Part shown: piece by piece, positions 1 to 64,000 of the stretch
Layout: every line of letters starts with the position of its first letter
How positions within the stretch are numbered: the first letter of the stretch is position 1
Assembly: GCF_018304765.1 (NCBI RefSeq)
Contig: NZ_CP072642.1
Location: 851,501 to 915,500, forward strand
Direction: 5' to 3'
Origin: Chloracidobacterium sp. N
GTDB lineage: Bacteria > Acidobacteriota > Blastocatellia > Chloracidobacteriales > Chloracidobacteriaceae
Length of the DNA stretch: 64,000 nt
Made by a program: the position numbers and the translations under genes
The notes under the pieces: model-generated
What the model was told of the DNA's origin: nothing
What the model saw: the letters and a program-made list of their open reading frames with translations, nothing else
The model's database searches: none

Positions 1-1056
1 ATCCTGACGCCAGGCAAGGGGCAGGTTCGTGCGCTGGTGACGATTGCCGGGAATCCCGTCCTTTCGACGCCCAACGGCCGGCAGCTCGATGCGGCGCTGG
101 CCACGCTGGAGTTCATGGCGGCGGTGGACATCTACATCAACGAGACGACCCGCCACGCGCACATCATCCTGCCGCCGACGGGTTCGCTGGAGCACGAAAA
201 CTACGCGGCGATTTTTCACCATCTGGCCGTTCGCAATACGGTCAAATACTCGCCAGCCGTGTTTGCTCCGGCGGACGATACGCGCCACGACTGGCAGATT
301 TTTCTCGAACTCGAAACGCGCCTCGCCAGCCGGACACCACTGGAAGCCATCCGGGCGCAACTGCGGCGGGGTGTCCGGTTGGGGCTGGGTCTCGATGGCA
401 TGCTGGATTTGGCGTTTCGTTTCGGCCCCTATGGAACGGGACTGTTCGGCGACGGCCTGACATTGGCGAAAGTCAAGGCGGCTCCGCACGGCATTGATCT
501 GGGGCCGCTCCAACCGGCGCTGCCCGGACGGCTCTGGACAAAAAACAGGCGCATCGCCCTGGCGCCGGAGATGTTGACGCAGGATGTGCCGCGTCTTCAT
601 GCGCAACTTCAGTCCCAACCGATGCCGCCCGCTGCCAATGGCACCCTGCTGCTGATCGGCCGGCGTCAGCTTCGCAGCAACAACTCGTGGATGCACAACA
701 GCGAACGGCTGGTACGCGGCAAAGCCCGCTGCACGCTGCTGGTGCATCCTGACGACGCCCGGCGGTATGGCATTACCTCCGGGCAGATGGTGAAGGTTAT
801 GTCCCGTGCCGGGGAAATCACCGCCCCGGCAGAAGTTTCCGATGAGGTCATGCCCGGTGTGGTCAGCCTGCCGCACGGTTGGGGGCATGACCGTCCCGGT
901 GTCCAGCTCGACGTTGCCCGGCGCTATCCCGGCGTCAGCATCAACGACATCACCGATGAGCAACTGGTGGATGAAGTCAGCGGAAACGCCGCCCTCAGCG
1001 GCGTGCCGGTACGCCTTGCCCCTGTCGCCGGAAAAGCTGTGTCGCGCCCGGCCTGA
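1..1056 (+). CDS. Molybdopterin-dependent oxidoreductase, C-terminal part (cut by window edge)
   Basis: The reading frame is open from base 1, so the true start lies outside the window. The visible part is the end of a DMSO-reductase-superfamily catalytic subunit. The segment with TIAGNPVLSTPNG and ETTRHAHIILPP matches the late molybdopterin oxidoreductase domain, where cofactor-bound subunits carry a 'GNP...' motif. The last 120 or so residues form the molydopterin-dinucleotide-binding domain (LLLIGRRQLRSNNSWMHN, then LPHGWGH, then DEQLVDEVSGNAALSGVPVRL). Family members are formate dehydrogenase, nitrate reductase or related anaerobic dehydrogenases. The substrate cannot be told without the N-terminal Fe-S and active-site regions. 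The stop codon lies in a 13-bp tandem repeat. Confidence 0.85.
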   Translation: MLTPGKGQVRALVTIAGNPVLSTPNGRQLDAALATLEFMAAVDIYINETTRHAHIILPPTGSLEHENYAAIFHHLAVRNTVKYSPAVFAPADDTRHDWQIFLELETRLASRTPLEAIRAQLRRGVRLGLGLDGMLDLAFRFGPYGTGLFGDGLTLAKVKAAPHGIDLGPLQPALPGRLWTKNRRIALAPEMLTQDVPRLHAQLQSQPMPPAANGTLLLIGRRQLRSNNSWMHNSERLVRGKARCTLLVHPDDARRYGITSGQMVKVMSRAGEITAPAEVSDEVMPGVVSLPHGWGHDRPGVQLDVARRYPGVSINDITDEQLVDEVSGNAALSGVPVRLAPVAGKAVSRPA

Positions 1057-1077
1057 ACCACAGGCCTGAACCACAGG
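1052..1077. repeat. 13-bp exact tandem duplication over the stop codon
   Basis: CCTGAACCACAGG occurs twice head to tail, followed by a degenerate third start (TTTGAACCAG). The first copy contains the in-frame TGA of the molybdopterin oxidoreductase. The second copy is in another frame. Each unit is itself a small inverted repeat (CCTG/CAGG). Confidence 0.9.
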
Positions 1078-1155
1078 TTTGAACCAGTCCCTGCCTTCCG
1101 GTGGCCGGTCAGGCTGCTTTTCTCCAAGCGGTCACGTGAGAACCCGTACGCACGG

Positions 1156-1185
1156 TTGACGCGAAAAAAAAAAGTCCTGTAGGCT
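1156..1185 (+). promoter_or_regulatory. Candidate promoter of the collagen-like gene
   Basis: TTGACG at 1156-1161 resembles a -35 element. An A10 run fills the spacer, and TAGGCT at 1180-1185 (18-bp spacing) is a weak -10. The predicted transcript start would be about 30 bases before the ATG at 1223. The -10 match is poor, so this is tentative. Confidence 0.35.
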
Positions 1186-1222
1186 TGCAGTATCCTGAGT
1201 GCTTTTCCAAGGCAAGGTTGTG

Positions 1223-2833
1223 ATGATGTCTTTTGCCTGCCGTCGCTGGTGGTGTCTGGGGTTGGTGTGGCTGCTAGTGGTTGCCACACCGGTCGGGGTG
1301 ATGCGTGTGCCGGCCCAGTCGCTGGTGGCTGGCGGGAGCACCGGGCAGAGAACCGGAGCTTCCACGAAGCCGGCAGCTTCCCCTGAGCCGTTGGAGGTGG
1401 TTGTTTTGCGGCGGGTTGACGAGGTTGACCGGCCGCCGACGGCAGAAGAGGTGGAAGACTTTCTGAAAGCAAAATCGCTGAAGTACAGCACGGTGCTGGC
1501 GTGGCGGGTGTTGACGCGGCAGGCGCTGGCGTTCCGGGCTGGGGCGGCTTTGCTGCGGCGGAGCGGCGTTGGTTTTGAACCATACATGCTGCTGGGTGGG
1601 GATTGGTATCCACGGCTGCGGGCGCAGTTGGAGCGGGAGGCGTCGTTCCGGGCGGTGCAGCGGCTGGGCGGGCAGGCGCAGGGGGTGTGGATGGGAGACA
1701 CGGTGGTGGTGCCGGAGCGGGTCGAGGCAACGGGGGATGTGGTGATTGTTGCGCGGCAGATGGTGGTTGAAGGACGGGAGGTGGTGTTCGAGGGGTCACA
1801 TCACATTTACCTGTTTCAGGCAGAGCCGCCCCGGTTCATGGGTGCGCAGGCAGGGCGTGTGATGATAGTTGTGAAGGGTTTTGGGCGGGATGAATGGCAG
1901 GAAATGGTGCGGAAAGGGAAGTGTCCGCCGAACTGTGATGAACTGCCGGGGGCCGATGGGGCGGATGGGAAGCACGGTGCGAATGGAGCGGATGGGGCAA
2001 ATGGGGCCGATGGAGCGGATGGAACCTGTGACAGTGCCGATACGATAGATGGGCGGCCCGGAGAAGCTGGTCAGCGCGGGGGTGATGGAGAGCATGGGAG
2101 TGACGGACAACCGGGCAGGGATGGAGAGACTGCGCCTTCTATCACATGTGATATTCCTGCCAATGATACGACTGACTACATTTTTACTGCACGGGGTGGT
2201 GATGGCGGCAGGGGAGGGAGAGGTGGTGATGGCGGGCGTGGTGGGCGCGGCGGCAACGGTGGACGGGGCGGAGACGGTGCCAGTTGTAACTATCAGTATG
2301 GACGCGGTGGCTGTGGTGGGAATGTCGGGGCGGCTGGGAGGGGTGGTAATGGTGGTAACGCTGGGAAAGGTGGTAAGGGGGGCAAGGGTGGCAACGGCGG
2401 TGATATTACCGTGACCTACTGCGGCCTCGCCAAGATCAGAATGTACAGTGGTCCCGGCAGAGGAGGCTATGGTGGAAATTTAGGTCATGCTGGACATCTG
2501 GGTTCGGCAGGGCACCCAGGTGCCAGACCGGGACACGACAGCGCTCTTTGTTCTGTCAGGAAAGATAAGAAATACCCGGAGTTTCCGGGCCACGGGAATT
2601 ACGGTCAACACGGAAAGTATGGTGAACCTGGTGAACATGGGGCTCCCGGCAGTACCCTTGGTGTTGCACGAGCAGAGTATAGTGGCAGTAACAGCGTATC
2701 CGACGATAAGGATTTCAAGTTTTGCTACTACGTTTCCACTGATGGCGGTCGGACGTGGCAGCTTCTCGGTGTAACCAGGCTGGCTGACGGACAGCCAGCG
2801 GACAGCAGTGCTGCGCCTGCCACCGAAAGGTAG
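1223..2833 (+). CDS. Secreted glycine-rich protein with collagen-like Gly-X-Y repeats
   Basis: The protein has 536 residues from ATG 1223, chosen because AAGGCAAGG lies just upstream. A GTG at 1199 is also in frame. Residues 1-32 form a signal peptide (Arg-rich start, hydrophobic core, then PAQS). Residues 35-240 are a soluble domain I do not recognise. From about residue 243 there are Gly-X-Y triplets of GAD/GAN type, then Gly-rich GGxGGxG stretches, broken by short Cys-containing segments (CDSAD, TCDIP, SCNYQ, TYCGLAK). The C-terminus returns to a compact domain containing FCYYVSTDGGRTW. Bacterial collagen-like proteins are usually cell-surface or exosporium structural proteins or adhesins. 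That role here is inference. Base composition shifts to G-rich in the repeat. Confidence 0.8.
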   Translation: MMSFACRRWWCLGLVWLLVVATPVGVMRVPAQSLVAGGSTGQRTGASTKPAASPEPLEVVVLRRVDEVDRPPTAEEVEDFLKAKSLKYSTVLAWRVLTRQALAFRAGAALLRRSGVGFEPYMLLGGDWYPRLRAQLEREASFRAVQRLGGQAQGVWMGDTVVVPERVEATGDVVIVARQMVVEGREVVFEGSHHIYLFQAEPPRFMGAQAGRVMIVVKGFGRDEWQEMVRKGKCPPNCDELPGADGADGKHGANGADGANGADGADGTCDSADTIDGRPGEAGQRGGDGEHGSDGQPGRDGETAPSITCDIPANDTTDYIFTARGGDGGRGGRGGDGGRGGRGGNGGRGGDGASCNYQYGRGGCGGNVGAAGRGGNGGNAGKGGKGGKGGNGGDITVTYCGLAKIRMYSGPGRGGYGGNLGHAGHLGSAGHPGARPGHDSALCSVRKDKKYPEFPGHGNYGQHGKYGEPGEHGAPGSTLGVARAEYSGSNSVSDDKDFKFCYYVSTDGGRTWQLLGVTRLADGQPADSSAAPATER

Positions 2834-2881
2834 GCCAAACCAGGTCGCCTGTGATGCGCGATGCGGTTGCCGGCCGTGCGG

Positions 2882-3736
2882 TCAACGCATCTCTGTGGGG
2901 CGCAGAAAACGCCGTGGCTCGCGGCCCAGCGGTACCTGCCACTCGCCATACACCGGATTGGGCAGCATGAACCAGTCCGTTCCGAACCGGTAAGCATGTT
3001 GCTCAACCGCCATCCGGCGCTTTGCCAGCGCCTGCCGCCGGGCGTCGTCCGTCGCGTCGGGCGCGAGTTCGGGCGTGACGAAGATTTCCGAAAAGTCACG
3101 CAGGTTGTCACCGATGTAGAGCAGGACGCGGTATCGTTCCTCAACGGCCTTGCGGCGGGCGGTTTTGTCGGCCGTATCCGTACGCAGCAGGAGGCGGTCG
3201 GCAATGCCTTCCACAGACAGCCCGTTGTGGCGCAGGGCAGCCACCGTCGCTTCCCGGTCGGTACGGTTGGAGATGTACACCACCGTCACGCCAGCGCGTT
3301 CGGCTTCCTCAATGAAACCTTTGGCTCCGGGAACAAGGCGTGTTTCTGTCGGGAACTCCCGCTCCCAGCGGTCCCAGAGGGCTTTTTCGTAGGACTTGCT
3401 TTCGCGGTCAAGAAACGACTGGAATCCGGCGTTGTCCAGAACGGTTTCATCGAGATCGAGGATGACGGCCGGCGGCCGTTCCGAGGGCGCGAGTGCCGCG
3501 AGGCGCTGGCGCAGACGTTCGCTGGCCCAAGCGTATGTTTGCAAACAACAGGCGACATACTCCGCTGAGGTTTGCATAAACAGGTTGGCGTCGAGCGTCC
3601 GTTCCTGTGGGTTGACGCGCGGTGCCGCTTCCCGCTGTCCCCACACGGCGGTGCCGGTTGAACCCAGGCCCAGACCCAACAGCAATCCCACTGTGAGGGT
3701 GATGCCGGTGTGGGCCGTCGGCTTCAGACGTGCCAT
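2882..3736 (-). CDS. HAD-superfamily acid phosphatase, class B / lipoprotein e(P4)-like, exported
   Basis: The protein has 284 residues. ATG 3736 was chosen because AGGGAG/AAGGA sits just upstream. Residues 8-33 form a hydrophobic signal segment without a lipobox Cys. The HAD motif I is ILDLDETVLDN (nucleophile Asp94, Asp96). Motif II is the VVYISNRTD segment, and YIGDNLRDF is the late acidic motif. The order and the 'ANLFMQTSAEY' start are typical of e(P4)/5'-nucleotidase-type acid phosphatases, which release phosphate from nucleotides in the periplasm. It lies 13 bases behind bchI on the same strand, so the two are probably co-transcribed. No functional link to bacteriochlorophyll synthesis is established. 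Confidence 0.88.
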   Translation of the reverse strand: MARLKPTAHTGITLTVGLLLGLGLGSTGTAVWGQREAAPRVNPQERTLDANLFMQTSAEYVACCLQTYAWASERLRQRLAALAPSERPPAVILDLDETVLDNAGFQSFLDRESKSYEKALWDRWEREFPTETRLVPGAKGFIEEAERAGVTVVYISNRTDREATVAALRHNGLSVEGIADRLLLRTDTADKTARRKAVEERYRVLLYIGDNLRDFSEIFVTPELAPDATDDARRQALAKRRMAVEQHAYRFGTDWFMLPNPVYGEWQVPLGREPRRFLRPTEMR

Positions 3737-3749
3737 AAATCCTTGCTCC

Positions 3750-4922
3750 CTACTGCGATTCTTTTTCGAGTTTTTCGAGCGCCCACCGGATTTTCTCGCC
3801 ACCATCCGTGCGGTCCAGCGGGTCCTTGCGCAGCCGGTGACGGAGGGAGAGCGTCGCCACCGCCCGGATGTCATCGCGCGTGACGTGGGCGCGGCCTTCA
3901 AATGCCGCATTTGCCAGAGCGGCATTCAGCAGGGTGATTTCGCCCCGGTGGCCGTCCACATCGAGCGCCACGCAGAGCCGGGCAATGAAGCGCAGGATGT
4001 CATCGGGTACGTCCAGCGTATCCAGCCGGTCGCGCGCCTGAACCAGGCGCGTACGGAGGGCCTGCTGGGCTGGTTCATACTCGGCGCGAAACCCGATGGG
4101 ATCGCGCTCAAAAGCCAGTCGCCGTTTGACGATGGCAATGCGCGTGTCAATGTCGGTAATCGTGCGGATTTCGGCCATAAGGCCAAAACGGTCAAGAAGC
4201 TGCGGGCGCAACTCACCTTCTTCCGGGTTGCCGGAGCCGATGAGCGTGAACCTGGCCGGATGGGCAATCGAAATGCCTTCCCGCTCAACAATGTTGATGC
4301 CGCCGGCGGCGGAGTCGAGCAGGACATCCACGAGGTGGTCTTCGAGCAGGTTGACTTCGTCAATGTAGAGAAAGCCGCGATTGGCCTTGGCCAGCAGCCC
4401 CGGCTCAAAGGCTTTCTGCCCTTGGCTGAGCGCCCGTTCGATGTCGAGCGTGCCGCACAGGCGGTCTTCGGTTGCGCCCAGCGGCAGGTCCACCACCGGA
4501 ACCCGTCCAACCATCGTCGGCAGCTTGGCGCGTGGTTTGGCGTTGCGGCAGGTGTCACACAACCCGGCCGATTTGTCGGGAGGGCAGCGGTAGGGACATT
4601 CGGCCACGAATTCGATTGGCGGCAGGACATCGGCCAGTGCGCGGATGGACGTGGATTTGGCTGTGCCCCGGTGGCCCAGCACCAGAATGCCCCGAATGTT
4701 GGGGTTGACGGCATTCAGCAGCAACGCCCGCTTCATTTCTTCCTGCCCCAGAATGGCCGTGAAGGGAAACACCGGCTGGGCATCCGCCAGCGACTGGGGC
4801 GCGGTGGCATCGGATGAAGTCCCTTTTCTGGTTTTGCGCGTGGTTTTGACGTTGGTGGCCCTAGCGGTTTGCGAGGTGCCGGCGCGCGCCGCAGACGCCG
4901 CAGATGTGGATGATGAAGCCAT
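3750..4922 (-). CDS. bchI: Magnesium chelatase ATPase subunit I (BchI)
   Basis: The protein has 390 residues. BchI is the AAA+ motor of Mg-chelatase. With BchD and BchH it inserts Mg2+ into protoporphyrin IX, the first committed step of bacteriochlorophyll synthesis. After a basic, Ser/Thr/Ala-rich N-terminal extension of about 50 residues come FPFTAILGQEEMKRALLLNAV, Walker A GHRGTAKST (83-91; usually GDRGTGKST, so Asp and Gly are replaced by His and Ala), an insert with Cys residues (CPYRCPP, CDTC), Walker B FLYIDEVN (183-190) and the sensor segment GSGNPEEGELRPQLLDRFG. No bchD or bchH is adjacent. This gene is the strongest evidence for phototrophy. The start is the farthest ATG; the extension is low complexity. 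Confidence 0.95.
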   Translation of the reverse strand: MASSSTSAASAARAGTSQTARATNVKTTRKTRKGTSSDATAPQSLADAQPVFPFTAILGQEEMKRALLLNAVNPNIRGILVLGHRGTAKSTSIRALADVLPPIEFVAECPYRCPPDKSAGLCDTCRNAKPRAKLPTMVGRVPVVDLPLGATEDRLCGTLDIERALSQGQKAFEPGLLAKANRGFLYIDEVNLLEDHLVDVLLDSAAGGINIVEREGISIAHPARFTLIGSGNPEEGELRPQLLDRFGLMAEIRTITDIDTRIAIVKRRLAFERDPIGFRAEYEPAQQALRTRLVQARDRLDTLDVPDDILRFIARLCVALDVDGHRGEITLLNAALANAAFEGRAHVTRDDIRAVATLSLRHRLRKDPLDRTDGGEKIRWALEKLEKESQ

Positions 4923-5039
4923 CGAGTGCGTATCGGTTGCGGATGGAATGGAGGGTTGCTGTCTCGAACATACCTTGAAAGCAAGGCGAAAAGCGAGATA
5001 TTGAGCAGCCTGAGTTGGTACAGCCTTCCCCGGACGAAA

Positions 5040-5672
5040 ATGAACGCTGTGTTGTCCTGGACGTTGCCGCCGGTCTATCCCATTACTTCGCCGCAGGTTG
5101 GGCTTTCACTCCGGGCGGTGGTGGAAGCGCTCATCGCCGGCGGCGCAACCCTGGTGCAGATTCGGGACAAGCAGGCCGCTGCCCGAACGCTCCACGAAGC
5201 GGTCTGTGCCGTCATGGAGCTGGCCCGTCCGCGTGGCGTCCGGGTGATTGTCAATGACCGGGTGGATGTGGCCCGGGCCGCAGCGGCCGATGGTGTTCAT
5301 CTCGGACAGGACGATCTCGATCCGGTAGCGGCCCGCGCCATTCTGGGGCCGACGGCCATCATCGGCTACTCGACGCACAACGTCGCCCAGGCAACAGCCG
5401 CCGACCGCCTGCCCGTGGATTACCTGGCAATCGGACCGGTTTTCGAGACCCAAACCAAAGAACAGCCCGATCCGGTCGTTGGGCTGGAAGGCGTGCGCGC
5501 TGTCCGCGCTGTCACGACGAAACCCCTGGTGGCCATTGGTGGCATCACCGCCGACCGGATAGCGCCTGTCCGGGCCGCCGGAGCCGATGCCGTCGCCCTG
5601 ATTTCGGCGCTCTACACCGGGCCGGATGACATTGCCGGACGGATGGCCGCGCTGCTTGCCCTGGCGCGCTGA
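5040..5672 (+). CDS. thiE: Thiamine-phosphate synthase
   Basis: The protein has 210 residues. It joins HMP-pyrophosphate and thiazole phosphate to thiamine phosphate. The TIM-barrel shows the family motifs: the diphosphate-binding QIRDK, VIVNDRVDVA, DGVHLGQDD, IIGYSTHN (family 'IGxSxH'), DYLAIGPVFETQTK and GGIT followed by GADAVALISALY. ATG 5040 gives the usual length. An upstream in-frame ATG at 4926 would add a non-homologous segment. The gene is divergent from bchI and convergent with galE, 12 bases apart at the stops. I saw no TPP riboswitch in the 117-base upstream gap. Confidence 0.92.
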   Translation: MNAVLSWTLPPVYPITSPQVGLSLRAVVEALIAGGATLVQIRDKQAAARTLHEAVCAVMELARPRGVRVIVNDRVDVARAAAADGVHLGQDDLDPVAARAILGPTAIIGYSTHNVAQATAADRLPVDYLAIGPVFETQTKEQPDPVVGLEGVRAVRAVTTKPLVAIGGITADRIAPVRAAGADAVALISALYTGPDDIAGRMAALLALAR

Positions 5673-5684
5673 TGGCGTCGGCTA

Positions 5685-6677
5685 TCAGGCGGTTTCTTTG
5701 GGATAGCCGTCCGGGTGGCGGCTGTGCCACTGCCAGGCCGAGCGGATGATGTCTTCCAAATCCGATTGTGCCGGCCGCCAGCACAGGTAGTCCTGGGCGG
5801 CGCGTGAATCGGCCACGAGCTGCGGCGGGTCGCCGGGCCGCCGGGCGCGGATGCGGGTCGGAATGGCGTGGCCGGTGACGCGCCGGGCCGTTTCAATCAC
5901 TTCCAGCACGGAATGGCCCTGTCCGGTGCCCAAGTTGAGAAAAGCCGAAGGCTGATCATCGGCCAGGGCATCGAGGGCGGCAATGTGGGCAGCGGCCAGA
6001 TCGCTGACGTGGATGTAGTCGCGGATGGCCGTGCCATCGGGCGTCGGGTAGTCGTTGCCATACACTTCAACGGCTTCGGCCCGCCCGCCGGCAACCCGCA
6101 ACACATTGGGAATGAGATGGGTTTCCGGTTCGTGGTCTTCGCCGTGGATGACTGTTGCGCCGGCGGCGTTGAAGTACCGCAGGGCCACGAACCGCAGGCC
6201 ATAAGCCCGGTCATAATCGGCCAGAATGCGTTCCACAAACAGCTTCGACCAGCCGTAGGGCGTGATGGGCTGCTGCGGATGGCTTTCGGTCATCGGGATG
6301 GATTGCGGCAGTCCGTACGTGGCGCAGGTCGAGGAAAAAACAAAGCGCCGGATGCCGGCTTCATGGAGCGTGTCCAGCAGTATCTGGCACTGGCCAACGT
6401 TGTTGTCGTAGTAGCGCGCCGGGTCGGCAACCGACTCCGGGACCAGCGCCAGCGCCGCAAAGTGGATGCACGCCGTGATGTTCTGTTCCCGGATGACCCG
6501 GCGAACCAGGTCACGGTCGCCGATGTCGCCGACATAGAGCGGCACCGCTGCCGGAACGGCCGCCCGGTGGCCGCGCGAAAGGTTGTCCAGAATGGCCACC
6601 GGACGTTTGGCCCGCTGCAGGTGTTCCACAGTGACGCTGCCGATATACCCGGCGCCGCCGGTGATGAGAATCGTCAT
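5685..6677 (-). CDS. galE: UDP-glucose 4-epimerase
   Basis: The protein has 330 residues. It is an NAD-dependent extended short-chain dehydrogenase interconverting UDP-glucose and UDP-galactose for polysaccharide synthesis. ATG 6677 begins directly at the Rossmann fold [21 protein letters not shown] supplies the active-site Ser/Thr, and the catalytic YxxxK is YGWSK. Other family segments are [31 protein letters not shown] and [14 protein letters not shown]. The longer in-frame start at 6776 would overlap the divergent RNase H promoter and was rejected. A GalE-like epimerase for another UDP-sugar cannot be excluded. Confidence 0.92.
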
Positions 6678-6723
6678 AGGGAAGACGAAAGGGTGAGGCC
6701 GGAGTGACGCTTTCCTGCGGATG

Positions 6724-6752
6724 TTGTCACCCGACAGGCTGTCGGCTATCTT
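6724..6752 (+). promoter_or_regulatory. Promoter of the RNase H gene
   Basis: TTGTCA (-35, 6724-6729) and TATCTT (-10, 6747-6752) are spaced exactly 17 bp, about 37 bases before the ATG at 6789. Part of the spacer is a short inverted repeat (GACAG/CTGTC). Confidence 0.5.
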
Positions 6753-6788
6753 GCCGGGCTGTGTCGGGAACGACAAGTTACCGTGTGC

Positions 6789-7280
6789 ATGAAGGTTATG
6801 ACAACGCTCCCGGAAGTACGCATCGTGTGTGACGGTTCAAGTCTCGGCAACGGACGTGACACGGCTTCAGCCGCTGCCGCGGCACTGCTTGAACACCGGG
6901 GGCAGAAAGGGCTGACGCGCAAGTTTGTCGTCGAGTATCTCGGCCCGGCCACGAATCAACAGGCGGAAATCGTGGCGGCCTGCATCGGGCTGGAGGCGCT
7001 GCGGCAGCCCTGCCGGGCGGCCGTTGTGACGGATTCGCGCTATGTCGTTGAGACGATGAACGGCCGCTTCCGGCGGCGGGCCAACCACGCGCTGTGGGAG
7101 CGGCTTGACCGCGCCGCGGCCGCGCATGAAGTCACCTGGCAGTGGACGCAGGGCCACGCCGGCCACCCGGAGCAGGAAGCCTGTGACCAGGCGGCCCGCC
7201 ATACAGCCGAACATCGCGGCCGGGATGACGCCTTTCTGAATCGTCTGCTGACGTCCCTGCCGTCAGCCTCCCCGGCCTGA
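6789..7280 (+). CDS. Ribonuclease HI family protein
   Basis: The protein has 163 residues. The RNase H fold is recognisable from the acidic metal-binding residues: CDGSS (first Asp), [10 protein letters not shown] (Glu), VTDSRYVVE (Asp) and [15 protein letters not shown] (His and last Asp). Such enzymes cut RNA in RNA-DNA hybrids. It lacks an N-terminal hybrid-binding domain. Three starts are possible (GTG 6783, ATG 6789, ATG 6798) and none has a strong ribosome-binding site. The histidine phosphatase follows 13 bases later and is probably co-transcribed. Confidence 0.88.
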
Positions 7281-7293
7281 GCTGGCAACCGGG

Positions 7294-7920
7294 ATGGCGA
7301 CCCGTCTGTTGCTTTTGCGGCATGGCAGAACCGACAACCCCGAACAACGCTGTTATGGCTGGCGGGATGTTCCGCTGCATCCCGAAGGACACCGGCAAAT
7401 GGCCCGATGTGCCGCCAGACTGCGCCGGGTGACGCTGGCCGCTGTTGCTGCGAGCGACTTTACACGGGCAATCACCAGTGCCGACTACTTTGCCCGGCCG
7501 CGCGGTCTGCCGGTGCAAACCGACCCGGCCCTGCGGGAAATCCATTTCGGGGCCATTGAAGGATTGACGTTCGCCGAGGTCGAAGCCCGCTACCCGGCGA
7601 CGGCACGGGAGTGGGTCGCCACGCCAGCCACGGTACGCTTTCCCGAAGGCGAGTGCTTTGCCGATGTACAGGCGCGGGTCATCCCGTGGGTCACGTCCTG
7701 GCTGCACGACTGGCAGGACAGAACCACGCTTCTCGTCATCCACAGCGGCACAATTCGCGCACTGCTTCAGTGGATGACCGGTTGTGACCCACAGGCGACA
7801 CTCAGCATCAGGATTGCCTACGGAGATGTCTTTCGGTGTACCCGGACAACCCCGACGGGGAACTGGCAGCTTGAACAGTTGCCGTATGGCGGGACGGACT
7901 GGACACCCGTCCCGCTTTGA
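7294..7920 (+). CDS. Histidine phosphatase family protein (phosphoglycerate mutase-like)
   Basis: The protein has 208 residues. The catalytic RHG motif is LLLLRHGRTD near residue 10. The second phosphate-pocket Arg is in ASDFTRAITSADY, the acid/base Glu in LREIHFGAIEG, and the second catalytic His in LLVIHSGTIRALLQ. Close relatives include alpha-ribazole phosphatase (CobC) of cobalamin synthesis and GpmB-like phosphatases. Without cobalamin genes nearby I leave the substrate open. Its stop is 8 bases from the convergent phhA stop. A second member of the family is at 62447-63091. Confidence 0.88.
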   Translation: MATRLLLLRHGRTDNPEQRCYGWRDVPLHPEGHRQMARCAARLRRVTLAAVAASDFTRAITSADYFARPRGLPVQTDPALREIHFGAIEGLTFAEVEARYPATAREWVATPATVRFPEGECFADVQARVIPWVTSWLHDWQDRTTLLVIHSGTIRALLQWMTGCDPQATLSIRIAYGDVFRCTRTTPTGNWQLEQLPYGGTDWTPVPL

Positions 7921-7928
7921 GCATTTGG

Positions 7929-8786
7929 TCAGGCTGGCATCAGGCCCTGGGCGGTTGCCCAGGCTTCAAAGGACTGTTCGAGTTCGTCGAAGGAAGCAAT
8001 CTCGAAGAGTTCTTCCTGCATGTGATGGATTTCGACCGGCGTTTCCGTTATGCGCTCGATGTCGAAGGGAGTCTTCTTCACCTGGTCGGAGAGGGCATGT
8101 TCGATTTCCCCCACGGAGGAGCTGATACCAGCCCCGTAGATTTTCGTCAGCCGTGGGTCGCGGTCAGCGCCAGCGTGCGCCGTGGGGTTGATGAGACCGA
8201 ATTCGACTGTGTACCAGTAAATCCGCCCCAGTTTGACCGTATCGGCTTCGTCCCGCGCGTTAATTCCGGCCTCGCCAAATTTGCGGAAAAACGAGGCAAA
8301 GCGCGGGTTGGTAATCATCGGCAGGTGCCCCATCAGATCGTGGAACATGTCGGGCGCCGGCGTGTATTCGAGTTCGGTCGGATGGCGCAGGAAGTCCGTG
8401 CAGGGAAAGAGCTTCTGGGCCAGCAGCAGGAAAAACGTCGCTTCTGGAACGTAGCCTTCCACCCGAATGCACTGCCATCCGGTGCATGCGCGGAGGCGTT
8501 CGCTCAAATCCGCCAGTCGGGGAACGCGCTCCCGTTCGTACTGGAGCTTTTCACGCCCGACGAGATACTCCTCGCACACCCGTCCCTGGATGGCAACCAA
8601 CTGACGGTCGTAGAGCATGCGCCAGGTCTCGTGCTGCACCGGCGCATAAACCGGCGGCTGGATGTCGCGGCCGATGGTGCCTTCGGGCGACGGGCTGGGC
8701 GCAATGGGCGGTGATGGCTTGGCTTTGAAGACGACTTCCGTGGAGAGCTTTTGGGGAAGGGGGCGAAGGGCTACCGCAGCAGACAT
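7929..8786 (-). CDS. phhA: Phenylalanine 4-monooxygenase
   Basis: The protein has 285 residues. It is a tetrahydropterin- and Fe(II)-dependent aromatic amino acid hydroxylase converting phenylalanine to tyrosine. The 2-His-1-Glu iron ligands are visible: FHDLMGHLPM (His149, His154) and YWYTVEFGL (Glu195). Other conserved segments are YVPEATFF, FLRHPTELEYTPAPD and SSVGEIEHAL. ATG 8786 has a strong AGGAGGAG site. No ACT regulatory domain is present, so it is the short bacterial type. No pterin carbinolamine dehydratase (phhB) gene is adjacent. Confidence 0.95.
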   Translation of the reverse strand: MSAAVALRPLPQKLSTEVVFKAKPSPPIAPSPSPEGTIGRDIQPPVYAPVQHETWRMLYDRQLVAIQGRVCEEYLVGREKLQYERERVPRLADLSERLRACTGWQCIRVEGYVPEATFFLLLAQKLFPCTDFLRHPTELEYTPAPDMFHDLMGHLPMITNPRFASFFRKFGEAGINARDEADTVKLGRIYWYTVEFGLINPTAHAGADRDPRLTKIYGAGISSSVGEIEHALSDQVKKTPFDIERITETPVEIHHMQEELFEIASFDELEQSFEAWATAQGLMPA

Positions 8787-8988
8787 AACAGCTCTCCTCC
8801 TGACAGGATGTGCGACTTGGGGACGCTGACCCGAAGTTAGTGGATCGGCCGCACCAGACCAACGGCCATCTCGGACAAGTTGCCCCAACCAATCTTTATC
8901 GCTGCACGCCGGCTGAAGTGCCGGATTTTTGGCTGAGCCATAGCCTGTTGCTGTGCGCCAGGGATTTGCCGGCTTTCTGAAAAGCATC

Positions 8989-9021
8989 AAAAAAACGTGC
9001 CTGCCGCTTCGGCAGGCACGT
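8989..9021 (-). terminator. Rho-independent terminator of the Rieske/cytochrome b operon
   Basis: On the minus strand a perfect 12-bp stem (ACGTGCCTGCCG pairs with CGGCAGGCACGT, 8995-9006 with 9010-9021; 3-nt loop) is followed by T7 (A-run 8989-8995 on plus). It lies 28 bases past the cytochrome b stop. Confidence 0.9.
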
Positions 9022-9048
9022 CCATTGAGAACCATACAGTCAGGAAGG

Positions 9049-10485
9049 TTACTTGAGCGTGTGAATCCAGTCGGCAATGGCAACCCGGTCGGCAGCCGAA
9101 ACCTGGGGCATAGGCGGCATCTTGGAGGCACCATAGGCCGATGGATTTTCAATCAGCCCGGCAATCTCTTCCTTGCTGCGTCCGGGTTTTTTCGCCACAC
9201 CGGTGAGTTTGGGTCCGGCCGGGCCGCCCTCGCCCTGTTCACCGTGGCAGACGGCGCAGTTTTTCACAAAAGCTTCCGGCGCCGGTGCGGCCAGGACAGC
9301 GGCTTTTTGGCTCGTGTCTTTCGGCTCGAACGGTTCTTTCAGGAAGCGCGCACCTTCCTCTTCCTGGGCTTTGAGCTGGGCGGCGAAGTTCTGTTCGTCA
9401 TCCCGCTTGGCCAGCAGGTGCAGCGTGCCCATGGCGACGAGCAGCGCAACCGTGCCCAGCATGATGAAGGGACGCTTGAGCGGATGCCGCTCCGGGTTGC
9501 GATCAAGAAACGGCAGAAAGGTGATGATGGCCATCACGATGCCGGGAATGATCAGCGAGCCAATGATGGCCGTCGAGCCGGGGAAGTATTTCAGAAGCTG
9601 GAACAGGAACAGGAAGTACCACTCCGGGCGCGCGACATACTGGGTCTGGGACGGGTCAGCTTTGGGCTCAAGCGGGGCGAGTGTCGTCCAGGACAGGTAA
9701 GCCAGGATGGCAAACACCACCAGCGAAAAGACCGCATCCTTGAAGACCTGTCCGGGCCAGAAGGGCTCAACCTTGAACATGGCTTCCTGCTCGGTCATGT
9801 TGAAGGGCCCGGCTGGCTGCGCCTTGCGGAACAGGTAGAGATGGGCGGCGATGCCACCGGCCATCAGCGCCGGCAGCAGAAAGACGTGAACCATGAAAAA
9901 GCGCGAAATGGTAATGGTGCCCATTTCGGTGCCGCCAATGATGATGCGCTTGATCATGTCTCCGAAGATGGGGACTTCGCTGGCAATCCCGACCGTGACC
10001 ACCGTCCCGTAGTACGCTTTCATATCCCACGGCAGCAGGTAGCCGGAAAGTGAAAACGCCAGCACGAGTTGCAGCAGCCCGGCCCCGACCAGCCAGAGCA
10101 GTTCGCGTTTCTGCTTGTAGGCACCCCAGATGACGATCTGGAGAATGTGCAGCACCACCATGATGACCATGGCGCTGGAGCCATAGTGGTGCATACCACG
10201 CATGAAAGCCCCAAAGGGAACTTCCTTCATGATGTACTCGACCGATTTGTGCGCATCTTCGGCGCTCGGCACGTAGTACATTGCCAGGAAAACACCAGTG
10301 ATGGATTGCAGGGCAAAAATGAACAGAAGCGCGCTGCCGAAAGCGTAAGCGTATTTCGTTCCACCTGGAATCGGCTCATCAAGCAGCTCGTGCATGATTT
10401 CACTGATTCCGGCGCGCTCATCAACCCAATCGTAGATTTTCCCTAACGTACCACCATTTGACTGTGGAATTGCCGGAGAAGCCAT
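9049..10485 (-). CDS. Cytochrome b fused to a C-terminal cytochrome c domain (quinol oxidoreductase core)
   Basis: The protein has 478 residues from ATG 10485. Residues 1-360 are a complete cytochrome b of a bc/b6f-type quinol oxidoreductase. Heme His pairs are His99 or His100 with His113 (RGMHHYG...VLH) and His200 with His215 (14 residues between, as in b6-type proteins). The Qo-site PEWY is at 287-290. The N-terminal half ends near residue 225 and the subunit-IV-like half follows in the same chain. After a charged linker (361-400) comes a cytochrome c domain with CAVCH (410-414) and likely Met ligand in KMPPMP (456 or 459). The protein should pass electrons from the quinol pool toward a periplasmic acceptor, probably the photosynthetic chain. 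It lies downstream of the Rieske gene. Confidence 0.94.
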   Translation of the reverse strand: MASPAIPQSNGGTLGKIYDWVDERAGISEIMHELLDEPIPGGTKYAYAFGSALLFIFALQSITGVFLAMYYVPSAEDAHKSVEYIMKEVPFGAFMRGMHHYGSSAMVIMVVLHILQIVIWGAYKQKRELLWLVGAGLLQLVLAFSLSGYLLPWDMKAYYGTVVTVGIASEVPIFGDMIKRIIIGGTEMGTITISRFFMVHVFLLPALMAGGIAAHLYLFRKAQPAGPFNMTEQEAMFKVEPFWPGQVFKDAVFSLVVFAILAYLSWTTLAPLEPKADPSQTQYVARPEWYFLFLFQLLKYFPGSTAIIGSLIIPGIVMAIITFLPFLDRNPERHPLKRPFIMLGTVALLVAMGTLHLLAKRDDEQNFAAQLKAQEEEGARFLKEPFEPKDTSQKAAVLAAPAPEAFVKNCAVCHGEQGEGGPAGPKLTGVAKKPGRSKEEIAGLIENPSAYGASKMPPMPQVSAADRVAIADWIHTLK

Positions 10486-10587
10486 AGCTGAGAAAACCTT
10501 TCTAGGACTGTTTCTGTTACTGAGCAACAGGTGCCGAGGCGTGGGGGCTATCGCCGGCTGAAGCAGTCAGAACTGCCGTGTGTATCT

Positions 10588-11121
10588 TCACGAAAAAACC
10601 TCTTTGGTTGGAAGGAGGTTCTTGAATTTCTGGAAAACGACCTGAAGTTTGCCGTCGGCGACACGGTGTTCGAGCGCATCGAGTCCGCGCGCTGAAGCCG
10701 AACCTGGTTTTTTCTCGCCGCTGACATCAAAGGCGCTGTTGTGACAGGGGCAGAAATACTCATTCCGCTCTGGAATCCAGTTGACTTTGCAGCCCAGATG
10801 CGGGCAGGTCGCCGTAAAGGTCAGAAAGTCATTGCCCCGCTTGACGACCCAGATGGTTTCATCCGAAGATGACTTCACCCACCCGTCCCGAATCTCGATG
10901 GTAATCTTTTTGGCAGTTGGCTTACCTTCTTCAAAATCGGCAACTGAACCGAGGTCAATCCAGTTTTTGTCTTCACCGCCTTCGCCGGTTTTGAGTGCGT
11001 TTCCGACAGCAAATTGAAAAATCGGATAGGCCAGTGCGCCACCAATGCCGGCGCCAATCACAATGGAGCCAAGCCCCATAAACAGACGTTTGGTTTTGTC
11101 CACTTCGGACAGTTCGGACAT
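10588..11121 (-). CDS. Rieske [2Fe-2S] iron-sulfur protein
   Basis: The protein has 177 residues. It is the Rieske subunit of the quinol oxidoreductase encoded just downstream. A single N-terminal membrane anchor spans roughly residues 13-38. Cluster ligands are in CPHLGC (Cys106, His108) and CPCHNSAF (Cys124, His127), with the bridging disulfide Cys111/Cys126. ATG 11121 has AAGGAG at good spacing. The gap to cytochrome b is about 100 bases without a terminator, so the pair is an operon. The cytochrome c role appears to be supplied by the fused domain of the downstream gene. Confidence 0.95.
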   Translation of the reverse strand: MSELSEVDKTKRLFMGLGSIVIGAGIGGALAYPIFQFAVGNALKTGEGGEDKNWIDLGSVADFEEGKPTAKKITIEIRDGWVKSSSDETIWVVKRGNDFLTFTATCPHLGCKVNWIPERNEYFCPCHNSAFDVSGEKKPGSASARGLDALEHRVADGKLQVVFQKFKNLLPTKEVFS

Positions 11122-11223
11122 AGAGACTCCTTGCTCGTGAAGCCGGAATTCAAGCGATCATCGTTCCAGAAAGCATGTGCCGGGGAAGAAATTGCCACGC
11201 TTGCGGAGGGATTTACCGGCGCC

Positions 11224-11266
11224 AGTATAGTGATGGAGGAAATCGGCGTGTGTAAGCAAGCTTACA
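11224..11266 (-). promoter_or_regulatory. Candidate promoter and palindromic operator of the Rieske/cytochrome b operon
   Basis: On the minus strand TATACT (11229-11224) is a good -10, about 100 bases before the Rieske ATG. No good -35 is present. The -35 position is instead occupied by a 7+2+7 palindrome, TGTAAGC-AA-GCTTACA (11251-11266). That placement suggests a regulator binding site, which is inference. The same CTATACTGGC string occurs upstream of the acetyltransferase at 63598. Confidence 0.4.
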
Positions 11267-11315
11267 GAGTGGGTGACTTTTGCCCAGGTTTGCGCCACCC
11301 GGAGAAAGCGAAAAA

Positions 11316-11501
11316 TCAGCCTGGCTCGGCAAAGACGCAGACCGTTTCACCGTCATGGTCGAGAGTGAGGTAAAGCACGTTTGGTTGGCAGCAAACCGTA
11401 CAGTCCTCGATGTACTGCTGCCGGCGGCCGCCGCTCCAGTCAGGAAAGGTGACGTTGGGTTCACCACAGTAGGCACAGGCGTAGGTTGCGGTATCCTGCA
11501 T
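11316..11501 (-). CDS. Small CPXCG-type cysteine-rich zinc-ribbon protein
   Basis: The protein has 61 residues. Two Cys pairs, CAYCG and CTVCC, lie 28 residues apart, and the core reads GRRQQYIEDCTVCCQPN. This matches the small 'CPXCG motif-containing cysteine-rich' family, whose function is unknown. Zinc binding is inferred. ATG 11501 gives the usual length. An in-frame GTG at 11564 would extend it to 6 bases from the lepB stop. It lies downstream of lepB on the same strand. Confidence 0.75.
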   Translation of the reverse strand: MQDTATYACAYCGEPNVTFPDWSGGRRQQYIEDCTVCCQPNVLYLTLDHDGETVCVFAEPG

Positions 11502-11570
11502 GCGCGCCGGGTTCCCTGGTGAGATAAAGTCGGGGGCAAAACTGTGTCCGGGTTTGCTGCGCACACCCGT

Positions 11571-12701
11571 TCACTCAGCGGGGGGGAGTTCCGGCCGGTC
11601 CTCCATCCGTTGCAGACGGCGGAGCGGTTCGAGGACGGTCGGCTCATCCTCGATGAAGCCCATCTCGCTTACCGGCCAGTAGCGATAGACCGCCTTGCCA
11701 TAGATGTACATTTCCGGGACGAGTCCCCAGTTGCGACTGTCGTTGCTGGCGTCGCGGTTGTCGCCCATCACGAAGTAGTGGTGGGGTTCAACCACCCATG
11801 TCCGGGGTGGACTGACAATCGTCGTGTAGTCGCTCGACAGATAACCTTCCGGCACGAGCTTGCCGTTGATGTAAAGCTTGCCGTTGGCCAGGGTGACTTC
11901 ATCACCGGGCAGGCCAATCACACGTTTGATGAAGCTTTCCTGGGGATTTTTGGGGTAGTAGAACACGACAATGTCGCCACGCTCGATTTTGGAAAAGTTG
12001 TAGATGAAGCGGTTGACGAACAGGCGCTCCCCCTCATGCAGATGCGGCAGCATGCTCGTGCCTTTGACATAGACGGGCTGAATGACGAAAAGCCCGATGA
12101 GCAGCGCGATGACGAGCGCCAGAAGCACATCCCGTCCGATGCTTAACCCTTCCCGTACCCAGTGTTTCCAGGCGGGCGACGCGCCAGTGAACGTGGAAAT
12201 GACCACGCCGGCTTCATCGCCCAGGCCATGGCCGGAAGATGACTTATGGTCATCCACCGTCCACAGCGGTCGGAATACAGGCTGTGACCAGGCATCCGCC
12301 GGCCCCGAAGCCGCCATGACCGCATCGGTCAGGCACGATGCGGCGGCTTCCGGCGCGGCCACACCCCATCCGTTCTGGGGGATAGCCGTTCCTGTGGTCT
12401 GCGCCAACGTCTCAGAGCTGGTTTCTGTGGTGACGTCATCCAGTGGGACGATTTCCGGCTGACTCCCTTCTGATTGCGGAAGCCGGCCCGGGGCCATCTC
12501 ATCGGCCGGAGCCGTGGCGTCCCCGTTCGCCAAGGCTTCCACTTCAGGCCGGAAGACGCTGGTCGGTGCAGCTCCATTCCGGGGGCTATCCACAAGCCGC
12601 ATCCCCGGTAACGGTTCGGCCGTTCCGTGGTTGGAAAACGGGTATCCAGAGAGCTGATGGTCGGAGAACTGATCGTCGGGGAAATCGTCGCGCATCATCA
12701 T
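11571..12701 (-). CDS. lepB: Signal peptidase I with a long N-terminal extension
   Basis: From ATG 12701 the protein has 376 residues. The catalytic half is canonical: one membrane segment (DVLLALVIALLIGLFVIQPV), catalytic Ser216 in KGTSMLPHL, catalytic Lys259 in FIKRVIGLPGD, and the box GDNRDASNDSRNWG. It removes signal peptides of exported proteins. Upstream lie about 175 hydrophilic, low-complexity residues rich in Asp, Pro, Ala and Thr that should face the cytoplasm. Typical enzymes begin shortly before the membrane segment. A TTG at 12803 could extend it further and would overlap the preceding gene by 29 bases. Start choice is uncertain. Confidence 0.88.
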   Translation of the reverse strand: MMMRDDFPDDQFSDHQLSGYPFSNHGTAEPLPGMRLVDSPRNGAAPTSVFRPEVEALANGDATAPADEMAPGRLPQSEGSQPEIVPLDDVTTETSSETLAQTTGTAIPQNGWGVAAPEAAASCLTDAVMAASGPADAWSQPVFRPLWTVDDHKSSSGHGLGDEAGVVISTFTGASPAWKHWVREGLSIGRDVLLALVIALLIGLFVIQPVYVKGTSMLPHLHEGERLFVNRFIYNFSKIERGDIVVFYYPKNPQESFIKRVIGLPGDEVTLANGKLYINGKLVPEGYLSSDYTTIVSPPRTWVVEPHHYFVMGDNRDASNDSRNWGLVPEMYIYGKAVYRYWPVSEMGFIEDEPTVLEPLRRLQRMEDRPELPPAE

Positions 12702-12774
12702 CCACTCTGCATCCTCATAAGGTTGGCAGGTCAGGCCAGGCGGCAAGACATTGACATCCCAAGGTGTATTCCTA

Positions 12775-14190
12775 TCACGGCTGGATGGTTTCGACGGTTC
12801 CAAATTTGGCCAAGCTGGCCTGTAGCGAAGCCGTCCCGCCAGAGACGATGATCAACCGCCCACGTCCCAGCATCTCACGCGCCAGCGCATGACAATCCGC
12901 CGGTGTTACGGCTGCTACGCGGTTGAGTATGTCAGCTTCGGCTGTTGGACTGCGGCCGTAGGTTTCCAGTCGTGCCAGACGCTGTGCCAGATCACGGTTG
13001 TTGGGCACACGGTCACGGGACGCCGATGCGACAGCCGCCTGGGCCGCACGAACATCGGCCTCACCCGGTGGTGTATCCCGCAGTTCGCTGAGAAGCTGAA
13101 GGAGCCGTTCGATTTGCGCCGGGGCCGTTTCCGGGGTGCAGACTCCGCTGAGCATCCACGGGCTGTCCGGGAGCCGGCGGTGGGAAAGTGTCAATTGCCA
13201 GGGTTGGCAGCGGCGCTTGAGCAACTCCGTCAGCACCAGCCACGTGGCGCGGGTCTCGGCGGTAGCTTCCGGCAGAATGCCGCCCAGTCGCACCTGAACC
13301 TGTCCGCCGGAGGGTCCGGTCTGAGGTTGGTGCACCAGGCGAAGCTGATCTGGAGGGTTGGGCGGCAGGAAGGTCGCCGGCGCCGGCTTGCCCTTCGCCC
13401 AGCCGCCAAAGGCGCGGCGTGTGACACCCCGTACCTGGGAGGCGGTGATGTCACCAACGATGATGACAGCCGCATTGTTGGGAAGCCAGTGCCGGCGGTA
13501 AAAATCGGCGACATCGGCCGGCGTAATCGCGGCAACGCTCTCCGGCGTCCCCAGCAGATTGTGATGGTAGGGATGGGCGTCATAGAGAGTCTGGAAAAAC
13601 AGCGCGTCAGCCGCGGCTTCCTCGGTCTGGGCCGCACGGGCGGCCGCGATGGCCGCTTCCTGAAAGGGCTTGAAGCGGGTTTCGGCAACATCGCGCCGGG
13701 CCAGATCGGGCGTCGTCACCAGCCGTCCCAGCAAATCAATCAGGGTTGCCGCCTGGCGCGCTGGTCCCGTCACCAGAAGGCAGGTCTGGTCCCAGTCCAC
13801 ATCAACTTGAAGCTGGGCTTCGGCTTCTTCCAGTTCAAGCCGCACCCGTTCGGCGTCGTAGCCACCGCCGCCGCCACGGATACACTCCGCCGTCAGGCGG
13901 GCCAATCCTGCCTTACCCACCCGGTCAAACGTCGCGCCCACCTTGATGACGACCGCCACGGCGACGGAGGTCGAGCCGGGGCGTTCCGTCACCAGGATGG
14001 GCAGCCCGGTCAGCAGGGTATCCCGTTGAACCGGGGGAAGTTCATTGTCCGGCAGGGATTCCGGCTTCAGGGGGGCTTGCTGTGCTTGTGCGTTGTTGGT
14101 CACAAGGTTCCCAGGCATTCCCACCAGCAGCAGCCAGCCAGTGAGAAACCATAGTATCCAGCGGCGGGAACACCTCGGCGCAAAAGGCAT
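12775..14190 (-). CDS. M16-family (pitrilysin-like) protein lacking the zinc motif
   Basis: The protein has 471 residues from ATG 14190. The signal peptide is RRWILWFLTGWLLLVGM ending near NAQAQQA. The fold is that of M16 peptidases: N-terminal 'LPILVTERPGSTSVAVAVVIKVGA', a middle YDAHPYHHNLLGTPESVAAIT, and WLPNNAAVIIVGDI beginning the second half. The catalytic HxxEH is absent. The corresponding place reads GLARLTAECIRGG, so the protein is probably non-catalytic, like the inactive partner of two-subunit M16 enzymes or mitochondrial core proteins. No active partner is adjacent. It is exported and sits upstream of signal peptidase I. Confidence 0.85.
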   Translation of the reverse strand: MPFAPRCSRRWILWFLTGWLLLVGMPGNLVTNNAQAQQAPLKPESLPDNELPPVQRDTLLTGLPILVTERPGSTSVAVAVVIKVGATFDRVGKAGLARLTAECIRGGGGGYDAERVRLELEEAEAQLQVDVDWDQTCLLVTGPARQAATLIDLLGRLVTTPDLARRDVAETRFKPFQEAAIAAARAAQTEEAAADALFFQTLYDAHPYHHNLLGTPESVAAITPADVADFYRRHWLPNNAAVIIVGDITASQVRGVTRRAFGGWAKGKPAPATFLPPNPPDQLRLVHQPQTGPSGGQVQVRLGGILPEATAETRATWLVLTELLKRRCQPWQLTLSHRRLPDSPWMLSGVCTPETAPAQIERLLQLLSELRDTPPGEADVRAAQAAVASASRDRVPNNRDLAQRLARLETYGRSPTAEADILNRVAAVTPADCHALAREMLGRGRLIIVSGGTASLQASLAKFGTVETIQP

Positions 14191-14275
14191 GACTGGTAAA
14201 CGACGACGGAAACCAATAGAAAATGTCGGCGGCGCTGCCGCAACGGAGTATCGTAGCCGAACGTTGCCTTTCAAT

Positions 14276-15664
14276 CTACCGTCCTGAGCCGTCCGATGGG
14301 CGTGGAAAGCGCAACTCGCTGATGGGAATTTCCCGTTTCCACTGTTCGTTGCCGTTTTCGTCAAAGCAGCGCATGGTGAGCAGACGGTTGGCGCGTGGGC
14401 CGGAAAACTCCAGAATGCCGAAGTTGTGCTTCTCGACCAGCGTCCCCGGCACCCGGCAGGGGTTGTCCTGCTCGGCCTTGGAGAGCGTGGCCACGCCGGC
14501 CGTCAGGGAGCTCGATGTGAAGTCGTAGAGCGGATAGAGATTCGGTTCCAGGCGCCGGTTGAGTTCGGCCAGGTGGCGATCTCCCGAAATGAAGACGACA
14601 CCGGGGATTTTTTCCGAACGGATGAAATCGAATATCCGGGACTGTTCAACCTTGAACCGGCCAAAGCACTCCCAAGGAGAAACAGGGTTGAGCACCTGTC
14701 CGCCGCTGACGACCACCTTGAACGTGGCCTCGCTGGAACGCAATGACTCCAGCAGCCAGCGAAGCTGCTCCGGCCCCAACATGGTTTTGTCTGGTGCGTC
14801 GTCGGGCAGGTGATTGGGCATCCGGTGGTAACGCCCGTCGAGCATGAAGAACTCGACATCAGCCCAATCAAACCGGAAAAAGCAGCCCGGCGTCTCCGGT
14901 GTGCCGTGGGTCGGGTTGCACCAGTAGTCCCGGAAAATGCGCAGGGCCGTATCCCGCCGGCGGAACGTGCGATCCGAATCATTCGGCCCGTAGTCGTGGT
15001 CGTCCCAGATGGCGTAGTGGTGGACGGCCGCCCACAGCGGTTGCAGTTCCGCTTGGGCGCGGGTGTGGGCGTAGCGATACCGCATCCCGGCTTCGGTCTG
15101 GTAGTCCGCCTCGCGGTAGTAGCAGTTGTCGCCCAGCCAGAGCATCACGTCGGGCTTCTGGGCCAGGATGGCAGAAAACACCTTGGGCGAATCGCCATAG
15201 GGCCGTCCTGGACGGTCAAAGGGCGGGTCATTGACGTAGTGGCACGAACCAAAAGCCACTCTGAAGGGCGGTGGCTCCGTTCGCCATTTCCACATCGGCT
15301 GGGTTTGAAACGTCATCGGATAGGGCCGCTCAATGCGCGCCCCGTCCACATAAACTTCGTATTCGTAGCGTGTGCCGAACGTCAGCCCGGAAAGGGTGAA
15401 TTTGGCGATACCGTCTCCGGCATGGGTTGTGTGGTGTTCCTCACTGAGCCGGGTCGTCTCCGGCTTCCCCTGCACCCAATAGCGTATCTGGGTGCGGGCC
15501 GGCCGCCGGGTTTGCAGCCAGATCATCGTTTCAGTCATTTCGCTGTAACCAACCAGCGGGCCGGAAAGCAGGGCATCGGTTCCCGTGCCTTCGGTCCGCA
15601 GGCGCAGGAGAGACCAGGCTACCGGGGACAAGGCCAGGTGGCTGAGAAAGGAACGTCGCTTCAC
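14276..15664 (-). CDS. PhoD-like alkaline phosphatase / phosphodiesterase
   Basis: The protein has 462 residues, GTG start at 15664 preceded by GAGGA. The N-terminus KRRSFLSHLALSPVA resembles a Tat-type signal, as is usual for PhoD. An N-terminal fibronectin-like domain (FTLSGLTFGTRYEYEVYVDG) precedes the metallophosphatase domain: FGSCHY, VMLWLGDNCYYREADY, AIWDDHDYGPND, VVSGGQVLNP and VFISGDRHLAEL. These hold the metal-binding Asp, Asn and His residues. PhoD enzymes release phosphate from phosphodiesters such as teichoic acids or phospholipids outside the cytoplasm. The substrate here is unknown. Confidence 0.9.
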   Translation of the reverse strand: MKRRSFLSHLALSPVAWSLLRLRTEGTGTDALLSGPLVGYSEMTETMIWLQTRRPARTQIRYWVQGKPETTRLSEEHHTTHAGDGIAKFTLSGLTFGTRYEYEVYVDGARIERPYPMTFQTQPMWKWRTEPPPFRVAFGSCHYVNDPPFDRPGRPYGDSPKVFSAILAQKPDVMLWLGDNCYYREADYQTEAGMRYRYAHTRAQAELQPLWAAVHHYAIWDDHDYGPNDSDRTFRRRDTALRIFRDYWCNPTHGTPETPGCFFRFDWADVEFFMLDGRYHRMPNHLPDDAPDKTMLGPEQLRWLLESLRSSEATFKVVVSGGQVLNPVSPWECFGRFKVEQSRIFDFIRSEKIPGVVFISGDRHLAELNRRLEPNLYPLYDFTSSSLTAGVATLSKAEQDNPCRVPGTLVEKHNFGILEFSGPRANRLLTMRCFDENGNEQWKREIPISELRFPRPSDGSGR

Positions 15665-15760
15665 AGGGAGAAGTCCTCACAGGTGGAATCACACGACACG
15701 CCCGGCTGCGGTGACATACGACAGGGAAGGCACGCGGCATGTCGTGAACGGAACCGTCGG

Positions 15761-16975
<1,215 letters not shown>

Positions 16976-17034
16976 GACTTACACACACTGCGAAAACCCA
17001 TAGTACAGCAGACGACGCTTGACGGACGAGATGG

Positions 17035-18747
17035 TTACTTGAGGTAAAGCTCTTCGAGATTCCACGTGGCGGCGGGGTCAAATTTCGCCAGCCGGACGTT
17101 CAGCACATTGGAGCGGGCCCCGGCAATGGTGTGTTCCGAGACAAGGTGCAGAACCGGCGTGACCTCATTCCAGCTTCGCTGAAAATCGTTATAGAGTTTG
17201 CGCCGCTCTTCAATGGTTTTCTGGCGCAGTGCCAGGTCGAAGTTTTTGGCTATTTTCTTGAACCAGTCGTAACCCCGCAGGTCGGTCTGCACATTGGTGA
17301 TGACCGGCTCGGCGAAGTAGGGGCGGCTGCCCGTCACGAAGGGTTGGAGGAAGATGGGGTCCGGGAGTTCCGGCTGAATTTCGACCAGAATCATGTCGAA
17401 AACCCCGGAGGTCAACGCTTTCCACCACTTTTCCAGGGGTTGTTCGTCCAGCACGATGTCCAGTCCGGCCGCGGTCAGGTCCTGTACGATGGACTGCCCG
17501 ATGGCAACAGCGGTTGGCTCTTTGGGAACAATGAACTTGAAGCGTACTGGCGCCTTGATCCCGTCAATGAGTTTGCCGTCCCGGTAACTGTAGCTGGCGG
17601 CCTGCAGGGCCGCTTTGGCCGTTTCCACATTGGGTTCATAGCGGGGTGCATTCGGGTCATACCAGGTGGTATTGCCGGGGGTGATGAGACCAAAGCAGGG
17701 GTCGGCGTTGCCCCCCAGCACGGACGCGGCCAGGCGTTTGCGGTCAACCAGCCGTGAGATGGCTTCCCGGAAGTCATCGTTCAGAAAATGTTTCGCGCGG
17801 TTCCGGTCCACCTTGGTCTGGTCAATCCGGGTGTTGCCCACCAGCGTCCACACGCGCAGCGAGCCACCGGCGTTACGCACCTTGGCCTGCCCTTCCACGG
17901 CCTTGGCCTGCTCTGGCAGCAGGTAGTCAATGACATCGTACTTGCCTTCGACGAACCGCTCCGACTGGGTCTTGCGATCCACCCCCAAGTCATAGACGAC
18001 TTCGTTGAGGTAGGGCAGCACCGTACCGGCATTGTCCACTTTCCAGTAGTTCGGATTGGCTGCCAGCCGAAGCTCCTTGTTGGGTGAAAATGATTTGACG
18101 ACAAAAGGCCCGGAGCAGGCGATTTTGGTCGGGTCATCCGCAACCGTCGGGAAGTTGGTTTTGGAGACAATGGGAATCCGGGCAAAGACAAACTTCGCAG
18201 CATCAGCCGAAATGGCATCGTTGAATTGAATCTCTACGGTTTGGGGGTCAACGATGCTGAACCTGGCGTCCCCACGCTCGTTGCCCACACCGGTTTTGAG
18301 CAGGTCGCTCAGGGCAGAGCCAGCCTTGAGAGCTTGTTCGTACGAGAAGACCACATCATCCGGCACCAGGGGAGAGCCATCCGAAAAAAAGCACTTGCGG
18401 AGCGTCACCCGGTAGGTTTTCCCGTCACCGGCCAGGGAGACCGCCGTGGCCAGACCGCTGTCCTCGACAACCTGTTTTTCAAAGTCGTAATCCAGCAGCG
18501 TGCCGTAGAGCTTACGCAGGACAGCCAGCGTATCGGGGGTGGAATCCACGAAGGGGTTGAAGGTCAAAGGTCCAAAGGACAGCGCCAGCCGGAGTGTCCC
18601 GCCTTGTTTGCCCGGCTCACATTTGGCCGGCTTGGCATCTGTGCCGGCCATGAGTTTGCGGGAGGCCGTTCCACATCCCGTCGCCAACGTCAGACAGAGG
18701 GAAAGCGCCAGCGAAAGAGCTGTCGCCGCTCGAGTTGTTGCATGCAT
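17035..18747 (-). CDS. ABC transporter substrate-binding lipoprotein, family 5 (peptide/oligopeptide type)
   Basis: The protein has 570 residues. The N-terminus is a lipoprotein signal with lipobox LATGC (Cys25). The mature part has the family-5 solute-binding layout: GGTLRLALSFGPLTFNPF, LDYDFEKQVVEDSGLATAVSLAGDGKTYRVTLR, FSDGSPLVPDDVVFSYE, SGPFVVKSF and LRLAANPNYWK. Family members bind oligopeptides, dipeptides, nickel or sugars in the periplasm. No permease or ATPase gene is adjacent, so it is an orphan binding protein here. It lies downstream of secA on the same strand, 146 bases away. Confidence 0.9.
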   Translation of the reverse strand: MHATTRAATALSLALSLCLTLATGCGTASRKLMAGTDAKPAKCEPGKQGGTLRLALSFGPLTFNPFVDSTPDTLAVLRKLYGTLLDYDFEKQVVEDSGLATAVSLAGDGKTYRVTLRKCFFSDGSPLVPDDVVFSYEQALKAGSALSDLLKTGVGNERGDARFSIVDPQTVEIQFNDAISADAAKFVFARIPIVSKTNFPTVADDPTKIACSGPFVVKSFSPNKELRLAANPNYWKVDNAGTVLPYLNEVVYDLGVDRKTQSERFVEGKYDVIDYLLPEQAKAVEGQAKVRNAGGSLRVWTLVGNTRIDQTKVDRNRAKHFLNDDFREAISRLVDRKRLAASVLGGNADPCFGLITPGNTTWYDPNAPRYEPNVETAKAALQAASYSYRDGKLIDGIKAPVRFKFIVPKEPTAVAIGQSIVQDLTAAGLDIVLDEQPLEKWWKALTSGVFDMILVEIQPELPDPIFLQPFVTGSRPYFAEPVITNVQTDLRGYDWFKKIAKNFDLALRQKTIEERRKLYNDFQRSWNEVTPVLHLVSEHTIAGARSNVLNVRLAKFDPAATWNLEELYLK

Positions 18748-18893
18748 GCGTCATGGTCGCCGACCGCCCAGCCACCCGAAAACAATCGCGCCAGCTTGGG
18801 GCAGGCGGTGGTGTGTTGAAATGAAATACGGGTGCTGGCCCGTACCTTTATCAGAGTAGCCGGGAAAATGCCACGCTTTGCTTTACAAACCAC

Positions 18894-21674
18894 TTATGCG
18901 CCGTGGCAGTTTTTGTACTTCTTGCCGGAGCCGCAGGGGCAGGGTTCGTTGCGTCCGATCTTGGGTGTGCGGCGGACGACCGTTCCGCCTTCACCGGCCC
19001 GGGCGGCGCCGGCGTTGGCCGCCGTGTACACCTGCCCGGTGGCCGGGCGGGGGGTCGGCAGGGAAGCCGTTGGGGTGCGTTGCGTGGACGCGCGCGGCAG
19101 GGCCGGCGGCGCGGACACTTCCCCGGCAACTTCAAACTCGTCGCTGGTGGTTTCGTCCCGTGCGGACAGCTCGTCCTCGAAGTCGAGCGCCGAGGTTTCA
19201 GCGACTTCGACGCGCATGTTGAACAGGATACGGACGCATTCTTCGTCCATCCGGTCAATCATCTCTTCAAAGAGCCGGCTGGATTCTTTCTTGTATTCAA
19301 TCAGGGGGTCTTTCTGCCCATACCCGCGCAGTCCGACGCCTTCCTTGAGGTGGTCCAGCGTCGCCAGATGCTTTTTCCAGTGGGCGTCAACGATGTTGAG
19401 CATCACGTGGCGTTCAAGCTGGCGCAGATTTTCAGCTCCAATTTTGGCTTCACGCGCCTGGTGGCGCTCAAGGATGGTCTGCCATACCCTGGCGCGGATT
19501 TCATCCCGGCTCAGACGGTCAAAGTCGAGGTTTTCGGCCTCGCAGTCATAGGCGTAGAGATCGAGCAGGGCCACGCGCAGGCCGTCCACGTCCCATTCTT
19601 CCGGGCGTCCATGAAGGTAGCGCCGGATGACATCCGCGAGCAGGTCCTCGGCCAGGTGAATGAATTGCCGCCCGCCTTCCGCGCCTTCCATCAACTCGCG
19701 CCGCAGGTTGTAAATGGTTTCGCGCTGGAGGTTCATCACATCGTCGTATTCGAGCAGATGCTTGCGGATGGAAAAGTTATGGGCTTCGACCGACTTCTGG
19801 GCGGCTTCCACCCGCCGCGACACCATGCGGCTTTCGATGGCGACGCCTTCTTCCATGCCCAGCGTCAGCATGATGTTCTTGAGCCGCTCGCCGCCGAAGA
19901 TGCGCATCAGGTCGTCTTCGAGTGACAGGTAGAACCGCGAGGAGCCGGGGTCGCCCTGCCGGCCGGCGCGTCCGCGCAACTGGTTGTCAATGCGGCGCGA
20001 TTCGTGCCGTTCACTCCCGATGATGTGCAGCCCGCCGAGCGCCACGACTTCAGCATGCTCCCGGTCCGTCTGGGCTTTCATCTGCTCAAACAGGGCCTGG
20101 CGCTCTTCCGGGGGGACTTCTGCCGGATTGCGTTCCTGCCGGCGCAGTTCGGCGTCGGTCAGAAATTCGGGATTGCCGCCAAGCAGAATGTCCGTACCGC
20201 GGCCAGCCATGTTGGTGGCAATGGTGACTGTTCCCTTGCGCCCCGCCTGGGCAACGATTTCCGCTTCCCGTTCGTGGTACTTGGCATTCAGCACGTTGTG
20301 AGGAATGCCAATAGCGGAAAGCTTCCGCGAAACGAGTTCCGAGTTGGCAACCGAAGCCGTCCCGACCAGGATCGGCTGACCGGTCTGGTGCCGTTCCTTG
20401 ATTTCTTCAACAATGGCGTTCCATTTCTCTTCGGCCGTCCGGTAGATGAGGTCGGGATAATCCTGCCGGATCATCGGCCGGTGCGTCGGGATCACGGTGA
20501 CTTCCAGGTTGTAAATCTTGGCAAATTCCGCCGCTTCGGTTTCGGCCGTTCCGGTCATCCCGGCCAGCTTTTCGTACATGCGGAAGTAATTCTGGAGCGT
20601 GATGGTCGCCAGCGTCTGGGTTTCGGCCTCGATTTTGACGCCTTCCTTGGCCTCCACCGCTTGGTGCAAGCCATCTGACCAGCGCCGTCCGTCCATCGGA
20701 CGCCCGGTGTGCTCATCCACGATGATGACCTGCCCATCCCGCACCATGTATTCCTTGTCGCGGTGGTAGAGGGTATGGGCCTTGAGCGCCTGATTGACGC
20801 AGTGCAGCAGCTCAAAGTTGGCCGGGTCGTAGAGGTTTTCAACCCCAAGCAGCTTTTCAACCCGTTCGATGCCGCTTTCGGTCAGCGCCGCCGTGTGTGT
20901 TTTTTCGTCCACCAGATAGTCGGTGGCCGGGTTGAGCTTGGGAATGACATCGTTGGCGAGGTAATACTTTTCACTCGATTCGTCCGAGGGGCCGGCGATG
21001 ATGAGCGGCGTGCGGGCTTCGTCAATGAGGATCGAATCCACTTCGTCCACGATGGCAAAATGGTGGCCACGCTGGACGCAGGATTTGACCGAATACTTCA
21101 TGTTGTCGCGCAGGTAATCAAAGCCGAACTCGTTGTTGGTGCCATAGGTGATGTCACAGGCGTAGGCTTCGCGGCGTTCATCGTCGTAGAGGTGATTCTG
21201 GATGACGCCCACGGAAAGACCCAGAAACCGGTAAATCTTGCCCATCCAGTCGGCGTCGCGCTTGGCCAGGTAGTCATTGACGGTGACGACGTGCACGCCG
21301 CGTCCCGTCAGGGCGTTGAGATACACCGGCAGGGTGGCGACGAGGGTTTTGCCTTCGCCGGTGCGCATTTCGGCAATGCGTCCGTGGTGGAGGGCGATGC
21401 CGCCGATGAGCTGGACATCAAAGTGGCGCATCCCGGTCACACGCCGTGAGGCTTCGCGAACCGTGGCAAAGGCATCCGGCAGCAGATCATCGAGGGACTC
21501 GCCCTGCTCCAGCCGTTCCTTGAACCGCGCCGTCTGGGCCTGCAGTTCGGCGTCGGAGAGCTCCTGCAGCCTGGCTTCCCGGTCGTTGATGGCCGACACG
21601 AGGGGACGAATCCGCTTGAGGTAGCGTTCGTTGGCGCTACCGAAAATTTTGGCAAGAACCTTGTCGAGAAGCAT
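18894..21674 (-). CDS. secA: Preprotein translocase ATPase SecA
   Basis: The protein has 926 residues. It is the cytoplasmic motor that drives unfolded preproteins through SecYEG. Walker A is in [14 protein letters not shown], the DEAD-like box is [19 protein letters not shown], and helicase domain 2 has [21 protein letters not shown]. The translocase wing and scaffold carry [18 protein letters not shown]. The C-terminus is the SEC-C zinc motif [19 protein letters not shown], linked by a Pro/Ala/Thr-rich segment. The length is typical. A good promoter lies about 120 bases upstream. Confidence 0.98.
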
Positions 21675-21789
21675 GGGTGTGCCTGGGCTGAAGAAAATCG
21701 AACGGGGTGCGGCAACGTCACTCTACGTTGCCAGGACCACTTGGGTAATGTGCCGGACACTTCGGCGGAGAAGTCAGGCCCGATGAGGG

Positions 21790-21818
21790 ATACTAGGGAA
21801 TCACCTGGGTGGCGTCAA
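21790..21818 (-). promoter_or_regulatory. Promoter of secA
   Basis: On the minus strand TTGACG (21818-21813) and TAGTAT (21795-21790) are separated by exactly 17 bp. The predicted start of transcription is about 110 bases before the secA ATG. Confidence 0.6.
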
Positions 21819-22186
21819 GAAAGCCATGGTTCCGGGGGCTTCCTGGCGGGGGCCGCAGCCTGTTCCGTGACTGGGGGGCGGGCTTCCGAGAAATGCCCTT
21901 GAAAGCGTTTTTTCGCCTATGCTATGAAGCCGGTTACTTCAGGCACATTGCTGCGTTGGTGTCCGGCTTGGGTGGCGAATGGCGATGAAATGGGGGCAAA
22001 ACCTGGTTTTTGTGCCGCGCCGTGGGAGCCGCCAACGTGTGTGTGAACGTGTGTGAGTGAACGTGTGAACGACGGAGCTGATGCCTCAACCGCGCCCACT
22101 GGACGAGAGATTATGGCTGCTGATGTAATTTGGGTATAGCCAAACCAGGCAGCACGCGCTACCTTTCTCGACGAGGATGGTAAAAC
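21819..22186. other. Non-coding gap between secA and mglB, with AACGTGTG repeats
   Basis: No supported gene or RNA was found. From 22034 to 22071 the motif AACGTGTG is repeated three times (22034, 22046, 22060) with partial fourth copy AACG, giving a GT-rich tandem array. A weak promoter-like pair for mglB (TTATGG 22111, TATAGC 22135, 18-bp spacing) lies 50 bases before the ATG. The mglB start has GAGGATGG upstream. Confidence 0.5.
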
Positions 22187-22684
22187 ATGTCAAGTGCCGC
22201 GCTGGTGCTCTACGGTGAAGAGTATCAGCAAATCAAGAACATCATTGCCCGCCTGTGCGAAGACGCCAACGCCCGAATGGTGTTTCTGATCGATAAGAAC
22301 GGTCAGAAGATTGCCGACCACGGGGATGTCGGTGCGATTGACACCACCAGCCTGGCCTCGCTGACCGCCGGCAACGTCGCTGCCACGGATGCACTGGCGC
22401 ATCTGGTTGGTGAAAAAGAGTTTCCGGTTCTGTCACACGAGGGGGAACGGGATAACATCCACATCTCGATTGTGGCGCAGCGGGTGATTCTGGTCGTCAT
22501 TTTTGATGAGCGGTCGAGCTTGGGGCTGGTGCGCCTCCGGGTCAAGCGGGCCGCAACCGATATGGCGGAAGTGCTGGAAGCCATTGCCCGCAAGGTCGAG
22601 GAGGAAAAGGCCCGTGGCGTCAATCTTGAATCACCCTTTGCCGAAATCACCGAGGACGATATTGACAACTTGTTTTCTGATTGA
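22187..22684 (+). CDS. mglB: Roadblock/LC7-domain protein MglB
   Basis: The protein has 165 residues. The Roadblock/LC7 fold occupies about residues 8-125 (IIARLCEDANARMVFLIDKNGQKIADHG, then LASLTAGNVAATDALAHLVGE, then IHISIVAQRVILVVIFDERSSLGLVRLRV). The tail is acidic (FAEITEDDIDNLFSD). MglB is the GTPase-activating partner of the small GTPase MglA, controlling cell polarity and gliding or pilus motility in myxobacteria and Thermus. mglA follows 76 bases later on the same strand, which supports the assignment. Confidence 0.92.
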   Translation: MSSAALVLYGEEYQQIKNIIARLCEDANARMVFLIDKNGQKIADHGDVGAIDTTSLASLTAGNVAATDALAHLVGEKEFPVLSHEGERDNIHISIVAQRVILVVIFDERSSLGLVRLRVKRAATDMAEVLEAIARKVEEEKARGVNLESPFAEITEDDIDNLFSD

Positions 22685-22760
22685 GAAGGTGTAGAGGAAC
22701 AACATTTCTACGCCCAAGCGCTTTTTCAGGTTCTGTCTGTAGTGCGAGGAGTGGCTTGCC

Positions 22761-23351
22761 TTGACGTTCATCAATTACGCTGCCCGTGAAATCAACTGTA
22801 AGCTCGTCTATTACGGCCCCGGTCTTGGCGGGAAGACGACGAACCTGCAATATATTTACGACACGACTTCTCCGCAGGCGAAGGGCAAGCTGATCAGCCT
22901 GGCCACGGAAACCGACCGGACGCTGTTTTTTGACTTTCTCCCGCTGGAACTCGGCACCGTACGGGGCTTCAAGACCCGTTTCCACCTCTACACCGTGCCG
23001 GGACAGGTCTTTTACGACGCCAGCCGCAAGCTGATTCTCAAAGGCGTGGATGGTGTGGTCTTCGTGGCCGACTCGCAGGAAGAGCGTATGGATGCCAACA
23101 TCGAGTCGCTCTGGAACCTGGAGCAGAACCTCAAGGCGCAGGGCTATGACCTGATGAAAATTCCGTACGTCCTGCAGCTCAACAAGCGTGACCTGCCCAG
23201 CGCCCTGCCGGTCGAGGAACTCAAAAAAGAACTCATGCGCAAAGGCGAGCCGGTGTTTGAAGCTGTCGCCTACAAGGGCACGGGTGTTTTCGATACGCTC
23301 AAGGCGGTGGCCAAACAGGTACTGGTCGAGCTCAAGAAAGGCGGCGGCTAG
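22761..23351 (+). CDS. mglA: Ras-like GTPase MglA
   Basis: The protein has 196 residues. It starts at TTG 22761, with GAGGAG 10 bases upstream; this start gives the canonical MglA N-terminus [28 protein letters not shown]. The P-loop is GPGLGGKTT (19-27). Switch segments include the family-specific TLFFDFLPL, and [11 protein letters not shown] is the G3 region, with TVPG in place of the DTAG of most small GTPases as in other MglA proteins. LNKRDLP is the G4 motif. MglA-GTP marks the leading pole in motile bacteria. A strong terminator ends the mglBA unit 90 bases later. Confidence 0.96.
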
Positions 23352-23441
23352 TCCTGATCCAATCCTGATCTGTGGTACGTCCGGCCCTTCACCGGCCTGG
23401 CCGCAGGAAGCAGCGACAGACACAACGGGCATGCCCGTTTG

Positions 23442-23470
23442 AGGCTTCGGTAGTCAACCGAAGCCTTTTT
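23442..23470 (+). terminator. Rho-independent terminator after mglA
   Basis: A perfect 10-bp stem, AGGCTTCGGT (23442-23451) with ACCGAAGCCT (23457-23466), a 5-base loop and a T5 tail. A separate 16-bp perfect palindrome, AACGGGCATGCCCGTT, lies just before it (23424-23439). Confidence 0.9.
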
Positions 23471-23536
23471 CCATTATGGTTGGCAGTGGTTTGGCCCGGC
23501 CATCCATATCCTCACTGTGTGGTAGGACCCCTCATC

Positions 23537-24322
23537 ATGCTTACCGGTAAAAAAGGTGTGATTCTCGGCGTGGCAAATAAGCGCAGCATCGCCTGGGGGA
23601 TTGCCCAGGCGACGGCACAGGCCGGTGCAACGCTGGCCCTGAACTACCAGAACGAACGTCTTGAAGCCAACGTCCGTGAACTGGCGGCCACGCTGGACAA
23701 TCCGTTCGTCGCCCCCTGTGATGTCACCAGTGACGCCGACATTGCGGCGTTCTTCGAGGCTGTCAAAACCAACTTTGGTACGCTGGATTTTCTCGTGCAT
23801 GCCGTGGCCTACGCGCCCAAGGAAGACCTGGAAGGAGCGTTTGTGGACACCTCCCGCGAAGGCTTCCGCATCGCCCATGACATCAGCGCCTACTCGCTGA
23901 CGGCTGTGGCGCGGGCAGCACTGCCCCTGATGAAAGACCACGGCGGCAGCATCGTGACGCTGACGTATCTCGGCAGTGAGCGGGCTGTCGTCGGATATAA
24001 CGTCATGGGCGTGGCCAAGGCGGCGCTCGAAGCCAGCGTCCGGTATCTGGCGGCCGACCTGGGCCCTTATGGCATTCGCGTCAATGCCATCTCTGCTGGT
24101 CCGATCAACACGCTCGCCGCGCGGGGCATTCAGGGATTTACCAAAATGCTCAAACACCATGCCGCCGTGGCCCCGTTGCGCCGGCCCACGGAAGTGGCCG
24201 AAGTCGCCGACACGGCCCTGTTTCTGGTGTCGCACATGGGGCGTGGTATCACCGGTGAGGTCATTTACGTGGACGGCGGCTACCACTGCATCGGCCTCGT
24301 GCCCAAGGATGAGCCGGCCTAG
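23537..24322 (+). CDS. fabI: Enoyl-[acyl-carrier-protein] reductase (NADH), FabI type
   Basis: The protein has 261 residues. It performs the last reduction of each fatty-acid elongation cycle. ATG 23537 begins right at the Rossmann motif: GKKGVILGVANKRSIAWGIA. The catalytic pair is Tyr-x6-Lys in GYNVMGVAKAALE, and the substrate-loop and C-terminal segments are NAISAGPINTLAARGI and GRGITGEVIYVDGGYHCIG. It is separated from mglBA by a terminator, so it has its own promoter, which I could not place. The unknown gene behind it begins 5 bases after the stop. Confidence 0.96.
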   Translation: MLTGKKGVILGVANKRSIAWGIAQATAQAGATLALNYQNERLEANVRELAATLDNPFVAPCDVTSDADIAAFFEAVKTNFGTLDFLVHAVAYAPKEDLEGAFVDTSREGFRIAHDISAYSLTAVARAALPLMKDHGGSIVTLTYLGSERAVVGYNVMGVAKAALEASVRYLAADLGPYGIRVNAISAGPINTLAARGIQGFTKMLKHHAAVAPLRRPTEVAEVADTALFLVSHMGRGITGEVIYVDGGYHCIGLVPKDEPA

Positions 24323-24327
24323 GTCGC

Positions 24328-24966
24328 GTGGATGTGTTGAGAACGTGGCTGGCCCGGACGCGCACACCCATTGATGAGCCGTCCCTGCCCACCTGGGATG
24401 CCCTGCACCCATCCGTGCAGGCCGAGTTGGGCGTAGCGGGGGTGACGGCCACTGACTTTGCCTGGTTTGGTCGGCGGCGGGGCGACCTCCTCAACTTCTA
24501 TTGGGCGCTCAAACGCAAGCGCCTGTGGCGGCACATCTGGTTCGAGCAGCCAAATCAGGAAGTGGGCTTCAACGGTCTGCGCTTTCATCCGCGCTACGGA
24601 ACGGCGTCCCTGCTTTCTGATCTGCGCGCTGATGCCACCTTCACCGATCTGCGCCAAACATGGCGTGGCCGGTTCAACAGCCGGCTGCATCCAGAGCGAT
24701 ACAACTTCTCGGAAAACGACACGCCCGTGGCGTCGCTGCACTTCAACTTCGACGACGCCGACACGGCCGACGTCCACTTTGACTACTTCAATGCGCATGC
24801 GCCGGGCGGCTGGCCGCTCCTCGCCCACGCTTTCTGGGAGTATCCGCTCAAATTTCTTGTGGATTACTCGAATGCCGAAGACATCCGGCGCTGCCTGCAC
24901 GTGCGGGACGGATGTGATCCCTGGCAGGTCATCCGCCGGAACGGCGCCCGGAATTGGCCTGCCTGA
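24328..24966 (+). CDS. Hypothetical protein behind fabI
   Basis: The protein has 212 residues from GTG 24328. I do not recognise the family. It is soluble and rich in aromatic residues and His/Asp (FWEYPLKFLVDYSN, HFNFDDADTADVHFDYFNAHAPGG, NRLHP-like segment). It has no signal peptide, membrane segment or nucleotide-binding motif. Codon use matches its neighbours and the frame is open throughout, so it is likely real. Only 5 bases separate it from fabI, which suggests co-transcription. A promoter for the next gene lies 34 bases past its stop. Confidence 0.7.
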   Translation: MDVLRTWLARTRTPIDEPSLPTWDALHPSVQAELGVAGVTATDFAWFGRRRGDLLNFYWALKRKRLWRHIWFEQPNQEVGFNGLRFHPRYGTASLLSDLRADATFTDLRQTWRGRFNSRLHPERYNFSENDTPVASLHFNFDDADTADVHFDYFNAHAPGGWPLLAHAFWEYPLKFLVDYSNAEDIRRCLHVRDGCDPWQVIRRNGARNWPA

Positions 24967-24999
24967 GCTACTTGAGGGTGATGCCACTCGCAAAGCGCC

Positions 25000-25029
25000 T
25001 TGTGAGGCGCCAGATTGAAACAGTTTAAT
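25000..25029 (+). promoter_or_regulatory. Promoter of the Oar-like receptor gene
   Basis: TTGTGA (25000-25005) and TTTAAT (25024-25029) are spaced 18 bp. Transcription would begin near 25036, which rules out the in-frame TTG at 25015 as start and supports ATG 25084. The -35 sits in the loop and right arm of a perfect hairpin (GCGCCT-TGTG-AGGCGC, 24995-25010), so an upstream transcript end or regulator site may overlap it. Confidence 0.55.
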
Positions 25030-25083
25030 CACGCTTTTTTGGTTTTTGTGTCACAAGAGCCTGCATCGAGGTCAGATTGGGTC

Positions 25084-28032
25084 ATGGCCGTCCGTGTTCC
25101 CTGGATTATCAGCTTGTTGGTTCTGGCGCTGTGGTTGTTGTCACCGGTGGGCTACGCCCAGAGCGGTTCAACAACCGGCACGATCACCGGGCGGGTCTGC
25201 GACGCTTCCGGGGCGGTCATCGGCGGCACGGAAATTGTCTGTCTTCAGATGGGAACCGGGATGCAGCGCACCGTTCAGTCCCGTGAGGACGGCACGTACG
25301 AATTTCTCAACCTGCCGCCGGGGGACTACGAACTGCGCGCCCGGGCGGCCGGCTTCGAGGACAAACGGCAGACCGTCCGCCTTTCGCTGGGTACCACGGC
25401 GCTGGTGGTCATCACGCTGGCCACGGCCGGGACGACCGACGTCATCGAAGTCGTGGCCGATGCCCGCAGCGCGGCGGAATCGGCCACGAACATCCGGCAG
25501 AATGAAATCCCGACACTCCCCATCAACCGGCGCGACTTCCTGCAATTTGCCATCACGGCGGCGCGAACGGTCCCGGACAACCTGCCCGACCAGGGCGCCA
25601 CGGCAACGTCGGGCATTTCCTTCAATGCCCAGTCACCACGGCTGAACAACCTCACCATTGACGGGCTGGACAACAACGATGCCACGTCCGGGAGCATCCG
25701 CTCGACATTCTCCCAGGAGGCCGTACGTGAGTTTCAGGTCGTTTCGGATGGCTATTCCGCCGAGTTCGGGCGCGCCCTGGGCGGCATCATCAACATCATC
25801 ACAAAGTCCGGCGACAACCAGTTTCGCGGGTCACTCTTTGGCTTCTTTCGCAACGCCGCCCTGAGTGCGCGGGAATCCCTCACGCCCGGCAAGCCGCCTT
25901 TCGAGCAGTACCAGTATGGCCTCACGGCCGGGGGCCCGCTGTGGCGCAACCGGGCGTTTTTCTTTGTGACCGGAGAGCGGCTCAACATCAGGCAGAACAC
26001 CGTCGTGACCATTTCCGACACCGTGCGCGCTGCAGCGCTGCGCAATGGATTTCGGTTCGAGACCGGAAGCATTCCCTTCAGCACCGGTGGCTCGACGGCC
26101 CTTGTCCGGGGGGATTGGCAGATCACACCGGAAGACAACCTCACGGTGCGCTACAACTACGGGGGGCAGGTGAATACGGCTTTTGAACCCTTCGGAGGGT
26201 TGACCGCCAGCACCTTCACCGGAGAGCAGCGGCTGACCGACCACAACCTGGCCGTCAACAACACGTTTGTCAGCCAGCAGGCCTTTGTGGTGGAAAGCCG
26301 CTTTCTCTACAGCACCCGTCTGCAGGACATCGGCGCTGCCGATCCGGGGCCGCGCATTGCCATCAATGCCCCGGAAGGACAGGTCATCTTTGGGAAATCC
26401 CTCGTTCTGCCGCAGTTCCGCGATACGCAGACGTACCAGTTTTTTACCTCTGTGGGTTTGGTGCGCGGCCGCCACCAGATGAAATTCGGCGGCGATGTCC
26501 TGCGGGTGGATTCACGGCAGCGCCAGCCGGCCAGCGAAGGCGGACAGGCCAACTTTTCGACGGTCAGCCTTGCTGCCCTGGGCGGTCCGCCCGGCTCACC
26601 GTCCATGTCGGCGCTCCAGGCTTTTGACCCGACATTGCGCACACCCCAGCAGCGGGCCGTACTGGCGCTCATCGGGGCTGGTCTGCCCAACCGTTTCCCC
26701 GGCTTTCCGGCGCTGCCCCTGGATGTCCTGCCCATCACGAATGACTACCGGCAGGGCTTTCTCGACCCGCAGCCGACGCGGATACCACAAACGGCCTGGA
26801 GCCTGTTTGCCTTGGATGATGTTTCACTGCACCCGGCCGTAAAGCTCAATCTTGGTGTGCGCTATGACCTGATACGCGCGCGCAGCACGCCGGAAAACAA
26901 CGGCCTCGTATCGCCCCGCATTGCGCTGGTCTGGCAGCCTCTCCAGAAACTGACCGTACGGAGCGGCTACGGCCTGTTCACGGCCAGCAATCTGACGTTT
27001 CCGATTTTTACCGTTGTCCCGGTGACGCGCCGGACACTCGTGTTGCCGTTTCCCTTCAGCATCCTGCCCTTTACCCAGCCCAACCGGCAGCTTCCTCCAT
27101 CGGGCGATTTCCCCTTTGGCATTCAGCCTGTCCCCCAGTTTGGACTGGAGTTTCAGTTTGCCCGGCGCCTGCCGGCCAGTTACACCCAGCAGGCCAGCCT
27201 CAGCCTGGAGTCCCAGGTTGGCCAGACGCTGTTTTCGGTGGTCTATAACTACGTCCGTGGCAACCGCATTCTGTCGCTGCGCACCATCAACCCGGTCGTC
27301 CGTCCGGGTGTTGATCCGCTCGACAGCGTCATCAACGGCCGTCTCGATCCCCGCCGGGGAACGGTGAATGAATATGCCGCCGCCTATGACAGCTACTATC
27401 ACGGCGTCACCTTTGGCGTAGAACGGCGGGTCGGACGCTTCACCGGTCGCGCCAGCTACACGTTGTCGAAAGCCATTGACAACTATGTGGATTTCCGTAC
27501 GTCTTTGCAGGAATTTGCCGAGCCGCTCGACGTTCGCGGGGAGCGTGCGCTGTCCATTCAGGATGCCCGCCACCGGGTCGTGCTGTCCGGGGTGTGGAAG
27601 CTGGACTATTCCAAACACCTTCTGCTGCGGGATTACACCCTGTCCTACATCTTCACGGCGGTTTCGGGGCGTCCGTGGAATCTGCTGGCCGGTGTGGACC
27701 TGAATCGGAACGGCGATGCCAATGACCGGCCGGCCGGGCTGGGGCGCAACGTCGGAGTGACGCCAGCGTTCTACAATCTCGACGTGCGCCTGGCGCGGCG
27801 TTGCATCAACCGGGACCGCTTCAAGCTCGAAGGCATTGTCGAAGCCTTCAACCTTTTCAACCGAACCAATGTGCGCGAGTTCGGACGTACCTTCCCACCG
27901 GTGAATCCTCCGCTCAACACCGAGTTCAATCTTCCGCCGCGCCGTGGCGGGCGGTTCATCGTCACCCCTGATCGCTACCGGCGCGCTTTTCCGCCGCGTC
28001 AGATACAGGTCGGGTTTCGGATGACGTTTTAG
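25084..28032 (+). CDS. TonB-dependent receptor, Oar-like, with carboxypeptidase-regulatory N-terminal domain
   Basis: The protein has 982 residues. A signal peptide ends at VGYAQS (about residue 26). Residues 30-110 are a carboxypeptidase-regulatory-like beta-sandwich (TGTITGRVCDASGAVIGG, REDGTYEFLNLPPGDYELRARAAGF). Residues 130-260 resemble the plug of TonB-dependent receptors (LNNLTIDGLDNND, EFQVVSDGYSAEFGRALGG, INIITKSGDNQFRG). The rest is a beta-barrel ending in the outer-membrane signature QVGFRMTF with terminal Phe. Such proteins are abundant in Acidobacteria and resemble myxobacterial Oar; substrates are mostly unknown (oligosaccharides or peptides are proposed for relatives). It is in the outer membrane. 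Confidence 0.93.
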   Translation: MAVRVPWIISLLVLALWLLSPVGYAQSGSTTGTITGRVCDASGAVIGGTEIVCLQMGTGMQRTVQSREDGTYEFLNLPPGDYELRARAAGFEDKRQTVRLSLGTTALVVITLATAGTTDVIEVVADARSAAESATNIRQNEIPTLPINRRDFLQFAITAARTVPDNLPDQGATATSGISFNAQSPRLNNLTIDGLDNNDATSGSIRSTFSQEAVREFQVVSDGYSAEFGRALGGIINIITKSGDNQFRGSLFGFFRNAALSARESLTPGKPPFEQYQYGLTAGGPLWRNRAFFFVTGERLNIRQNTVVTISDTVRAAALRNGFRFETGSIPFSTGGSTALVRGDWQITPEDNLTVRYNYGGQVNTAFEPFGGLTASTFTGEQRLTDHNLAVNNTFVSQQAFVVESRFLYSTRLQDIGAADPGPRIAINAPEGQVIFGKSLVLPQFRDTQTYQFFTSVGLVRGRHQMKFGGDVLRVDSRQRQPASEGGQANFSTVSLAALGGPPGSPSMSALQAFDPTLRTPQQRAVLALIGAGLPNRFPGFPALPLDVLPITNDYRQGFLDPQPTRIPQTAWSLFALDDVSLHPAVKLNLGVRYDLIRARSTPENNGLVSPRIALVWQPLQKLTVRSGYGLFTASNLTFPIFTVVPVTRRTLVLPFPFSILPFTQPNRQLPPSGDFPFGIQPVPQFGLEFQFARRLPASYTQQASLSLESQVGQTLFSVVYNYVRGNRILSLRTINPVVRPGVDPLDSVINGRLDPRRGTVNEYAAAYDSYYHGVTFGVERRVGRFTGRASYTLSKAIDNYVDFRTSLQEFAEPLDVRGERALSIQDARHRVVLSGVWKLDYSKHLLLRDYTLSYIFTAVSGRPWNLLAGVDLNRNGDANDRPAGLGRNVGVTPAFYNLDVRLARRCINRDRFKLEGIVEAFNLFNRTNVREFGRTFPPVNPPLNTEFNLPPRRGGRFIVTPDRYRRAFPPRQIQVGFRMTF

Positions 28033-28069
28033 CGGCGCTGCCCGGACGGGCAGCCGGGAAAAAGCGTCG

Positions 28070-28092
28070 TTCAGAGATGCCATTCAGAGATG
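28070..28092. repeat. 13-bp-period tandem duplication at the aminotransferase stop
   Basis: TTCAGAGATG occurs at 28070 and 28083. The minus-strand stop codon (28084-28086) lies in the second unit. Just upstream, GCTGCCC/GGGCAGC (28037-28054) forms a hairpin between the convergent genes, without a T-run. Confidence 0.85.
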
Positions 28093-29217
28093 GCGGGCAA
28101 GGATGTCGAGGCCGGCCCGGAGCTGGTTGGGTTCTGTCAGGCAGGACAGCATGAGGTGAACGCCCTGCTCGCAGCCGTAGAAGTAGCCGGGATGCACGAG
28201 GACGCCATGTTCGAGGAGTTCCAGCACGAGGTCTTCTTCGTCCTCCCACCCGGCAATCCGTGGAAACAGGTAGTAGCCGCCATCCGGCGGGTGGACGGTC
28301 ACATTTGGGCAGCGTTGCAGCCGGGCAAGCGCCAGATCGAGCGCCGCCCGCAGGCGGTCGCGCATGTGCTGTACGAAAGCCTGCCCCTGCTCAAACAGCG
28401 TCGGCAGCATGAACTGGGTCAGGGCATTGGCGCTCAGAAAGGCATCGTTAAGGATTTCAAGCCGCGTCCCAAACCTGGTCGCGGCCGGTTCGTTCAGCGC
28501 GATCCAGCCCAGTTTCAGGTCGGGCAGGGCCAGGCGTTTGGAAATACCATCAAGATGAAAGACCGGAAGCTCCGGGTGCAGTGTCCCCAGCGGCGGGCTG
28601 GTCGGAGCCCGGTAGGTAAAGGTGGCAAACACTTCATCACAGATGACGGGCAACCCAAGCTGGCGGAGCGCCGGCAGTGGTTGCTGGACGATCATCCCGG
28701 TGGGATTGTGGGGCGATACCAGCAGAACGGCACGGGTCTGCGCGTCTGTTGCCGCGAGCAGCGATGCTTCATCAATCCGCCAGCCATGGGCTTCATCCAG
28801 CCGGTAGGTACGCAATTCCACGTGGTGTATGGCCGCCAGATGCTCAAACAGCGGATACGTGACATCGGGTCCGAGCACGTTGTCGCCCGGTTCGGTGAGC
28901 AGCGCAAAGAGCAGGCTGTAGGCTTCACTCGTACTGGCGGTGATGAAAATGGCATCCGGTGACACCGCGAGCGGCGGCGTCCGGCGGGCGTAGTCCGCCG
29001 CAATGACCTCCCGCGCCGGCAGCCACCCGTGCGGATCAGGACAGTAGCGCCGGTTCGCCCAGTAGTCCGCTGCGGCAGCCTTCAGCACATCGGGCGGAAA
29101 CAGCAACCCCTGGTGGGTTGGATTGCTGCTCGTCAGGTCAAGGTAGTGTCCCTTGCGCTGGCGGGCCTGTTCGATGCGATTGGGTGTCAGGTCGGCGTCA
29201 GCGAGAAAACCGGGCAT
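28084..29217 (-). CDS. PLP-dependent aminotransferase, class I/II
   Basis: The protein has 377 residues. Fold-type I aminotransferase motifs are visible: ITASTSEAYSLLFALLTEPGDNVL (cofactor phosphate cup), VSPHNPTG, PVICDEVF and the PLP-binding Lys in LDGISKRLALPDLKLGW. Family members transaminate aromatic, aspartate or alanine-type amino acids. The substrate is not evident. It follows gltX by 10 bases on the same strand and is probably co-transcribed. It ends convergent with the Oar-like gene. Confidence 0.9.
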   Translation of the reverse strand: MPGFLADADLTPNRIEQARQRKGHYLDLTSSNPTHQGLLFPPDVLKAAAADYWANRRYCPDPHGWLPAREVIAADYARRTPPLAVSPDAIFITASTSEAYSLLFALLTEPGDNVLGPDVTYPLFEHLAAIHHVELRTYRLDEAHGWRIDEASLLAATDAQTRAVLLVSPHNPTGMIVQQPLPALRQLGLPVICDEVFATFTYRAPTSPPLGTLHPELPVFHLDGISKRLALPDLKLGWIALNEPAATRFGTRLEILNDAFLSANALTQFMLPTLFEQGQAFVQHMRDRLRAALDLALARLQRCPNVTVHPPDGGYYLFPRIAGWEDEEDLVLELLEHGVLVHPGYFYGCEQGVHLMLSCLTEPNQLRAGLDILARHL

Positions 29218-29227
29218 GGGTCAATGT

Positions 29228-30757
29228 TCAGGATGTGGCCGCCGCGTCACGGCTGGCCGGCGCTTCGGCCATGAGCCGTTGCCCGGTGGCGCGCAGGCGG
29301 GCGCATGAACGCTCGCGGCCAATGAGGACAAAGACCTCAAACATGCTTGGCCCTACACTTTGTCCCGTGAGCGCCACCCGCGCCGCGTTGATGAACAGTC
29401 CGGCCTTGACTTCCCGGGCCGCAGCAAAGTCCCGGAGCGCCGCTTCGACCGCTTCTGCCGTCCAGTCCGGGAGCGGTTCGAGCGTGTCGGCCAGTTCCGG
29501 CAGCCACGTTGCCAGGCGGGGGTCACGCAGGTTTTTCCGGGCAGCTTCCGGGTCAATGTCGAAGGTGTCGTCAAAGTACGCCCGCCCGTAGGTGGTGAAG
29601 TCCACCAGCGTGCGGAAACGCTCACGAATGACATCCACCGTACGGGCAAACCACGCCTGCCCGTCACCGGTAGCAAAGGCAGGCTTCCAGAGTCCGGCCG
29701 TCTCAAGCTGCGCCTGCACCATGGGGAGCAACCGGTCGAGCGGCAGAGTACGGAGATATTCTGCGTTGAGCCACAGGGCTTTCGGGTCGGTGAACTGCCG
29801 TGGGTCGGCCAGCGGCTGGTCCGCTGGCGGAAGGTTGAAAATCCCGTTGGTGCGGCTCACCTGGGCAAAATCAAAGGCGGCGATCATGTCCTCCCGCGAG
29901 AGGATTTCCCGGTTGTCACCGGGGGACCATCCGATCAGGGCAATGGCATTGAGAAAGGCGTCCGGGATGAAGCCCTGCGCCTGATAGAACTGCACCGTCG
30001 CCCGTTCGCCATGCTTGCGTTTGGAGAGTTTGGCGCGTTTGCCATCCAGAATGAGCGGCAGGTGCGCAAAGGTGGGTTCCGGGACGCCCAGCGCCCGGTA
30101 GATGAGCAGTTGTTTGGGGGTGTTGGCAAGGCCGTCCTGCCCGCGCACAACGTGCGTCACCCGTTCGGCAATGTCATCGGCCGCGTTGCTGAGAATGTAG
30201 AGCGGTGAGCCGTCCGAACGGAGCAGGGCAAAGTCCTCGATGTCGGCATAGCGCTTGGTCTGCTCCCCGTGAACCAGATCGTGGAACGTCACGGCGCCGT
30301 CCGTCCGGGGGACGCGGAACCGCACGACATAGGGCGTTCCCTGGGCTGTGAGCTGGGCTTCTTCTTCGGGCGGCAGGGTGCGGCCGCGAAACACAAAGGG
30401 TTGTTTGGCTGCCTCGGCCGCCTGCCGCATCGCTTCCAGTTCCTCTTTGGTTTCGTAGGACTTGTAGGCATGGCCGGCCGCGAGCAGTTGTTCGGCAAGC
30501 TGGCGGTGGGCTGCCAGCCGTTCGGACTGGTAAAAGGGACCTTCGTCCCAATCGAGGCCCAGCCAGCGCAGCCCGTCCAGAATGGTCGCCACGGCTTCCG
30601 GCGTGGAACGCTCACGGTCCGTGTCTTCAATCCGCAAAATAAACGTGCCGTGGTGTTTACGGGCAAACAGCCAGTTGAAGAGCGCCGTGCGCGCCCCACC
30701 GATGTGCAGGTAGCCGGTCGGAGAAGGCGCGAAACGGACGCGGATGCCTGAGTTCAT
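29228..30757 (-). CDS. gltX: Glutamyl-tRNA synthetase
   Basis: The protein has 509 residues. It charges tRNA-Glu, which in many phototrophs is also the precursor of tetrapyrroles through glutamyl-tRNA reductase. The class I HIGH motif is GYLHIGGARTALFNW near residue 16. The second ATP-binding motif is KLSKRKHG (KMSKS equivalent). ATG 30757 gives the usual N-terminus (VRFAPSPTG). The farther in-frame start at 30823 adds non-homologous residues. It is divergent from cysK. Confidence 0.97.
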   Translation of the reverse strand: MNSGIRVRFAPSPTGYLHIGGARTALFNWLFARKHHGTFILRIEDTDRERSTPEAVATILDGLRWLGLDWDEGPFYQSERLAAHRQLAEQLLAAGHAYKSYETKEELEAMRQAAEAAKQPFVFRGRTLPPEEEAQLTAQGTPYVVRFRVPRTDGAVTFHDLVHGEQTKRYADIEDFALLRSDGSPLYILSNAADDIAERVTHVVRGQDGLANTPKQLLIYRALGVPEPTFAHLPLILDGKRAKLSKRKHGERATVQFYQAQGFIPDAFLNAIALIGWSPGDNREILSREDMIAAFDFAQVSRTNGIFNLPPADQPLADPRQFTDPKALWLNAEYLRTLPLDRLLPMVQAQLETAGLWKPAFATGDGQAWFARTVDVIRERFRTLVDFTTYGRAYFDDTFDIDPEAARKNLRDPRLATWLPELADTLEPLPDWTAEAVEAALRDFAAAREVKAGLFINAARVALTGQSVGPSMFEVFVLIGRERSCARLRATGQRLMAEAPASRDAAATS

Positions 30758-30906
30758 TAGAGGTTGGTGTCCTGTGGGCGTAAAGTTCCGGCGTCGGGCT
30801 GCCGGTCGGCAAAGTCTTAGCAAAACACCCGGCCGTTCGTCACGTCCGACGGTCTATGAACGACCGGACTGGCAACTGGGACCCTACGGCCCGTCCGGTG
30901 TATCGC

Positions 30907-30934
30907 ATCGTTGCCTTGGAACTGCGGCAACGAT
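30907..30934. promoter_or_regulatory. 9-bp inverted repeat upstream of cysK
   Basis: ATCGTTGCC (30907-30915) and GGCAACGAT (30926-30934) are perfectly complementary with a 10-base spacer, 41 bases before the cysK ATG. It could be an operator or a leader hairpin. No clear -35/-10 pair was found around it. Confidence 0.4.
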
Positions 30935-30974
30935 AGCATCGCCCCTGTCAACCATCACTCTGAAGATACATCCC

Positions 30975-31904
30975 ATGGCACTTGGTATTACGGAAGACAT
31001 CACGGAACTCATTGGCAAAACCCCCCTGCTGCACCTGCGCTCCGTCGTTCCGGCAGGAGCCGCCAATGTGTATGCCAAACTTGAATACCTCAACCCTGGC
31101 GGGAGCATCAAAGACCGCGCCGCGCTGGGTCTCATCACCGATGCCGAGCAGCGCGGGCGGCTCAAGCCCGGCGCTACCATCATCGAGCCGACCGCCGGCA
31201 ACACCGGCGTTGGACTGGCGCTCATCGGACGGACGCGCGGCTACCGGGTGATCCTGTGCGTCCCGGAAGGCTACAGCCGCGAAAAAATGCAGGTTGCCGA
31301 GGCGTTGGGCGGGACGCTGGTCTATACGCCCTATGAAGAGGGCATCCCCGGCGCGATTCGCAAGGCGCTGGAGCTGGCGGAATCCATCCCTGATGCTTTT
31401 GTTCCACAGCAGTTCAGCAATCCGGCCAATCCGCACATTCACTACCTGACGACCGGCGCCGAAATCTATGAGCAGCTTGGCGGCAAAGTGGATGGGATTG
31501 CCATTGGCTGCGGCACGGCCGGCACCTTTTCCGGCGTGGCCCGCTACATCCGGGAACGCAACCCAAACGCGGTGTGTATCGCCGTCGAAACGGAAGGCTC
31601 GGTGCTCGGCGGCGGACAGCCCGGCCCCCACAAAGTTGAGGGAATCGGCACAAGTTTCATCCCGGAAAACTTCCACCGCGAGTTATGCGACGAAGTGGTG
31701 GCTGTCACCGACCGCGACGCCTTCGCCATGGTTCGCCGCCTGGCCTGTGAGGAAGGGGTCCTGTGTGGTGGTTCGGCCGGCGCGAACGCTTTTGCGGCCA
31801 TTCAGCTTGCCCGGCGTCTTGGAGAAGGGAAGAACGTCGTCACGATTTTCCCGGACGGCGCTGAACGCTACATGAGCAAAGGGATTTTCGACGAACTGCC
31901 CTGA
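30975..31904 (+). CDS. cysK: Cysteine synthase (O-acetylserine sulfhydrylase)
   Basis: The protein has 309 residues. It makes cysteine from O-acetylserine and sulfide with pyridoxal phosphate. The PLP-binding Lys is in NPGGSIKDRAAL, the substrate loop is EPTAGNTGVGLALIG, the phosphate cup is GCGTAGTFSGVARYI, and GGSAGAN lies near the C-terminus. ATG 30975 starts at the conserved 'ITELIGKTPLLHL' segment. The gene stands alone, divergent from gltX. No serine acetyltransferase is adjacent. Confidence 0.95.
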   Translation: MALGITEDITELIGKTPLLHLRSVVPAGAANVYAKLEYLNPGGSIKDRAALGLITDAEQRGRLKPGATIIEPTAGNTGVGLALIGRTRGYRVILCVPEGYSREKMQVAEALGGTLVYTPYEEGIPGAIRKALELAESIPDAFVPQQFSNPANPHIHYLTTGAEIYEQLGGKVDGIAIGCGTAGTFSGVARYIRERNPNAVCIAVETEGSVLGGGQPGPHKVEGIGTSFIPENFHRELCDEVVAVTDRDAFAMVRRLACEEGVLCGGSAGANAFAAIQLARRLGEGKNVVTIFPDGAERYMSKGIFDELP

Positions 31905-31930
31905 CACACGGTTCCGGCTCGTTTCCCGTC

Positions 31931-32018
31931 GCCCTGTCTCCGGCTGTCATCCAGCATCCGATTTCGCTTTCCGCTGCCTCCAACGGCAATCTGCCGGGGG
32001 ACAGGGCAACACTTTTTT
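31931..32018 (+). terminator. Possible terminator after cysK
   Basis: GCCCTGTC (31931-31938) pairs with GACAGGGC (32000-32007), with additional CCGG/CCGG pairing inside and a T6 run at 32013-32018. The loop is about 60 bases, so this is uncertain. Confidence 0.35.
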
Positions 32019-32129
32019 CGCATGGGATGGCGCGCGCATGCGATAGTGGAAGTGGAACCACCACGGAGGCTCTACCCCCACGCCGGCCAGCAGGCTGTGG
32101 TTCATCTTGCCTTTGTGACACCCGAAGCC

Positions 32130-34295
32130 ATGGATATTGCGGAAGCGCGCGCTGCCAATCTACGCGGCAACGAACATCTGCAACGTGGGGACTATGCGGC
32201 TGCCATCGCTGCCTACCGGGAAGCCATTGCCTGTGACCCGCATGCGCGGGCTTATCCACGTGAGCGGGGTATCATCCACGCCAATCTCGCCTACGCCCTG
32301 TCTCTGGCCGGAGACCTTGACGCGGCCTGCGAGGCGTACCACACGGCAATCCGGCTGGAGCCACGGCGGGGCACCTATCACAATGAACTGGGCGATGTTC
32401 TGTTTCGCCTTCAGGATTGGTCGGCAGCGCTGGCGGCCTATCACCGGGCGGCCCAATCGGAAACCTTTTTGCGGGCCTACCCGGAATCACCCGGACTGAT
32501 TCAGTACAACCTTGGTCTTACCTACGGCGAGCTTGGCGACCGCGAAGCCGCACGGCGGCATTTTGCCGAGGCCCTGCGCCGCGAACCCAAAAACGAAACC
32601 TACCGCGTGGCTCTGGAGTCGCTTGGCCCGTGGCCTTCATCGGCGCCCTCATCTGCACCGGCAACACCATCCGCTGCGCAACCCAGGGGGCGTCCGACCT
32701 TTGCCCAGGTTGGGGGATGCCATGAAGCCAAGCAAACCATTGCCCAGGCCGTACGCATTGTGCTCGAAGCCGAGCGGGCTGCGCAGTATCGCATTCACCT
32801 GAACGGTATTCTGCTCATTGGCGGGCCGGGCAGCGGCAAAACCTTTCTGGCGGAGGCAACGGCGGGTGAGTTTCAACTGCCGCTCGTGCGCGTTACGCTC
32901 AGCGAAGTGACCTCGAAATGGTCGGGAGAAGGCGTCGAACGTCTGCGTCAGGTCTTCGAGCAGGCGGCGCAGCGCGCTCCGTGCCTGTTGTTTTTTGACG
33001 ACTTCGAGGGCCTGGCGGCCAACCTGCGCGATACGGAGTCCAACATCGAGCATCGCCGCTTTCTGGAAGCCTTTCTTCAGCACATCGAGCAGATTCGGCA
33101 GAAACCGGGCGTGGTGCTGATGGCTGCAACCTCCCAGCCGGATGTACTGGATGCAGCAATGGTCCGTCCCGGACGGTTCGACTGGCGCGTGACGCTGCAT
33201 CCACCGGAAGTTAACGAACGCCGCGCCATGCTCGAAAACCTGCTGCATGCGCGCCCCATTGGAGACATCAACTACGAGCACTGGGCGCAGCGCACGGCCG
33301 GATGTACGGCGGCTGACCTGGCACGGCTCGTCAACACTGCCGCCTTGGAAGCCTTTGCTGCCAATCAGCCGATTGCCGACCACCACCTGGCGGCGGCGCT
33401 GTCGAAGTTTGAAGCCAGTGAGCGTTTCGTAGGCACACGCCGCGCGTGGTCGGACATTGTGTTGACAGAAGAAGTGCGGGCGGCCTTTCGTCTCATCCAG
33501 TACCTGCTGGAAAATCCTGATGCCGGCCAGTCCTTTGGTCTCACGCCACCGCGTGGGGCTGTCCTGTACGGCCCACCGGGGACGGGCAAGACCACCCTGG
33601 CGCGCGTTCTGGCCCATGAGGCGCGGTGTAGCTTCTATGCCGTGACGCCGAGTGACATCTACGCCAAGTGGGCCGGTGAATCGGAACGTCGCGTCACGGA
33701 GCTGTTCCAGCGCGCCCGGGCGCATCGTCCGAGCATCATCTTTTTTGACGAAGCCGATGCCTTGTTTGGCGCGCGGTCTGCCGCTGCGGCTGAGGCTGCG
33801 CCCCATGTCAACCGCGTCCTGAATCAGTTTTTGGCCGAGATGGACGGCCTGCGGGCCAACGACCGCCTTTTTATCCTGGCGGCAACCAACCGGCTTGACC
33901 TCATTGACCCCGCCATGCTGCGTGCCGGCCGCCTGTCAGAAAAAATCCACGTTCCGCTGCCGGTGCAGGAACAACGCCTGGCGCTCTTCAGGCTGTTTAC
34001 CCGGACCATGCAGCTTGATCCGTCCGTGCGGCTGGAGGAACTGGCTGCTGCAACAGCCGGGAAATCCGGCGCGGACATCGAGGAACTCTGTCATGCGGCG
34101 GCACGGGTGGCGTTTCTCCGGTATGTGGACCGGTCCGTGCCGTCACCTCAGCCGCTTGTGACCGGAGAAGACTTCCAGGCAGCGATGTCATTGTTGGGTA
34201 TCGCTGTTTCGCCCTCGTCCTCCCCGTCGGCAACGGAAAAACGGTCAGCCCCGACATCAACCCTGTTGACGGAAGAAGTGGCCCTGATGTCTTAG
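32130..34295 (+). CDS. TPR protein with two tandem AAA ATPase domains
   Basis: The protein has 721 residues from ATG 32130 (the start is weakly supported; GTG 32115 or farther upstream is possible). Residues 1-165 hold TPR units (RGNEHLQRGDYAAAIAAYREAIACDP, LAYALSLAGDLDAACEAYHTAIRLEP and two more). The first AAA module has Walker A GGPGSGKT (231) and Walker B LLFFDDFEG (Asp290-Asp291: the usual catalytic Glu is Asp). The second has GPPGTGKTT (481), IIFFDEADALFG and the LAATNRLDLIDPAMLRAGR sensor/Arg-finger segment. The tandem modules resemble Cdc48/ClpB-type unfoldases in layout. The TPR part would select clients or partners. It overlaps the convergent glgP stop by 4 bases. Confidence 0.88.
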   Translation: MDIAEARAANLRGNEHLQRGDYAAAIAAYREAIACDPHARAYPRERGIIHANLAYALSLAGDLDAACEAYHTAIRLEPRRGTYHNELGDVLFRLQDWSAALAAYHRAAQSETFLRAYPESPGLIQYNLGLTYGELGDREAARRHFAEALRREPKNETYRVALESLGPWPSSAPSSAPATPSAAQPRGRPTFAQVGGCHEAKQTIAQAVRIVLEAERAAQYRIHLNGILLIGGPGSGKTFLAEATAGEFQLPLVRVTLSEVTSKWSGEGVERLRQVFEQAAQRAPCLLFFDDFEGLAANLRDTESNIEHRRFLEAFLQHIEQIRQKPGVVLMAATSQPDVLDAAMVRPGRFDWRVTLHPPEVNERRAMLENLLHARPIGDINYEHWAQRTAGCTAADLARLVNTAALEAFAANQPIADHHLAAALSKFEASERFVGTRRAWSDIVLTEEVRAAFRLIQYLLENPDAGQSFGLTPPRGAVLYGPPGTGKTTLARVLAHEARCSFYAVTPSDIYAKWAGESERRVTELFQRARAHRPSIIFFDEADALFGARSAAAAEAAPHVNRVLNQFLAEMDGLRANDRLFILAATNRLDLIDPAMLRAGRLSEKIHVPLPVQEQRLALFRLFTRTMQLDPSVRLEELAAATAGKSGADIEELCHAAARVAFLRYVDRSVPSPQPLVTGEDFQAAMSLLGIAVSPSSSPSATEKRSAPTSTLLTEEVALMS

Positions 34296-36826
34296 ACATC
34301 ACAGGTCGCCATATTGACCGCCACGGGTGAGACTCTCCAGATGGATTGGGCATACTCCTGAATTGTCCGGTCACTGGAGAACTTACCCATTTTGGCTGCG
34401 TTGAGAATGGATTTTCGTGTCCATTGGTCCTGGTTGAGGTAGGCCTGCGCGACACGCTCCTGACATTCAACATACGCGTGATAGTCAGCCAGAACGAAGT
34501 ACTGATCACCCCCTTCGAGCAGGGAGAACAGAATCGGGTGAAAAAGCTCTTTGTCCAGGGGGCTGAAGTATCCACCACCAATCATGTTGAGCACTTCATT
34601 CAGCTCTGGATCGCTGTGGAAGTAATCCCACGATGAATAATGTGGCTTGAGTTTGGCAATCTCCTCAACGGTGAGTCCGAAAATGAATATGTTGTCGGAC
34701 CCGACTTCTTCAGCAATCTCGATATTGGCACCGTCGAGCGTTCCAATGGTCAGGGCACCGTTGAGGGCAAACTTCATATTGCCGGTACCGCTGGCTTCCA
34801 TGCCAGCCGTTGAAATCTGCTCCGAAAGCTCAGCCCCCGGCATAATTTTTTCTGCCAGGGAAACGCGATAGTTTGGAAGGAAAACAACCCGCAGACGGTC
34901 TTTCGTAATGACATCATTGTTGATGACGTCAGCCACAGCGTTGATGAGACGGATGATGAGTTTTGCCTGACGGTAGCCCGGCGCCGCTTTCCCTGAAAAG
35001 AAGATGGTTCGTGGCACCATCTCAAGGTTCGGGTTATGACGGAGACGGTTGTAGAGTGTAATCGCGTGGAGCAGGTTGAGCAGTTGGCGTTTGTATTCGT
35101 GAATTCTCTTGACCTGACAATCGAAGATCGAATGCTTGTCTATGTGCAGCTTCTGTTTCCAGGTCTGATTGACGACTTCAATGAGAATATCCTTGCCATC
35201 CTGCTTGACTTTTTGCCAGGCTTGCCGGAAACCCGGATCATCAGCAAAGGGAATGAGTTTTTCCATCTCATACAGATCGGTCATCCATTTGTCACCAATG
35301 GCTTCCGTGATGAGAGAGGCAAGCTGAGGGTTACAGCATGCCAACCATCTTCTCTGCGTGATACCGTTTGTCTTGTTTTCAAATTTGTCGGGAAACATCA
35401 GCGCAAAATCCCTGAACAATTCGCGCTTGATGATCTCCGTGTGGAGTGCTGCAACGCCATTGACCCGGTGTGAGCCAACGATAGCCAGATTGGCCATGCG
35501 TATGGACTTGGGACGAATACCGAGAACCGGCTCTTCAACAAGGGAGACCCGTTGAACAAGCTCCTCGTTGTTGGGATACCTGACCCTGACGTCCCGGAGA
35601 AAGTGATAGTTAATGTCGTAGATGATTTCCAGATGACGTGGCAGAACCTTGCCCAAAAGTTCAACGGTCCATTTTTCCAGTGCTTCGGGTAGAACCGTAT
35701 GATTCGTGTAGGCCACTGTGGCCCGCGTCAATTCCCAGGCTTTTTCCCATGGAATATCTTCCACATCAACAAAAATGCGCATCAGCTCGGCAATGGCAAT
35801 AGCTGGATGTGTGTCGTTGAGCTGTATGGCTACTTTGTCGGGGAATTCATCGAAAGTTTTTCTTGTCTTCTTGTAGCGTCGGATAATGTCCTGAAGTGTA
35901 GCGGCAACGAAAAAGTATTCCTGTTTTAGCCGAAGTTCTTTGCCTGAGTGCCGGTTGTCGTTTGGGTAGAGAACCTTTGAGATAGTTTCTGATTCTGTTT
36001 TGCTCCTGACGGCACTTATGTAATCACCCTCATTGAAGTGGTGGAAGTCAAACTCGCGTGATGCTTTCGACGACCAAAGCCTTAGTGTGTTGACATTTTG
36101 GACGCCATATCCGGGAATAGGCGTATCATAAGCCATAGCCAGAACCGTTTCGGTTTTGATCCATTTGTGAGCAATTTTGCCGTTCCCGTTTGGAAATTGG
36201 ACTACCTCCCCGTAGTAGTGGACGGGATAGAGCACTTCCGGTCGTGCAATCTCCCATGGGTTTCCATACCGGAGCCAGTTGTCCGGCTGTTCGACCTGTT
36301 CGCCATCCTTGATTCCTTGGTTGAAGATGCCGTACTCGTAGCGGATACCATAACCGTAGCCGGGGATGGCAAGTGTCGCCATGGAATCCAGGAAGCAGGC
36401 TGCCAGCCGCCCAAGCCCCCCATTGCCAAGCCCGGCATCCGGCTCGGTTTCCTGGATGTCTTCGAGCCGGTAGCCAAGGTCAAGCAGCGCTCTCCGGCAT
36501 TCTTCCTTGAGGTTGAGATTGACGATGGCATTGCCCAACGTGCGTCCCATGAGAAACTCCATGGAGAGGTAATAGACCCGTTTGGCATCTGCCCGATAGT
36601 AAGTATCCTGGGTGCGCAGCCAGCGTTCGATGAGCCGGTCGCGGACGGCGTAAGCCAGGGCGAGATATTGATCGAGATGGGTGACGGTGAAGCGGTCTTT
36701 GGCGAGCGTGAATTCGAGATGGTCAAGAAAGCTCCGCTGTATGGCTTCGGCGGTGAGTCCGTGATAACTCTCATAAGCTGAAAGATTGGCAGCCGATTCT
36801 GAAAGTGATGTTTTTACTTCGGACAT
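34292..36826 (-). CDS. glgP: Glycogen/maltodextrin phosphorylase
   Basis: The protein has 844 residues, normal for the family. It removes glucose-1-phosphate from alpha-1,4-glucans. Conserved parts include RVYYLSMEFLMGRTLGNAI, ETEPDAGLGNGGLGRLAACFLDS, QLNDTHPAIAIAELMRIF, KRIHEYKRQLLN and the PLP-Lys region EASGTGNMKFALNGALTIGT. ATG 36826 has GGGAG upstream. The N-terminal coding part (from about 36.3 kb to the start) is clearly more GC-rich than the rest of the gene. It is the last gene of a probable minus-strand operon with the small membrane protein and the AddB-like nuclease. Confidence 0.97.
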   Translation of the reverse strand: MSEVKTSLSESAANLSAYESYHGLTAEAIQRSFLDHLEFTLAKDRFTVTHLDQYLALAYAVRDRLIERWLRTQDTYYRADAKRVYYLSMEFLMGRTLGNAIVNLNLKEECRRALLDLGYRLEDIQETEPDAGLGNGGLGRLAACFLDSMATLAIPGYGYGIRYEYGIFNQGIKDGEQVEQPDNWLRYGNPWEIARPEVLYPVHYYGEVVQFPNGNGKIAHKWIKTETVLAMAYDTPIPGYGVQNVNTLRLWSSKASREFDFHHFNEGDYISAVRSKTESETISKVLYPNDNRHSGKELRLKQEYFFVAATLQDIIRRYKKTRKTFDEFPDKVAIQLNDTHPAIAIAELMRIFVDVEDIPWEKAWELTRATVAYTNHTVLPEALEKWTVELLGKVLPRHLEIIYDINYHFLRDVRVRYPNNEELVQRVSLVEEPVLGIRPKSIRMANLAIVGSHRVNGVAALHTEIIKRELFRDFALMFPDKFENKTNGITQRRWLACCNPQLASLITEAIGDKWMTDLYEMEKLIPFADDPGFRQAWQKVKQDGKDILIEVVNQTWKQKLHIDKHSIFDCQVKRIHEYKRQLLNLLHAITLYNRLRHNPNLEMVPRTIFFSGKAAPGYRQAKLIIRLINAVADVINNDVITKDRLRVVFLPNYRVSLAEKIMPGAELSEQISTAGMEASGTGNMKFALNGALTIGTLDGANIEIAEEVGSDNIFIFGLTVEEIAKLKPHYSSWDYFHSDPELNEVLNMIGGGYFSPLDKELFHPILFSLLEGGDQYFVLADYHAYVECQERVAQAYLNQDQWTRKSILNAAKMGKFSSDRTIQEYAQSIWRVSPVAVNMATCDV

Positions 36827-36858
36827 AACAGTTTCTCCCTTCCTGGATTGAAAAATGA

Positions 36859-37338
36859 CTAACGTCCGCCTGAAGCCTGTGCTGGCAGAGGAATCAATCT
36901 TGAGAAGACGAACCTTCCCAGACAGGCCAGAAAGATACAGGGAATGGGTGCTGTAAACAAGGCAACTGTGCGTGGAATCAAAGCCCTATAGCCAATTTCC
37001 GTTCCTTCCTTGATATTCAGTGAGTCCCAGTGCAGGAAATATGAGTTCTGCAAATTTCCTATCAGGCTCACAAAAGTCATTATCCAGATGAGAATTTCTG
37101 CAAATTCAGCGATGATGAGACCAATGAGTACGGTTTCTGTCCAGCTAAATCTGCCAACCGGTGACGACAATGCCCCGAAGTAGAGTGAACTGAGTAGCAT
37201 GGTGTTGACGATGGAAAACATGGCATTTCCACGCGGCGCGTATGGAATGCCTGAAATCCCGGTGATAAACCGTCCCATGGCAACCAGAAAAATCACCACG
37301 AGTGGCATCTTTACAAAGCTGAAGACTTTTAGAAACAT
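36859..37338 (-). CDS. Small integral membrane protein of unknown function
   Basis: The protein has 159 residues. Three to four membrane segments are likely: about 10-30 (MPLVVIFLVAMGRFITGI), 40-60 (IVNTMLLSSLYFGAL), 68-95 (TVLIGLIIAEFAEILIWIM) and 122-148 (RTVALFTAPIPCIFLACLGRF). I do not recognise the family. The start has AAGG upstream. It is AT-richer than the window average and sits between the AddB-like gene (21 bases) and glgP (32 bases), suggesting one transcript. Confidence 0.75.
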   Translation of the reverse strand: MFLKVFSFVKMPLVVIFLVAMGRFITGISGIPYAPRGNAMFSIVNTMLLSSLYFGALSSPVGRFSWTETVLIGLIIAEFAEILIWIMTFVSLIGNLQNSYFLHWDSLNIKEGTEIGYRALIPRTVALFTAPIPCIFLACLGRFVFSRLIPLPAQASGGR

Positions 37339-37358
37339 GATGTTTTTGCCTTGACCGA

Positions 37359-37378
37359 CTTACACTGTCTTACACTGT
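37359..37378. repeat. 10-bp exact tandem duplication at the stop of the AddB-like gene
   Basis: CTTACACTGT is repeated head to tail. The minus-strand TAA stop lies in the distal copy, read in another frame from the first copy. With one copy removed the frame would read through this position. Confidence 0.9.
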
Positions 37379-40300
37379 TCCGTCACTCTTCTGTGTTTGC
37401 GTTGGATTCTGTGTGTCTCATAACGGCAAACCGGCTTGAAATCACAAAACCGGCATTCTTCCGGTCCACGTGACGGGAGCACCTGAAAATGCCCTTTTTC
37501 GATTTTCTCTTTGTACTTCCACACATAACCCAGGATTGACTCATAGGTTTCCCTGAACTTTTCTTCTGAAAGGAAGAAGTGGTTCTGCTCCTTTGGCAAC
37601 AGTTCTTCACCATCGGATCGGTAGAGTCCATTACGGCAGCGCGGTGTTTTCGTGATGGAGTAGTATCCGCCTCCAATGACAGGTTGGAGCGATGGAAAAC
37701 ACTTCTCTATTGATGCCAGGTAAATTGCAATCTGCACATCACGTCCTTTCCTCATTTCATCAATGGAAGTTCCTTTTGAAAGCTTGTAGTCATAGACAAT
37801 GAAAAATTCCTGCTCTTTTTCTGCCTGAGGCAATTTTGCTTTCAGCACATCAATTCTGTCAATCTGGCCCCGGAGGAGAATTTTTTGCCCCTGTTTGTTC
37901 GTGAGTTCCAGAGGTTGCGAGACAGAGGATTCATCAGCTCCGGTTATCTTCATGCCGAAAGCCAGCTCTGTGATATGTCGTGTCGCTTTTTTGTCGTAGG
38001 ATAGTTCCTCGGCAATCAACTGTTCCAGAAAGGTGATCAGGATACGTTTTTCAATTGCCCATATTTTCATGTTGAGGGGCGGAATGTGTTGCTCATACTG
38101 TACAAATACTTTTTCAGCGATTTCTCTGAGACGGGTGAGTGCTGTTTCAGAGCCTGTGCTCTGGTGTGGCAGGGGCCCGGCCCGGTAAAAGTCGCGCAGA
38201 ATATCGTGGAGAATCCGCCCGCGTTCTGAAGCTTGCAGATCGAGGGCGGTGCTGACCCTGGGGTACAACTGGAGGACGCGGTGGGCAAAGAAGCGGAAGG
38301 GACAGGCGGCATACTCATTGAAGGCCGTGGCGCTGAAGACGTGCTGTTCCCCGAACCGTTCGTTGAGTTCGGCCTGCAAACCCTGATCTTCAATTTGACC
38401 GTCAAAAGGCGTCCAGAGATGACTGTACCGGTCCGCCTCCACCTTCTGGCGCTGCCGGAGATTGTCCGACAGCCATCGTTGCTGCCGGACATATTCCTGC
38501 ACGGCTTCCAGTTGTTCGGTCAGGGATAACACCGACCGGCCATTTCCTCCCATTTGGGCAGCCGAGGCCGATGCTGAGGCAGGTTGCGTGGTTGTCTGTC
38601 CACGGCGCCGTCGGGCCTCTGCGGCGGCGGTCTGGCGGAGCAGTTCGTGGCGCGTGGTGGCTTCGAGAAACGTGGCGCCGTCGTAGCCCTTGGCAACCAG
38701 AATGTGATGCGGCCCACCGGGGGCTGTGGCCGGCACGAGACGCTGGATTTCGGCCAGAAACGAGGACGGGACAAGTTCCTGGTCTTCCGCGCCGACGGTC
38801 GGATAGGAAAGATGGACGGCCGCCGTTGCCCGGCACACGACCTGGTAGAAATAGTGCTCTTCCTTGACCATGGTGGCCGGGGAGATGTCTTCCAGAACAA
38901 GACCGTCTTCCTTGAGGCGTTCGCGCTCGGCGGGCGGATACAACCAGTCGCCCGGCAGCCGGGGCGGGAAGCCACCCTCAACCATGCCGGGAACGAAGAT
39001 GATGGGGAAATGCAGGCCGCGAATGGTGGTGACCTCGAGAATGTGCACCGCGCCGAACGTTTCTGGCTCGACGCGCAGGGTCAGGTCATCGAGTGCCTGC
39101 AGGATGTCCGACAGAAAAACCGCCAGTGTCATCCGGGCCGGCTGGCTACCGTCAGCCGTGGATGGCTCCTGCAGCGTGGCGGCAAGGCTTCGGGTCGCCA
39201 GCCGTTCGGCATCGGCCACCGCGATGGCTGCACGGCGGACTGCCTGAAGCCCCCGCAGGTCAAGGGTGGCCTGGAGACGTTGCTGTGGTTGACCGATGGC
39301 TTTCTGGATGTTGGCTTCAAGCGCCTTTTCGTAGGAAAGCTGGCTCAGGGCCTGCTCAATGGCTGCGTTTAGCTCGCCAGCCGTGCCTTCGATGGGAATT
39401 TCCGCCAGGATTTGCCCCAACTCCCGCAGGCTGCGCCCGGCTTCCTGCAACTGCGCGGCCGTGATGGCATCCGGGCGAACCATTGGCCCGCCTGACTCCA
39501 CATCGCTGCCTTCGCCGGTTTCTTCTTCGTCTGCTGTGGGAGAACTGCTGTCCGCTTCCGTCGGCGGGAGCGCTTTTGCCAGGTGTTCGGCGCGCTTCAG
39601 CCAGTCGGCAAGGTGGAGTTGTTCCCCAACAAAAGCCACGACGTTTTCAATGTCGTCGGCCGACATCTGGTGTCCGGGGAGCGTGAAATAGTCACTTTTG
39701 AGAATGTCAACCAGCCGGCTGACCGGTATCCGGTCGGATGTGGTTTCGCCACGTGGACGGTCAGCCGCAGCGGCGACGAGCTTGAGCCAGGCGCGCACGG
39801 CCGGGATGTCGGTCACGGGCAGGCGTTCGTCAAGGGCATAGGCGATTCCTTCATCACTGAGCACCCGCCGCAGATGCGCGCCGTAGGTGTCCCGGTCCCG
39901 GAGTACGATGGCGATGTCGGCAGGCGACCGACGCTCTTCACGGACATAATGCTTGATGGTTTTGGCAATGTGGCGAAGTTCGCGTTCGATGTCCGGCGCT
40001 ACCGCCAGAAAGACCGGCGCTGTTGTGTCCGGTGGGGGTGTAAACGCCGGGTTGAACAGCCCCATGCGCAGGACATCAAGACCCGGAGCCGTCGGCAGGC
40101 GCGTCACCGGCCGGTTGCCAGCGCGTTCGTGAAAGATGACCTCCCGGCAACCATCACCCATCATTTCCCGAATCTTGGCGATGGTTTCGTGGACGGCAGC
40201 AAAAACGGCGGGATTGTCGGCGTCGTCGTCGAAGTTGAACGTCACGCGCGGTATCCGTTTGATAAGGCGGCGCAGGATTTCGCCCTGTACCGGCGTGAGG

Positions 40301-41133
40301 TCGAAGAACCCATCCACGATGAGCCACTCAACCCCATCCAGCAACGGGGTCTGGCAGGGAAGTCCATCGAGGCTGCCGTCGAGGGCGGCCATGGCGCGCA
40401 GGTAATCGGCATCACTCTCGGTAAACTTTTCTGTGGCGGCCGGGAACTGATCCGTATGGGATGGATGCGGGCTGTTTTCGGGTATGCCGCCGTTCAGCAC
40501 CGTGGCATAGCACCGCATGATCTGCGCCACATCCCGTTCATAGCCATAGATTTGTTCGGCTGACTGCGGAGAGGGAGGGGGCGGCAAGCTTTCCTGAAGC
40601 CGGGCAATCCGCTCTTCGACAATACTGGTAAACTCGGCAGCAGTTTTTCCGGCGCGGGTGATTTCACCGATGAGCCGCGTGACGGAAGCCACACAGCCGC
40701 GCGCGGTAGCCAGTTGGCCGAACGCCGGAAGCTGCCTGCGTTGGGTAAGCTGCCGCATCAGTTGGGCGATGAGCGGACGGCGCAGCGGATAATCCTCGCC
40801 GTTGATGTCACGGCGGTAAGCCACCTTCTGCCAGCCCGTTCCCTCGTGTTTGACACGCGCCGTCCGCAGCAGTCGCCGGAGGAGACCGTTGAACAGGTAC
40901 ACCGGCAGTCCATCGAAGATAACCTTCACCGTTTGTCCGGCGAGGATTTCCAGGGAAATGGCACTCAGCAGGGGGCGTGAAGCCACGAGGTAAATCACGC
41001 TGTGACCACCGGCTGGTACGTCTGACCGCGATTCCTGCTGAAGGTACGCCGTGACCTTTTTCAGCAACTCCTGACGTTGGCTGCCCAGAAGCGGACCGCG
41101 CCAGATAGTATGCTCAACCGTCGTCGTGCTCAT
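37360..41133 (-). CDS. AddB-like PD-(D/E)XK nuclease / inactive helicase fusion
   Basis: The protein has 1,257 residues. The N-terminal half resembles the UvrD-type helicase fold of AddB (RGLHFPIIFVPGMVEGGFPPRLPGDWLYPPAERERLKEDGL is characteristic; GRGILHDILRDFY leads into the nuclease). The C-terminal PD-(D/E)XK domain has RGQIDRIDV, IVYDYKLSKG and RDVQIAIYLAS. The Fe-S cluster Cys set of AddB-type nucleases is present: one Cys in NEYAACPFRFFAHR and three in ECRFCDFKPVCRYE. AddB pairs with AddA to resect DNA ends for recombination; no addA is next to it. The 3' quarter of the gene (37.36 to about 38.16 kb) is visibly AT-richer than the remainder. Confidence 0.87.
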   Translation of the reverse strand: MSTTTVEHTIWRGPLLGSQRQELLKKVTAYLQQESRSDVPAGGHSVIYLVASRPLLSAISLEILAGQTVKVIFDGLPVYLFNGLLRRLLRTARVKHEGTGWQKVAYRRDINGEDYPLRRPLIAQLMRQLTQRRQLPAFGQLATARGCVASVTRLIGEITRAGKTAAEFTSIVEERIARLQESLPPPPSPQSAEQIYGYERDVAQIMRCYATVLNGGIPENSPHPSHTDQFPAATEKFTESDADYLRAMAALDGSLDGLPCQTPLLDGVEWLIVDGFFDLTPVQGEILRRLIKRIPRVTFNFDDDADNPAVFAAVHETIAKIREMMGDGCREVIFHERAGNRPVTRLPTAPGLDVLRMGLFNPAFTPPPDTTAPVFLAVAPDIERELRHIAKTIKHYVREERRSPADIAIVLRDRDTYGAHLRRVLSDEGIAYALDERLPVTDIPAVRAWLKLVAAAADRPRGETTSDRIPVSRLVDILKSDYFTLPGHQMSADDIENVVAFVGEQLHLADWLKRAEHLAKALPPTEADSSSPTADEEETGEGSDVESGGPMVRPDAITAAQLQEAGRSLRELGQILAEIPIEGTAGELNAAIEQALSQLSYEKALEANIQKAIGQPQQRLQATLDLRGLQAVRRAAIAVADAERLATRSLAATLQEPSTADGSQPARMTLAVFLSDILQALDDLTLRVEPETFGAVHILEVTTIRGLHFPIIFVPGMVEGGFPPRLPGDWLYPPAERERLKEDGLVLEDISPATMVKEEHYFYQVVCRATAAVHLSYPTVGAEDQELVPSSFLAEIQRLVPATAPGGPHHILVAKGYDGATFLEATTRHELLRQTAAAEARRRRGQTTTQPASASASAAQMGGNGRSVLSLTEQLEAVQEYVRQQRWLSDNLRQRQKVEADRYSHLWTPFDGQIEDQGLQAELNERFGEQHVFSATAFNEYAACPFRFFAHRVLQLYPRVSTALDLQASERGRILHDILRDFYRAGPLPHQSTGSETALTRLREIAEKVFVQYEQHIPPLNMKIWAIEKRILITFLEQLIAEELSYDKKATRHITELAFGMKITGADESSVSQPLELTNKQGQKILLRGQIDRIDVLKAKLPQAEKEQEFFIVYDYKLSKGTSIDEMRKGRDVQIAIYLASIEKCFPSLQPVIGGGYYSITKTPRCRNGLYRSDGEELLPKEQNHFFLSEEKFRETYESILGYVWKYKEKIEKGHFQVLPSRGPEECRFCDFKPVCRYETHRIQRKHRRVTEQCKTV

Positions 41134-41200
41134 GGTGATCCTCCCTGCGCCCGGCGTGGCCGTAAGCTGTGGCTGTAAGCTGGCGGCCGGGAAAGATAGC

Positions 41201-41224
41201 TGTCAACTCACGTGTCAACTCACG
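41201..41224. repeat. 12-bp exact tandem duplication over the MFS stop codon
   Basis: TGTCAACTCACG occurs twice head to tail. On the minus strand the in-frame TGA of the MFS gene is in one copy and, because 12 is a multiple of 3, the next copy gives a second in-frame TGA. A related direct repeat of GTAAGCTG lies at 41162-41182. Confidence 0.9.
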
Positions 41225-42455
41225 ACCGGGCGGAGGCCGTCGTCTTGACCGCCACAAAGGCCAGGAATACGGCGGCGGCCAGCGCCGCGACGGATGCTCC
41301 AGTGACGAAGGGGGACGCCACAGAGACGTGTTTCATGGCGTAGCCACACCAGGCCGGCGCCAGAATGCGCCCCAGACTGGCCACGGAAGCGGCCACCCCA
41401 AGCACTTCCCCCCGTTCGTCCTCGGCGGCGCGGTTGGTGAGCAGGGCCAGCAGGGTCGGATTGGCCAGTGCCGTCCCAATGCCCATACCGCCGCACAGCC
41501 AGACGAGTCCCGTGACGGTATCGGCAAAGGGTGCAACGGCCAGGGTTGCCGTCAGCAGTCCGATGCCAATCGCAAAGATGGTGCGCTCTCCAAAACGGTG
41601 AACCAGCGGACGGATACAGCCACCCTGCACTACCGTCATGGTGAGACCGAGAAAGGCAAACAGGTAGCTGTTGTCGCGTTCCCCAAGACCGAAACGGAGA
41701 TTGGTGTAGAGCGGAAGCATCATCTGGTAGCAGGATGCCGCCACGATGAACAGAAAGTTGATGATGAGCAGGGGGCCAAGCTGTGGGTGCCGGAACCAGC
41801 TCCCCAGCGAGGTGATATGCCCTTCCTGGTGCTGGAGGGTGGCTTCGGCGCGCTGTTCGGGGGACAGACTTTCCGGCAGCAGCCACCACATCACCAGCGC
41901 ATTGCTGAGCGCCAGGCCGGCAGCGACATAAAACGGCGTGGCCGCATCGGTGTAGTGGGCAATGACGCCGCCCAGCGCCGGGCCAATCGTGTAGCCCAAC
42001 CCAATGGCCGCGCCGATGAGGCCCAGGCTCTGGGCGCGCCGCTCCGGTGAACTGACATCGCTGGCGTAACTCATCGCCAGCGCCGTGTTGCCGCCTGTCA
42101 CCCCATCCAGGGCCCGCGCCAGAAACAGGATGCCCAGCGCAAAAGTGCCATCCGTCAGCAGCGAAGCCGCACCGGTGGCAGCGGCCGCCACGGCCGAGCC
42201 ACCCATACAGGCCAGCAGCAGCGGCTTGCGCCCCTTCCGGTCTGAAAGCCGCCCGATGGCCGGCGCAAAGAGCAACTGGGCAATGGAGTACGAGGCCAGC
42301 AGCCACCCGACGACCACTGCCGAGCCGCCAAAAGTGCGGGCATAGGTGGGAAGAATGGGGATGACCATCCCCCAGCCAATCTGGTCAACCAGTGTAACGA
42401 TAAAAATCAGCAGCGACGCCCGCCGCGCCTGGTCTGGACCCGACATCATAAGCAT
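41220..42455 (-). CDS. Major facilitator superfamily transporter (TetA-like drug/H+ antiporter)
   Basis: The protein has 411 residues and about 12 membrane segments. The 14-member/12-TM drug-antiporter motif A appears as GRLSDRKGRKPLLLA between TM2 and TM3. The motif C region is LGLIGAAIGLGYTIGPALGGVIA, and a TetA-like start is LVDQIGWGMVIPILPTYAR. Substrate is not evident; drug or metabolite efflux is the usual role. It begins 6 bases after queD on the same strand, with several close ATG codons (42455, 42449, 42446). Confidence 0.9.
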   Translation of the reverse strand: MLMMSGPDQARRASLLIFIVTLVDQIGWGMVIPILPTYARTFGGSAVVVGWLLASYSIAQLLFAPAIGRLSDRKGRKPLLLACMGGSAVAAAATGAASLLTDGTFALGILFLARALDGVTGGNTALAMSYASDVSSPERRAQSLGLIGAAIGLGYTIGPALGGVIAHYTDAATPFYVAAGLALSNALVMWWLLPESLSPEQRAEATLQHQEGHITSLGSWFRHPQLGPLLIINFLFIVAASCYQMMLPLYTNLRFGLGERDNSYLFAFLGLTMTVVQGGCIRPLVHRFGERTIFAIGIGLLTATLAVAPFADTVTGLVWLCGGMGIGTALANPTLLALLTNRAAEDERGEVLGVAASVASLGRILAPAWCGYAMKHVSVASPFVTGASVAALAAAVFLAFVAVKTTASARS

Positions 42456-42461
42456 CCACTC

Positions 42462-42839
42462 TTATGCATCGTCCGATGCCTCACCGTAGTAGTGGCAGGC
42501 CGAAGTGCAGGTTTCGGCAATGCTCACCCGATACAGACAAGGTAAGGCCGGCGCGAGCCGTTCCCAAATCCAGCGGGCGAGGATTTCACTGGTGGGATTT
42601 TCGAGTCCGGGAATGTCGTTGAGGTAGTAATGGTCGAGTTGCAGGCGGATTGGCTCAAAGGCCTGCCGGATGGCGTCGAAGTCCATCAGCCAGCCGAGTT
42701 CGGGATTGACTTCGCCGCGCACGACAATCTCCACGCGATAGCTGTGGCCGTGCAACCGCCGGCACTTGTGCTGGGGCGGGACATGGGGCAGGTGATGGGC
42801 TGCCTCAAACGTAAAGGTTTTCGCCAACTCGACATGCAT
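42462..42839 (-). CDS. queD: 6-carboxytetrahydropterin synthase QueD (PTPS family)
   Basis: The protein has 125 residues. Zinc-binding His residues are in FEAAHHLP and LHGHSYRV, with the Cys nucleophile region CRRLHGHS and the end CTSACHYYGE. It acts in queuosine/7-deazapurine synthesis, turning dihydroneopterin triphosphate into 6-carboxytetrahydropterin. PTPS-III or a true 6-pyruvoyl-tetrahydropterin synthase is also possible, and a pterin supply for the phenylalanine hydroxylase at 7929-8786 is conceivable (inference only). A promoter lies 34 bases upstream. Confidence 0.9.
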   Translation of the reverse strand: MHVELAKTFTFEAAHHLPHVPPQHKCRRLHGHSYRVEIVVRGEVNPELGWLMDFDAIRQAFEPIRLQLDHYYLNDIPGLENPTSEILARWIWERLAPALPCLYRVSIAETCTSACHYYGEASDDA

Positions 42840-42872
42840 AGTCCGCTGTACACAACTGGAAAGCTGAAGGTG

Positions 42873-42900
42873 ATCTTACGCACAATGTCTGTGGCGTCAA
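42873..42900 (-). promoter_or_regulatory. Promoter of queD
   Basis: On the minus strand TTGACG (42900-42895) and TAAGAT (42878-42873) are spaced 16 bp, 34 bases before the queD ATG. Confidence 0.55.
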
Positions 42901-43064
42901 CGTACGGCCGAATGTCGGCAACAGCTTGACGTGGCCCGACTGCGGCCCATACCGTTTAGGGCGCGCACACTCAACGAAACCCTCGACTCGTCATCTTTCA
43001 CCGTGATGAGCTGCATCTGAAGCCACTCCAGGATGTAGGTGATCACGTCTTTGGCCTGCACCAT
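42897..43064 (-). CDS. Possible small protein antisense to the kinase leader (doubtful)
   Basis: A 55-residue frame begins at ATG 43064, which shares its CATG with the divergent kinase start at 43063. Its first part, QAKDVITYILEWLQMQLI, has protein-like composition and mostly G/C-ending codons. No ribosome-binding site is visible, it overlaps the queD promoter, and I recognise no homolog. It could equally be chance. Confidence 0.25.
   Translation of the reverse strand: MVQAKDVITYILEWLQMQLITVKDDESRVSLSVRALNGMGRSRATSSCCRHSAVR
42926..42953 (+). promoter_or_regulatory. Candidate promoter of the kinase-GGDEF gene
   Basis: TTGACG (42926-42931) and CATACC (42948-42953) are spaced 16 bp. The -10 is weak. 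Its -35 is 25 bases from that of the divergent queD promoter. It would leave a leader of about 100 bases before ATG 43063. Confidence 0.35.
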
Positions 43065-46000
43065 GACCGAACGCGAGTCGCCACCGATGGAAGTGACTGA
43101 CGACCAGCCGGACCCGCTGCTGGGGATGACGGTGGATGGCAAGTACCGCATCGAACGGGTGCTCGGCGTGGGCGGGATGGCCACGGTGTATGCGGCCGTG
43201 CGGCTGCAAATTGGCGACACGGCTGCCATCAAGGTGCTTTCACCGGAGTCGAAATCCGTCCCGCTGGCGGTCGCCCGTTTCCAGCGCGAGGTGCGCGCCG
43301 CGGCCCGGATCAAACATCCCAACGTCGTGTCCATCTATGACTTCGGGACGCTGCCGGATGGGCGCGCCTACATGGTCATGGAGTACATCACCGGGGAGTC
43401 CCTGCGGGAAGAACTCAAGCGGGTGGGGCGTCTCGTCCCCGAACGCGCCGTGGCCATCATGACCAGCGTGTGCGCCGCCATTCACGCCGCCCACCAGGAA
43501 GGGATTCTGCACCGCGATCTCAAGCCGGAAAACATCATGCTGGCGCGCATGCGGGATGGGGGCGAAGTCGTCAAGGTCGTGGATTTCGGCGTCGCCGAGC
43601 TGCATGAGCAGGCGGCCACGTCAGCCATGACAAAGCTGACCGAATACGGGCTGATGGTGGGGACACCCCACTACATGTCGCCGGAGCAATGCCGGAGCGA
43701 GCCGCTCGATGCCCGGTCAGATGTGTACAGCCTAGGCATCATTCTCTACGAACTGCTGACCGGGAGCGTGCCGTTCAATGCCCGGACGGTTTCAGCCGTC
43801 ATCATCCAGCAGGCGACGGAAGCACCGCGCCGTCCGCGCGATTTGAACCCGGAGCTGAGTTGGGCGCTGGAGCATGTCGTGCTGCGGGCGCTGGAGAAAG
43901 ACCCGGCGCGTCGGCCGCAGACGGCAGCCGAACTGGCCCAGGACCTGCAGTTGTCGCTGACCAATGTGAGGGCCACGGGGTCGTTCGGTTTTTCCGCCCC
44001 ACCGGCCCGTGATACGACCGGTTCACTGCCGCCGGTGACGTTCGGGAGCACTTCCGAGCACCTCACGCCGCGCTCCCTGGTGGTACGCCGGTCGGGAACA
44101 CTCCGCTACGACAGCCTGACCGGGATTCGGAACCTGACCTTTCTCAAGCAGGAGGTGGAAAGTCTCGTTGCCGCCCGCCGGACGGCTTCGCTGCTGCTGG
44201 TGGGGGTGGATGGCATGAAGGCCGTCAACGACCGCTTCGGCTACACCGTGGGGGACAGCCTGTTGCGGGAACTGGCCCACTGGCTGCGTGAGCACGTGGG
44301 TGAACTGGGCATTGTGGCGCGGCTGGGCGGGGATGAGTTTGCCATCCTTCTGCCTGGCAACACGGCGGCCGACACCATCGTGTTTGCCGACCGGATGAAG
44401 CAACGTCTGGCTGAGCAACGGTTCCTGCGGGCTGAAGTGACCGGGGGACTGCCGGTGCAGGTGACGATTGCTGTGGTGGTGTCGCCGGATGATGCGGTCA
44501 CCGGCGTCGGCCTGCTCGATGTGGGCGGGCAGGCACTGGCAGCGGCGAAGCGGCAGGTGCCGGGGGGCATTTACCGGCAGGGGCTGGATGAATCCACCCT
44601 GCGCGCCCACCCGAACTTCAACGCCTTTGTCGGTCGGGAACGGGAACTGCACCGGCTGCGGGAAATGTTTGACCGGACGGTGGCCGGGCGCGGACAGCCG
44701 GTTCTGGTGCTCGGCCCAACGGGAATCGGCAAAACCCGTCTGCTCCAGGAATTTCGCCGCCAACTCGCCGGTCAGGAAGTCACCTTTCTGACCATGCCCT
44801 TCTACGAGGCTGGTCAGGGGACGCCGTACAAGTCCTTCTACGACAGCCTGCGGGGAAGCTTGCAGTTGCTGCTTGAAGCCAATGAGCCGCCGGTCGTCCA
44901 GCAGATTCTCGGTCCGCTGGCCGAGCGGGTGTCGCTGGAGTTTGCCACCGAGGACGGGTTTCTGCACTTCTGCGATTCCGTACAGTCGGAAAACCAGCAC
45001 GAGCGCTATCTGGCCTTTGACTATATGGTGGCGCTGTACGCGGCGCTGGCGCACCAGCAGGTCACGGTGCTGTTTGTGGATGACGCGCATTTTGCTGATG
45101 AGCTGAGCCTGGATTTGCTGGCGTATCTGGCGCGCTCAACCGTCGGGCAACGACTGATGCTGGTGCTCACGGCGCGGACGGAAGTGCTGACCGAGCAGCA
45201 TCCCCTGCGCAACTGGATGCGGGCTGTCAATCAGTCGGTTGGGTATCAGTCCCTGACGCTCGAACCGTTGTCTCTGGAGGAGTCCACGGCGCTGCTCCAC
45301 ACGACGTTTCCCAGTCTGAAGGTTGCCGGCAGCACTGTGGCCCGTCTGCATGCGGAGACCCGTGGCAATCCGTTCTTTCTGGCCGAGATCCTGCGCCACC
45401 TCGTGCAGACCCAGCATATTGTGCGTCAGGAAGACAGTTGGGTGTTTCCGCCGCTGACGGATGTCTCCCTGCCGCCATCGGTCGTAGAGGTCGTTGAGGC
45501 TTCCTTTTCGCGTCTTTCTCCGACGGCTCTGGAGTTGTTGTCCCAGGCCGCGGTCATGGGCATGGACTTTACCTTTGACCTGCTCGTGGAAGTGACCGAG
45601 CGCCCGGAACGGGAAGTTCTGGCGGCGGTCGAGGAGGGCCTGGCGCAGGGCATCATCACCGAGTTGACCGAAGCCGAGGAAGACAGTTACCGCTTTCGCC
45701 ACGGAACGGTGCAGAAGGTGCTTTACAACCGGCTCAACCGGCGGCGGCGGCGCACAACGCATGCCGCGGTGGGATATGCGCTTGAAAAGGCGACGACCGT
45801 GACCGGGCGCAGCAGCCGCCTGGCGGGTGAACTGGCCTTTCACTTCTACCACGCTGCGGAGTATCTCCCCACCCTGCGCTATGCCGCCCTGGCCGGAACT
45901 CATGCCTGGCGGAGCTGGGCCATTGATGAGGCCCTCAAGTTTTATGGTTGGGCCGAAGAAGCCGAGCGCCGCTTGAACATCCTGGTGGATGTCATCTTTG

Positions 46001-47208
46001 ATGAGAAGCAGGCATCATTTGACAACGTGCCCGTAGAGCAACTGCGGCTCATTGCCGACTTCAACCTCAACTACGGGCAGATGCTCATTCACATCGGCCG
46101 GCTGGATGAGGCTGAAAAAAAGCTCCAGCTTGCCCAGACCCTGGCGCGTCCTTCCCAGGACGAGCACCTGCGGGGCAAGACGCTGGCGGCGCTTGGTGAA
46201 CTGTGCGAGGCCCGGAGCGAGTATTCCTCGGCGCTGCTCTACTGCCACCAGTCCCTTGAAATCCTGCGGCGCAAGGGCGACAAACGCGCCGAAGCCCGGA
46301 CGATGGCGATGATCGGCACACTGTATGACCGGCTGGGGCAGTTTGCGCGCGCGGCCGATGCGCTGGAAAAAGCCTTGGCGCTGGCGCGCGCCATCCGGGA
46401 CCGCCAGATTGAGGCCATTGCTCTGCGGGAGGGGAGCTTCGTCCGCGCCCGGCAGGGATTGTTTGCCACGGCGGTGGCGCTGGCCAAAGAAGGCATTGCC
46501 GCTGTGGAGCGGCTGTCTGACCCGCTGGCCCTCTCGATTGCCACCAGCATCCTTGGTTTTGCCCTGCGCTCCCAGGGCGACTACGAAACCGCCATAGGGC
46601 ATTTTCAACGGGCGCGCCAGCTTACCCAGGACCTCAATCGTCCGCGCAGTGAGTGCATCGAACTCACTAACCTCGCGGAATGCCACATCGGGTTGGGAGA
46701 ATCCTCCCTGGCGCTCGACAAGGCCCAGACGGCGCTGGATATTGCCCTCAGGATTGGCAACCGTCAGCTTGAAGGGCTGGCAACGCTGACCATTGGCCGC
46801 GCCTATCGCCAGCGGGAGGAACTCGGTGCAGCCGTGGTGTGCTTCCAATCAGCCCTGAAGCTGCTTTCATCCATCAGTGACCGGGCGGCCGAGTGTGATG
46901 CGCTGCTGGCGCTGGCCGATTGGCACTGTCTGGACCGGCATCCGATTGAAGCTCTCGAACTGATGCACCAGGCGCTGGCGGTACTGCCGGATGAAACCGC
47001 CCGGCCGTGGCAGTGGCGGATTGCGGTGATGTTGGCCCGTTGCCACCGGCTGTTGCGGCAGGTGGATGTTGCCCGGACTGATCTTGAGAAAGCGCGCACC
47101 ATCATCGAGACCCTGCGAAGCAATCTTGATCCAAGTGTGCCTCCCGACCGCTTTGCACGGGTAACGCGGGCCTTCGACGAGGAATGGGCGGAAGTGTACG
47201 GCCAGTGA
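43063..47208 (+). CDS. Ser/Thr kinase - GGDEF - STAND-type ATPase - TPR multidomain signalling protein
   Basis: The protein has 1,381 residues from ATG 43063 (ATG 43087 is possible). Residues 24-290 are a Hanks-type kinase with GVGGMATVYAA, catalytic Lys in AIKVLSPE, HRDLKPEN (150-157), DFG (174) and GTPHYMSPEQ. Residues 345-500 are a GGDEF domain: DSLTGIRNLTFLKQEVE, MKAVNDRFGYTVGDSLLREL and intact GGDEF at 422-426. Residues 525-900 are an AAA/STAND ATPase as in large adenylate-cyclase or LuxR regulators: FVGRERELHRL, Walker A GPTGIGKT (551-558), Walker B VTVLFVDDAHFADE. Residues 940-1350 are TPR repeats. No membrane segment is visible. The GGDEF suggests cyclic di-GMP synthesis, but other required residues need checking. 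Confidence 0.9.
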   Translation: MTERESPPMEVTDDQPDPLLGMTVDGKYRIERVLGVGGMATVYAAVRLQIGDTAAIKVLSPESKSVPLAVARFQREVRAAARIKHPNVVSIYDFGTLPDGRAYMVMEYITGESLREELKRVGRLVPERAVAIMTSVCAAIHAAHQEGILHRDLKPENIMLARMRDGGEVVKVVDFGVAELHEQAATSAMTKLTEYGLMVGTPHYMSPEQCRSEPLDARSDVYSLGIILYELLTGSVPFNARTVSAVIIQQATEAPRRPRDLNPELSWALEHVVLRALEKDPARRPQTAAELAQDLQLSLTNVRATGSFGFSAPPARDTTGSLPPVTFGSTSEHLTPRSLVVRRSGTLRYDSLTGIRNLTFLKQEVESLVAARRTASLLLVGVDGMKAVNDRFGYTVGDSLLRELAHWLREHVGELGIVARLGGDEFAILLPGNTAADTIVFADRMKQRLAEQRFLRAEVTGGLPVQVTIAVVVSPDDAVTGVGLLDVGGQALAAAKRQVPGGIYRQGLDESTLRAHPNFNAFVGRERELHRLREMFDRTVAGRGQPVLVLGPTGIGKTRLLQEFRRQLAGQEVTFLTMPFYEAGQGTPYKSFYDSLRGSLQLLLEANEPPVVQQILGPLAERVSLEFATEDGFLHFCDSVQSENQHERYLAFDYMVALYAALAHQQVTVLFVDDAHFADELSLDLLAYLARSTVGQRLMLVLTARTEVLTEQHPLRNWMRAVNQSVGYQSLTLEPLSLEESTALLHTTFPSLKVAGSTVARLHAETRGNPFFLAEILRHLVQTQHIVRQEDSWVFPPLTDVSLPPSVVEVVEASFSRLSPTALELLSQAAVMGMDFTFDLLVEVTERPEREVLAAVEEGLAQGIITELTEAEEDSYRFRHGTVQKVLYNRLNRRRRRTTHAAVGYALEKATTVTGRSSRLAGELAFHFYHAAEYLPTLRYAALAGTHAWRSWAIDEALKFYGWAEEAERRLNILVDVIFDEKQASFDNVPVEQLRLIADFNLNYGQMLIHIGRLDEAEKKLQLAQTLARPSQDEHLRGKTLAALGELCEARSEYSSALLYCHQSLEILRRKGDKRAEARTMAMIGTLYDRLGQFARAADALEKALALARAIRDRQIEAIALREGSFVRARQGLFATAVALAKEGIAAVERLSDPLALSIATSILGFALRSQGDYETAIGHFQRARQLTQDLNRPRSECIELTNLAECHIGLGESSLALDKAQTALDIALRIGNRQLEGLATLTIGRAYRQREELGAAVVCFQSALKLLSSISDRAAECDALLALADWHCLDRHPIEALELMHQALAVLPDETARPWQWRIAVMLARCHRLLRQVDVARTDLEKARTIIETLRSNLDPSVPPDRFARVTRAFDEEWAEVYGQ

Positions 47209-47356
47209 CACCTTTCTGTCCCGCAGCGGCGTGCCGTTACAGAAACCCGCAGGCTTTCAACGCTCCGGTCTGGCCGCCATCGGGCAACCCCAGCGCCCTG
47301 TGCGCCAAAGTGAATTTGGATGCAGCAGCTTGCTTTGTCAGCCTGCCTGCCAAAGC

Positions 47357-48211
47357 CTAAATCAGTCTGAGTTGTTCTATTTTCTTTTGCACTATTTGCT
47401 CAATTGGAAGCTCATAGTTGGAAATGAAAAGTTCACTTCCTTTTTCCGCCCTGCCCTGTTTGTAGTTGTTCATTCCATACTGCAATTGCCATTCATAGAT
47501 ATTTGCAAAATCAAAATTTTTTCTGATTTCCGGCGAGTCGTCATAAGTTATCAGCCAGGAATGATTGCATTTTTTCATCTCACCAGCAAATTCACTATGG
47601 TCAAAGTTTAGATGCAGGATACCATTTTTGCCATACAGCTTTGATTTTGTTGCCTTGAAATAAGGTGGATCAAGAAAGATGAAAACTTCCTTTTCTCCAT
47701 CGTGCAACAGTTCGCGGTAATCCAGACAGGTAATCCTGACCCCTTCCAAAAGTTTCCCCAGTCTGGCAACGCGCCGGATGGAAGACTCTGTGAACCTTCC
47801 AAGAAAAGCCAACCGGGAGTATCCTCCGGATTCAACAACTCCTGAAAAGGTGATCCGGTTCAGAACGAAGAAGCGGACTGCCCTTTCAAGTTCGGACAAA
47901 CTTTCACTGTTTCTGTTTACCAGTTCGTCAAACAGTTCCTGCCCATCTTTTCTTTCCAATTTGACTTTGAAAATCTCGCTTGCCAATTTTTCAGAGTCCT
48001 TCTGTACATATTTCCAGAAAAAGTATAGCTCCGGATTGAGATCATTGATCCAGATGCTTATTTCCGGGCAGGTCTGGCGCAGGTAAATAAAAAATGACCC
48101 ACCGCCGACAAACGGCTCTCTGTATTCTCTGAAATCCTTTGGCAGGAGATACCTTATTTGCTGGATTGCGCGCGACTTGCCGCCGGGATACCGCAGAGGG
48201 CTTTTTAGCAT
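47357..48211 (-). CDS. DNA adenine methylase, D12 class (Dam-like), orphan
   Basis: The protein has 284 residues from ATG 48211 (no clear ribosome-binding site). Motif order X-I-IV of class D12 N6-adenine methyltransferases is visible: LRYPGGKSRAIQQI, REPFVGGGSFFIYL (SAM binding) and FIFLDPPYFKATK (catalytic DPPY). Family members methylate adenine in short sites such as GATC. No restriction endonuclease gene is adjacent, so it is an orphan or part of a lost system. Base composition is much AT-richer than all neighbours and codon use differs, indicating recent transfer. It lies between the kinase-GGDEF gene and a relic of that gene's 3' end. Confidence 0.92.
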   Translation of the reverse strand: MLKSPLRYPGGKSRAIQQIRYLLPKDFREYREPFVGGGSFFIYLRQTCPEISIWINDLNPELYFFWKYVQKDSEKLASEIFKVKLERKDGQELFDELVNRNSESLSELERAVRFFVLNRITFSGVVESGGYSRLAFLGRFTESSIRRVARLGKLLEGVRITCLDYRELLHDGEKEVFIFLDPPYFKATKSKLYGKNGILHLNFDHSEFAGEMKKCNHSWLITYDDSPEIRKNFDFANIYEWQLQYGMNNYKQGRAEKGSELFISNYELPIEQIVQKKIEQLRLI

Positions 48212-48261
48212 AGTGCGTCGGGAGTGGGATTGTCTCTGTGAAGGGGTGTCCGGTTTGCGCC

Positions 48262-48430
48262 TTCCATGTGTTCCTGCACCGGGCGCTGGTGGGGCTGCCG
48301 GATGAAACCGCCCGTCCATGGGCGTCGTGGGTTGCCATGACGCTTGCCCGCTGCCGCCGGCTGTTGCGTCGGGGCCGTGGTAGTAGAAGGATGTCGCCCG
48401 CACTGTCGTGCAGGCACCACCCGGCGCGCG
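48262..48430 (+). pseudogene. Degenerate copy of the 3' end of a kinase-GGDEF-TPR gene
   Basis: The translation in frame 1 reads HRALVGLPDETARPW...LARCRRLLR and matches HQALAVLPDETARPW...LARCHRLLR in the last TPR part of the 43063-47208 protein. After a frame change near 48385 the sequence continues DVARTVVQA, matching DVARTDLEKA. Nucleotide identity is evident (GGATGAAACCGCCCG is shared). It is a broken relic of a second copy, separated from the intact gene by the methylase. The remaining gap bases hold nothing I can identify. Confidence 0.8.
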
Positions 48431-48464
48431 CCCGGCCACAGACCGCAGCTTCAGGTCACTTTTC

Positions 48465-50342
48465 CTATCCGGCAGGCAAAGCACTTGTAGGCCTGTTGCC
48501 CGGACAGGTTGTCGTACTGCGCATCGTCAACCAGGATGTTTGCCGGCGCATAGCGTGGCGTATCCACTTCGTCTCCGACAAGCTGGGCTTCACCAAATGA
48601 GTTGGGAATGAAAATGACATCCTCCCGGATGCCTTCCCACAGGAGCACCGTGCCGGTGAGCCGTCCACGCGGGCTTTCCACAGTTCGGCCTGGCGTGAGT
48701 CTTGCCGGGCCATCACCTGCGCCAGCTCAATCCAGATTTCCCAGTCGGGCTTGGACATCCCCACCCGTGGAACGACTTGCGCCTGCCACCGGATGGCGCG
48801 GTCATCGCGCCGCATGTAAACGGTTTCCATCTCAAAACCGCTGCACACGGGCAGCACCAGATCGGCGTAGTAGGCCGACTCTTCCATGAACAGCCCGGTG
48901 TACACATAAAACTCCGGTTGGCGAAAGGCCTCCCGGACCTTGTGGCTGTTGGCGCTGCTCATCAACGGATTGCCGGCTGTCACCACAGCCCGGAGGGGAT
49001 AGGGCTGGCCGGTCAGAATTGCCTGGGCAAAATAGTCCGGCCCAACGGGAAGGGCCGGCGCTGAAGGCGAAGGCGCCTCGCCGACGGGCGGTGGAAGCTG
49101 CAAATCACCCGGCCAGGTGTTGTGCATGAAATTGCACCCGCCACCCGGCACGCCGATGTTGCCCGTAATGGCTGCCAGGAACGTCAGGGCGCGATAGGTG
49201 GCAAAGGCGTTGAGTTGGTGCGAAATACCGGCATTGCAGAAGATGGCCGCCGGCCGGGTGGTGGCGTAGCGGTGGGCGAGGTCACGGATGGCGTCAGCCG
49301 GAAGCCCGGTCACTTGTGCGGCCCACTGGGGCGTGTAGTCATGGCGGATGAGATGTTGCCTGAGTTCCTCGAAGCCCAGCACCCACCGGCGTACGAAAGG
49401 CTTGTCGTACAGTTGCCGGGTGACAATTTCGTGCAGCATGGCCAGAATGAGCGCCAGATCGCTGTGGGGCTTGATGGCGAGCCATTCATCCGCCAGGGCG
49501 GCCGTCGGCGTGCGGCGCGGATCGATGACAACCAGCCGCGCCCTGGTTTTTTGCCGGGCACGTAACAGGTAGGAAAATGTCACCGGATGCGTTTCAGCCT
49601 GGTTGGTGCCCAGAAACAGCAGGAATCTGGCGCTGCCCAGGTCTTCCTTGCCCGTTGCGCCGTCCACACCATAACCATTGGTGAAGAGGCCCAGTCCGAA
49701 CGTCCACGACAGGGCATTCCCGCCGGCGTCATTGCACACGGGCCCGACGTCAGTATCGTTGGGGCTACCCAACAGCCTGAAAAAACGATGGATGAGTGAG
49801 CCTGTCCCGCGTGGCAGCCGTCCTGACGTGCGGTTGGCGATGGTATGCGCCAGTCCGGCATCCCGCAGGGTCAGGAATCGCCGCGCCATGAGGTCATAGG
49901 CTTCGTCCCAGGTGATGGGCTCAAAACGGCTGTCGGGTGAGCCTTTCTCACCAGCCACACGTTTGAGCGGTTGCCGCAGGCGGAAACGGTTGTACACCAG
50001 CTCGGCCATGAGCTGTCCCTTGATGCAGATTTCACCGGCTTGCACCGGGTCATCCGGCTCGCCGCGCACTTCGAGGATGCGTCCCTGTTTGAGGGCCACC
50101 TGGAGACGGCAGAGCGAATTGCAAAACTGGCACGCGCTGGCCACGACCTGATCGGGTTCAAGGGCTGCCGATTGCCGGGTGTAGTTCTGGGGGCCGGCCG
50201 GTGAAGCGTCCGGGGCGGACTGGATGACGCCAGGCTGGATGAAGCCGGCAAGTGGCAGAAACGAATCGAGGCCGGCCATGCCCAGTGAGAACACTGCGCC
50301 GCCCTTCAGAAAACCACGCCGCGAGATGGCATCGTCTGACAT
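48465..50342 (-). CDS. Molybdopterin oxidoreductase (PsrA/PhsA-like), frameshifted near the C-terminus
   Basis: A Tat signal (SRRGFLKG) starts a 625-residue frame. The N-terminal [4Fe-4S] Cys set is ACQFCNSLC...EICIKGQ. A Cys that could ligate Mo lies in DVGPVCNDAGGNAL, and further segments (FLLFLGTNQAETHPVTF, RLVVIDPRRT, NIGVPGGGCNFMHN) mark the bis-MGD family. The substrate may be a sulfur compound (polysulfide/thiosulfate), which is inference. After RQAELWKA near 48680 the frame becomes unlike the family. The shifted frame continues VESPRGRLTG...ILVDDAQYDNLSGQQAYKCFACRI and ends at 48451, the expected C-terminus. So there is a frameshift: a pseudogene or a sequencing error. No electron-transfer subunits are adjacent. 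Confidence 0.85.
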   Translation of the reverse strand: MSDDAISRRGFLKGGAVFSLGMAGLDSFLPLAGFIQPGVIQSAPDASPAGPQNYTRQSAALEPDQVVASACQFCNSLCRLQVALKQGRILEVRGEPDDPVQAGEICIKGQLMAELVYNRFRLRQPLKRVAGEKGSPDSRFEPITWDEAYDLMARRFLTLRDAGLAHTIANRTSGRLPRGTGSLIHRFFRLLGSPNDTDVGPVCNDAGGNALSWTFGLGLFTNGYGVDGATGKEDLGSARFLLFLGTNQAETHPVTFSYLLRARQKTRARLVVIDPRRTPTAALADEWLAIKPHSDLALILAMLHEIVTRQLYDKPFVRRWVLGFEELRQHLIRHDYTPQWAAQVTGLPADAIRDLAHRYATTRPAAIFCNAGISHQLNAFATYRALTFLAAITGNIGVPGGGCNFMHNTWPGDLQLPPPVGEAPSPSAPALPVGPDYFAQAILTGQPYPLRAVVTAGNPLMSSANSHKVREAFRQPEFYVYTGLFMEESAYYADLVLPVCSGFEMETVYMRRDDRAIRWQAQVVPRVGMSKPDWEIWIELAQVMARQDSRQAELWKARVDGSPARCSCGKASGRMSFSFPTHLVKPSLSETKWIRHAMRRQTSWLTMRSTTTCPGNRPTSALPAG

Positions 50343-50395
50343 AAGCCCTACCGGTGCGGGAATGTGTTTTTTGGCCTGTGAGGCCTATTCTGTAC

Positions 50396-51388
50396 TCAAG
50401 TTTGTGGTGGTGCGACAAGCAGGAGCTTGCCCATGACGGTACGGCTTTCCAGTCGCTCGTGAGCCGCTGCTGCGGCAGCAAGTGGAAAGGTAGCCGCAAT
50501 TGGCACTTGAAACGCGCCGTTGGCAACCTGCGCCAGGATGTCCTCAAGGTCAGTCCGCGCCTCCGGGTAGCGCCCGGCCGCCATGAGGTTGCCCAACTGG
50601 AAGCCGTAGATGTGGGCATTCTTGGGGTAGAAATCCCGTACGTTGATGAGCGACGGTTCAAGCGTCACATTCGCCAGCGCGGCCACCCGTCCAAAGGGGG
50701 CCAGCGCCTTGAGCCCGTCGGCAAAGGTCTGCCCGCCGACCGTATCGAGAAAGGCCGTCACGCCCTTGTTTTCAGTGATGTCCCGGAGGGCTTCAAGGAG
50801 GTTGATTTCGGCGTAGTTGACCAGAATGTTCGCGCCGAGACGGGCGGCAAAGGCCAGTTTTTCCGCGCTGCTTGCGGCCGCAATGACCGCTGCGCCGACG
50901 TGGCGCGCGATCTGGATAGCGGCTGTCCCGACGCCACTGGCGGCAGCCGGAATGAGCAGCGTGTCATCCGGGCGCAGCCGGATGAGGCGGTGCAGGCAAT
51001 ACCACGCCGTGAGCCAGTTGACGGGCAGCGCCGCGGCCGTCGTCGTGGTGACCACTTCGGGAAGCAAAGCGACTTCATCCTCGTGCACGACGGCTTCCGT
51101 CACATAGAGACCCTTCCGGTGGCCAAAAATGACAACCCGACTGCCAACCGGTAGCCGGGCGGCACGTGACTCCACCACCACGCCAGCCGCTTCGAGTCCC
51201 GGCCGCGCCGGAGGCTGCGCACCATGGTAAGCTCCGGTGCGGAGCAGGATGTCAGCCCGATTGACGCCAATGGCCTCAATCGCCACACGGATCAAACCGG
51301 GTTCAAGGGCTGGGGTTTCTTCCGTAATCAGGTGGAGGACATCAGGGCCGCCAAAAGCTTCAACGATGATGGCTTGCCGTGTGGGCAT
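50396..51388 (-). CDS. Quinone oxidoreductase-like medium-chain dehydrogenase (zinc-free MDR)
   Basis: The protein has 330 residues from ATG 51388. The GroES-like N-terminal domain has VNRADILLRTGAY and ARPGLEAAGVVVE (the usual PG-E-aG-V segment). The Rossmann domain has LLIPAAASGVGTAAIQIARHVGAAVIAAASS, binding NADPH. The Zn ligands of alcohol dehydrogenases are absent, so it is of quinone-oxidoreductase type (reducing quinones or alpha,beta-unsaturated ketones). The upstream 71 bases form a divergent control region with the propeller-kinase gene. Confidence 0.9.
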   Translation of the reverse strand: MPTRQAIIVEAFGGPDVLHLITEETPALEPGLIRVAIEAIGVNRADILLRTGAYHGAQPPARPGLEAAGVVVESRAARLPVGSRVVIFGHRKGLYVTEAVVHEDEVALLPEVVTTTTAAALPVNWLTAWYCLHRLIRLRPDDTLLIPAAASGVGTAAIQIARHVGAAVIAAASSAEKLAFAARLGANILVNYAEINLLEALRDITENKGVTAFLDTVGGQTFADGLKALAPFGRVAALANVTLEPSLINVRDFYPKNAHIYGFQLGNLMAAGRYPEARTDLEDILAQVANGAFQVPIAATFPLAAAAAAHERLESRTVMGKLLLVAPPQT

Positions 51389-51459
51389 ACGGGTTGGAGA
51401 TGTACCTTTCGTCAGGTGATGCTGTACTGTGGCTGCAAAGTGTGTGTTCCCGCACAACC

Positions 51460-54400
51460 ATGCCACGGCTGCACCGGATTTGGCTACTCGGTCTGTGGTG
51501 CGTGCTGGCCGGGTTTGCCGGGGGGATAAGAGCTGACCCACGTCCTGTAACAGACGTTTCGGACGGGCCGCCGGTACGTCCGTTGACGCGCCTCTTCACC
51601 GGGAAAGACGGACTCCCCCAGGTTTCCGCCATGAGCCTGGCGACTGACCGGGAAGGGTATCTCTGGGTGGCGACCCAGGATGGTGCCGCCCGGTTCGACG
51701 GACGCACCTGGAAAACCTTTGCCATGCCCAACCGCCAGCGGTCGAACTTCCTGCGGGTGTGCCTGCCCACTGGCGACGGACGCCTGTGGTTCGGACGCCA
51801 GGATGGCGGACTCGCCTGCCGCCTGCCCGATGCCACTTGGGAAAACGCGGATGAAACCACCGGGCTTCCGGCCGGTCGGGTCAATTGTCTGCTGGAGCGG
51901 ACGGAAGGTGAACTCTGGATTGGCACGGAACGCGGGCTGGCCGTCTGGCGGGCAGCGACACGGCGCATCGAAGTCCTGCCGGGTCCGCTTTCCGGCGAGA
52001 GGGTGCTCTGCCTGACCAAAACTCCCGACGGCAGCGTGTGGGTTGGCACACCGAAGGGACTGGTTCGGCATGACGGGCGCACCTGGGAAACCATAACCGC
52101 CGGCCCAACCGGAAGTGTCTCAGCAGGTTACGTGGACGGGACAGGGGCGCTCTGGGTGGGGGGCAGCGAGGGGCAGCTCTGGCGTTGGGAAAACCGTACC
52201 TGGCGGCGCTGGCCGCTGCCAGTCCGCAGCCGCATCACGGCGCTGGCCGAAACGACGCCGCCCCAGGGGGCGCGCCGCCTGTGGGTTGGGACGGATGGCG
52301 ACGGCTTGCTGTACCTTCTCCCGGACAATCCGCCTGACCTTCAGGCCGTACAGGCGTTCGATGCGGCGTATGGCCTGCCCAACGTCAGTGTCTGGAGCCT
52401 GCTCGCCCTGCCGTCCGCCACTCCGGGGCAGCACGTCGGGCTGTGGGTCGGCACGGATGGCGGCCTGCTCCAGGTTTCATTTACCGGCTGGGCCACACTC
52501 GACAACATCCCCACCCTCGCCGGTGCGAGTGTCTATGGGATGTGCGCCGTGCGGCGTCCCGATGGCGGAACCAACTACTGGTTCGGGACACGCGGCAACG
52601 GACTGGTTGGCTACGCGGATGGGCGCTGGCAGCAGCTCACCGTGGCCGACGGCCTTTCGACCAACACGGTGTTCAGTGTGCATGAAACCTTTGCGGCGCA
52701 GACCGGTCGTTCCCTGTGGATTGGAACCCAGGCCGGACTGTTCCGCCGACCGGCCGGGGGGCGGGTCGCGCCGGTGCGTGCCGTGCCCAAACTCGAACGG
52801 GCAAGTGTGCGCGGCTTTCTCGAATCGGATGACGGTCTATGGATTGTCACGGCCGGCGCCGGTCTGCTGCGCTTCGAGGCGGAGCGGTGGACGGTTTTCG
52901 ACACCGCCAGCGGTCTGCCGACCGACAACCTGCACGCCATTTGTGAAAGTGTGTCGCCCGCCGGCGAAAAAAGTCTCTGGGTGGGAATGGAAAACGGCGG
53001 ACTGGCGCGGCTGGTCAACGGGCAATGGCAGGTGTGGCAGGCGCCGGTGCTGCCCAATAACACGGTCATGACCGTCCAGGTCATGGACTTTTCCGACGGA
53101 CGGCAGTTTCTGTTTGCCGGGACGGAGGGCGGCGGCCTCGTTACGGCAGAACTCGACGGTGCACCACTGCGCTTTCAGGTCTGGTCGGAGTCCACGACGC
53201 CCGGCTTTCCCAACGACACCGTTTATCAGGTGCGCTTCGATGCGCAACGGCGCGCCTATGCACTGACCAACAAGGGCGTGGCGCGACTGACCTACCGGGG
53301 AAACGGCAACTTCACGCTTGAAACCTTTGATACCGAAGACGGTTTACCAAGTGGGGAGTTCAACGGCGGCGCTTCGATGGTGGATCCGCTGGGGCGCATC
53401 TGGGGTGGAACACCCAACGGCGTGGCGGTGTTCAATCCGGCAGCCGAGGCGCTGGCATTACCACCCCAACCGCCGATGCTTCAGGCAGCAACTGCCGACG
53501 CCAATCCCCAAACCTTTGCCGACGGGCTGACGCTGCCCGCTCGTGTGCGCAGTCTGGTCTTTGAAATATCAGCCCCGACGTTTATCGCCGTCTCGCGCCT
53601 GCGCTACCGAACCCATCTTGAAGGCTTCGATGAACAGCCAACTGACTGGGGTTCCGAGTCCCAGCGCACCTTCACCAATCTCCGGCCCGGCGAGTACGTC
53701 TTCACCGCCTGGGTACGTGACGGATACGGACGCGAGAGCCAGCCCACCCGGATACGTTTTCGGATTGCCACGCCGTGGTGGCTGACGTGGTGGGCGTGGG
53801 TGGGGTACGTGGGCTGCGGGTTTGGGGCGGTCTATGCCGGGGTGCGGTGGCGGCTGCGGGCGCTGGAGCGGCGGAACGCGGAACTGGAAGCGAAGGTGGC
53901 CGAGCGGACGGCGGCGCTGGCCGCCGCCAAGGCGGAGGTGGAAGCCCAGAATCAGGCGTTGGCGGCGGCCAAGACCGAAGTGGAGCGGAAGAACGCGGCG
54001 CTGGACGAGAAGGTGGCGGCGCTGGAGGCGAGCCAGCGGCGCGCCGACCGGATATTTTCGGCGTTGGCGGAGGCGTTGCCGGGGACGGTGCTGGATGGGA
54101 AGTACCGGTTGGGGCGGAAGCTTGGGGCTGGCGGGTACGGGGTGGTGTTTGCGGGGGAGCATCTTGGGTTGCAGCGTGGGGTGGCGGTGAAGGTGTTCAA
54201 GCCGGTGGCCGGGAATGACAGTGCGGAGGCGCTGGAGCGGTTTCGGCGGGAGGGGTTGCTGGCGGCGCAGATACGGGATCGGCACGTGGTGGAGGTGATG
54301 GATGCTGGGGTGTCGGGGGAGGGGATGGCGTATCTGGTGATGGAGTTGCTGGAGGGGTATGCGGTGCGGGAGGAGATGCGGGGTGGGGGATTGGGAGTGG

Positions 54401-55053
54401 GGCGGGCGTTGCGGGTGTGCGGGGCGGTGTGTCGCGGGTTGGCGGCGGCACACGGGGTGGGGGTGGTGCATCGGGATGTGAAGCCTGAGAACGTGTATGT
54501 GGACTGGTCGGGTGGGGAGGAGGTGGTGAAGGTGGTGGATTTCGGGATAGCGACGGTGCTGGAGCGTGGTGGCGGGGGAGGGTTGGAGACGTTGACGGGG
54601 ACGGGTGCGGTGGTGGGGACACCGGCGTACATTGCGCCGGAGCGGGTGGTAGGGGGTGAGTATGACGGGCGTGCGGATGTGTATGCGGTTGGGGTGATGT
54701 TGTACGAGATGGTGTGTGGGGTGTTGCCGTTTGGGGGGCGTGGGGAGAGTGGGATACGGGTGTTGCTGGCGCACGTGCATGATGTGCCAGTGGGGCCTGG
54801 GAAGATGGTGGCTGGGCTGGATGAGGAGGTAAGCGGGTATATGCTGCGGCTGCTGGCGAAGGATGCTGGGGAGCGCCCGACGGCGGCGGAGGTGGCGGAG
54901 GAACTCGAACGCCTCGCCGACAAGGTGGCCCGTCAGCATCAGGCGCTCTCTGACCGGATAGCAGCCAGCTCAGGTGAAATGAATCGGTTGGTCGAAACGC
55001 GGCGGCGGACGACTACGGTCCGGCGTAATCCCGCAACGGATGAACGCTCATAG
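51460..55053 (+). CDS. Periplasmic propeller sensor - transmembrane - Ser/Thr protein kinase, copy 1
   Basis: The protein has 1,197 residues from ATG 51460. A signal peptide (LHRIWLLGLWCVLAGFAGG) leads to about 650 residues of two-component-regulator-type propeller repeats, recognisable by recurring G[YE]LWVATQDG, GELWIGTERG and GSVWVGTPKG units. A Y_Y_Y-type beta domain follows (LEGFDEQPTDW...NLRPGEYVFTAWVRD). One membrane segment (from about 771: TPWWLTWWAWVGYVGCGFGAV) leads into a coiled coil (NAELEAKVAERTAALAAAK) and a kinase with GAGGYGVVFAG, AVKVFKP, HRDVKPEN (1004), DFGIAT and GTPAYIAPE. In most bacteria this periplasmic layout drives a histidine kinase; here the output is a Ser/Thr kinase. 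The C-terminal 1.1 kb is nearly identical to that of the next gene. Confidence 0.92.
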   Translation: MPRLHRIWLLGLWCVLAGFAGGIRADPRPVTDVSDGPPVRPLTRLFTGKDGLPQVSAMSLATDREGYLWVATQDGAARFDGRTWKTFAMPNRQRSNFLRVCLPTGDGRLWFGRQDGGLACRLPDATWENADETTGLPAGRVNCLLERTEGELWIGTERGLAVWRAATRRIEVLPGPLSGERVLCLTKTPDGSVWVGTPKGLVRHDGRTWETITAGPTGSVSAGYVDGTGALWVGGSEGQLWRWENRTWRRWPLPVRSRITALAETTPPQGARRLWVGTDGDGLLYLLPDNPPDLQAVQAFDAAYGLPNVSVWSLLALPSATPGQHVGLWVGTDGGLLQVSFTGWATLDNIPTLAGASVYGMCAVRRPDGGTNYWFGTRGNGLVGYADGRWQQLTVADGLSTNTVFSVHETFAAQTGRSLWIGTQAGLFRRPAGGRVAPVRAVPKLERASVRGFLESDDGLWIVTAGAGLLRFEAERWTVFDTASGLPTDNLHAICESVSPAGEKSLWVGMENGGLARLVNGQWQVWQAPVLPNNTVMTVQVMDFSDGRQFLFAGTEGGGLVTAELDGAPLRFQVWSESTTPGFPNDTVYQVRFDAQRRAYALTNKGVARLTYRGNGNFTLETFDTEDGLPSGEFNGGASMVDPLGRIWGGTPNGVAVFNPAAEALALPPQPPMLQAATADANPQTFADGLTLPARVRSLVFEISAPTFIAVSRLRYRTHLEGFDEQPTDWGSESQRTFTNLRPGEYVFTAWVRDGYGRESQPTRIRFRIATPWWLTWWAWVGYVGCGFGAVYAGVRWRLRALERRNAELEAKVAERTAALAAAKAEVEAQNQALAAAKTEVERKNAALDEKVAALEASQRRADRIFSALAEALPGTVLDGKYRLGRKLGAGGYGVVFAGEHLGLQRGVAVKVFKPVAGNDSAEALERFRREGLLAAQIRDRHVVEVMDAGVSGEGMAYLVMELLEGYAVREEMRGGGLGVGRALRVCGAVCRGLAAAHGVGVVHRDVKPENVYVDWSGGEEVVKVVDFGIATVLERGGGGGLETLTGTGAVVGTPAYIAPERVVGGEYDGRADVYAVGVMLYEMVCGVLPFGGRGESGIRVLLAHVHDVPVGPGKMVAGLDEEVSGYMLRLLAKDAGERPTAAEVAEELERLADKVARQHQALSDRIAASSGEMNRLVETRRRTTTVRRNPATDERS
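53770..54875 (+). repeat. 1.1-kb direct repeat, copy 1 (TM/coiled-coil/kinase cassette)
   Basis: Compared base by base with 57430-58535 (offset 3,660) I find five differences (53873, 54033, 54177, 54312, 54549), four of them synonymous. The boundaries are sharp: identity starts at the 'a' of ACGCCGTGG and ends at 54876. The cassette is strongly G-rich on the coding strand with G-ending codons, unlike the sensor halves. Confidence 0.95.
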
Positions 55054-55065
55054 TCCAGGCACGAT

Positions 55066-58000
55066 ATGTTGAGACGGTTTGGGCAGTGTTTGACCTGGCA
55101 CATCACCCTCTGGCTGGGAGTGGCGCTGGCTGGACTCCCTTTTTCGGCAACGGCCGATGTCCGCAAAGCCTTCCCGGTATTGCGCCCGGCGCTGACGGTC
55201 TTCACGGACCGCGAAGGGCTGCCCCAGAACACCGTTGGCGCCATGGCTTGCGATGCCCAAGGGCATCTGTGGGTGGGCACGCAGGATGGGCTGGCGCGCT
55301 ACGATGGGCGCGGCTGGCAGGTGGTGGTGCTCCCGGCCGAGGCGGCCTCACACAACATCCACGCCTTGCTGCCAGCTTCTGATGGTGCGCTGTGGGTGGG
55401 CACGCTCGATGGCCTGCTGCGTCTTCAGCGTGGGCAGTGGACAGTCTTTGGTGCGGGGCAGGCGTCTGAAGCCGGGGGGGTTCCGCTCCGTGAAGTGTAC
55501 GACCTGCTTGAGGAAGCCACGCCCCAGGGGCAGGTTGTATGGGCCGGCGGCGATGGAGGCGTTGCGCGCTTCGTCAGCGGCCGTTGGGAGCGGGTGCCCA
55601 TCCGGGCCCAGCTTCCCGAGGTGACTGTGAAATGCCTGGCGCGTACCGTGGATGCCACCGGGCAGGAAGTGCTGTGGATTGGGACGACCAGCCGGGGACT
55701 CGTGCGCCAGGTGGGGGAAACGGCGCAGGTGCTGGGGCAGGCGACTGGTATCCCAGGGGAATACATCACCTGCCTGCTTCCGACACAGGATGCGGACGGA
55801 CAGCCCCAACTCTGGGGTGGGACGCAGGGGGGCGGACTGTTTCTGCTGGATGGGCAGGGCCATGTGCGTCAGCGCCTTACTCCAGACAACACGCCGTTGC
55901 CCAACGGGCGGGTGCAGTGCCTGGCCGAGGTCAGGGCCGCCGATGGCCGACGTCACCTGTGGATCGGGACGGATGGCGGGGGCGTGGCCTGCTACACCGG
56001 GCAGGACTGGCGGGTCTATGCCACGAAGCAGGGAATACCCTCCGAACGGGTGTTTTCGCTGCTCCCGGAACGCGGCGACATCACGCCCGGTATCTGGATC
56101 GGAACCGGGGGCGGAGGGCTGGCGCGCTGTGACCTCGAAGGCTGGCAGTCCATCACCGTCAATGAGGGACTACCCGACCGAAGGGTGTATGCCTTTCTCG
56201 AATCGGCCGGACGTGAGGGCAACCGCTGTTTCTGGATTGGCACTTCGGGCGGTCTGCTCCGCGCTGAGAATGGCCAGCTCCGAACCTATACCCGCAAGGA
56301 TGGACTGCCCGGCGATACGGTACTGAGTCTGGCCGAGTTGCCGGCCTCCAATGGCGGCCCGCCGACAGTCTGGGCGGGCTGCGATGGCGGGTTGGCCAGA
56401 CTCGTCGGCGACCGCTGGCAAGTCGAACCCACGCCCTGCGATGGGCGGCGCGGAACGGTCTATTTTTCACTCGCCGTTGCCGAAAATGCCGCCGGCCAGC
56501 CGGTGCTCTGGGCTTTTACCTACGACGGTGTGCAGTATCTCGAAAACGGACGGTGGCAGCGGTCAGAACTGCCCGAATTCAATGACAGGCACATTCCTTA
56601 CCGGGTGGAACGCGACCCGGCGCGCCCCGATGTGCTGTGGGGAAGTGTCTATGGCCTGGGTGTGCTGCGCTACGCCGACGGGCAGTGGACGTTGCTTCCC
56701 CGACAGGGGCTCTCCACCGACCGTCTGCTGGGCCTCGGTGTGTTCGGGACCGGCGATCAGGCGCAACTCTGGGTGGGAACACAGAGCCAGGGGGTGCTGT
56801 TCCGCGACTTGAACCAGCCGCAGTCTGCCTGGAGGCGGTTTTCCACATACAGCCAGCCGGGGCTGCCCAACGATTTCGTCTATGGCGTGCTGATGGATGC
56901 CCGTGGGCGACTGTATTTCATGACCAACCGGGGCGTCGCCCAGTGGACGCCGGAGAATGGTCCGGGGCCGAACTACCAGACCCGTGTGTTCTCGATGAAC
57001 CAGGGGTTGCCGAGCAACGAGTGCAACCAGGGGGCTTTTTACCGTGACAGCGCCGGACGGCTCTGGGTTGGCACGGTCGCCGGAGCGGCTGTCTATGACC
57101 CGGCTCTGGAAACGCTCCCACCGGTGCGTTCCGTGGTGCTTGAGCAGACCCGCGTCAACGGCCGTCCGTTTGAGCTGACGGCCGGGCAGCGTCTGCGCCA
57201 TGCCGAGAACAATCTGGCCTTTGAATACGCCTTGCTGGATTTCAGTGAACCGGACGCCATTCGTTACCAGGTGCAGTTGGAGGGGTATGACCCGGCGCCT
57301 TCCGCGTGGACGACCGAAACCAGAGCGGTCTATACCAACGTCCCCTCTGGAACCTACACCTTCCGTGTGTGGGCGCGTGACCCACACGGGCGGGTGATTG
57401 CCATGTCCCCGCTGGCGTTTCAGGTGCTTACGCCGTGGTGGCTGACGTGGTGGGCGTGGGTGGGGTACGTGGGCTGCGGGTTTGGGGCGGTCTATGCCGG
57501 GGTGCGGTGGCGGCTGCGGGCGCTGGAGCGGCAGAACGCGGAACTGGAAGCGAAGGTGGCCGAGCGGACGGCGGCGCTGGCCGCCGCCAAGGCGGAGGTG
57601 GAAGCCCAGAATCAGGCGTTGGCGGCGGCCAAGACCGAAGTGGAGCGGAAGAACGCGGCGCTGGACGAGAAGGTGGCGGCGCTGGAGGCGAGTCAGCGGC
57701 GCGCCGACCGGATATTTTCGGCGTTGGCGGAGGCGTTGCCGGGGACGGTGCTGGATGGGAAGTACCGGTTGGGGCGGAAGCTTGGGGCTGGCGGGTACGG
57801 GGTGGTGTTTGCGGGGGAGCATCTTGGGTTGCAGCGCGGGGTGGCGGTGAAGGTGTTCAAGCCGGTGGCCGGGAATGACAGTGCGGAGGCGCTGGAGCGG
57901 TTTCGGCGGGAGGGGTTGCTGGCGGCGCAGATACGGGATCGGCACGTGGTGGAGGTGATGGATGCTGGGGTATCGGGGGAGGGGATGGCGTATCTGGTGA

Positions 58001-58818
58001 TGGAGTTGCTGGAGGGGTATGCGGTGCGGGAGGAGATGCGGGGTGGGGGATTGGGAGTGGGGCGGGCGTTGCGGGTGTGCGGGGCGGTGTGTCGCGGGTT
58101 GGCGGCGGCACACGGGGTGGGGGTGGTGCATCGGGATGTGAAGCCTGAGAACGTGTATGTGGACTGGTCGGGTGGGGAGGAGGTGGTGAAGGTGGTGGAT
58201 TTCGGGATCGCGACGGTGCTGGAGCGTGGTGGCGGGGGAGGGTTGGAGACGTTGACGGGGACGGGTGCGGTGGTGGGGACACCGGCGTACATTGCGCCGG
58301 AGCGGGTGGTAGGGGGTGAGTATGACGGGCGTGCGGATGTGTATGCGGTTGGGGTGATGTTGTACGAGATGGTGTGTGGGGTGTTGCCGTTTGGGGGGCG
58401 TGGGGAGAGTGGGATACGGGTGTTGCTGGCGCACGTGCATGATGTGCCAGTGGGGCCTGGGAAGATGGTGGCTGGGCTGGATGAGGAGGTAAGCGGGTAT
58501 ATGCTGCGGCTGCTGGCGAAGGATGCTGGGGAGCGTCCAACGGCAGCAGAGGCGGCAGCGGAGTTGGAGCGTCTTGCTGACAAGGTTGCCGCTGAGGGTG
58601 GGGTGGTTCGGTCTGGTTCTTTGGAACGGGAGGTGAGTGTGTCGGACACGATACAGGAGACGTTAGGGGGCAAGGCGGTGGCCGAGGGGGATGCGACGAT
58701 GGCGACTGCAACGTCGCTCTCACCAAAACCGGCCGCAACGCCGCCTGAGATGCCGTCATCCCTGACGGCCCCAACAGACGGTGCGGACACGTCCGACACG
58801 ACAGGCCAGCCGCGATGA
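55066..58818 (+). CDS. Periplasmic propeller sensor - transmembrane - Ser/Thr protein kinase, copy 2
   Basis: The protein has 1,250 residues, starting 12 bases after copy 1. The architecture is the same: signal segment (ITLWLGVALAGLPFSATA), propeller repeats (GHLWVGTQDGLARYDG, GALWVGTLDGLLRL, HLWIGTDGGGV), Y_Y_Y-type domain (QLEGYDPAPSAW, VPSGTYTFRVWARD), TM from about 789, coiled coil, kinase with HRDVKPEN at 1022. The sensor half has diverged from copy 1, while the output half is almost identical. A 75-residue Thr/Ser/Pro-rich tail follows the kinase, different from copy 1. The stop overlaps the next start (ATGA), indicating translational coupling to the PH-domain gene. Confidence 0.92.
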   Translation: MLRRFGQCLTWHITLWLGVALAGLPFSATADVRKAFPVLRPALTVFTDREGLPQNTVGAMACDAQGHLWVGTQDGLARYDGRGWQVVVLPAEAASHNIHALLPASDGALWVGTLDGLLRLQRGQWTVFGAGQASEAGGVPLREVYDLLEEATPQGQVVWAGGDGGVARFVSGRWERVPIRAQLPEVTVKCLARTVDATGQEVLWIGTTSRGLVRQVGETAQVLGQATGIPGEYITCLLPTQDADGQPQLWGGTQGGGLFLLDGQGHVRQRLTPDNTPLPNGRVQCLAEVRAADGRRHLWIGTDGGGVACYTGQDWRVYATKQGIPSERVFSLLPERGDITPGIWIGTGGGGLARCDLEGWQSITVNEGLPDRRVYAFLESAGREGNRCFWIGTSGGLLRAENGQLRTYTRKDGLPGDTVLSLAELPASNGGPPTVWAGCDGGLARLVGDRWQVEPTPCDGRRGTVYFSLAVAENAAGQPVLWAFTYDGVQYLENGRWQRSELPEFNDRHIPYRVERDPARPDVLWGSVYGLGVLRYADGQWTLLPRQGLSTDRLLGLGVFGTGDQAQLWVGTQSQGVLFRDLNQPQSAWRRFSTYSQPGLPNDFVYGVLMDARGRLYFMTNRGVAQWTPENGPGPNYQTRVFSMNQGLPSNECNQGAFYRDSAGRLWVGTVAGAAVYDPALETLPPVRSVVLEQTRVNGRPFELTAGQRLRHAENNLAFEYALLDFSEPDAIRYQVQLEGYDPAPSAWTTETRAVYTNVPSGTYTFRVWARDPHGRVIAMSPLAFQVLTPWWLTWWAWVGYVGCGFGAVYAGVRWRLRALERQNAELEAKVAERTAALAAAKAEVEAQNQALAAAKTEVERKNAALDEKVAALEASQRRADRIFSALAEALPGTVLDGKYRLGRKLGAGGYGVVFAGEHLGLQRGVAVKVFKPVAGNDSAEALERFRREGLLAAQIRDRHVVEVMDAGVSGEGMAYLVMELLEGYAVREEMRGGGLGVGRALRVCGAVCRGLAAAHGVGVVHRDVKPENVYVDWSGGEEVVKVVDFGIATVLERGGGGGLETLTGTGAVVGTPAYIAPERVVGGEYDGRADVYAVGVMLYEMVCGVLPFGGRGESGIRVLLAHVHDVPVGPGKMVAGLDEEVSGYMLRLLAKDAGERPTAAEAAAELERLADKVAAEGGVVRSGSLEREVSVSDTIQETLGGKAVAEGDATMATATSLSPKPAATPPEMPSSLTAPTDGADTSDTTGQPR
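57430..58535 (+). repeat. 1.1-kb direct repeat, copy 2 (TM/coiled-coil/kinase cassette)
   Basis: Matches 53770-54875 with five substitutions and no gaps. Divergence resumes immediately on both sides. Confidence 0.95.
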
Positions 58819-59447
58819 CAGAAAAGATGCCAGAGACAACCATAACGGCGTCGGTATCTGAGGAAGCCTTGGTTTCAGGGGCGACACCGGAGGCGTTTTC
58901 GACCCTCGAGCCGGAAGTCATTGCCCTGTGGCGACTCAACGGGGGTATCGAGTGGGCCATCCTGCTGTCCATGACGTTCGTCATCATCACGGTAGGCAGC
59001 ATCGTGCTGTCTTTGGGAATGTGGTTCTGGGCGTTGCTGGCGGCCTGGGTGCTGGCGCTGGTCGTGGCGATGGTTCAGACCATCTGGTATCCGCCGTTGG
59101 CCTATCGCTACTCCGCCTACCGCATTACCGACCGCATCATCGAAGTCCGGCATGGGGTGTGGTTTCGGGAAAGCCGTCTGATACCGCTGTCGCGCATCCA
59201 GCATATTGACCTGCGGCAGGGACTTTTTGAGCGGTCGTACGGCCTGGCAACGCTTGTCTTCCACACCGCCGGCATGCATGAGTCGAGTACACCCCTGCCG
59301 GGCCTTGCCGCCGGCAAAGCCGCTGCCCTGCGCGACCAGCTCATCGGACAGCTTCACCGCCGGCAGGTGCCCGTTTCTGTGGTGCAGCCCGACACACCGG
59401 AAGCTGTCAACAGAGACGCCACGGCCAATGGAGACGCCACGGCATGA
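58815..59447 (+). CDS. PH-domain membrane protein, YdbS-like
   Basis: The protein has 210 residues. Two membrane segments (AILLSMTFVIITVGSIVLSLGMWFWALLAAWVLALVVAMV) precede a bacterial PH (bPH2) domain with YRITDRIIEVRHGVWFRESRLIPLSRIQHIDLRQGLFERSYGLATLVFHTAG, diagnostic of YdbS. The start overlaps the kinase stop, and the next gene starts inside its stop. The C-terminus carries an 18-bp-period duplication (DATA repeated). In Bacillus, YdbS/YdbT-type proteins are membrane proteins linked to resistance to bacteriocin-like peptides; their role here is unknown. Confidence 0.88.
   Translation: MTEKMPETTITASVSEEALVSGATPEAFSTLEPEVIALWRLNGGIEWAILLSMTFVIITVGSIVLSLGMWFWALLAAWVLALVVAMVQTIWYPPLAYRYSAYRITDRIIEVRHGVWFRESRLIPLSRIQHIDLRQGLFERSYGLATLVFHTAGMHESSTPLPGLAAGKAAALRDQLIGQLHRRQVPVSVVQPDTPEAVNRDATANGDATA
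59413..59443. repeat. 18-bp-period duplication before the YdbS-like stop codon
   Basis: GAGACGCCACGGC occurs at 59413-59425 and again at 59431-59443, duplicating six codons at the extreme C-terminus. Confidence 0.85.
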
Positions 59448-60961
59448 GCACCGAAGCCGCCTACCGGCTGCCCTTGGCCGGGCGACTTCATCCCTGGACG
59501 CTCGTGTTCGGCCTGTTTGCCGTGGCGCGCCAGATGTTGATTCCGCTGCTCTACTGGGTCGTTTCCGGGTTCAGCGTCTTTGGCACGTTGCTGGTGCTGA
59601 TGTTTGGCATCCCCAGCCTGCTGCTGGTCGTGGCCCGTTACTGGACCTTCCGCTACCGGGTGGAGGAAGGCGAGCTGATCGTCGAGCAGGGCATCCTGCG
59701 CCATCAGGAACGGCACATTCCCCTGGCCAACATTCAGGAAATCCGCCTCGAACAGAACCTCATCCAGCGTCAGTTGGGGATTGCCCGGGCCGACATCGAG
59801 ACGTCAACCGGAGGTGGCGTCGAAGCCTCGCTGGCGCTGCTTTCCGTTCATGACATTGCCCGTTTGCGCCGGTGTGTGTTCGAGCACCGAGGTGAAGGTG
59901 CACCGGACGGAGGCACACCCCGGTCCGAAGCGCCGGCCGTTGCGGAAGTGCCGCTGGTGCGGCTGGGGTGGCCGGAGCTGCTCATTGCCGGGCTGACCTC
60001 GAATGGCATTTTCACGCTGTTTCTCATCCTGGGCGCACTGCTCCGGTTTGCCGAGGAATGGCTGCCGGAAGCCGGACGCCGGGCACTGCTCCGGGGGATT
60101 GAAGCGACAGTTCGCGCGCTCGGCGGTCAGAGCACGGCGATGATGCTGGCGACGTTGTTCCTGTCCATAACGTTTCTGGTGCTGCTGAGTGTGGCGGCTT
60201 CGGGCGTCATGGCGGTAGTGCGTTTTTACGACTTTCAGTTGACCGAACAGGGAACGGCCCTGCGGCGTACCTACGGGCTGCTGACCCGTCACATCAGCAG
60301 TCTGTCACCGGCGCGGATTCAGTTGCTGGCCATTGAGCAAACCCCGCTGCGGCGGCTGTTTGGCTGGGCATCGCTGCGGGTGGATGTCGCCGGTGTGGCT
60401 TACGAGCGCCAGGAAGAGCAACAGGGGCGGGGGGTGCTGGTGCCGCTGATCCGCCCGGCGGCAGCCGAAGCCCTGCTGGCCCGGTTTATGCCCGGTTGCG
60501 TCATGGCGCCGGGTGCGTGGCGCAAGGTGTCGCCGCTGGCGGTTCGGCGCGGCATCCTGCGGCGTTCGGTGTGGCTGGTGGGGCTGACGGCTGCGGCGCT
60601 GTGGTGGTGGTCATGGCCGTATGGACTGTGGCCGCTGCTGGTGGGCTTGCCGGTCATCGGGCTGGTGAGCTGGCTGGACTACCGCGCCCGCGCCTATCTT
60701 CCCGGTGCACGCTACTGGTTTGTGCGGCAGGGGTGGGCCGGCCACGCCGTGTATGCCGTTCCGGTCAACAACATCCAGGCGGTGGTCGTGGCGCAGACCC
60801 CTTTCGATCTGCGGTTGGGCTTGGCCACGCTCATCCTCGACACCGCCGGACAGACGCCGGTCATCATCCGGGACCTCCCGGTTGCCGAAGCATGTGCGCT
60901 GGGCCAGCAGGTGGCGCGGCAGGTTGAAGGCACATCAGGGCGACAGGCGGCAGGTTTCTGA
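59444..60961 (+). CDS. PH-domain membrane protein, YdbT-like
   Basis: The protein has 505 residues with six or more membrane segments and three bPH2 units: FRYRVEEGELIVEQGILRHQERHIPLANIQEIRLEQNLIQRQLG (about 70-130), DFQLTEQGTALRRTYGLLTRHISSLSPARIQLLAIEQTPLRRLFG (about 265-320), and the third near WFVRQGWAGHAVYAVPVNNIQAVVV (about 425-480). This triple-PH layout is typical of YdbT. The ATG overlaps the YdbS stop (ATGA), so kinase 2, YdbS and YdbT are translationally coupled. A terminator follows 35 bases later. Confidence 0.88.
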   Translation: MSTEAAYRLPLAGRLHPWTLVFGLFAVARQMLIPLLYWVVSGFSVFGTLLVLMFGIPSLLLVVARYWTFRYRVEEGELIVEQGILRHQERHIPLANIQEIRLEQNLIQRQLGIARADIETSTGGGVEASLALLSVHDIARLRRCVFEHRGEGAPDGGTPRSEAPAVAEVPLVRLGWPELLIAGLTSNGIFTLFLILGALLRFAEEWLPEAGRRALLRGIEATVRALGGQSTAMMLATLFLSITFLVLLSVAASGVMAVVRFYDFQLTEQGTALRRTYGLLTRHISSLSPARIQLLAIEQTPLRRLFGWASLRVDVAGVAYERQEEQQGRGVLVPLIRPAAAEALLARFMPGCVMAPGAWRKVSPLAVRRGILRRSVWLVGLTAAALWWWSWPYGLWPLLVGLPVIGLVSWLDYRARAYLPGARYWFVRQGWAGHAVYAVPVNNIQAVVVAQTPFDLRLGLATLILDTAGQTPVIIRDLPVAEACALGQQVARQVEGTSGRQAAGF

Positions 60962-60995
60962 CTTTCCCCTTTTTGTTGTGATTGTTGCCATGTGG

Positions 60996-61025
60996 ACGCT
61001 TTGTGCTTGACAAAGTGTTTTTTTT
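60996..61025 (+). terminator. Terminator of the propeller-kinase/PH-domain operon
   Basis: ACGCTTTGT (60996-61004) pairs with ACAAAGTGT (61010-61018) across a 5-base loop, with one G-T pair, followed by a run of eight T bases ending at 61025. Confidence 0.8.
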
Positions 61026-61036
61026 GCTCTCATGCA
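61007..61036 (+). promoter_or_regulatory. Candidate promoter overlapping the terminator
   Basis: A consensus -35 TTGACA (61007-61012) lies in the loop and right arm of the terminator. CATGCA at 61031-61036 (18-bp spacing) is a weak -10. It would serve the small Cys-rich gene at 61071. Confidence 0.35.
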
Positions 61037-61070
61037 ATAAACCCTTATGAAGTACAGGAGGCAACCCCCA

Positions 61071-61309
61071 ATGCCATCCAAACGTGCGCTGCTGTCTGCC
61101 CTGCTGCTTGCCCTGACTTGGGCAATGCTCCTGCCATCGCCGTCGCGGCACAAAAGGCATGCATCAAAGGCGAGACGGGATCGCCTGAATTCTGGTACTT
61201 TGAGGTCCTCCAGCTTTGCCACAACTGTCAATGCTACGTACGAATCTGCTCTGCAGGCCCGGTTGCTTCAGGTGGAATTGCTACTGTTATGCCACATCAT
61301 TGCGTGTGA
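61071..61309 (+). pseudogene. Small secreted Cys-rich peptide gene with a frameshift
   Basis: ATG 61071 has an ideal AGGAGG site (61056-61061). The first frame encodes a signal-peptide start (MPSKRALLSALLLALTWAM). Near 61125-61135 the coding potential moves to another frame, which continues AIAVAAQKACIKGE, then LQLCHNCQCYVRICSAG, ending HHCV at 61309. Together they make a preprotein of about 79 residues with an Ala-x-Ala cleavage site and six Cys in the mature part. As printed, the first frame instead runs to a non-homologous end at 61313. A one-base sequence error or true frameshift mutation fits. I do not recognise the family. Confidence 0.6.
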
Positions 61310-61383
61310 TTAATTGTTATGAATGCGATGCGTACCCACCGCTTCATCCCTGAGGTCCCAAAACATGTAAGAAGGAGATAGCC

Positions 61384-62463
61384 ATGTTCCGTTTCACCCT
61401 GAAGTCTGTCTGTCTTTCCTTTGTTGTTCCCGGTGTGGTTTTGGGTGTCTTCGCGCTGACCCGGCCTGACCTTTGGAGTTCTCACCCGGCCGAGGCATCG
61501 GCCTCCACCTTGACCTATGAAGAGTTACATCGGGAGCGGGAAGCTTTTCTGAAGGTAGCCTGCCTGGAAGACATCAGGAAGATTGGCGTGCTGGGCAATA
61601 CAGCCTCCCTGGATTTCGACACCATCGGGAGAATAAAACTCGATGGTCAGGACAATCTCTATGTTTCGGGAGCGGTTCTGAGCGGGAATGTCAGTGCGCT
61701 TGGTCTGAAAAGGATTTCAAAGGGAAGTGGCCAGGTTCAAAACCTCATGGAGGGCCCACTTGCAGAATATATATTGATGGATGCAGATGTCACGAGTCAG
61801 GGAGATGTCTATCTGCTTCTTGGCAAGTTCAAGGTTTTTGAGAACTGGATTGCGCATTACACAGCGGATGGGGTGCTGGAATCCGTTGTCCCTCTTCAGG
61901 GCTTTCTCGCAGGGTACATTATGGCTGACCAGGATGGAAGTCTGTGGGTCTTTGGTGTAGAAAAGTCACTGACCAGCAGGTTCGCTATGGTGCAGACTTC
62001 CGAGATCAGAAACATCGGGCGGGATGGAAAAACCATTGCCACGGTTGTCAAAGACATCCCGACTCACGAGACTCTCGAAGGCCTGTTTGTACGAAACCGG
62101 GGCAGAGTCAACTTTGTTTCCAATACCTCTGGAAAGCTTTATGACTTCGACAAGCAAAAGCTTCTGGAAATTTCACCCCTGCCTTTTGAAAAGTATCCGG
62201 CGGTTGTCAAACTTATCGTAACTGACACTGTAAATCTGGAAGACGGCACAACCCGCTGGATTGGTCTTCTTGAAGGCCGAAAGGGAAAAATCTTCAGAGG
62301 CTTCGTTGCTGTGACTGATGCCAACGGAAAGGTTATCTTTCAGAAGCCCATGCCAGCCGCCCAACCCTACGTCGTCGCCCTTGATGCGGAGGGAAATCTG
62401 GTTTTGCGGAACAAGGACCGCCTTGAGCAGTTGGAGAAGTTTGCCTTCAGTGTGAGCCAGTGA
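61384..62463 (+). CDS. Secreted protein with propeller-like (NHL/6-bladed) repeats, unknown function
   Basis: The protein has 359 residues, ATG 61384 with AAGGAG upstream. The N-terminus is a membrane/signal segment (VCLSFVVPGVVLGVFAL). The rest contains repeated blade-like units: IKLDGQDNLYVSG, DADVTSQGDVYLLLG, IMADQDGSLWVFG, VALDAEGNLVLRN. It is AT-richer than its neighbours. It lies 70 bases behind the small Cys-rich peptide gene on the same strand with no terminator between, so they may be co-expressed. Its 3' end overlaps the convergent phosphatase by 17 bases. Confidence 0.8.
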   Translation: MFRFTLKSVCLSFVVPGVVLGVFALTRPDLWSSHPAEASASTLTYEELHREREAFLKVACLEDIRKIGVLGNTASLDFDTIGRIKLDGQDNLYVSGAVLSGNVSALGLKRISKGSGQVQNLMEGPLAEYILMDADVTSQGDVYLLLGKFKVFENWIAHYTADGVLESVVPLQGFLAGYIMADQDGSLWVFGVEKSLTSRFAMVQTSEIRNIGRDGKTIATVVKDIPTHETLEGLFVRNRGRVNFVSNTSGKLYDFDKQKLLEISPLPFEKYPAVVKLIVTDTVNLEDGTTRWIGLLEGRKGKIFRGFVAVTDANGKVIFQKPMPAAQPYVVALDAEGNLVLRNKDRLEQLEKFAFSVSQ

Positions 62464-63091
62464 GCACCGGGACGAAATTGTGCAGCCGCAGCCGCGGATG
62501 CAGCGGCCCAAAGGTAATGACGTTGAGACAGCCGTGGTCCTGTTCGAGTCGGACGAGATACTCATCCGGCAGACCAAGCGCCCAGCCCAGAATGATGCGG
62601 TTGACGCCGGAGTGCAGCGCCATCGCAATGGTTGCTCCGGCATGTGCGCTGAGTAACCGCTCGACGGTCGGCAGGACCCGCTGTTTGACTTCCTGAAAAC
62701 TCTCCCCGTTGGGAAACCGACAGGTGGCCGGATTGGTGCGCCACGCGGCAACCGTTGCCGGAAAGCGCTCCGGCAGATCATCCACCAGGCAACCTTCGAG
62801 GTCGCCAAAGTTGATTTCACGTAGGGCGTGCACGGCCGTTGGGCGCAGGTTCTGCCCTTCGGTCAGAATGTCCGCTGTCTGGCGCGAACGCTGAAGGTCG
62901 CTGCTGTATATCGCTACCGGTTGCCCATCGCGCAGGTAGGCGCGCAGGTACTCGCGCAGCCGCGCAATCTGCGTCCGGCCCGTCTCCGAAAGCGGCAGGT
63001 CCGTCCAGCCATGGCAGCGGGGGGCCGGGCCGTCAATTGTTTCCCCGTGCCGAATCAGAAGCAGGGTCGTGACTGGTGTTTCAGGCAACAT
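62447..63091 (-). CDS. Histidine phosphatase family protein
   Basis: The protein has 214 residues. Motifs are LLLIRHGETIDG (catalytic His), YSSDLQRSRQTADIL (Arg), LREINFGDLEG (Glu) and IAMALHSGVNRIIL (second His). It is clearly related to the protein at 7294-7920, with shared segments RCHGWTDLPL/RCYGWRDVPL and PATCRFPNGESF/PATVRFPEGECF. This alpha-ribazole-phosphatase-like subgroup may dephosphorylate a nucleotide or cofactor precursor. It begins 3 bases after the acetyltransferase stop and is co-transcribed with it. Confidence 0.9.
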   Translation of the reverse strand: MLPETPVTTLLLIRHGETIDGPAPRCHGWTDLPLSETGRTQIARLREYLRAYLRDGQPVAIYSSDLQRSRQTADILTEGQNLRPTAVHALREINFGDLEGCLVDDLPERFPATVAAWRTNPATCRFPNGESFQEVKQRVLPTVERLLSAHAGATIAMALHSGVNRIILGWALGLPDEYLVRLEQDHGCLNVITFGPLHPRLRLHNFVPVLTGSH

Positions 63092-63094
63092 GGG

Positions 63095-63598
63095 TCAGGT
63101 TGTACGGATTCCGCCCTCGCGGAGCATCTCGACGTGCGGCAAGCCATCCTCATCGTAGGGTTCGGAAACCGTCCGGTAGCCGAAAGCCCGGTAAAAGCGT
63201 TCCAGGTATTGCTGGGCTGAAATCCGGTTGCCCTGTCCCGGATACAGCTCCTCGTGCAGGGTGAGCGCCTGCTGCATGAGCGCCTTGCCAAACCCCTGCC
63301 CACGTCCGGCCGCCGGTGTGATCACCCGCCCGATGGATGGCTCGGCATACTTGACGCCCGGCGCAACAAGCCGACAGTAGGCCACCAGTTCGCGTCCCGT
63401 CGCCGTCTGTCGCCAGCCCAGGATGTGGTGCGCCTGGCGGTCAATGCCGTCAATGTCCTGATAGATGCACTGCTGCTCAACGACAAATACCGCGGCCCGC
63501 GCCTGAAGCAGGGCGTACAGCTCATCCACCGTCAGTTCCGTAAAGTGCGCCGCCCGCCAGATCAGTGCGGGCGCAGAAGAAGAGGTTTCCGCCGTCAT
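63095..63598 (-). CDS. GNAT acetyltransferase, ElaA-like
   Basis: The protein has 167 residues. The ElaA-type N-terminus is FTELTVDELYALLQARAAVFVVEQQCIYQDIDGIDRQAHHILG. The acetyl-CoA-binding motif is IGRVITPAAGRGQGFGKALM, and the C-terminus is QQYLERFYRAFGYRTVSEPYDEDGLPHVEM. The acceptor substrate is unknown. It is divergent from the TetR-type gene across a 95-base AT-rich region. Confidence 0.92.
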   Translation of the reverse strand: MTAETSSSAPALIWRAAHFTELTVDELYALLQARAAVFVVEQQCIYQDIDGIDRQAHHILGWRQTATGRELVAYCRLVAPGVKYAEPSIGRVITPAAGRGQGFGKALMQQALTLHEELYPGQGNRISAQQYLERFYRAFGYRTVSEPYDEDGLPHVEMLREGGIRTT

Positions 63599-63633
63599 AA
63601 GTGGAAAACTAGCTTGTCGGCGGATGGGATGCC

Positions 63634-63693
63634 AGTATAGTCTCTGGTGAGTAAGTGAATACTAACTTTGTAAGTAAACATACCCTGACTGCC
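63634..63693. promoter_or_regulatory. Divergent control region with GTAAGT repeats
   Basis: On the minus strand TATACT (63639-63634), in the string CTATACTGGC, is a -10 candidate for the acetyltransferase. Between it and the TetR ATG the AT-rich stretch contains AGTAAGT (63649), ACTAACT (63661) and GTAAGT (63670), which could be sites for the adjacent TetR-type regulator. This is inference from position. Confidence 0.35.
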
Positions 63694-64000
63694 ATGACCA
63701 GTGCCCCACTGACGACCGCACGGCCAACGACAACCCCCCGCCGGATGTCCGGGGAAGACCGGCGGCGGCAGATTGTCCGCATTGCCATGCAGCAGTTTTC
63801 CGAAAAGGGTTTCAACGGCGTCACGACCAAAGAGATTGCCGCGCGCGCCGGTGTGAGCGAGGCCATCATTTTTCGGCACTTTGCGACCAAGCAGGACCTC
63901 TATGCCGCGATTCTCGACCAGAAGATGAAAGACGCCGACGCCCGGAGCTTCTGGGAGCGCATGCGTGAGCTGGCCGCCCGGCGCGATGACCAGAACTTCT
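63694..64000 (+). CDS. TetR/AcrR-family transcriptional regulator, N-terminal part (cut by window edge)
   Basis: The frame is open from ATG 63694 to the end (102 residues visible). After a Thr/Pro-rich start comes the TetR helix-turn-helix: RRQIVRIAMQQFSEKGFNG, TTKEIAARAGVSEAIIFRHF, ATKQDLYAAILDQKM. This is the DNA-binding domain of a repressor; the ligand domain lies outside. It is divergent from the acetyltransferase, and autoregulation through the intergenic repeats is plausible. Confidence 0.93.
   Translation, partial: MTSAPLTTARPTTTPRRMSGEDRRRQIVRIAMQQFSEKGFNGVTTKEIAARAGVSEAIIFRHFATKQDLYAAILDQKMKDADARSFWERMRELAARRDDQNF

Follow-up and report, generated by a model that had tools for sequence, protein, structure and literature searches.

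A Rieske gene and a cytochrome b–c fusion gene of Chloracidobacterium sp. N predict a two-gene complex III of a widely shared form

Results and discussion

Gene pair and its surroundings

The window (the whole stretch of 64,000 nucleotides of Chloracidobacterium sp. N that was analysed) belongs to a genome of 3.715 Mb in two contigs. It contains a Rieske gene and, downstream of it on the same minus strand, a gene encoding cytochrome b and cytochrome c in a single frame (Table 1). Both genes lie where an earlier note on this DNA had placed them, and the fusion frame scores 157 bits for Cytochrome_B, 44 bits for Cytochrom_B_C and 40.7 bits for Cytochrom_C, all above the Pfam cut-offs. The start of the fusion is likelier to be the ATG at 10485 (MASPAIPQ...), judged from the letters, than the listed TTG at 10527, a possible alternative that would add 14 residues (the 492-aa reading); the Rieske stop lies 102 nt from this ATG. 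The best solved sequence relatives of the Rieske protein are 9rk3_A (labelled as a cytochrome b6-f-like Rieske protein, 44 bits) and the Rieske proteins of b6f complexes.

Table 1. Features of the gene pair (window positions)
Feature	Positions	Strand	Description
Rieske [2Fe-2S] protein	10588–11121	−	177 aa; N-terminal hydrophobic stretch; CPHLGC...CPCH; Pfam Rieske 33.1 bits (cut-off 20.3)
Cytochrome b–c fusion	9049–10485	−	478 aa from ATG 10485; Pfam PF00033, PF00032 and PF00034 in a single frame
PEWY motif, quinol-oxidation (Qo) site	9616–9627	−	Residues 287–290 of the fusion
C-terminal class I cytochrome c domain	9052–9303	−	Residues 395–478; Pfam Cytochrom_C 40.7 bits
CAVCH heme c attachment motif	9244–9258	−	Residues 410–414; from the sequence
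Intrinsic terminator behind both genes	8993–9023	−	14-pair stem, then T's

The strong terminator described in the earlier note is borne out by a stem energy of −28 kcal/mol compared with −10.75 ± 2.62 for shuffled sequences (z −6.58), a value equalled by none of 200 shuffles. The region contains 4 terminator-like sites against a chance mean of 3.8, which is not above chance, so it is the strength of the 8993–9023 stem by itself that argues for a terminator. Upstream of the Rieske gene, 2 open reading frames (ORFs) follow on the same strand (11316–11564 and a signal peptidase ORF, 11571–12803), and a promoter scan of the region revealed no sigma-70-like promoter on the minus strand; the 5′ end of the transcript is therefore undefined.

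Beyond the terminator, an ORF on the same strand (7929–9152) contains a biopterin-dependent aromatic amino acid hydroxylase domain (Pfam); its listed start overlaps the fusion gene, and its true start is probably further in. Another ORF (3750–4922) encodes a magnesium-chelatase-like AAA ATPase (Pfam Mg_chelatase and AAA_lid_2), which is possibly BchI-like. Among the 24 window ORFs scanned with Pfam, a subset of the ORFs of the window, this ATPase was the only pigment-related candidate; it lies approximately 4 kb off and outside the operon, and photosynthesis genes beside the operon were thus rejected.

Conserved residues and predicted structure of the fusion

The heme-b histidines of the fusion are His99 and His113 (13 residues between) and His200 and His215 (14 between). 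All 4 histidines are present in 111 of 111 aligned rows, and so is the 13/14 spacing, in unfused homologues as well. The PEWY motif, the Qo-site motif of cytochrome b, is present in 90 of the 111 rows and its tryptophan in all of them. PPWY is found in 4 of 111 rows and PPWF in 1; PPWF and PPWY replace PEWY in 2 relatives of a single family (L009 and L010, family f7). In the c domain, CxxCH and a putative axial methionine (Met456) are invariant in 2 alignments of selected fused proteins, which have 14 and 23 rows counting that of the window.

In the structure model of the fusion (mean pLDDT 85, pTM 0.75), 7 long helices precede a small c domain, and the segment joining the last of them to the c domain contains no additional long helix. 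The linker and the c domain (from approximately residue 391) are modelled less confidently, with values of 47–79 in 10-residue blocks. With 7 long helices, the c domain would lie across the membrane from the N-terminus. The top Foldseek matches of the model are cytochrome b chains of bc1 complexes, and the best solved sequence relatives are approximately equal: a cytochrome b6 (156 bits, residues 29–241 of the 492-aa reading) and 6kls_B (155.5 bits, residues 26–372), the complex III cytochrome b of a hyperthermophile.

Assignment to the complex III superfamily

The gene pair has the following features of the complex III superfamily: (i) the 4 histidines 99, 113, 200 and 215; (ii) PEWY at residues 287–290; and (iii) an adjoining Rieske gene. 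Members of the superfamily also have a c-type heme domain on the positive side; the gene pair encodes a fused mono-heme domain (Pfam 40.7 bits), and the 7 modelled helices would put it there. The window also shares with fused b/c complexes III a Rieske gene beside a single b and c chain. The earlier note had the mono-heme CAVCH domain stand in place of a separate c1 or f subunit, and the profile searches agree with this. The cytochrome c1 profile (PF02167) has no match in the genome, and the same profile matches 1 of 14 control genomes (Caulobacter). The cytochrome f profile (PF01333) has none above its cut-off, its one match scoring 25.9 bits against 30.4 and lying within a 1467-aa frame. A c1 or f gene elsewhere in the genome was therefore rejected, none exceeding the cut-off of either profile.

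The second heme pair had been described as having b6-type spacing. The 14 residues, which we take to be the b6-type spacing, are indeed there, but they are not diagnostic, as the same spacing is found in all rows of the alignment and the cysteine of heme c(n)/c(i) is missing. This cysteine holds heme c(n) in b6; the fusion has Ala48 at the aligned column, and 5 of the 111 rows, all of them Bacillus-type split proteins, have the cysteine. A b6f complex, as the spacing might have suggested, was rejected on these 2 grounds. Moreover, cytochrome b6f has b6 and subunit IV in split genes, whereas the window has one chain, and neither a cytochrome f above the profile cut-off nor the heme c(n) cysteine, both features of b6f, is found here. 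In cytochrome bc1, 13 residues separate the second pair of heme ligands and the helices number 8; by contrast, the fusion has a spacing of 14 in the 111-row alignment and 7 long helices in the model, and its genome has no PF02167 c1.

Distribution of the fusion

In the phylum, 242 of 396 genomes gave a match at E ≤ 1e-20 and 154 gave none; the matches include non-fusions, and many of the lower-scoring ones align over the b part only. The 30 best-scoring loci (L004–L033) were taken for the fusion check. CxxCH follows cytochrome b in frame in all 30, and a same-strand frame with a Rieske motif adjoins or overlaps in 29, the exception beginning at a contig end; the regular expression used for this neighbour search missed the second Rieske protein of the window's own genome (CTHLAC). 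Counted as CxxCH motifs in frames read from stop to stop, some of which overlap the Rieske frame, c heme motifs number one in 15 of these loci, two in 11 and four in 4. Frames with four c-type heme motifs behind one cytochrome b measure 865–918 aa from stop to stop in some Acidobacteriota (L021–L024 and L044–L046).

In the set of named genomes, the best 80 loci listed, as ranked by tblastn to the fused query, comprise 57 fused b–c loci, 7 split b6/IV-c loci and 16 without a fused c; since a fused query set the order of the list and only its best 80 are included, the proportion of 57 in 80 is higher than the fusion's general frequency. A same-strand Rieske-motif frame adjoins or overlaps each of the 57. 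These span 12 named phylum-level groups and 3 unassigned records: Acidobacteriota (17), Nitrospirota (10), Planctomycetota (7), Verrucomicrobiota (7), Vulcanimicrobiota (4), Myxococcota (2), Pseudomonadota (2), and Armatimonadota, Bacillota, Gemmatimonadota, FCPU426 and Fidelibacterota (1 each), with many of the named records being metagenome bins and the single-record phyla accordingly weak. One heme motif is present in 21 of the 57 frames, two in 32, four in 3 and fifteen in 1. In the last of these, an Armatimonadota record (L058:5974–8196), cytochrome b is followed by the 15 in-frame CxxCH in a mostly regular array, which could be a repeat artefact.

The earlier note held that common occurrence of the fusion would count against its reading. 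The fusion is common among these relatives and already described in print (see below), so the view that it is unusual is not supported, and the fusion as a novel arrangement was rejected on the same grounds. It appears to be a type of complex III that many lineages share rather than a phototroph's invention.

Descent of the b and c domains

In a tree of 109 rows, the window cytochrome b groups with those of 2 genomes of the same family (SH-aLRT 100) within a 29-row clade (98); the tree is of a quick kind computed without bootstraps, leaves out 2 near-duplicates of the window (L005 and L006) and includes no Chlorobi or heliobacterial sequences. The named members of the clade are Acidobacteriota, except Bacterium HR08, which has no assigned phylum. 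The same-family fused proteins are 59–62% identical to that of the window. In the c-domain comparison, in which multi-heme proteins were represented by the stretch around the last heme, the nearest relatives belong to the same genus and then to the fused proteins of the same 2 same-family genomes; PscY and PscX, 2 mono-heme cytochromes of the window's own genome (described below), rank 83 and 96 of 101 rows by likeness. The earlier note had proposed a phylogeny of both domains, and both thus lead to the same genus and the same 2 genomes. Since their kin reside in the same genomes, b and c appear to have travelled together. The scores of the 2 domains to the window also correlate over 90 loci (Spearman 0.44), which is only suggestive, as shared ancestry is ignored.

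Predicted function

We conclude that the gene pair very probably encodes a two-gene fused b/c-type complex III (quinol:cytochrome c oxidoreductase), a form common in Acidobacteriota and several other phyla, and we predict with high confidence that this is a working complex III of the fused b/c kind. In the proposed mechanism, quinol would be oxidised at the Qo site (PEWY). One electron would pass through the Rieske cluster to the tethered mono-heme c domain at the outer membrane face, and the other would reach a quinone at the inner side by way of the 2 b hemes (Q-cycle). Taking the role of c1 or f, the c domain would in turn reduce a small cytochrome c or a different periplasmic acceptor, which could lead to an oxidase or, via PscX and PscY, to the reaction centre. 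The redox path, the topology and the acceptor are all inferred.

Phototroph context and candidate donors to the reaction centre

The genome contains one match to the PsaA/PsaB family of type I reaction centres, in an 869-aa frame. On the same strand, approximately 3.4 kb on and with other frames between, are 2 mono-heme cytochromes that match the structures of PscX and PscY; PscY differs from the deposited C. thermophilum chain at 5 of 221 positions (approximately 98% identical). The structures 7VZG and 7VZR were published for C. thermophilum by Dong et al. 2022, who resolve PscX and PscY; the terms "Rieske" and "complex III" are absent from the main text of that paper. The reaction-centre and PscX/PscY matches identify the organism as a Chloracidobacterium close to C. 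thermophilum and as a phototroph, as the earlier note had guessed. The reaction-centre match was found in 3 of 14 genomes tested, all of the window's genus, and in neither of the 2 same-family genomes.

Two further systems in the genome bear on electron supply. The earlier note described an operon with only the 2 genes of this complex; a second Rieske/cytochrome b operon is located outside the window (contig C1, approximately 1.06 Mb; L003:6057–10202, approximately 1.060–1.064 Mb). It encodes a Rieske protein, an unfused cytochrome b of 378 aa and a 502-aa protein whose N-terminal part is CydA-like (cytochrome bd subunit I-like; Pfam Cyt_bd_oxida_I, 77.5 bits) and which has one C-terminal CxxCH. 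Homologues of this CydA-like c protein are present in 88 of the 396 phylum genomes. Of the best 30 loci, the 10 at no less than 50% identity have a cytochrome b beside them, and the 20 of lower identity have none within flanks of approximately 1.5 kb. The pairing of a Rieske/b complex with a bd-like c protein may merit separate study. A third Rieske match (C1, approximately 2.41 Mb) was rejected as a rival subunit; it is a short frame of 132 aa with neither of the genome's 2 cytochrome b matches near.

The other system is an ACIII-like cluster on the other contig, consisting of an iron–sulfur protein, an NrfD-like protein and a cytochrome c; COX2-c and the only COX1 match of the genome share its stretch and strand. 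A mobile carrier could be supplied by 3 small mono-heme cytochromes encoded elsewhere in the genome. The candidate donors to the reaction centre are thus the fused complex, the second Rieske/b operon with its CydA-like c protein and the ACIII-like complex. The question of how the Chloracidobacterium reaction centre is re-reduced is narrowed to these 3 named candidates.

We consider it doubtful, though possible, that the reaction centre receives its electrons mainly from the fused complex. Under this explanation it would be the photosynthetic cyclic complex, reducing PscX/PscY and through them P840, with the ACIII-like complex serving aerobic respiration; this division of labour is likewise improbable, though the strongest of the alternatives. 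It would account for a reaction-centre gene with PscX and PscY close by on its strand, and for a sole COX1 match placed beside the ACIII-like cluster, the Rieske complexes having no obvious oxidase partner. However, all 9 class relatives tested that have no reaction-centre match (G051, G063, G259, G339, G009, G267, G283, G211 and G383) carry both the fused gene and the ACIII-like NrfD gene, the latter being present in 12 of 12 genomes searched. The pair therefore exists without phototrophy and is not a mark of it; the fusion gene either predates phototrophy in the lineage or was kept by relatives without phototrophy. In addition, the second Rieske/b operon is also a candidate, and on their shared contig the window operon and the reaction-centre gene are approximately 1.7 Mb apart.

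With lower probability still, the second operon would encode the photosynthetic complex and the fused one would be respiratory. All 3 reaction-centre genomes encode its CydA-like c protein, and the 2 same-family genomes lacking a reaction-centre match gave no match to it, but this protein occurs together with an adjoining cytochrome b in a genome of the same order that has no reaction-centre match (G259, 69% identity), and the cytochrome b linkage seen in 10 of the best 30 loci is spread over 10 genomes of several families. The linkage thus does not track phototrophy.

Another explanation, which we consider unlikely, is that cytochrome b and cytochrome c are made as one fused precursor and then cut apart, giving a mature complex of 3 subunits. 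The b/c1 fusion of Bradyrhizobium is cleaved into b and c after translation, and the low-confidence linker in our model would suit such a site. The Bradyrhizobium fused b/c1 is cited in PMC4013037. The model speaks against cleavage: since it shows no additional long helix after the last b helix, nothing would anchor the c domain in the membrane once it was released. Least probable of all, by our estimate, is direct reduction of PscX by the tethered c domain docked on the reaction centre, in a cyclic photosynthetic chain in which no soluble cytochrome takes part. Most likely, the fused complex is an ordinary quinol:cytochrome c oxidoreductase.

Comparison with described systems

The literature searched yielded no paper on this Chloracidobacterium operon, with the genome paper (Garcia Costas 2012) outside its coverage. 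Similar gene pairs are described in other bacteria. The CIII_2 of Nitrospira moscoviensis, consisting of a Rieske gene and a fused cytochrome b/c, is called complex III (PMC6606698). Our N. moscoviensis locus (L049) fits it, having a Rieske frame, a 448-aa stop-to-stop b–c frame with one heme motif and a 301-aa frame with two. Unlike the window, Nitrospira has the extra diheme cytochrome c gene, and its cytochrome b is on a separate branch of the tree. In Kuenenia stuttgartiensis, the Kuste3096–3097 complex likewise combines a Rieske protein with a cytochrome b that has its c domain attached (PMC12954380); the likeness is drawn from the printed description, and the c part has two hemes there and one here. 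Fused b/c1 proteins have also been reported in Bradyrhizobiaceae, some Rhodospirillales and Planctomycetes (PMC4013037).

In the Bacillus-type Rieske/b6/IV-cytochrome c arrangement, the c domain is also fused C-terminally, in this case to subunit IV, and the 13/14 histidine spacing is shared with the window. We take this arrangement to be the one named QcrABC. It differs in having b6 and IV-c in 2 frames and in possessing the c(n) cysteine (all 5 such Bacillota rows), whereas the window has one chain without this cysteine; 2 other split rows (a Chloroflexus and an Acidimicrobiaceae record) also have no heme c(n) cysteine. Within the Acidobacteriota, another small cytochrome c frame precedes the Rieske gene in 4 loci (L039 and L041–L043), unlike in the window. 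Other Acidobacteriota carry a Rieske gene and a b–c fusion as in the window, and it is the number of c heme motifs (one, two or four) that varies among them.

Follow-up and report, generated by a model that had tools for sequence, protein, structure and literature searches.

Gene content of the site

Chloracidobacterium is a hot-spring phototroph. The genome under study (G000) consists of two contigs, and the window, the whole 64,000-nucleotide stretch of DNA that was analysed, lies within chromosome 1. Comparisons within the genus covered seven Chloracidobacterium genomes (G000 to G006), one per species; G001 is the closest relative of G000, with DNA about 96-98% identical on either side of the site. 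The following features were found:

43039-47208, plus strand: intact gene for a single 1389-aa protein with Ser/Thr kinase, GGDEF, AAA and TPR regions (Pfam domains); orthologue kept in all seven genus genomes
46964-47062, plus strand: stretch of the kinase tail matched by the relic
47209-47356, no strand: spacer
47357-48211, minus strand: gene for a D12-fold DNA methyltransferase of 284 aa, M.CbeI/DmtB-like and apparently orphan, predicted to make N4-methylcytosine in GGCC
48212-48274, no strand: 63 bp without detectable kinase or spacer match (scores no better than shuffles)
48275-48405, plus strand: degenerate copy of the kinase tail, the relic (48275-48373 and 48389-48405, with a 14-bp insertion between; alignment and shuffles)
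48454-50342, minus strand: molybdopterin oxidoreductase pseudogene (comparison with L051; Pfam)
50396-51541, minus strand: quinone-oxidoreductase-like gene, the right flank kept in most relatives (G001, G002, G003 and G005)

The kinase reading frame is unbroken to its stop at 47208, in agreement with the sequence-only reading, which had described an intact kinase 3' end on the left of the methyltransferase gene. A DNA search with the spacer (47209-47356) found no homology elsewhere in the seven genus genomes. In the window oxidoreductase, compared with that of G003, about 200 aa are missing near 48674-48681, after which the frame is changed, and the gene ends, at about 48454, in a second frame. 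Farther to the right, a very strong GC skew (0.40 to 0.63) was seen at 53750-54999, over the kinase domain of the gene at 51379-55053, far above the rest of the profiled stretch.

The interval between the kinase gene and the quinone-oxidoreductase-like gene is a gene graveyard, in which genes arrive, decay and leave. In G003 the molybdopterin oxidoreductase occupies the same position but is disrupted by stops, frameshifts and deletions; this gene is absent at the site from G001, G002 and G005. The genes flanking the site are nearly adjacent in G002, and the interval of G005 (L050:4926-7986) contains the genes for a MerR-type regulator and for a VIT/VWA-like protein of 843 aa, the latter named from its sequence and not by a search. 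Other genes lie downstream of the kinase in G004 and G006. Where the window has a 3.2-kb block, G001 has only 131 unrelated bases between the kinase stop and the quinone-oxidoreductase-like gene; comparison of the loci found the methylase, the relic and the oxidoreductase all absent from the G001 site. The sequence-only reading had proposed a comparison with related strains lacking the methylase; G001 lacks it at this site. The short spacer of G001 most plausibly reflects a later deletion.

The methyltransferase and its missing partner

Pfam places the enzyme in PF02086, the D12 class of N6-adenine-specific DNA methylases, and the sequence-only reading had taken it for a DNA adenine methylase. 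A phmmer search against solved structures gave 7m6b, which is M.CbeI of Caldicellulosiruptor bescii, at E 1.2e-96, with DpnM at 9e-16 and Dam at 5e-6; the enzyme is 55.9% identical to M.CbeI over nearly its whole length and 27.8% identical to DpnM. The predicted model (pTM 0.80) gave the same order in Foldseek, with 7m6b best (E 7e-26) and DpnM at 8e-14. The motifs EPFVGGGSFF at residues 32-41 (FxGxG type) and DPPY at residues 181-184 are invariant or nearly so in alignment A1, and their order, FxGxG then DPPY, is the alpha order with D replacing S, as in the M.CbeI/DmtB group. M.CbeI was itself annotated as a D12 adenine methylase and carries DPPY, yet it makes N4-methylcytosine in GGCC (Chung et al., PMC3425538); the activity is shared by DmtB of Anabaena, which is 57% identical to it (PMC3425538). 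Since M.CbeI is the closest characterised enzyme in both sequence and fold, N4-methylcytosine in GGCC is predicted for the window methylase, whose nearest known experimentally tested relative is only about 56% identical to it. The enzyme is thus probably a GGCC N4-cytosine methyltransferase, and the label 'adenine methylase' is probably wrong.

A Dam/DpnM-type adenine methylase would fit the shared Pfam family and fold class, the match to TIGR00571 (Dam family) and the DPPY motif, which is typical of adenine enzymes. It is nevertheless unlikely, as the TIGR00571 score of 111.4 bits narrowly misses the cut-off of 114.85, identity to DpnM is only about 28%, and M.CbeI, far closer in sequence and fold, makes N4-methylcytosine with the same DPPY. 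GGCC occurs in the window at 0.78 of expectation, in the middle of the range of 16 palindromes, so that its avoidance was uninformative as a sign of restriction and composition says nothing on specificity. CTAG and GATC are far below expectation (0.20 and 0.38, respectively) both in the window and in G001, a rarity not tied to the methylase. Nothing relevant on a Chloracidobacterium methylome came up in a search of the literature.

In many relatives (Anaerolineae, cyanobacteria and Ignavibacteria), the methylase is the second gene of a two-gene cassette and follows a protein of about 376-400 aa; on the Nostoc plasmid pTCL26-01_D it is instead partnered by a nuclease of the HaeIII family. Such type II cassettes, found in Anaerolineae, cyanobacteria and Chloracidobacterium G006, differ from the window in their nuclease gene, which is missing both there and in all of G000. 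No cassette-type partner was found anywhere in G000, and no PF09556 (HaeIII-type) nuclease in any of the seven genus genomes; within the genus, the cassette partner is intact only in G006 and in two pieces in G001. A type II restriction-modification system has its cognate nuclease adjacent or elsewhere in the genome, and neither of the two known nuclease types was detected at either place. By these searches the window methylase is an orphan, in contrast to M.CbeI, whose partner nuclease is CbeI; lacking a nuclease partner of either known type, the enzyme would act alone. For the methylase, PADLOC gives type II as well as orphan methyltransferase models. The methylase copy of G005 adjoins another restriction system and may therefore be paired in that genome.

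The partner family (alignment A2; for example L070:3869-4999, L067:3862-4998, L091:2245-3390 and L061:4377-5516) stands directly before the methylase in many bacteria, and its invariant DE...QExKN residues resemble a PD-(D/E)xK site. Searches of Pfam, NCBIfam and PDB sequences gave no match to the family; only PADLOC names a function, that of a type II restriction enzyme. The partner model (pTM 0.77) had no significant Foldseek match, and its VIA matches were weak (best Z 5.8), several being to folds like those of restriction endonucleases and confined to the C-terminal part. The partner could be a GGCC-cutting enzyme of a kind not related to HaeIII.

The sequence-only reading had called the methylase foreign by composition. 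The composition is confirmed, with a GC content of 0.43 in the methylase ORF against 0.64 in the kinase (0.63-0.64 in the window neighbour genes), but in trees the gene falls, in a loose grouping, beside other Chloracidobacterium copies. GC is 0.34-0.51 in all methylase copies of the genus except the cassette copy of G006 (0.58). As low GC is usual for the family in the genus, foreign composition alone does not date the import, which, given the loose grouping, may be old. Each of the seven genomes has at least one gene of the methylase group, mostly at different loci: the copies of the window, G005, G004 and G002 occupy four different loci, and those of G003 and G006 stand at a common locus, next to an ArnT-like gene, near whose counterpart in G000 no close methylase match was found. 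A second copy of the group on G001 chromosome 2 (L062:4093-5977) is cut to 182 aa and adjoins an IS200/IS605 TnpB gene.

Trees place the window gene with the G005 copy, inside a mixed Anaerolineae, cyanobacterial and Chloracidobacterium group, with moderate support. The best single matches outside the genus are 77-80% identical, and several cyanobacterial relatives, other than DmtB and Sll0729 themselves, are 60-64% identical to the window methylase. DmtB and M.Ssp6803II of cyanobacteria (GGm4CC) rank among the closest known systems. The cyanobacterial GGm4CC enzyme is conserved widely in its phylum, whereas the Chloracidobacterium gene changes place between species. A 77% identical methylase (L156:2995-3873), with no cassette partner directly upstream, is carried on a 105-kb contig classed as viral, and hints at a possible vehicle. 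Between the window and G005 genes, nonsynonymous difference is 0.15 and synonymous difference 0.77, near saturation, a pattern that shows the protein to be under constraint.

The kinase-tail relic and the history of the site

The relic at 48275-48373 is identical to the kinase tail at 46964-47062 in 79 of 99 bases. Local alignment of tail and relic scored 98, whereas 2000 dinucleotide shuffles averaged 19.6 and never exceeded 34, and blastn matched the two at 81% over a 94-bp core with E 8e-20 against the whole window, in which no second match of comparable strength was found. Past the 14-bp insertion, 48389-48405 agrees with 47064-47080 in 15 of 17 bases (shuffle p 0.009). By shuffle test, neither the 63 bp on the left-hand side of the relic nor the DNA on its right up to 48465 showed a match to tail or spacer. 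The pairwise alignment proposed by the sequence-only reading is therefore well beyond shuffled sequence: the degenerate copy it had described on the right of the methylase is borne out, the peptide fragments it had listed are present, and its length of about 160 bp is reduced to a detectable span of about 130 bp.

Across these 99 bp, the relic departs from the kinase tail of G000 at 20 positions, from that of G001 at 21 and from those of the other five species at 33-38. By codon position (1/2/3), the 20 differences to G000 fall 5/8/7, while those between the G000 and G003 kinases fall 3/3/18 (Fisher p 0.014). Nearest to the tail of its own lineage, different across codon positions and with its frame broken by the insertion, the relic has the features of a duplicate pseudogene, and it is best read as an old duplicate of its own lineage's kinase that drifted as non-coding DNA. 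The tandem duplication of the kinase tail suggested by the sequence-only reading is thereby supported; the link that it drew between duplication and methylase insertion is possible but unproven.

The distance of the relic from its source is 0.24, and dS between the G000 and G001 kinases is 0.07. On a rough clock, drawn from only 99 bp, the duplication would predate the split of G000 and G001; since relic divergence exceeds synonymous divergence, G001 most likely lost the methylase, the relic and the oxidoreductase. A long target-site duplication was rejected as the source of the relic, because identity between the copies is no more than 80% and, by the same clock, the relic is older than the sister split. 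The kinase relic itself is ordinary genome decay.

The strip is decaying DNA that holds an old tail copy, a broken molybdopterin oxidoreductase and one intact methyltransferase gene. The best explanation, to which we give a probability of about 0.72, combines this decay with an old tail duplicate, an orphan GGCC N4-cytosine methyltransferase that stayed and loss of the block in G001. Before G000 and G001 separated, the kinase tail would have been duplicated in their ancestor, and the copy would have drifted without function. The methyltransferase gene would have entered the permissive strip and would have been kept because it was functional, and G001 would afterwards have lost the whole block. 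The enzyme is predicted to bind S-adenosylmethionine via the FxGxG motif and, with DPPY, to methylate the cytosine N4 amino group in GGCC, like M.CbeI and DmtB. Acting alone, it may serve epigenetic marking, the role of M.Ssp6803II in Synechocystis, or protection against the GGCC-cutting systems of neighbours and phages.

A single event could instead have built the site, if a piece carrying a tail segment and the methylase had entered the kinase tail through one Campbell-type crossover, so that direct repeats came to flank the insert, one still joined to the kinase and the other orphaned and decaying. Such an event would leave the gene order that is seen (kinase, methylase, tail copy, oxidoreductase), the tail copy adjoins the oxidoreductase end as the kinase does in G003, and the virus-classed contig offers a possible vehicle. 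Integration of this kind is nonetheless doubtful, as there is no carrier remnant and no recognisable junction, nothing left of the relic matches kinase or spacer, and the relic is without the last 130 bp of the tail, which would call for a further deletion. We consider it improbable that the relic and its right flank were recombined in from another Chloracidobacterium lineage, their divergence being that between species: gene content at the site does differ from genome to genome, but the codon-position spread of the relic departs from that between kinases and most of its differences are private to it. The sequence-only alternative of a complete second kinase, mostly replaced by the methylase, would suit the orientation of the tail copy, which is right for the end of a downstream gene, but is very improbable, since the seven genus genomes contain no second close kinase (next full-length match 25-28% identical) and no relic copy elsewhere, and the 63 bp left of the relic hold no kinase sequence.

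A possible GGm4CC mark in Chloracidobacterium

Taken with the preferred reading, the anatomy of the site is real and mostly ordinary, and is explained by decay, duplication and gene mobility. For a gene automatically annotated as an 'adenine methylase', the likely chemistry is corrected to N4 cytosine methylation, and the exact motif, GGCC, is named. The Chloracidobacterium isolates of PMC8245765 were PacBio-sequenced, all except the original enrichment genome B, and the kinetic data, if kept, could answer the GGCC question without new experiments.

In Synechocystis, M.Ssp6803II makes GGm4CC, and its loss alters transcription, replication, repair and hemJ expression (PMC6560206, PMC11662147); HaeIII cannot cut sites that carry this mark (PMC6560206). 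A genus-wide GGm4CC mark in Chloracidobacterium, set by a locus-shifting orphan methyltransferase that every genome keeps and that came from the mat community (Anaerolineae, cyanobacteria), and regulating genes, possibly those of pigment synthesis like hemJ in Synechocystis, is a tentative and rather unlikely extension of these results. Should GGm4CC occur there, the mark by which Synechocystis controls transcription and tetrapyrrole synthesis would also exist in a phototroph that is not a cyanobacterium.
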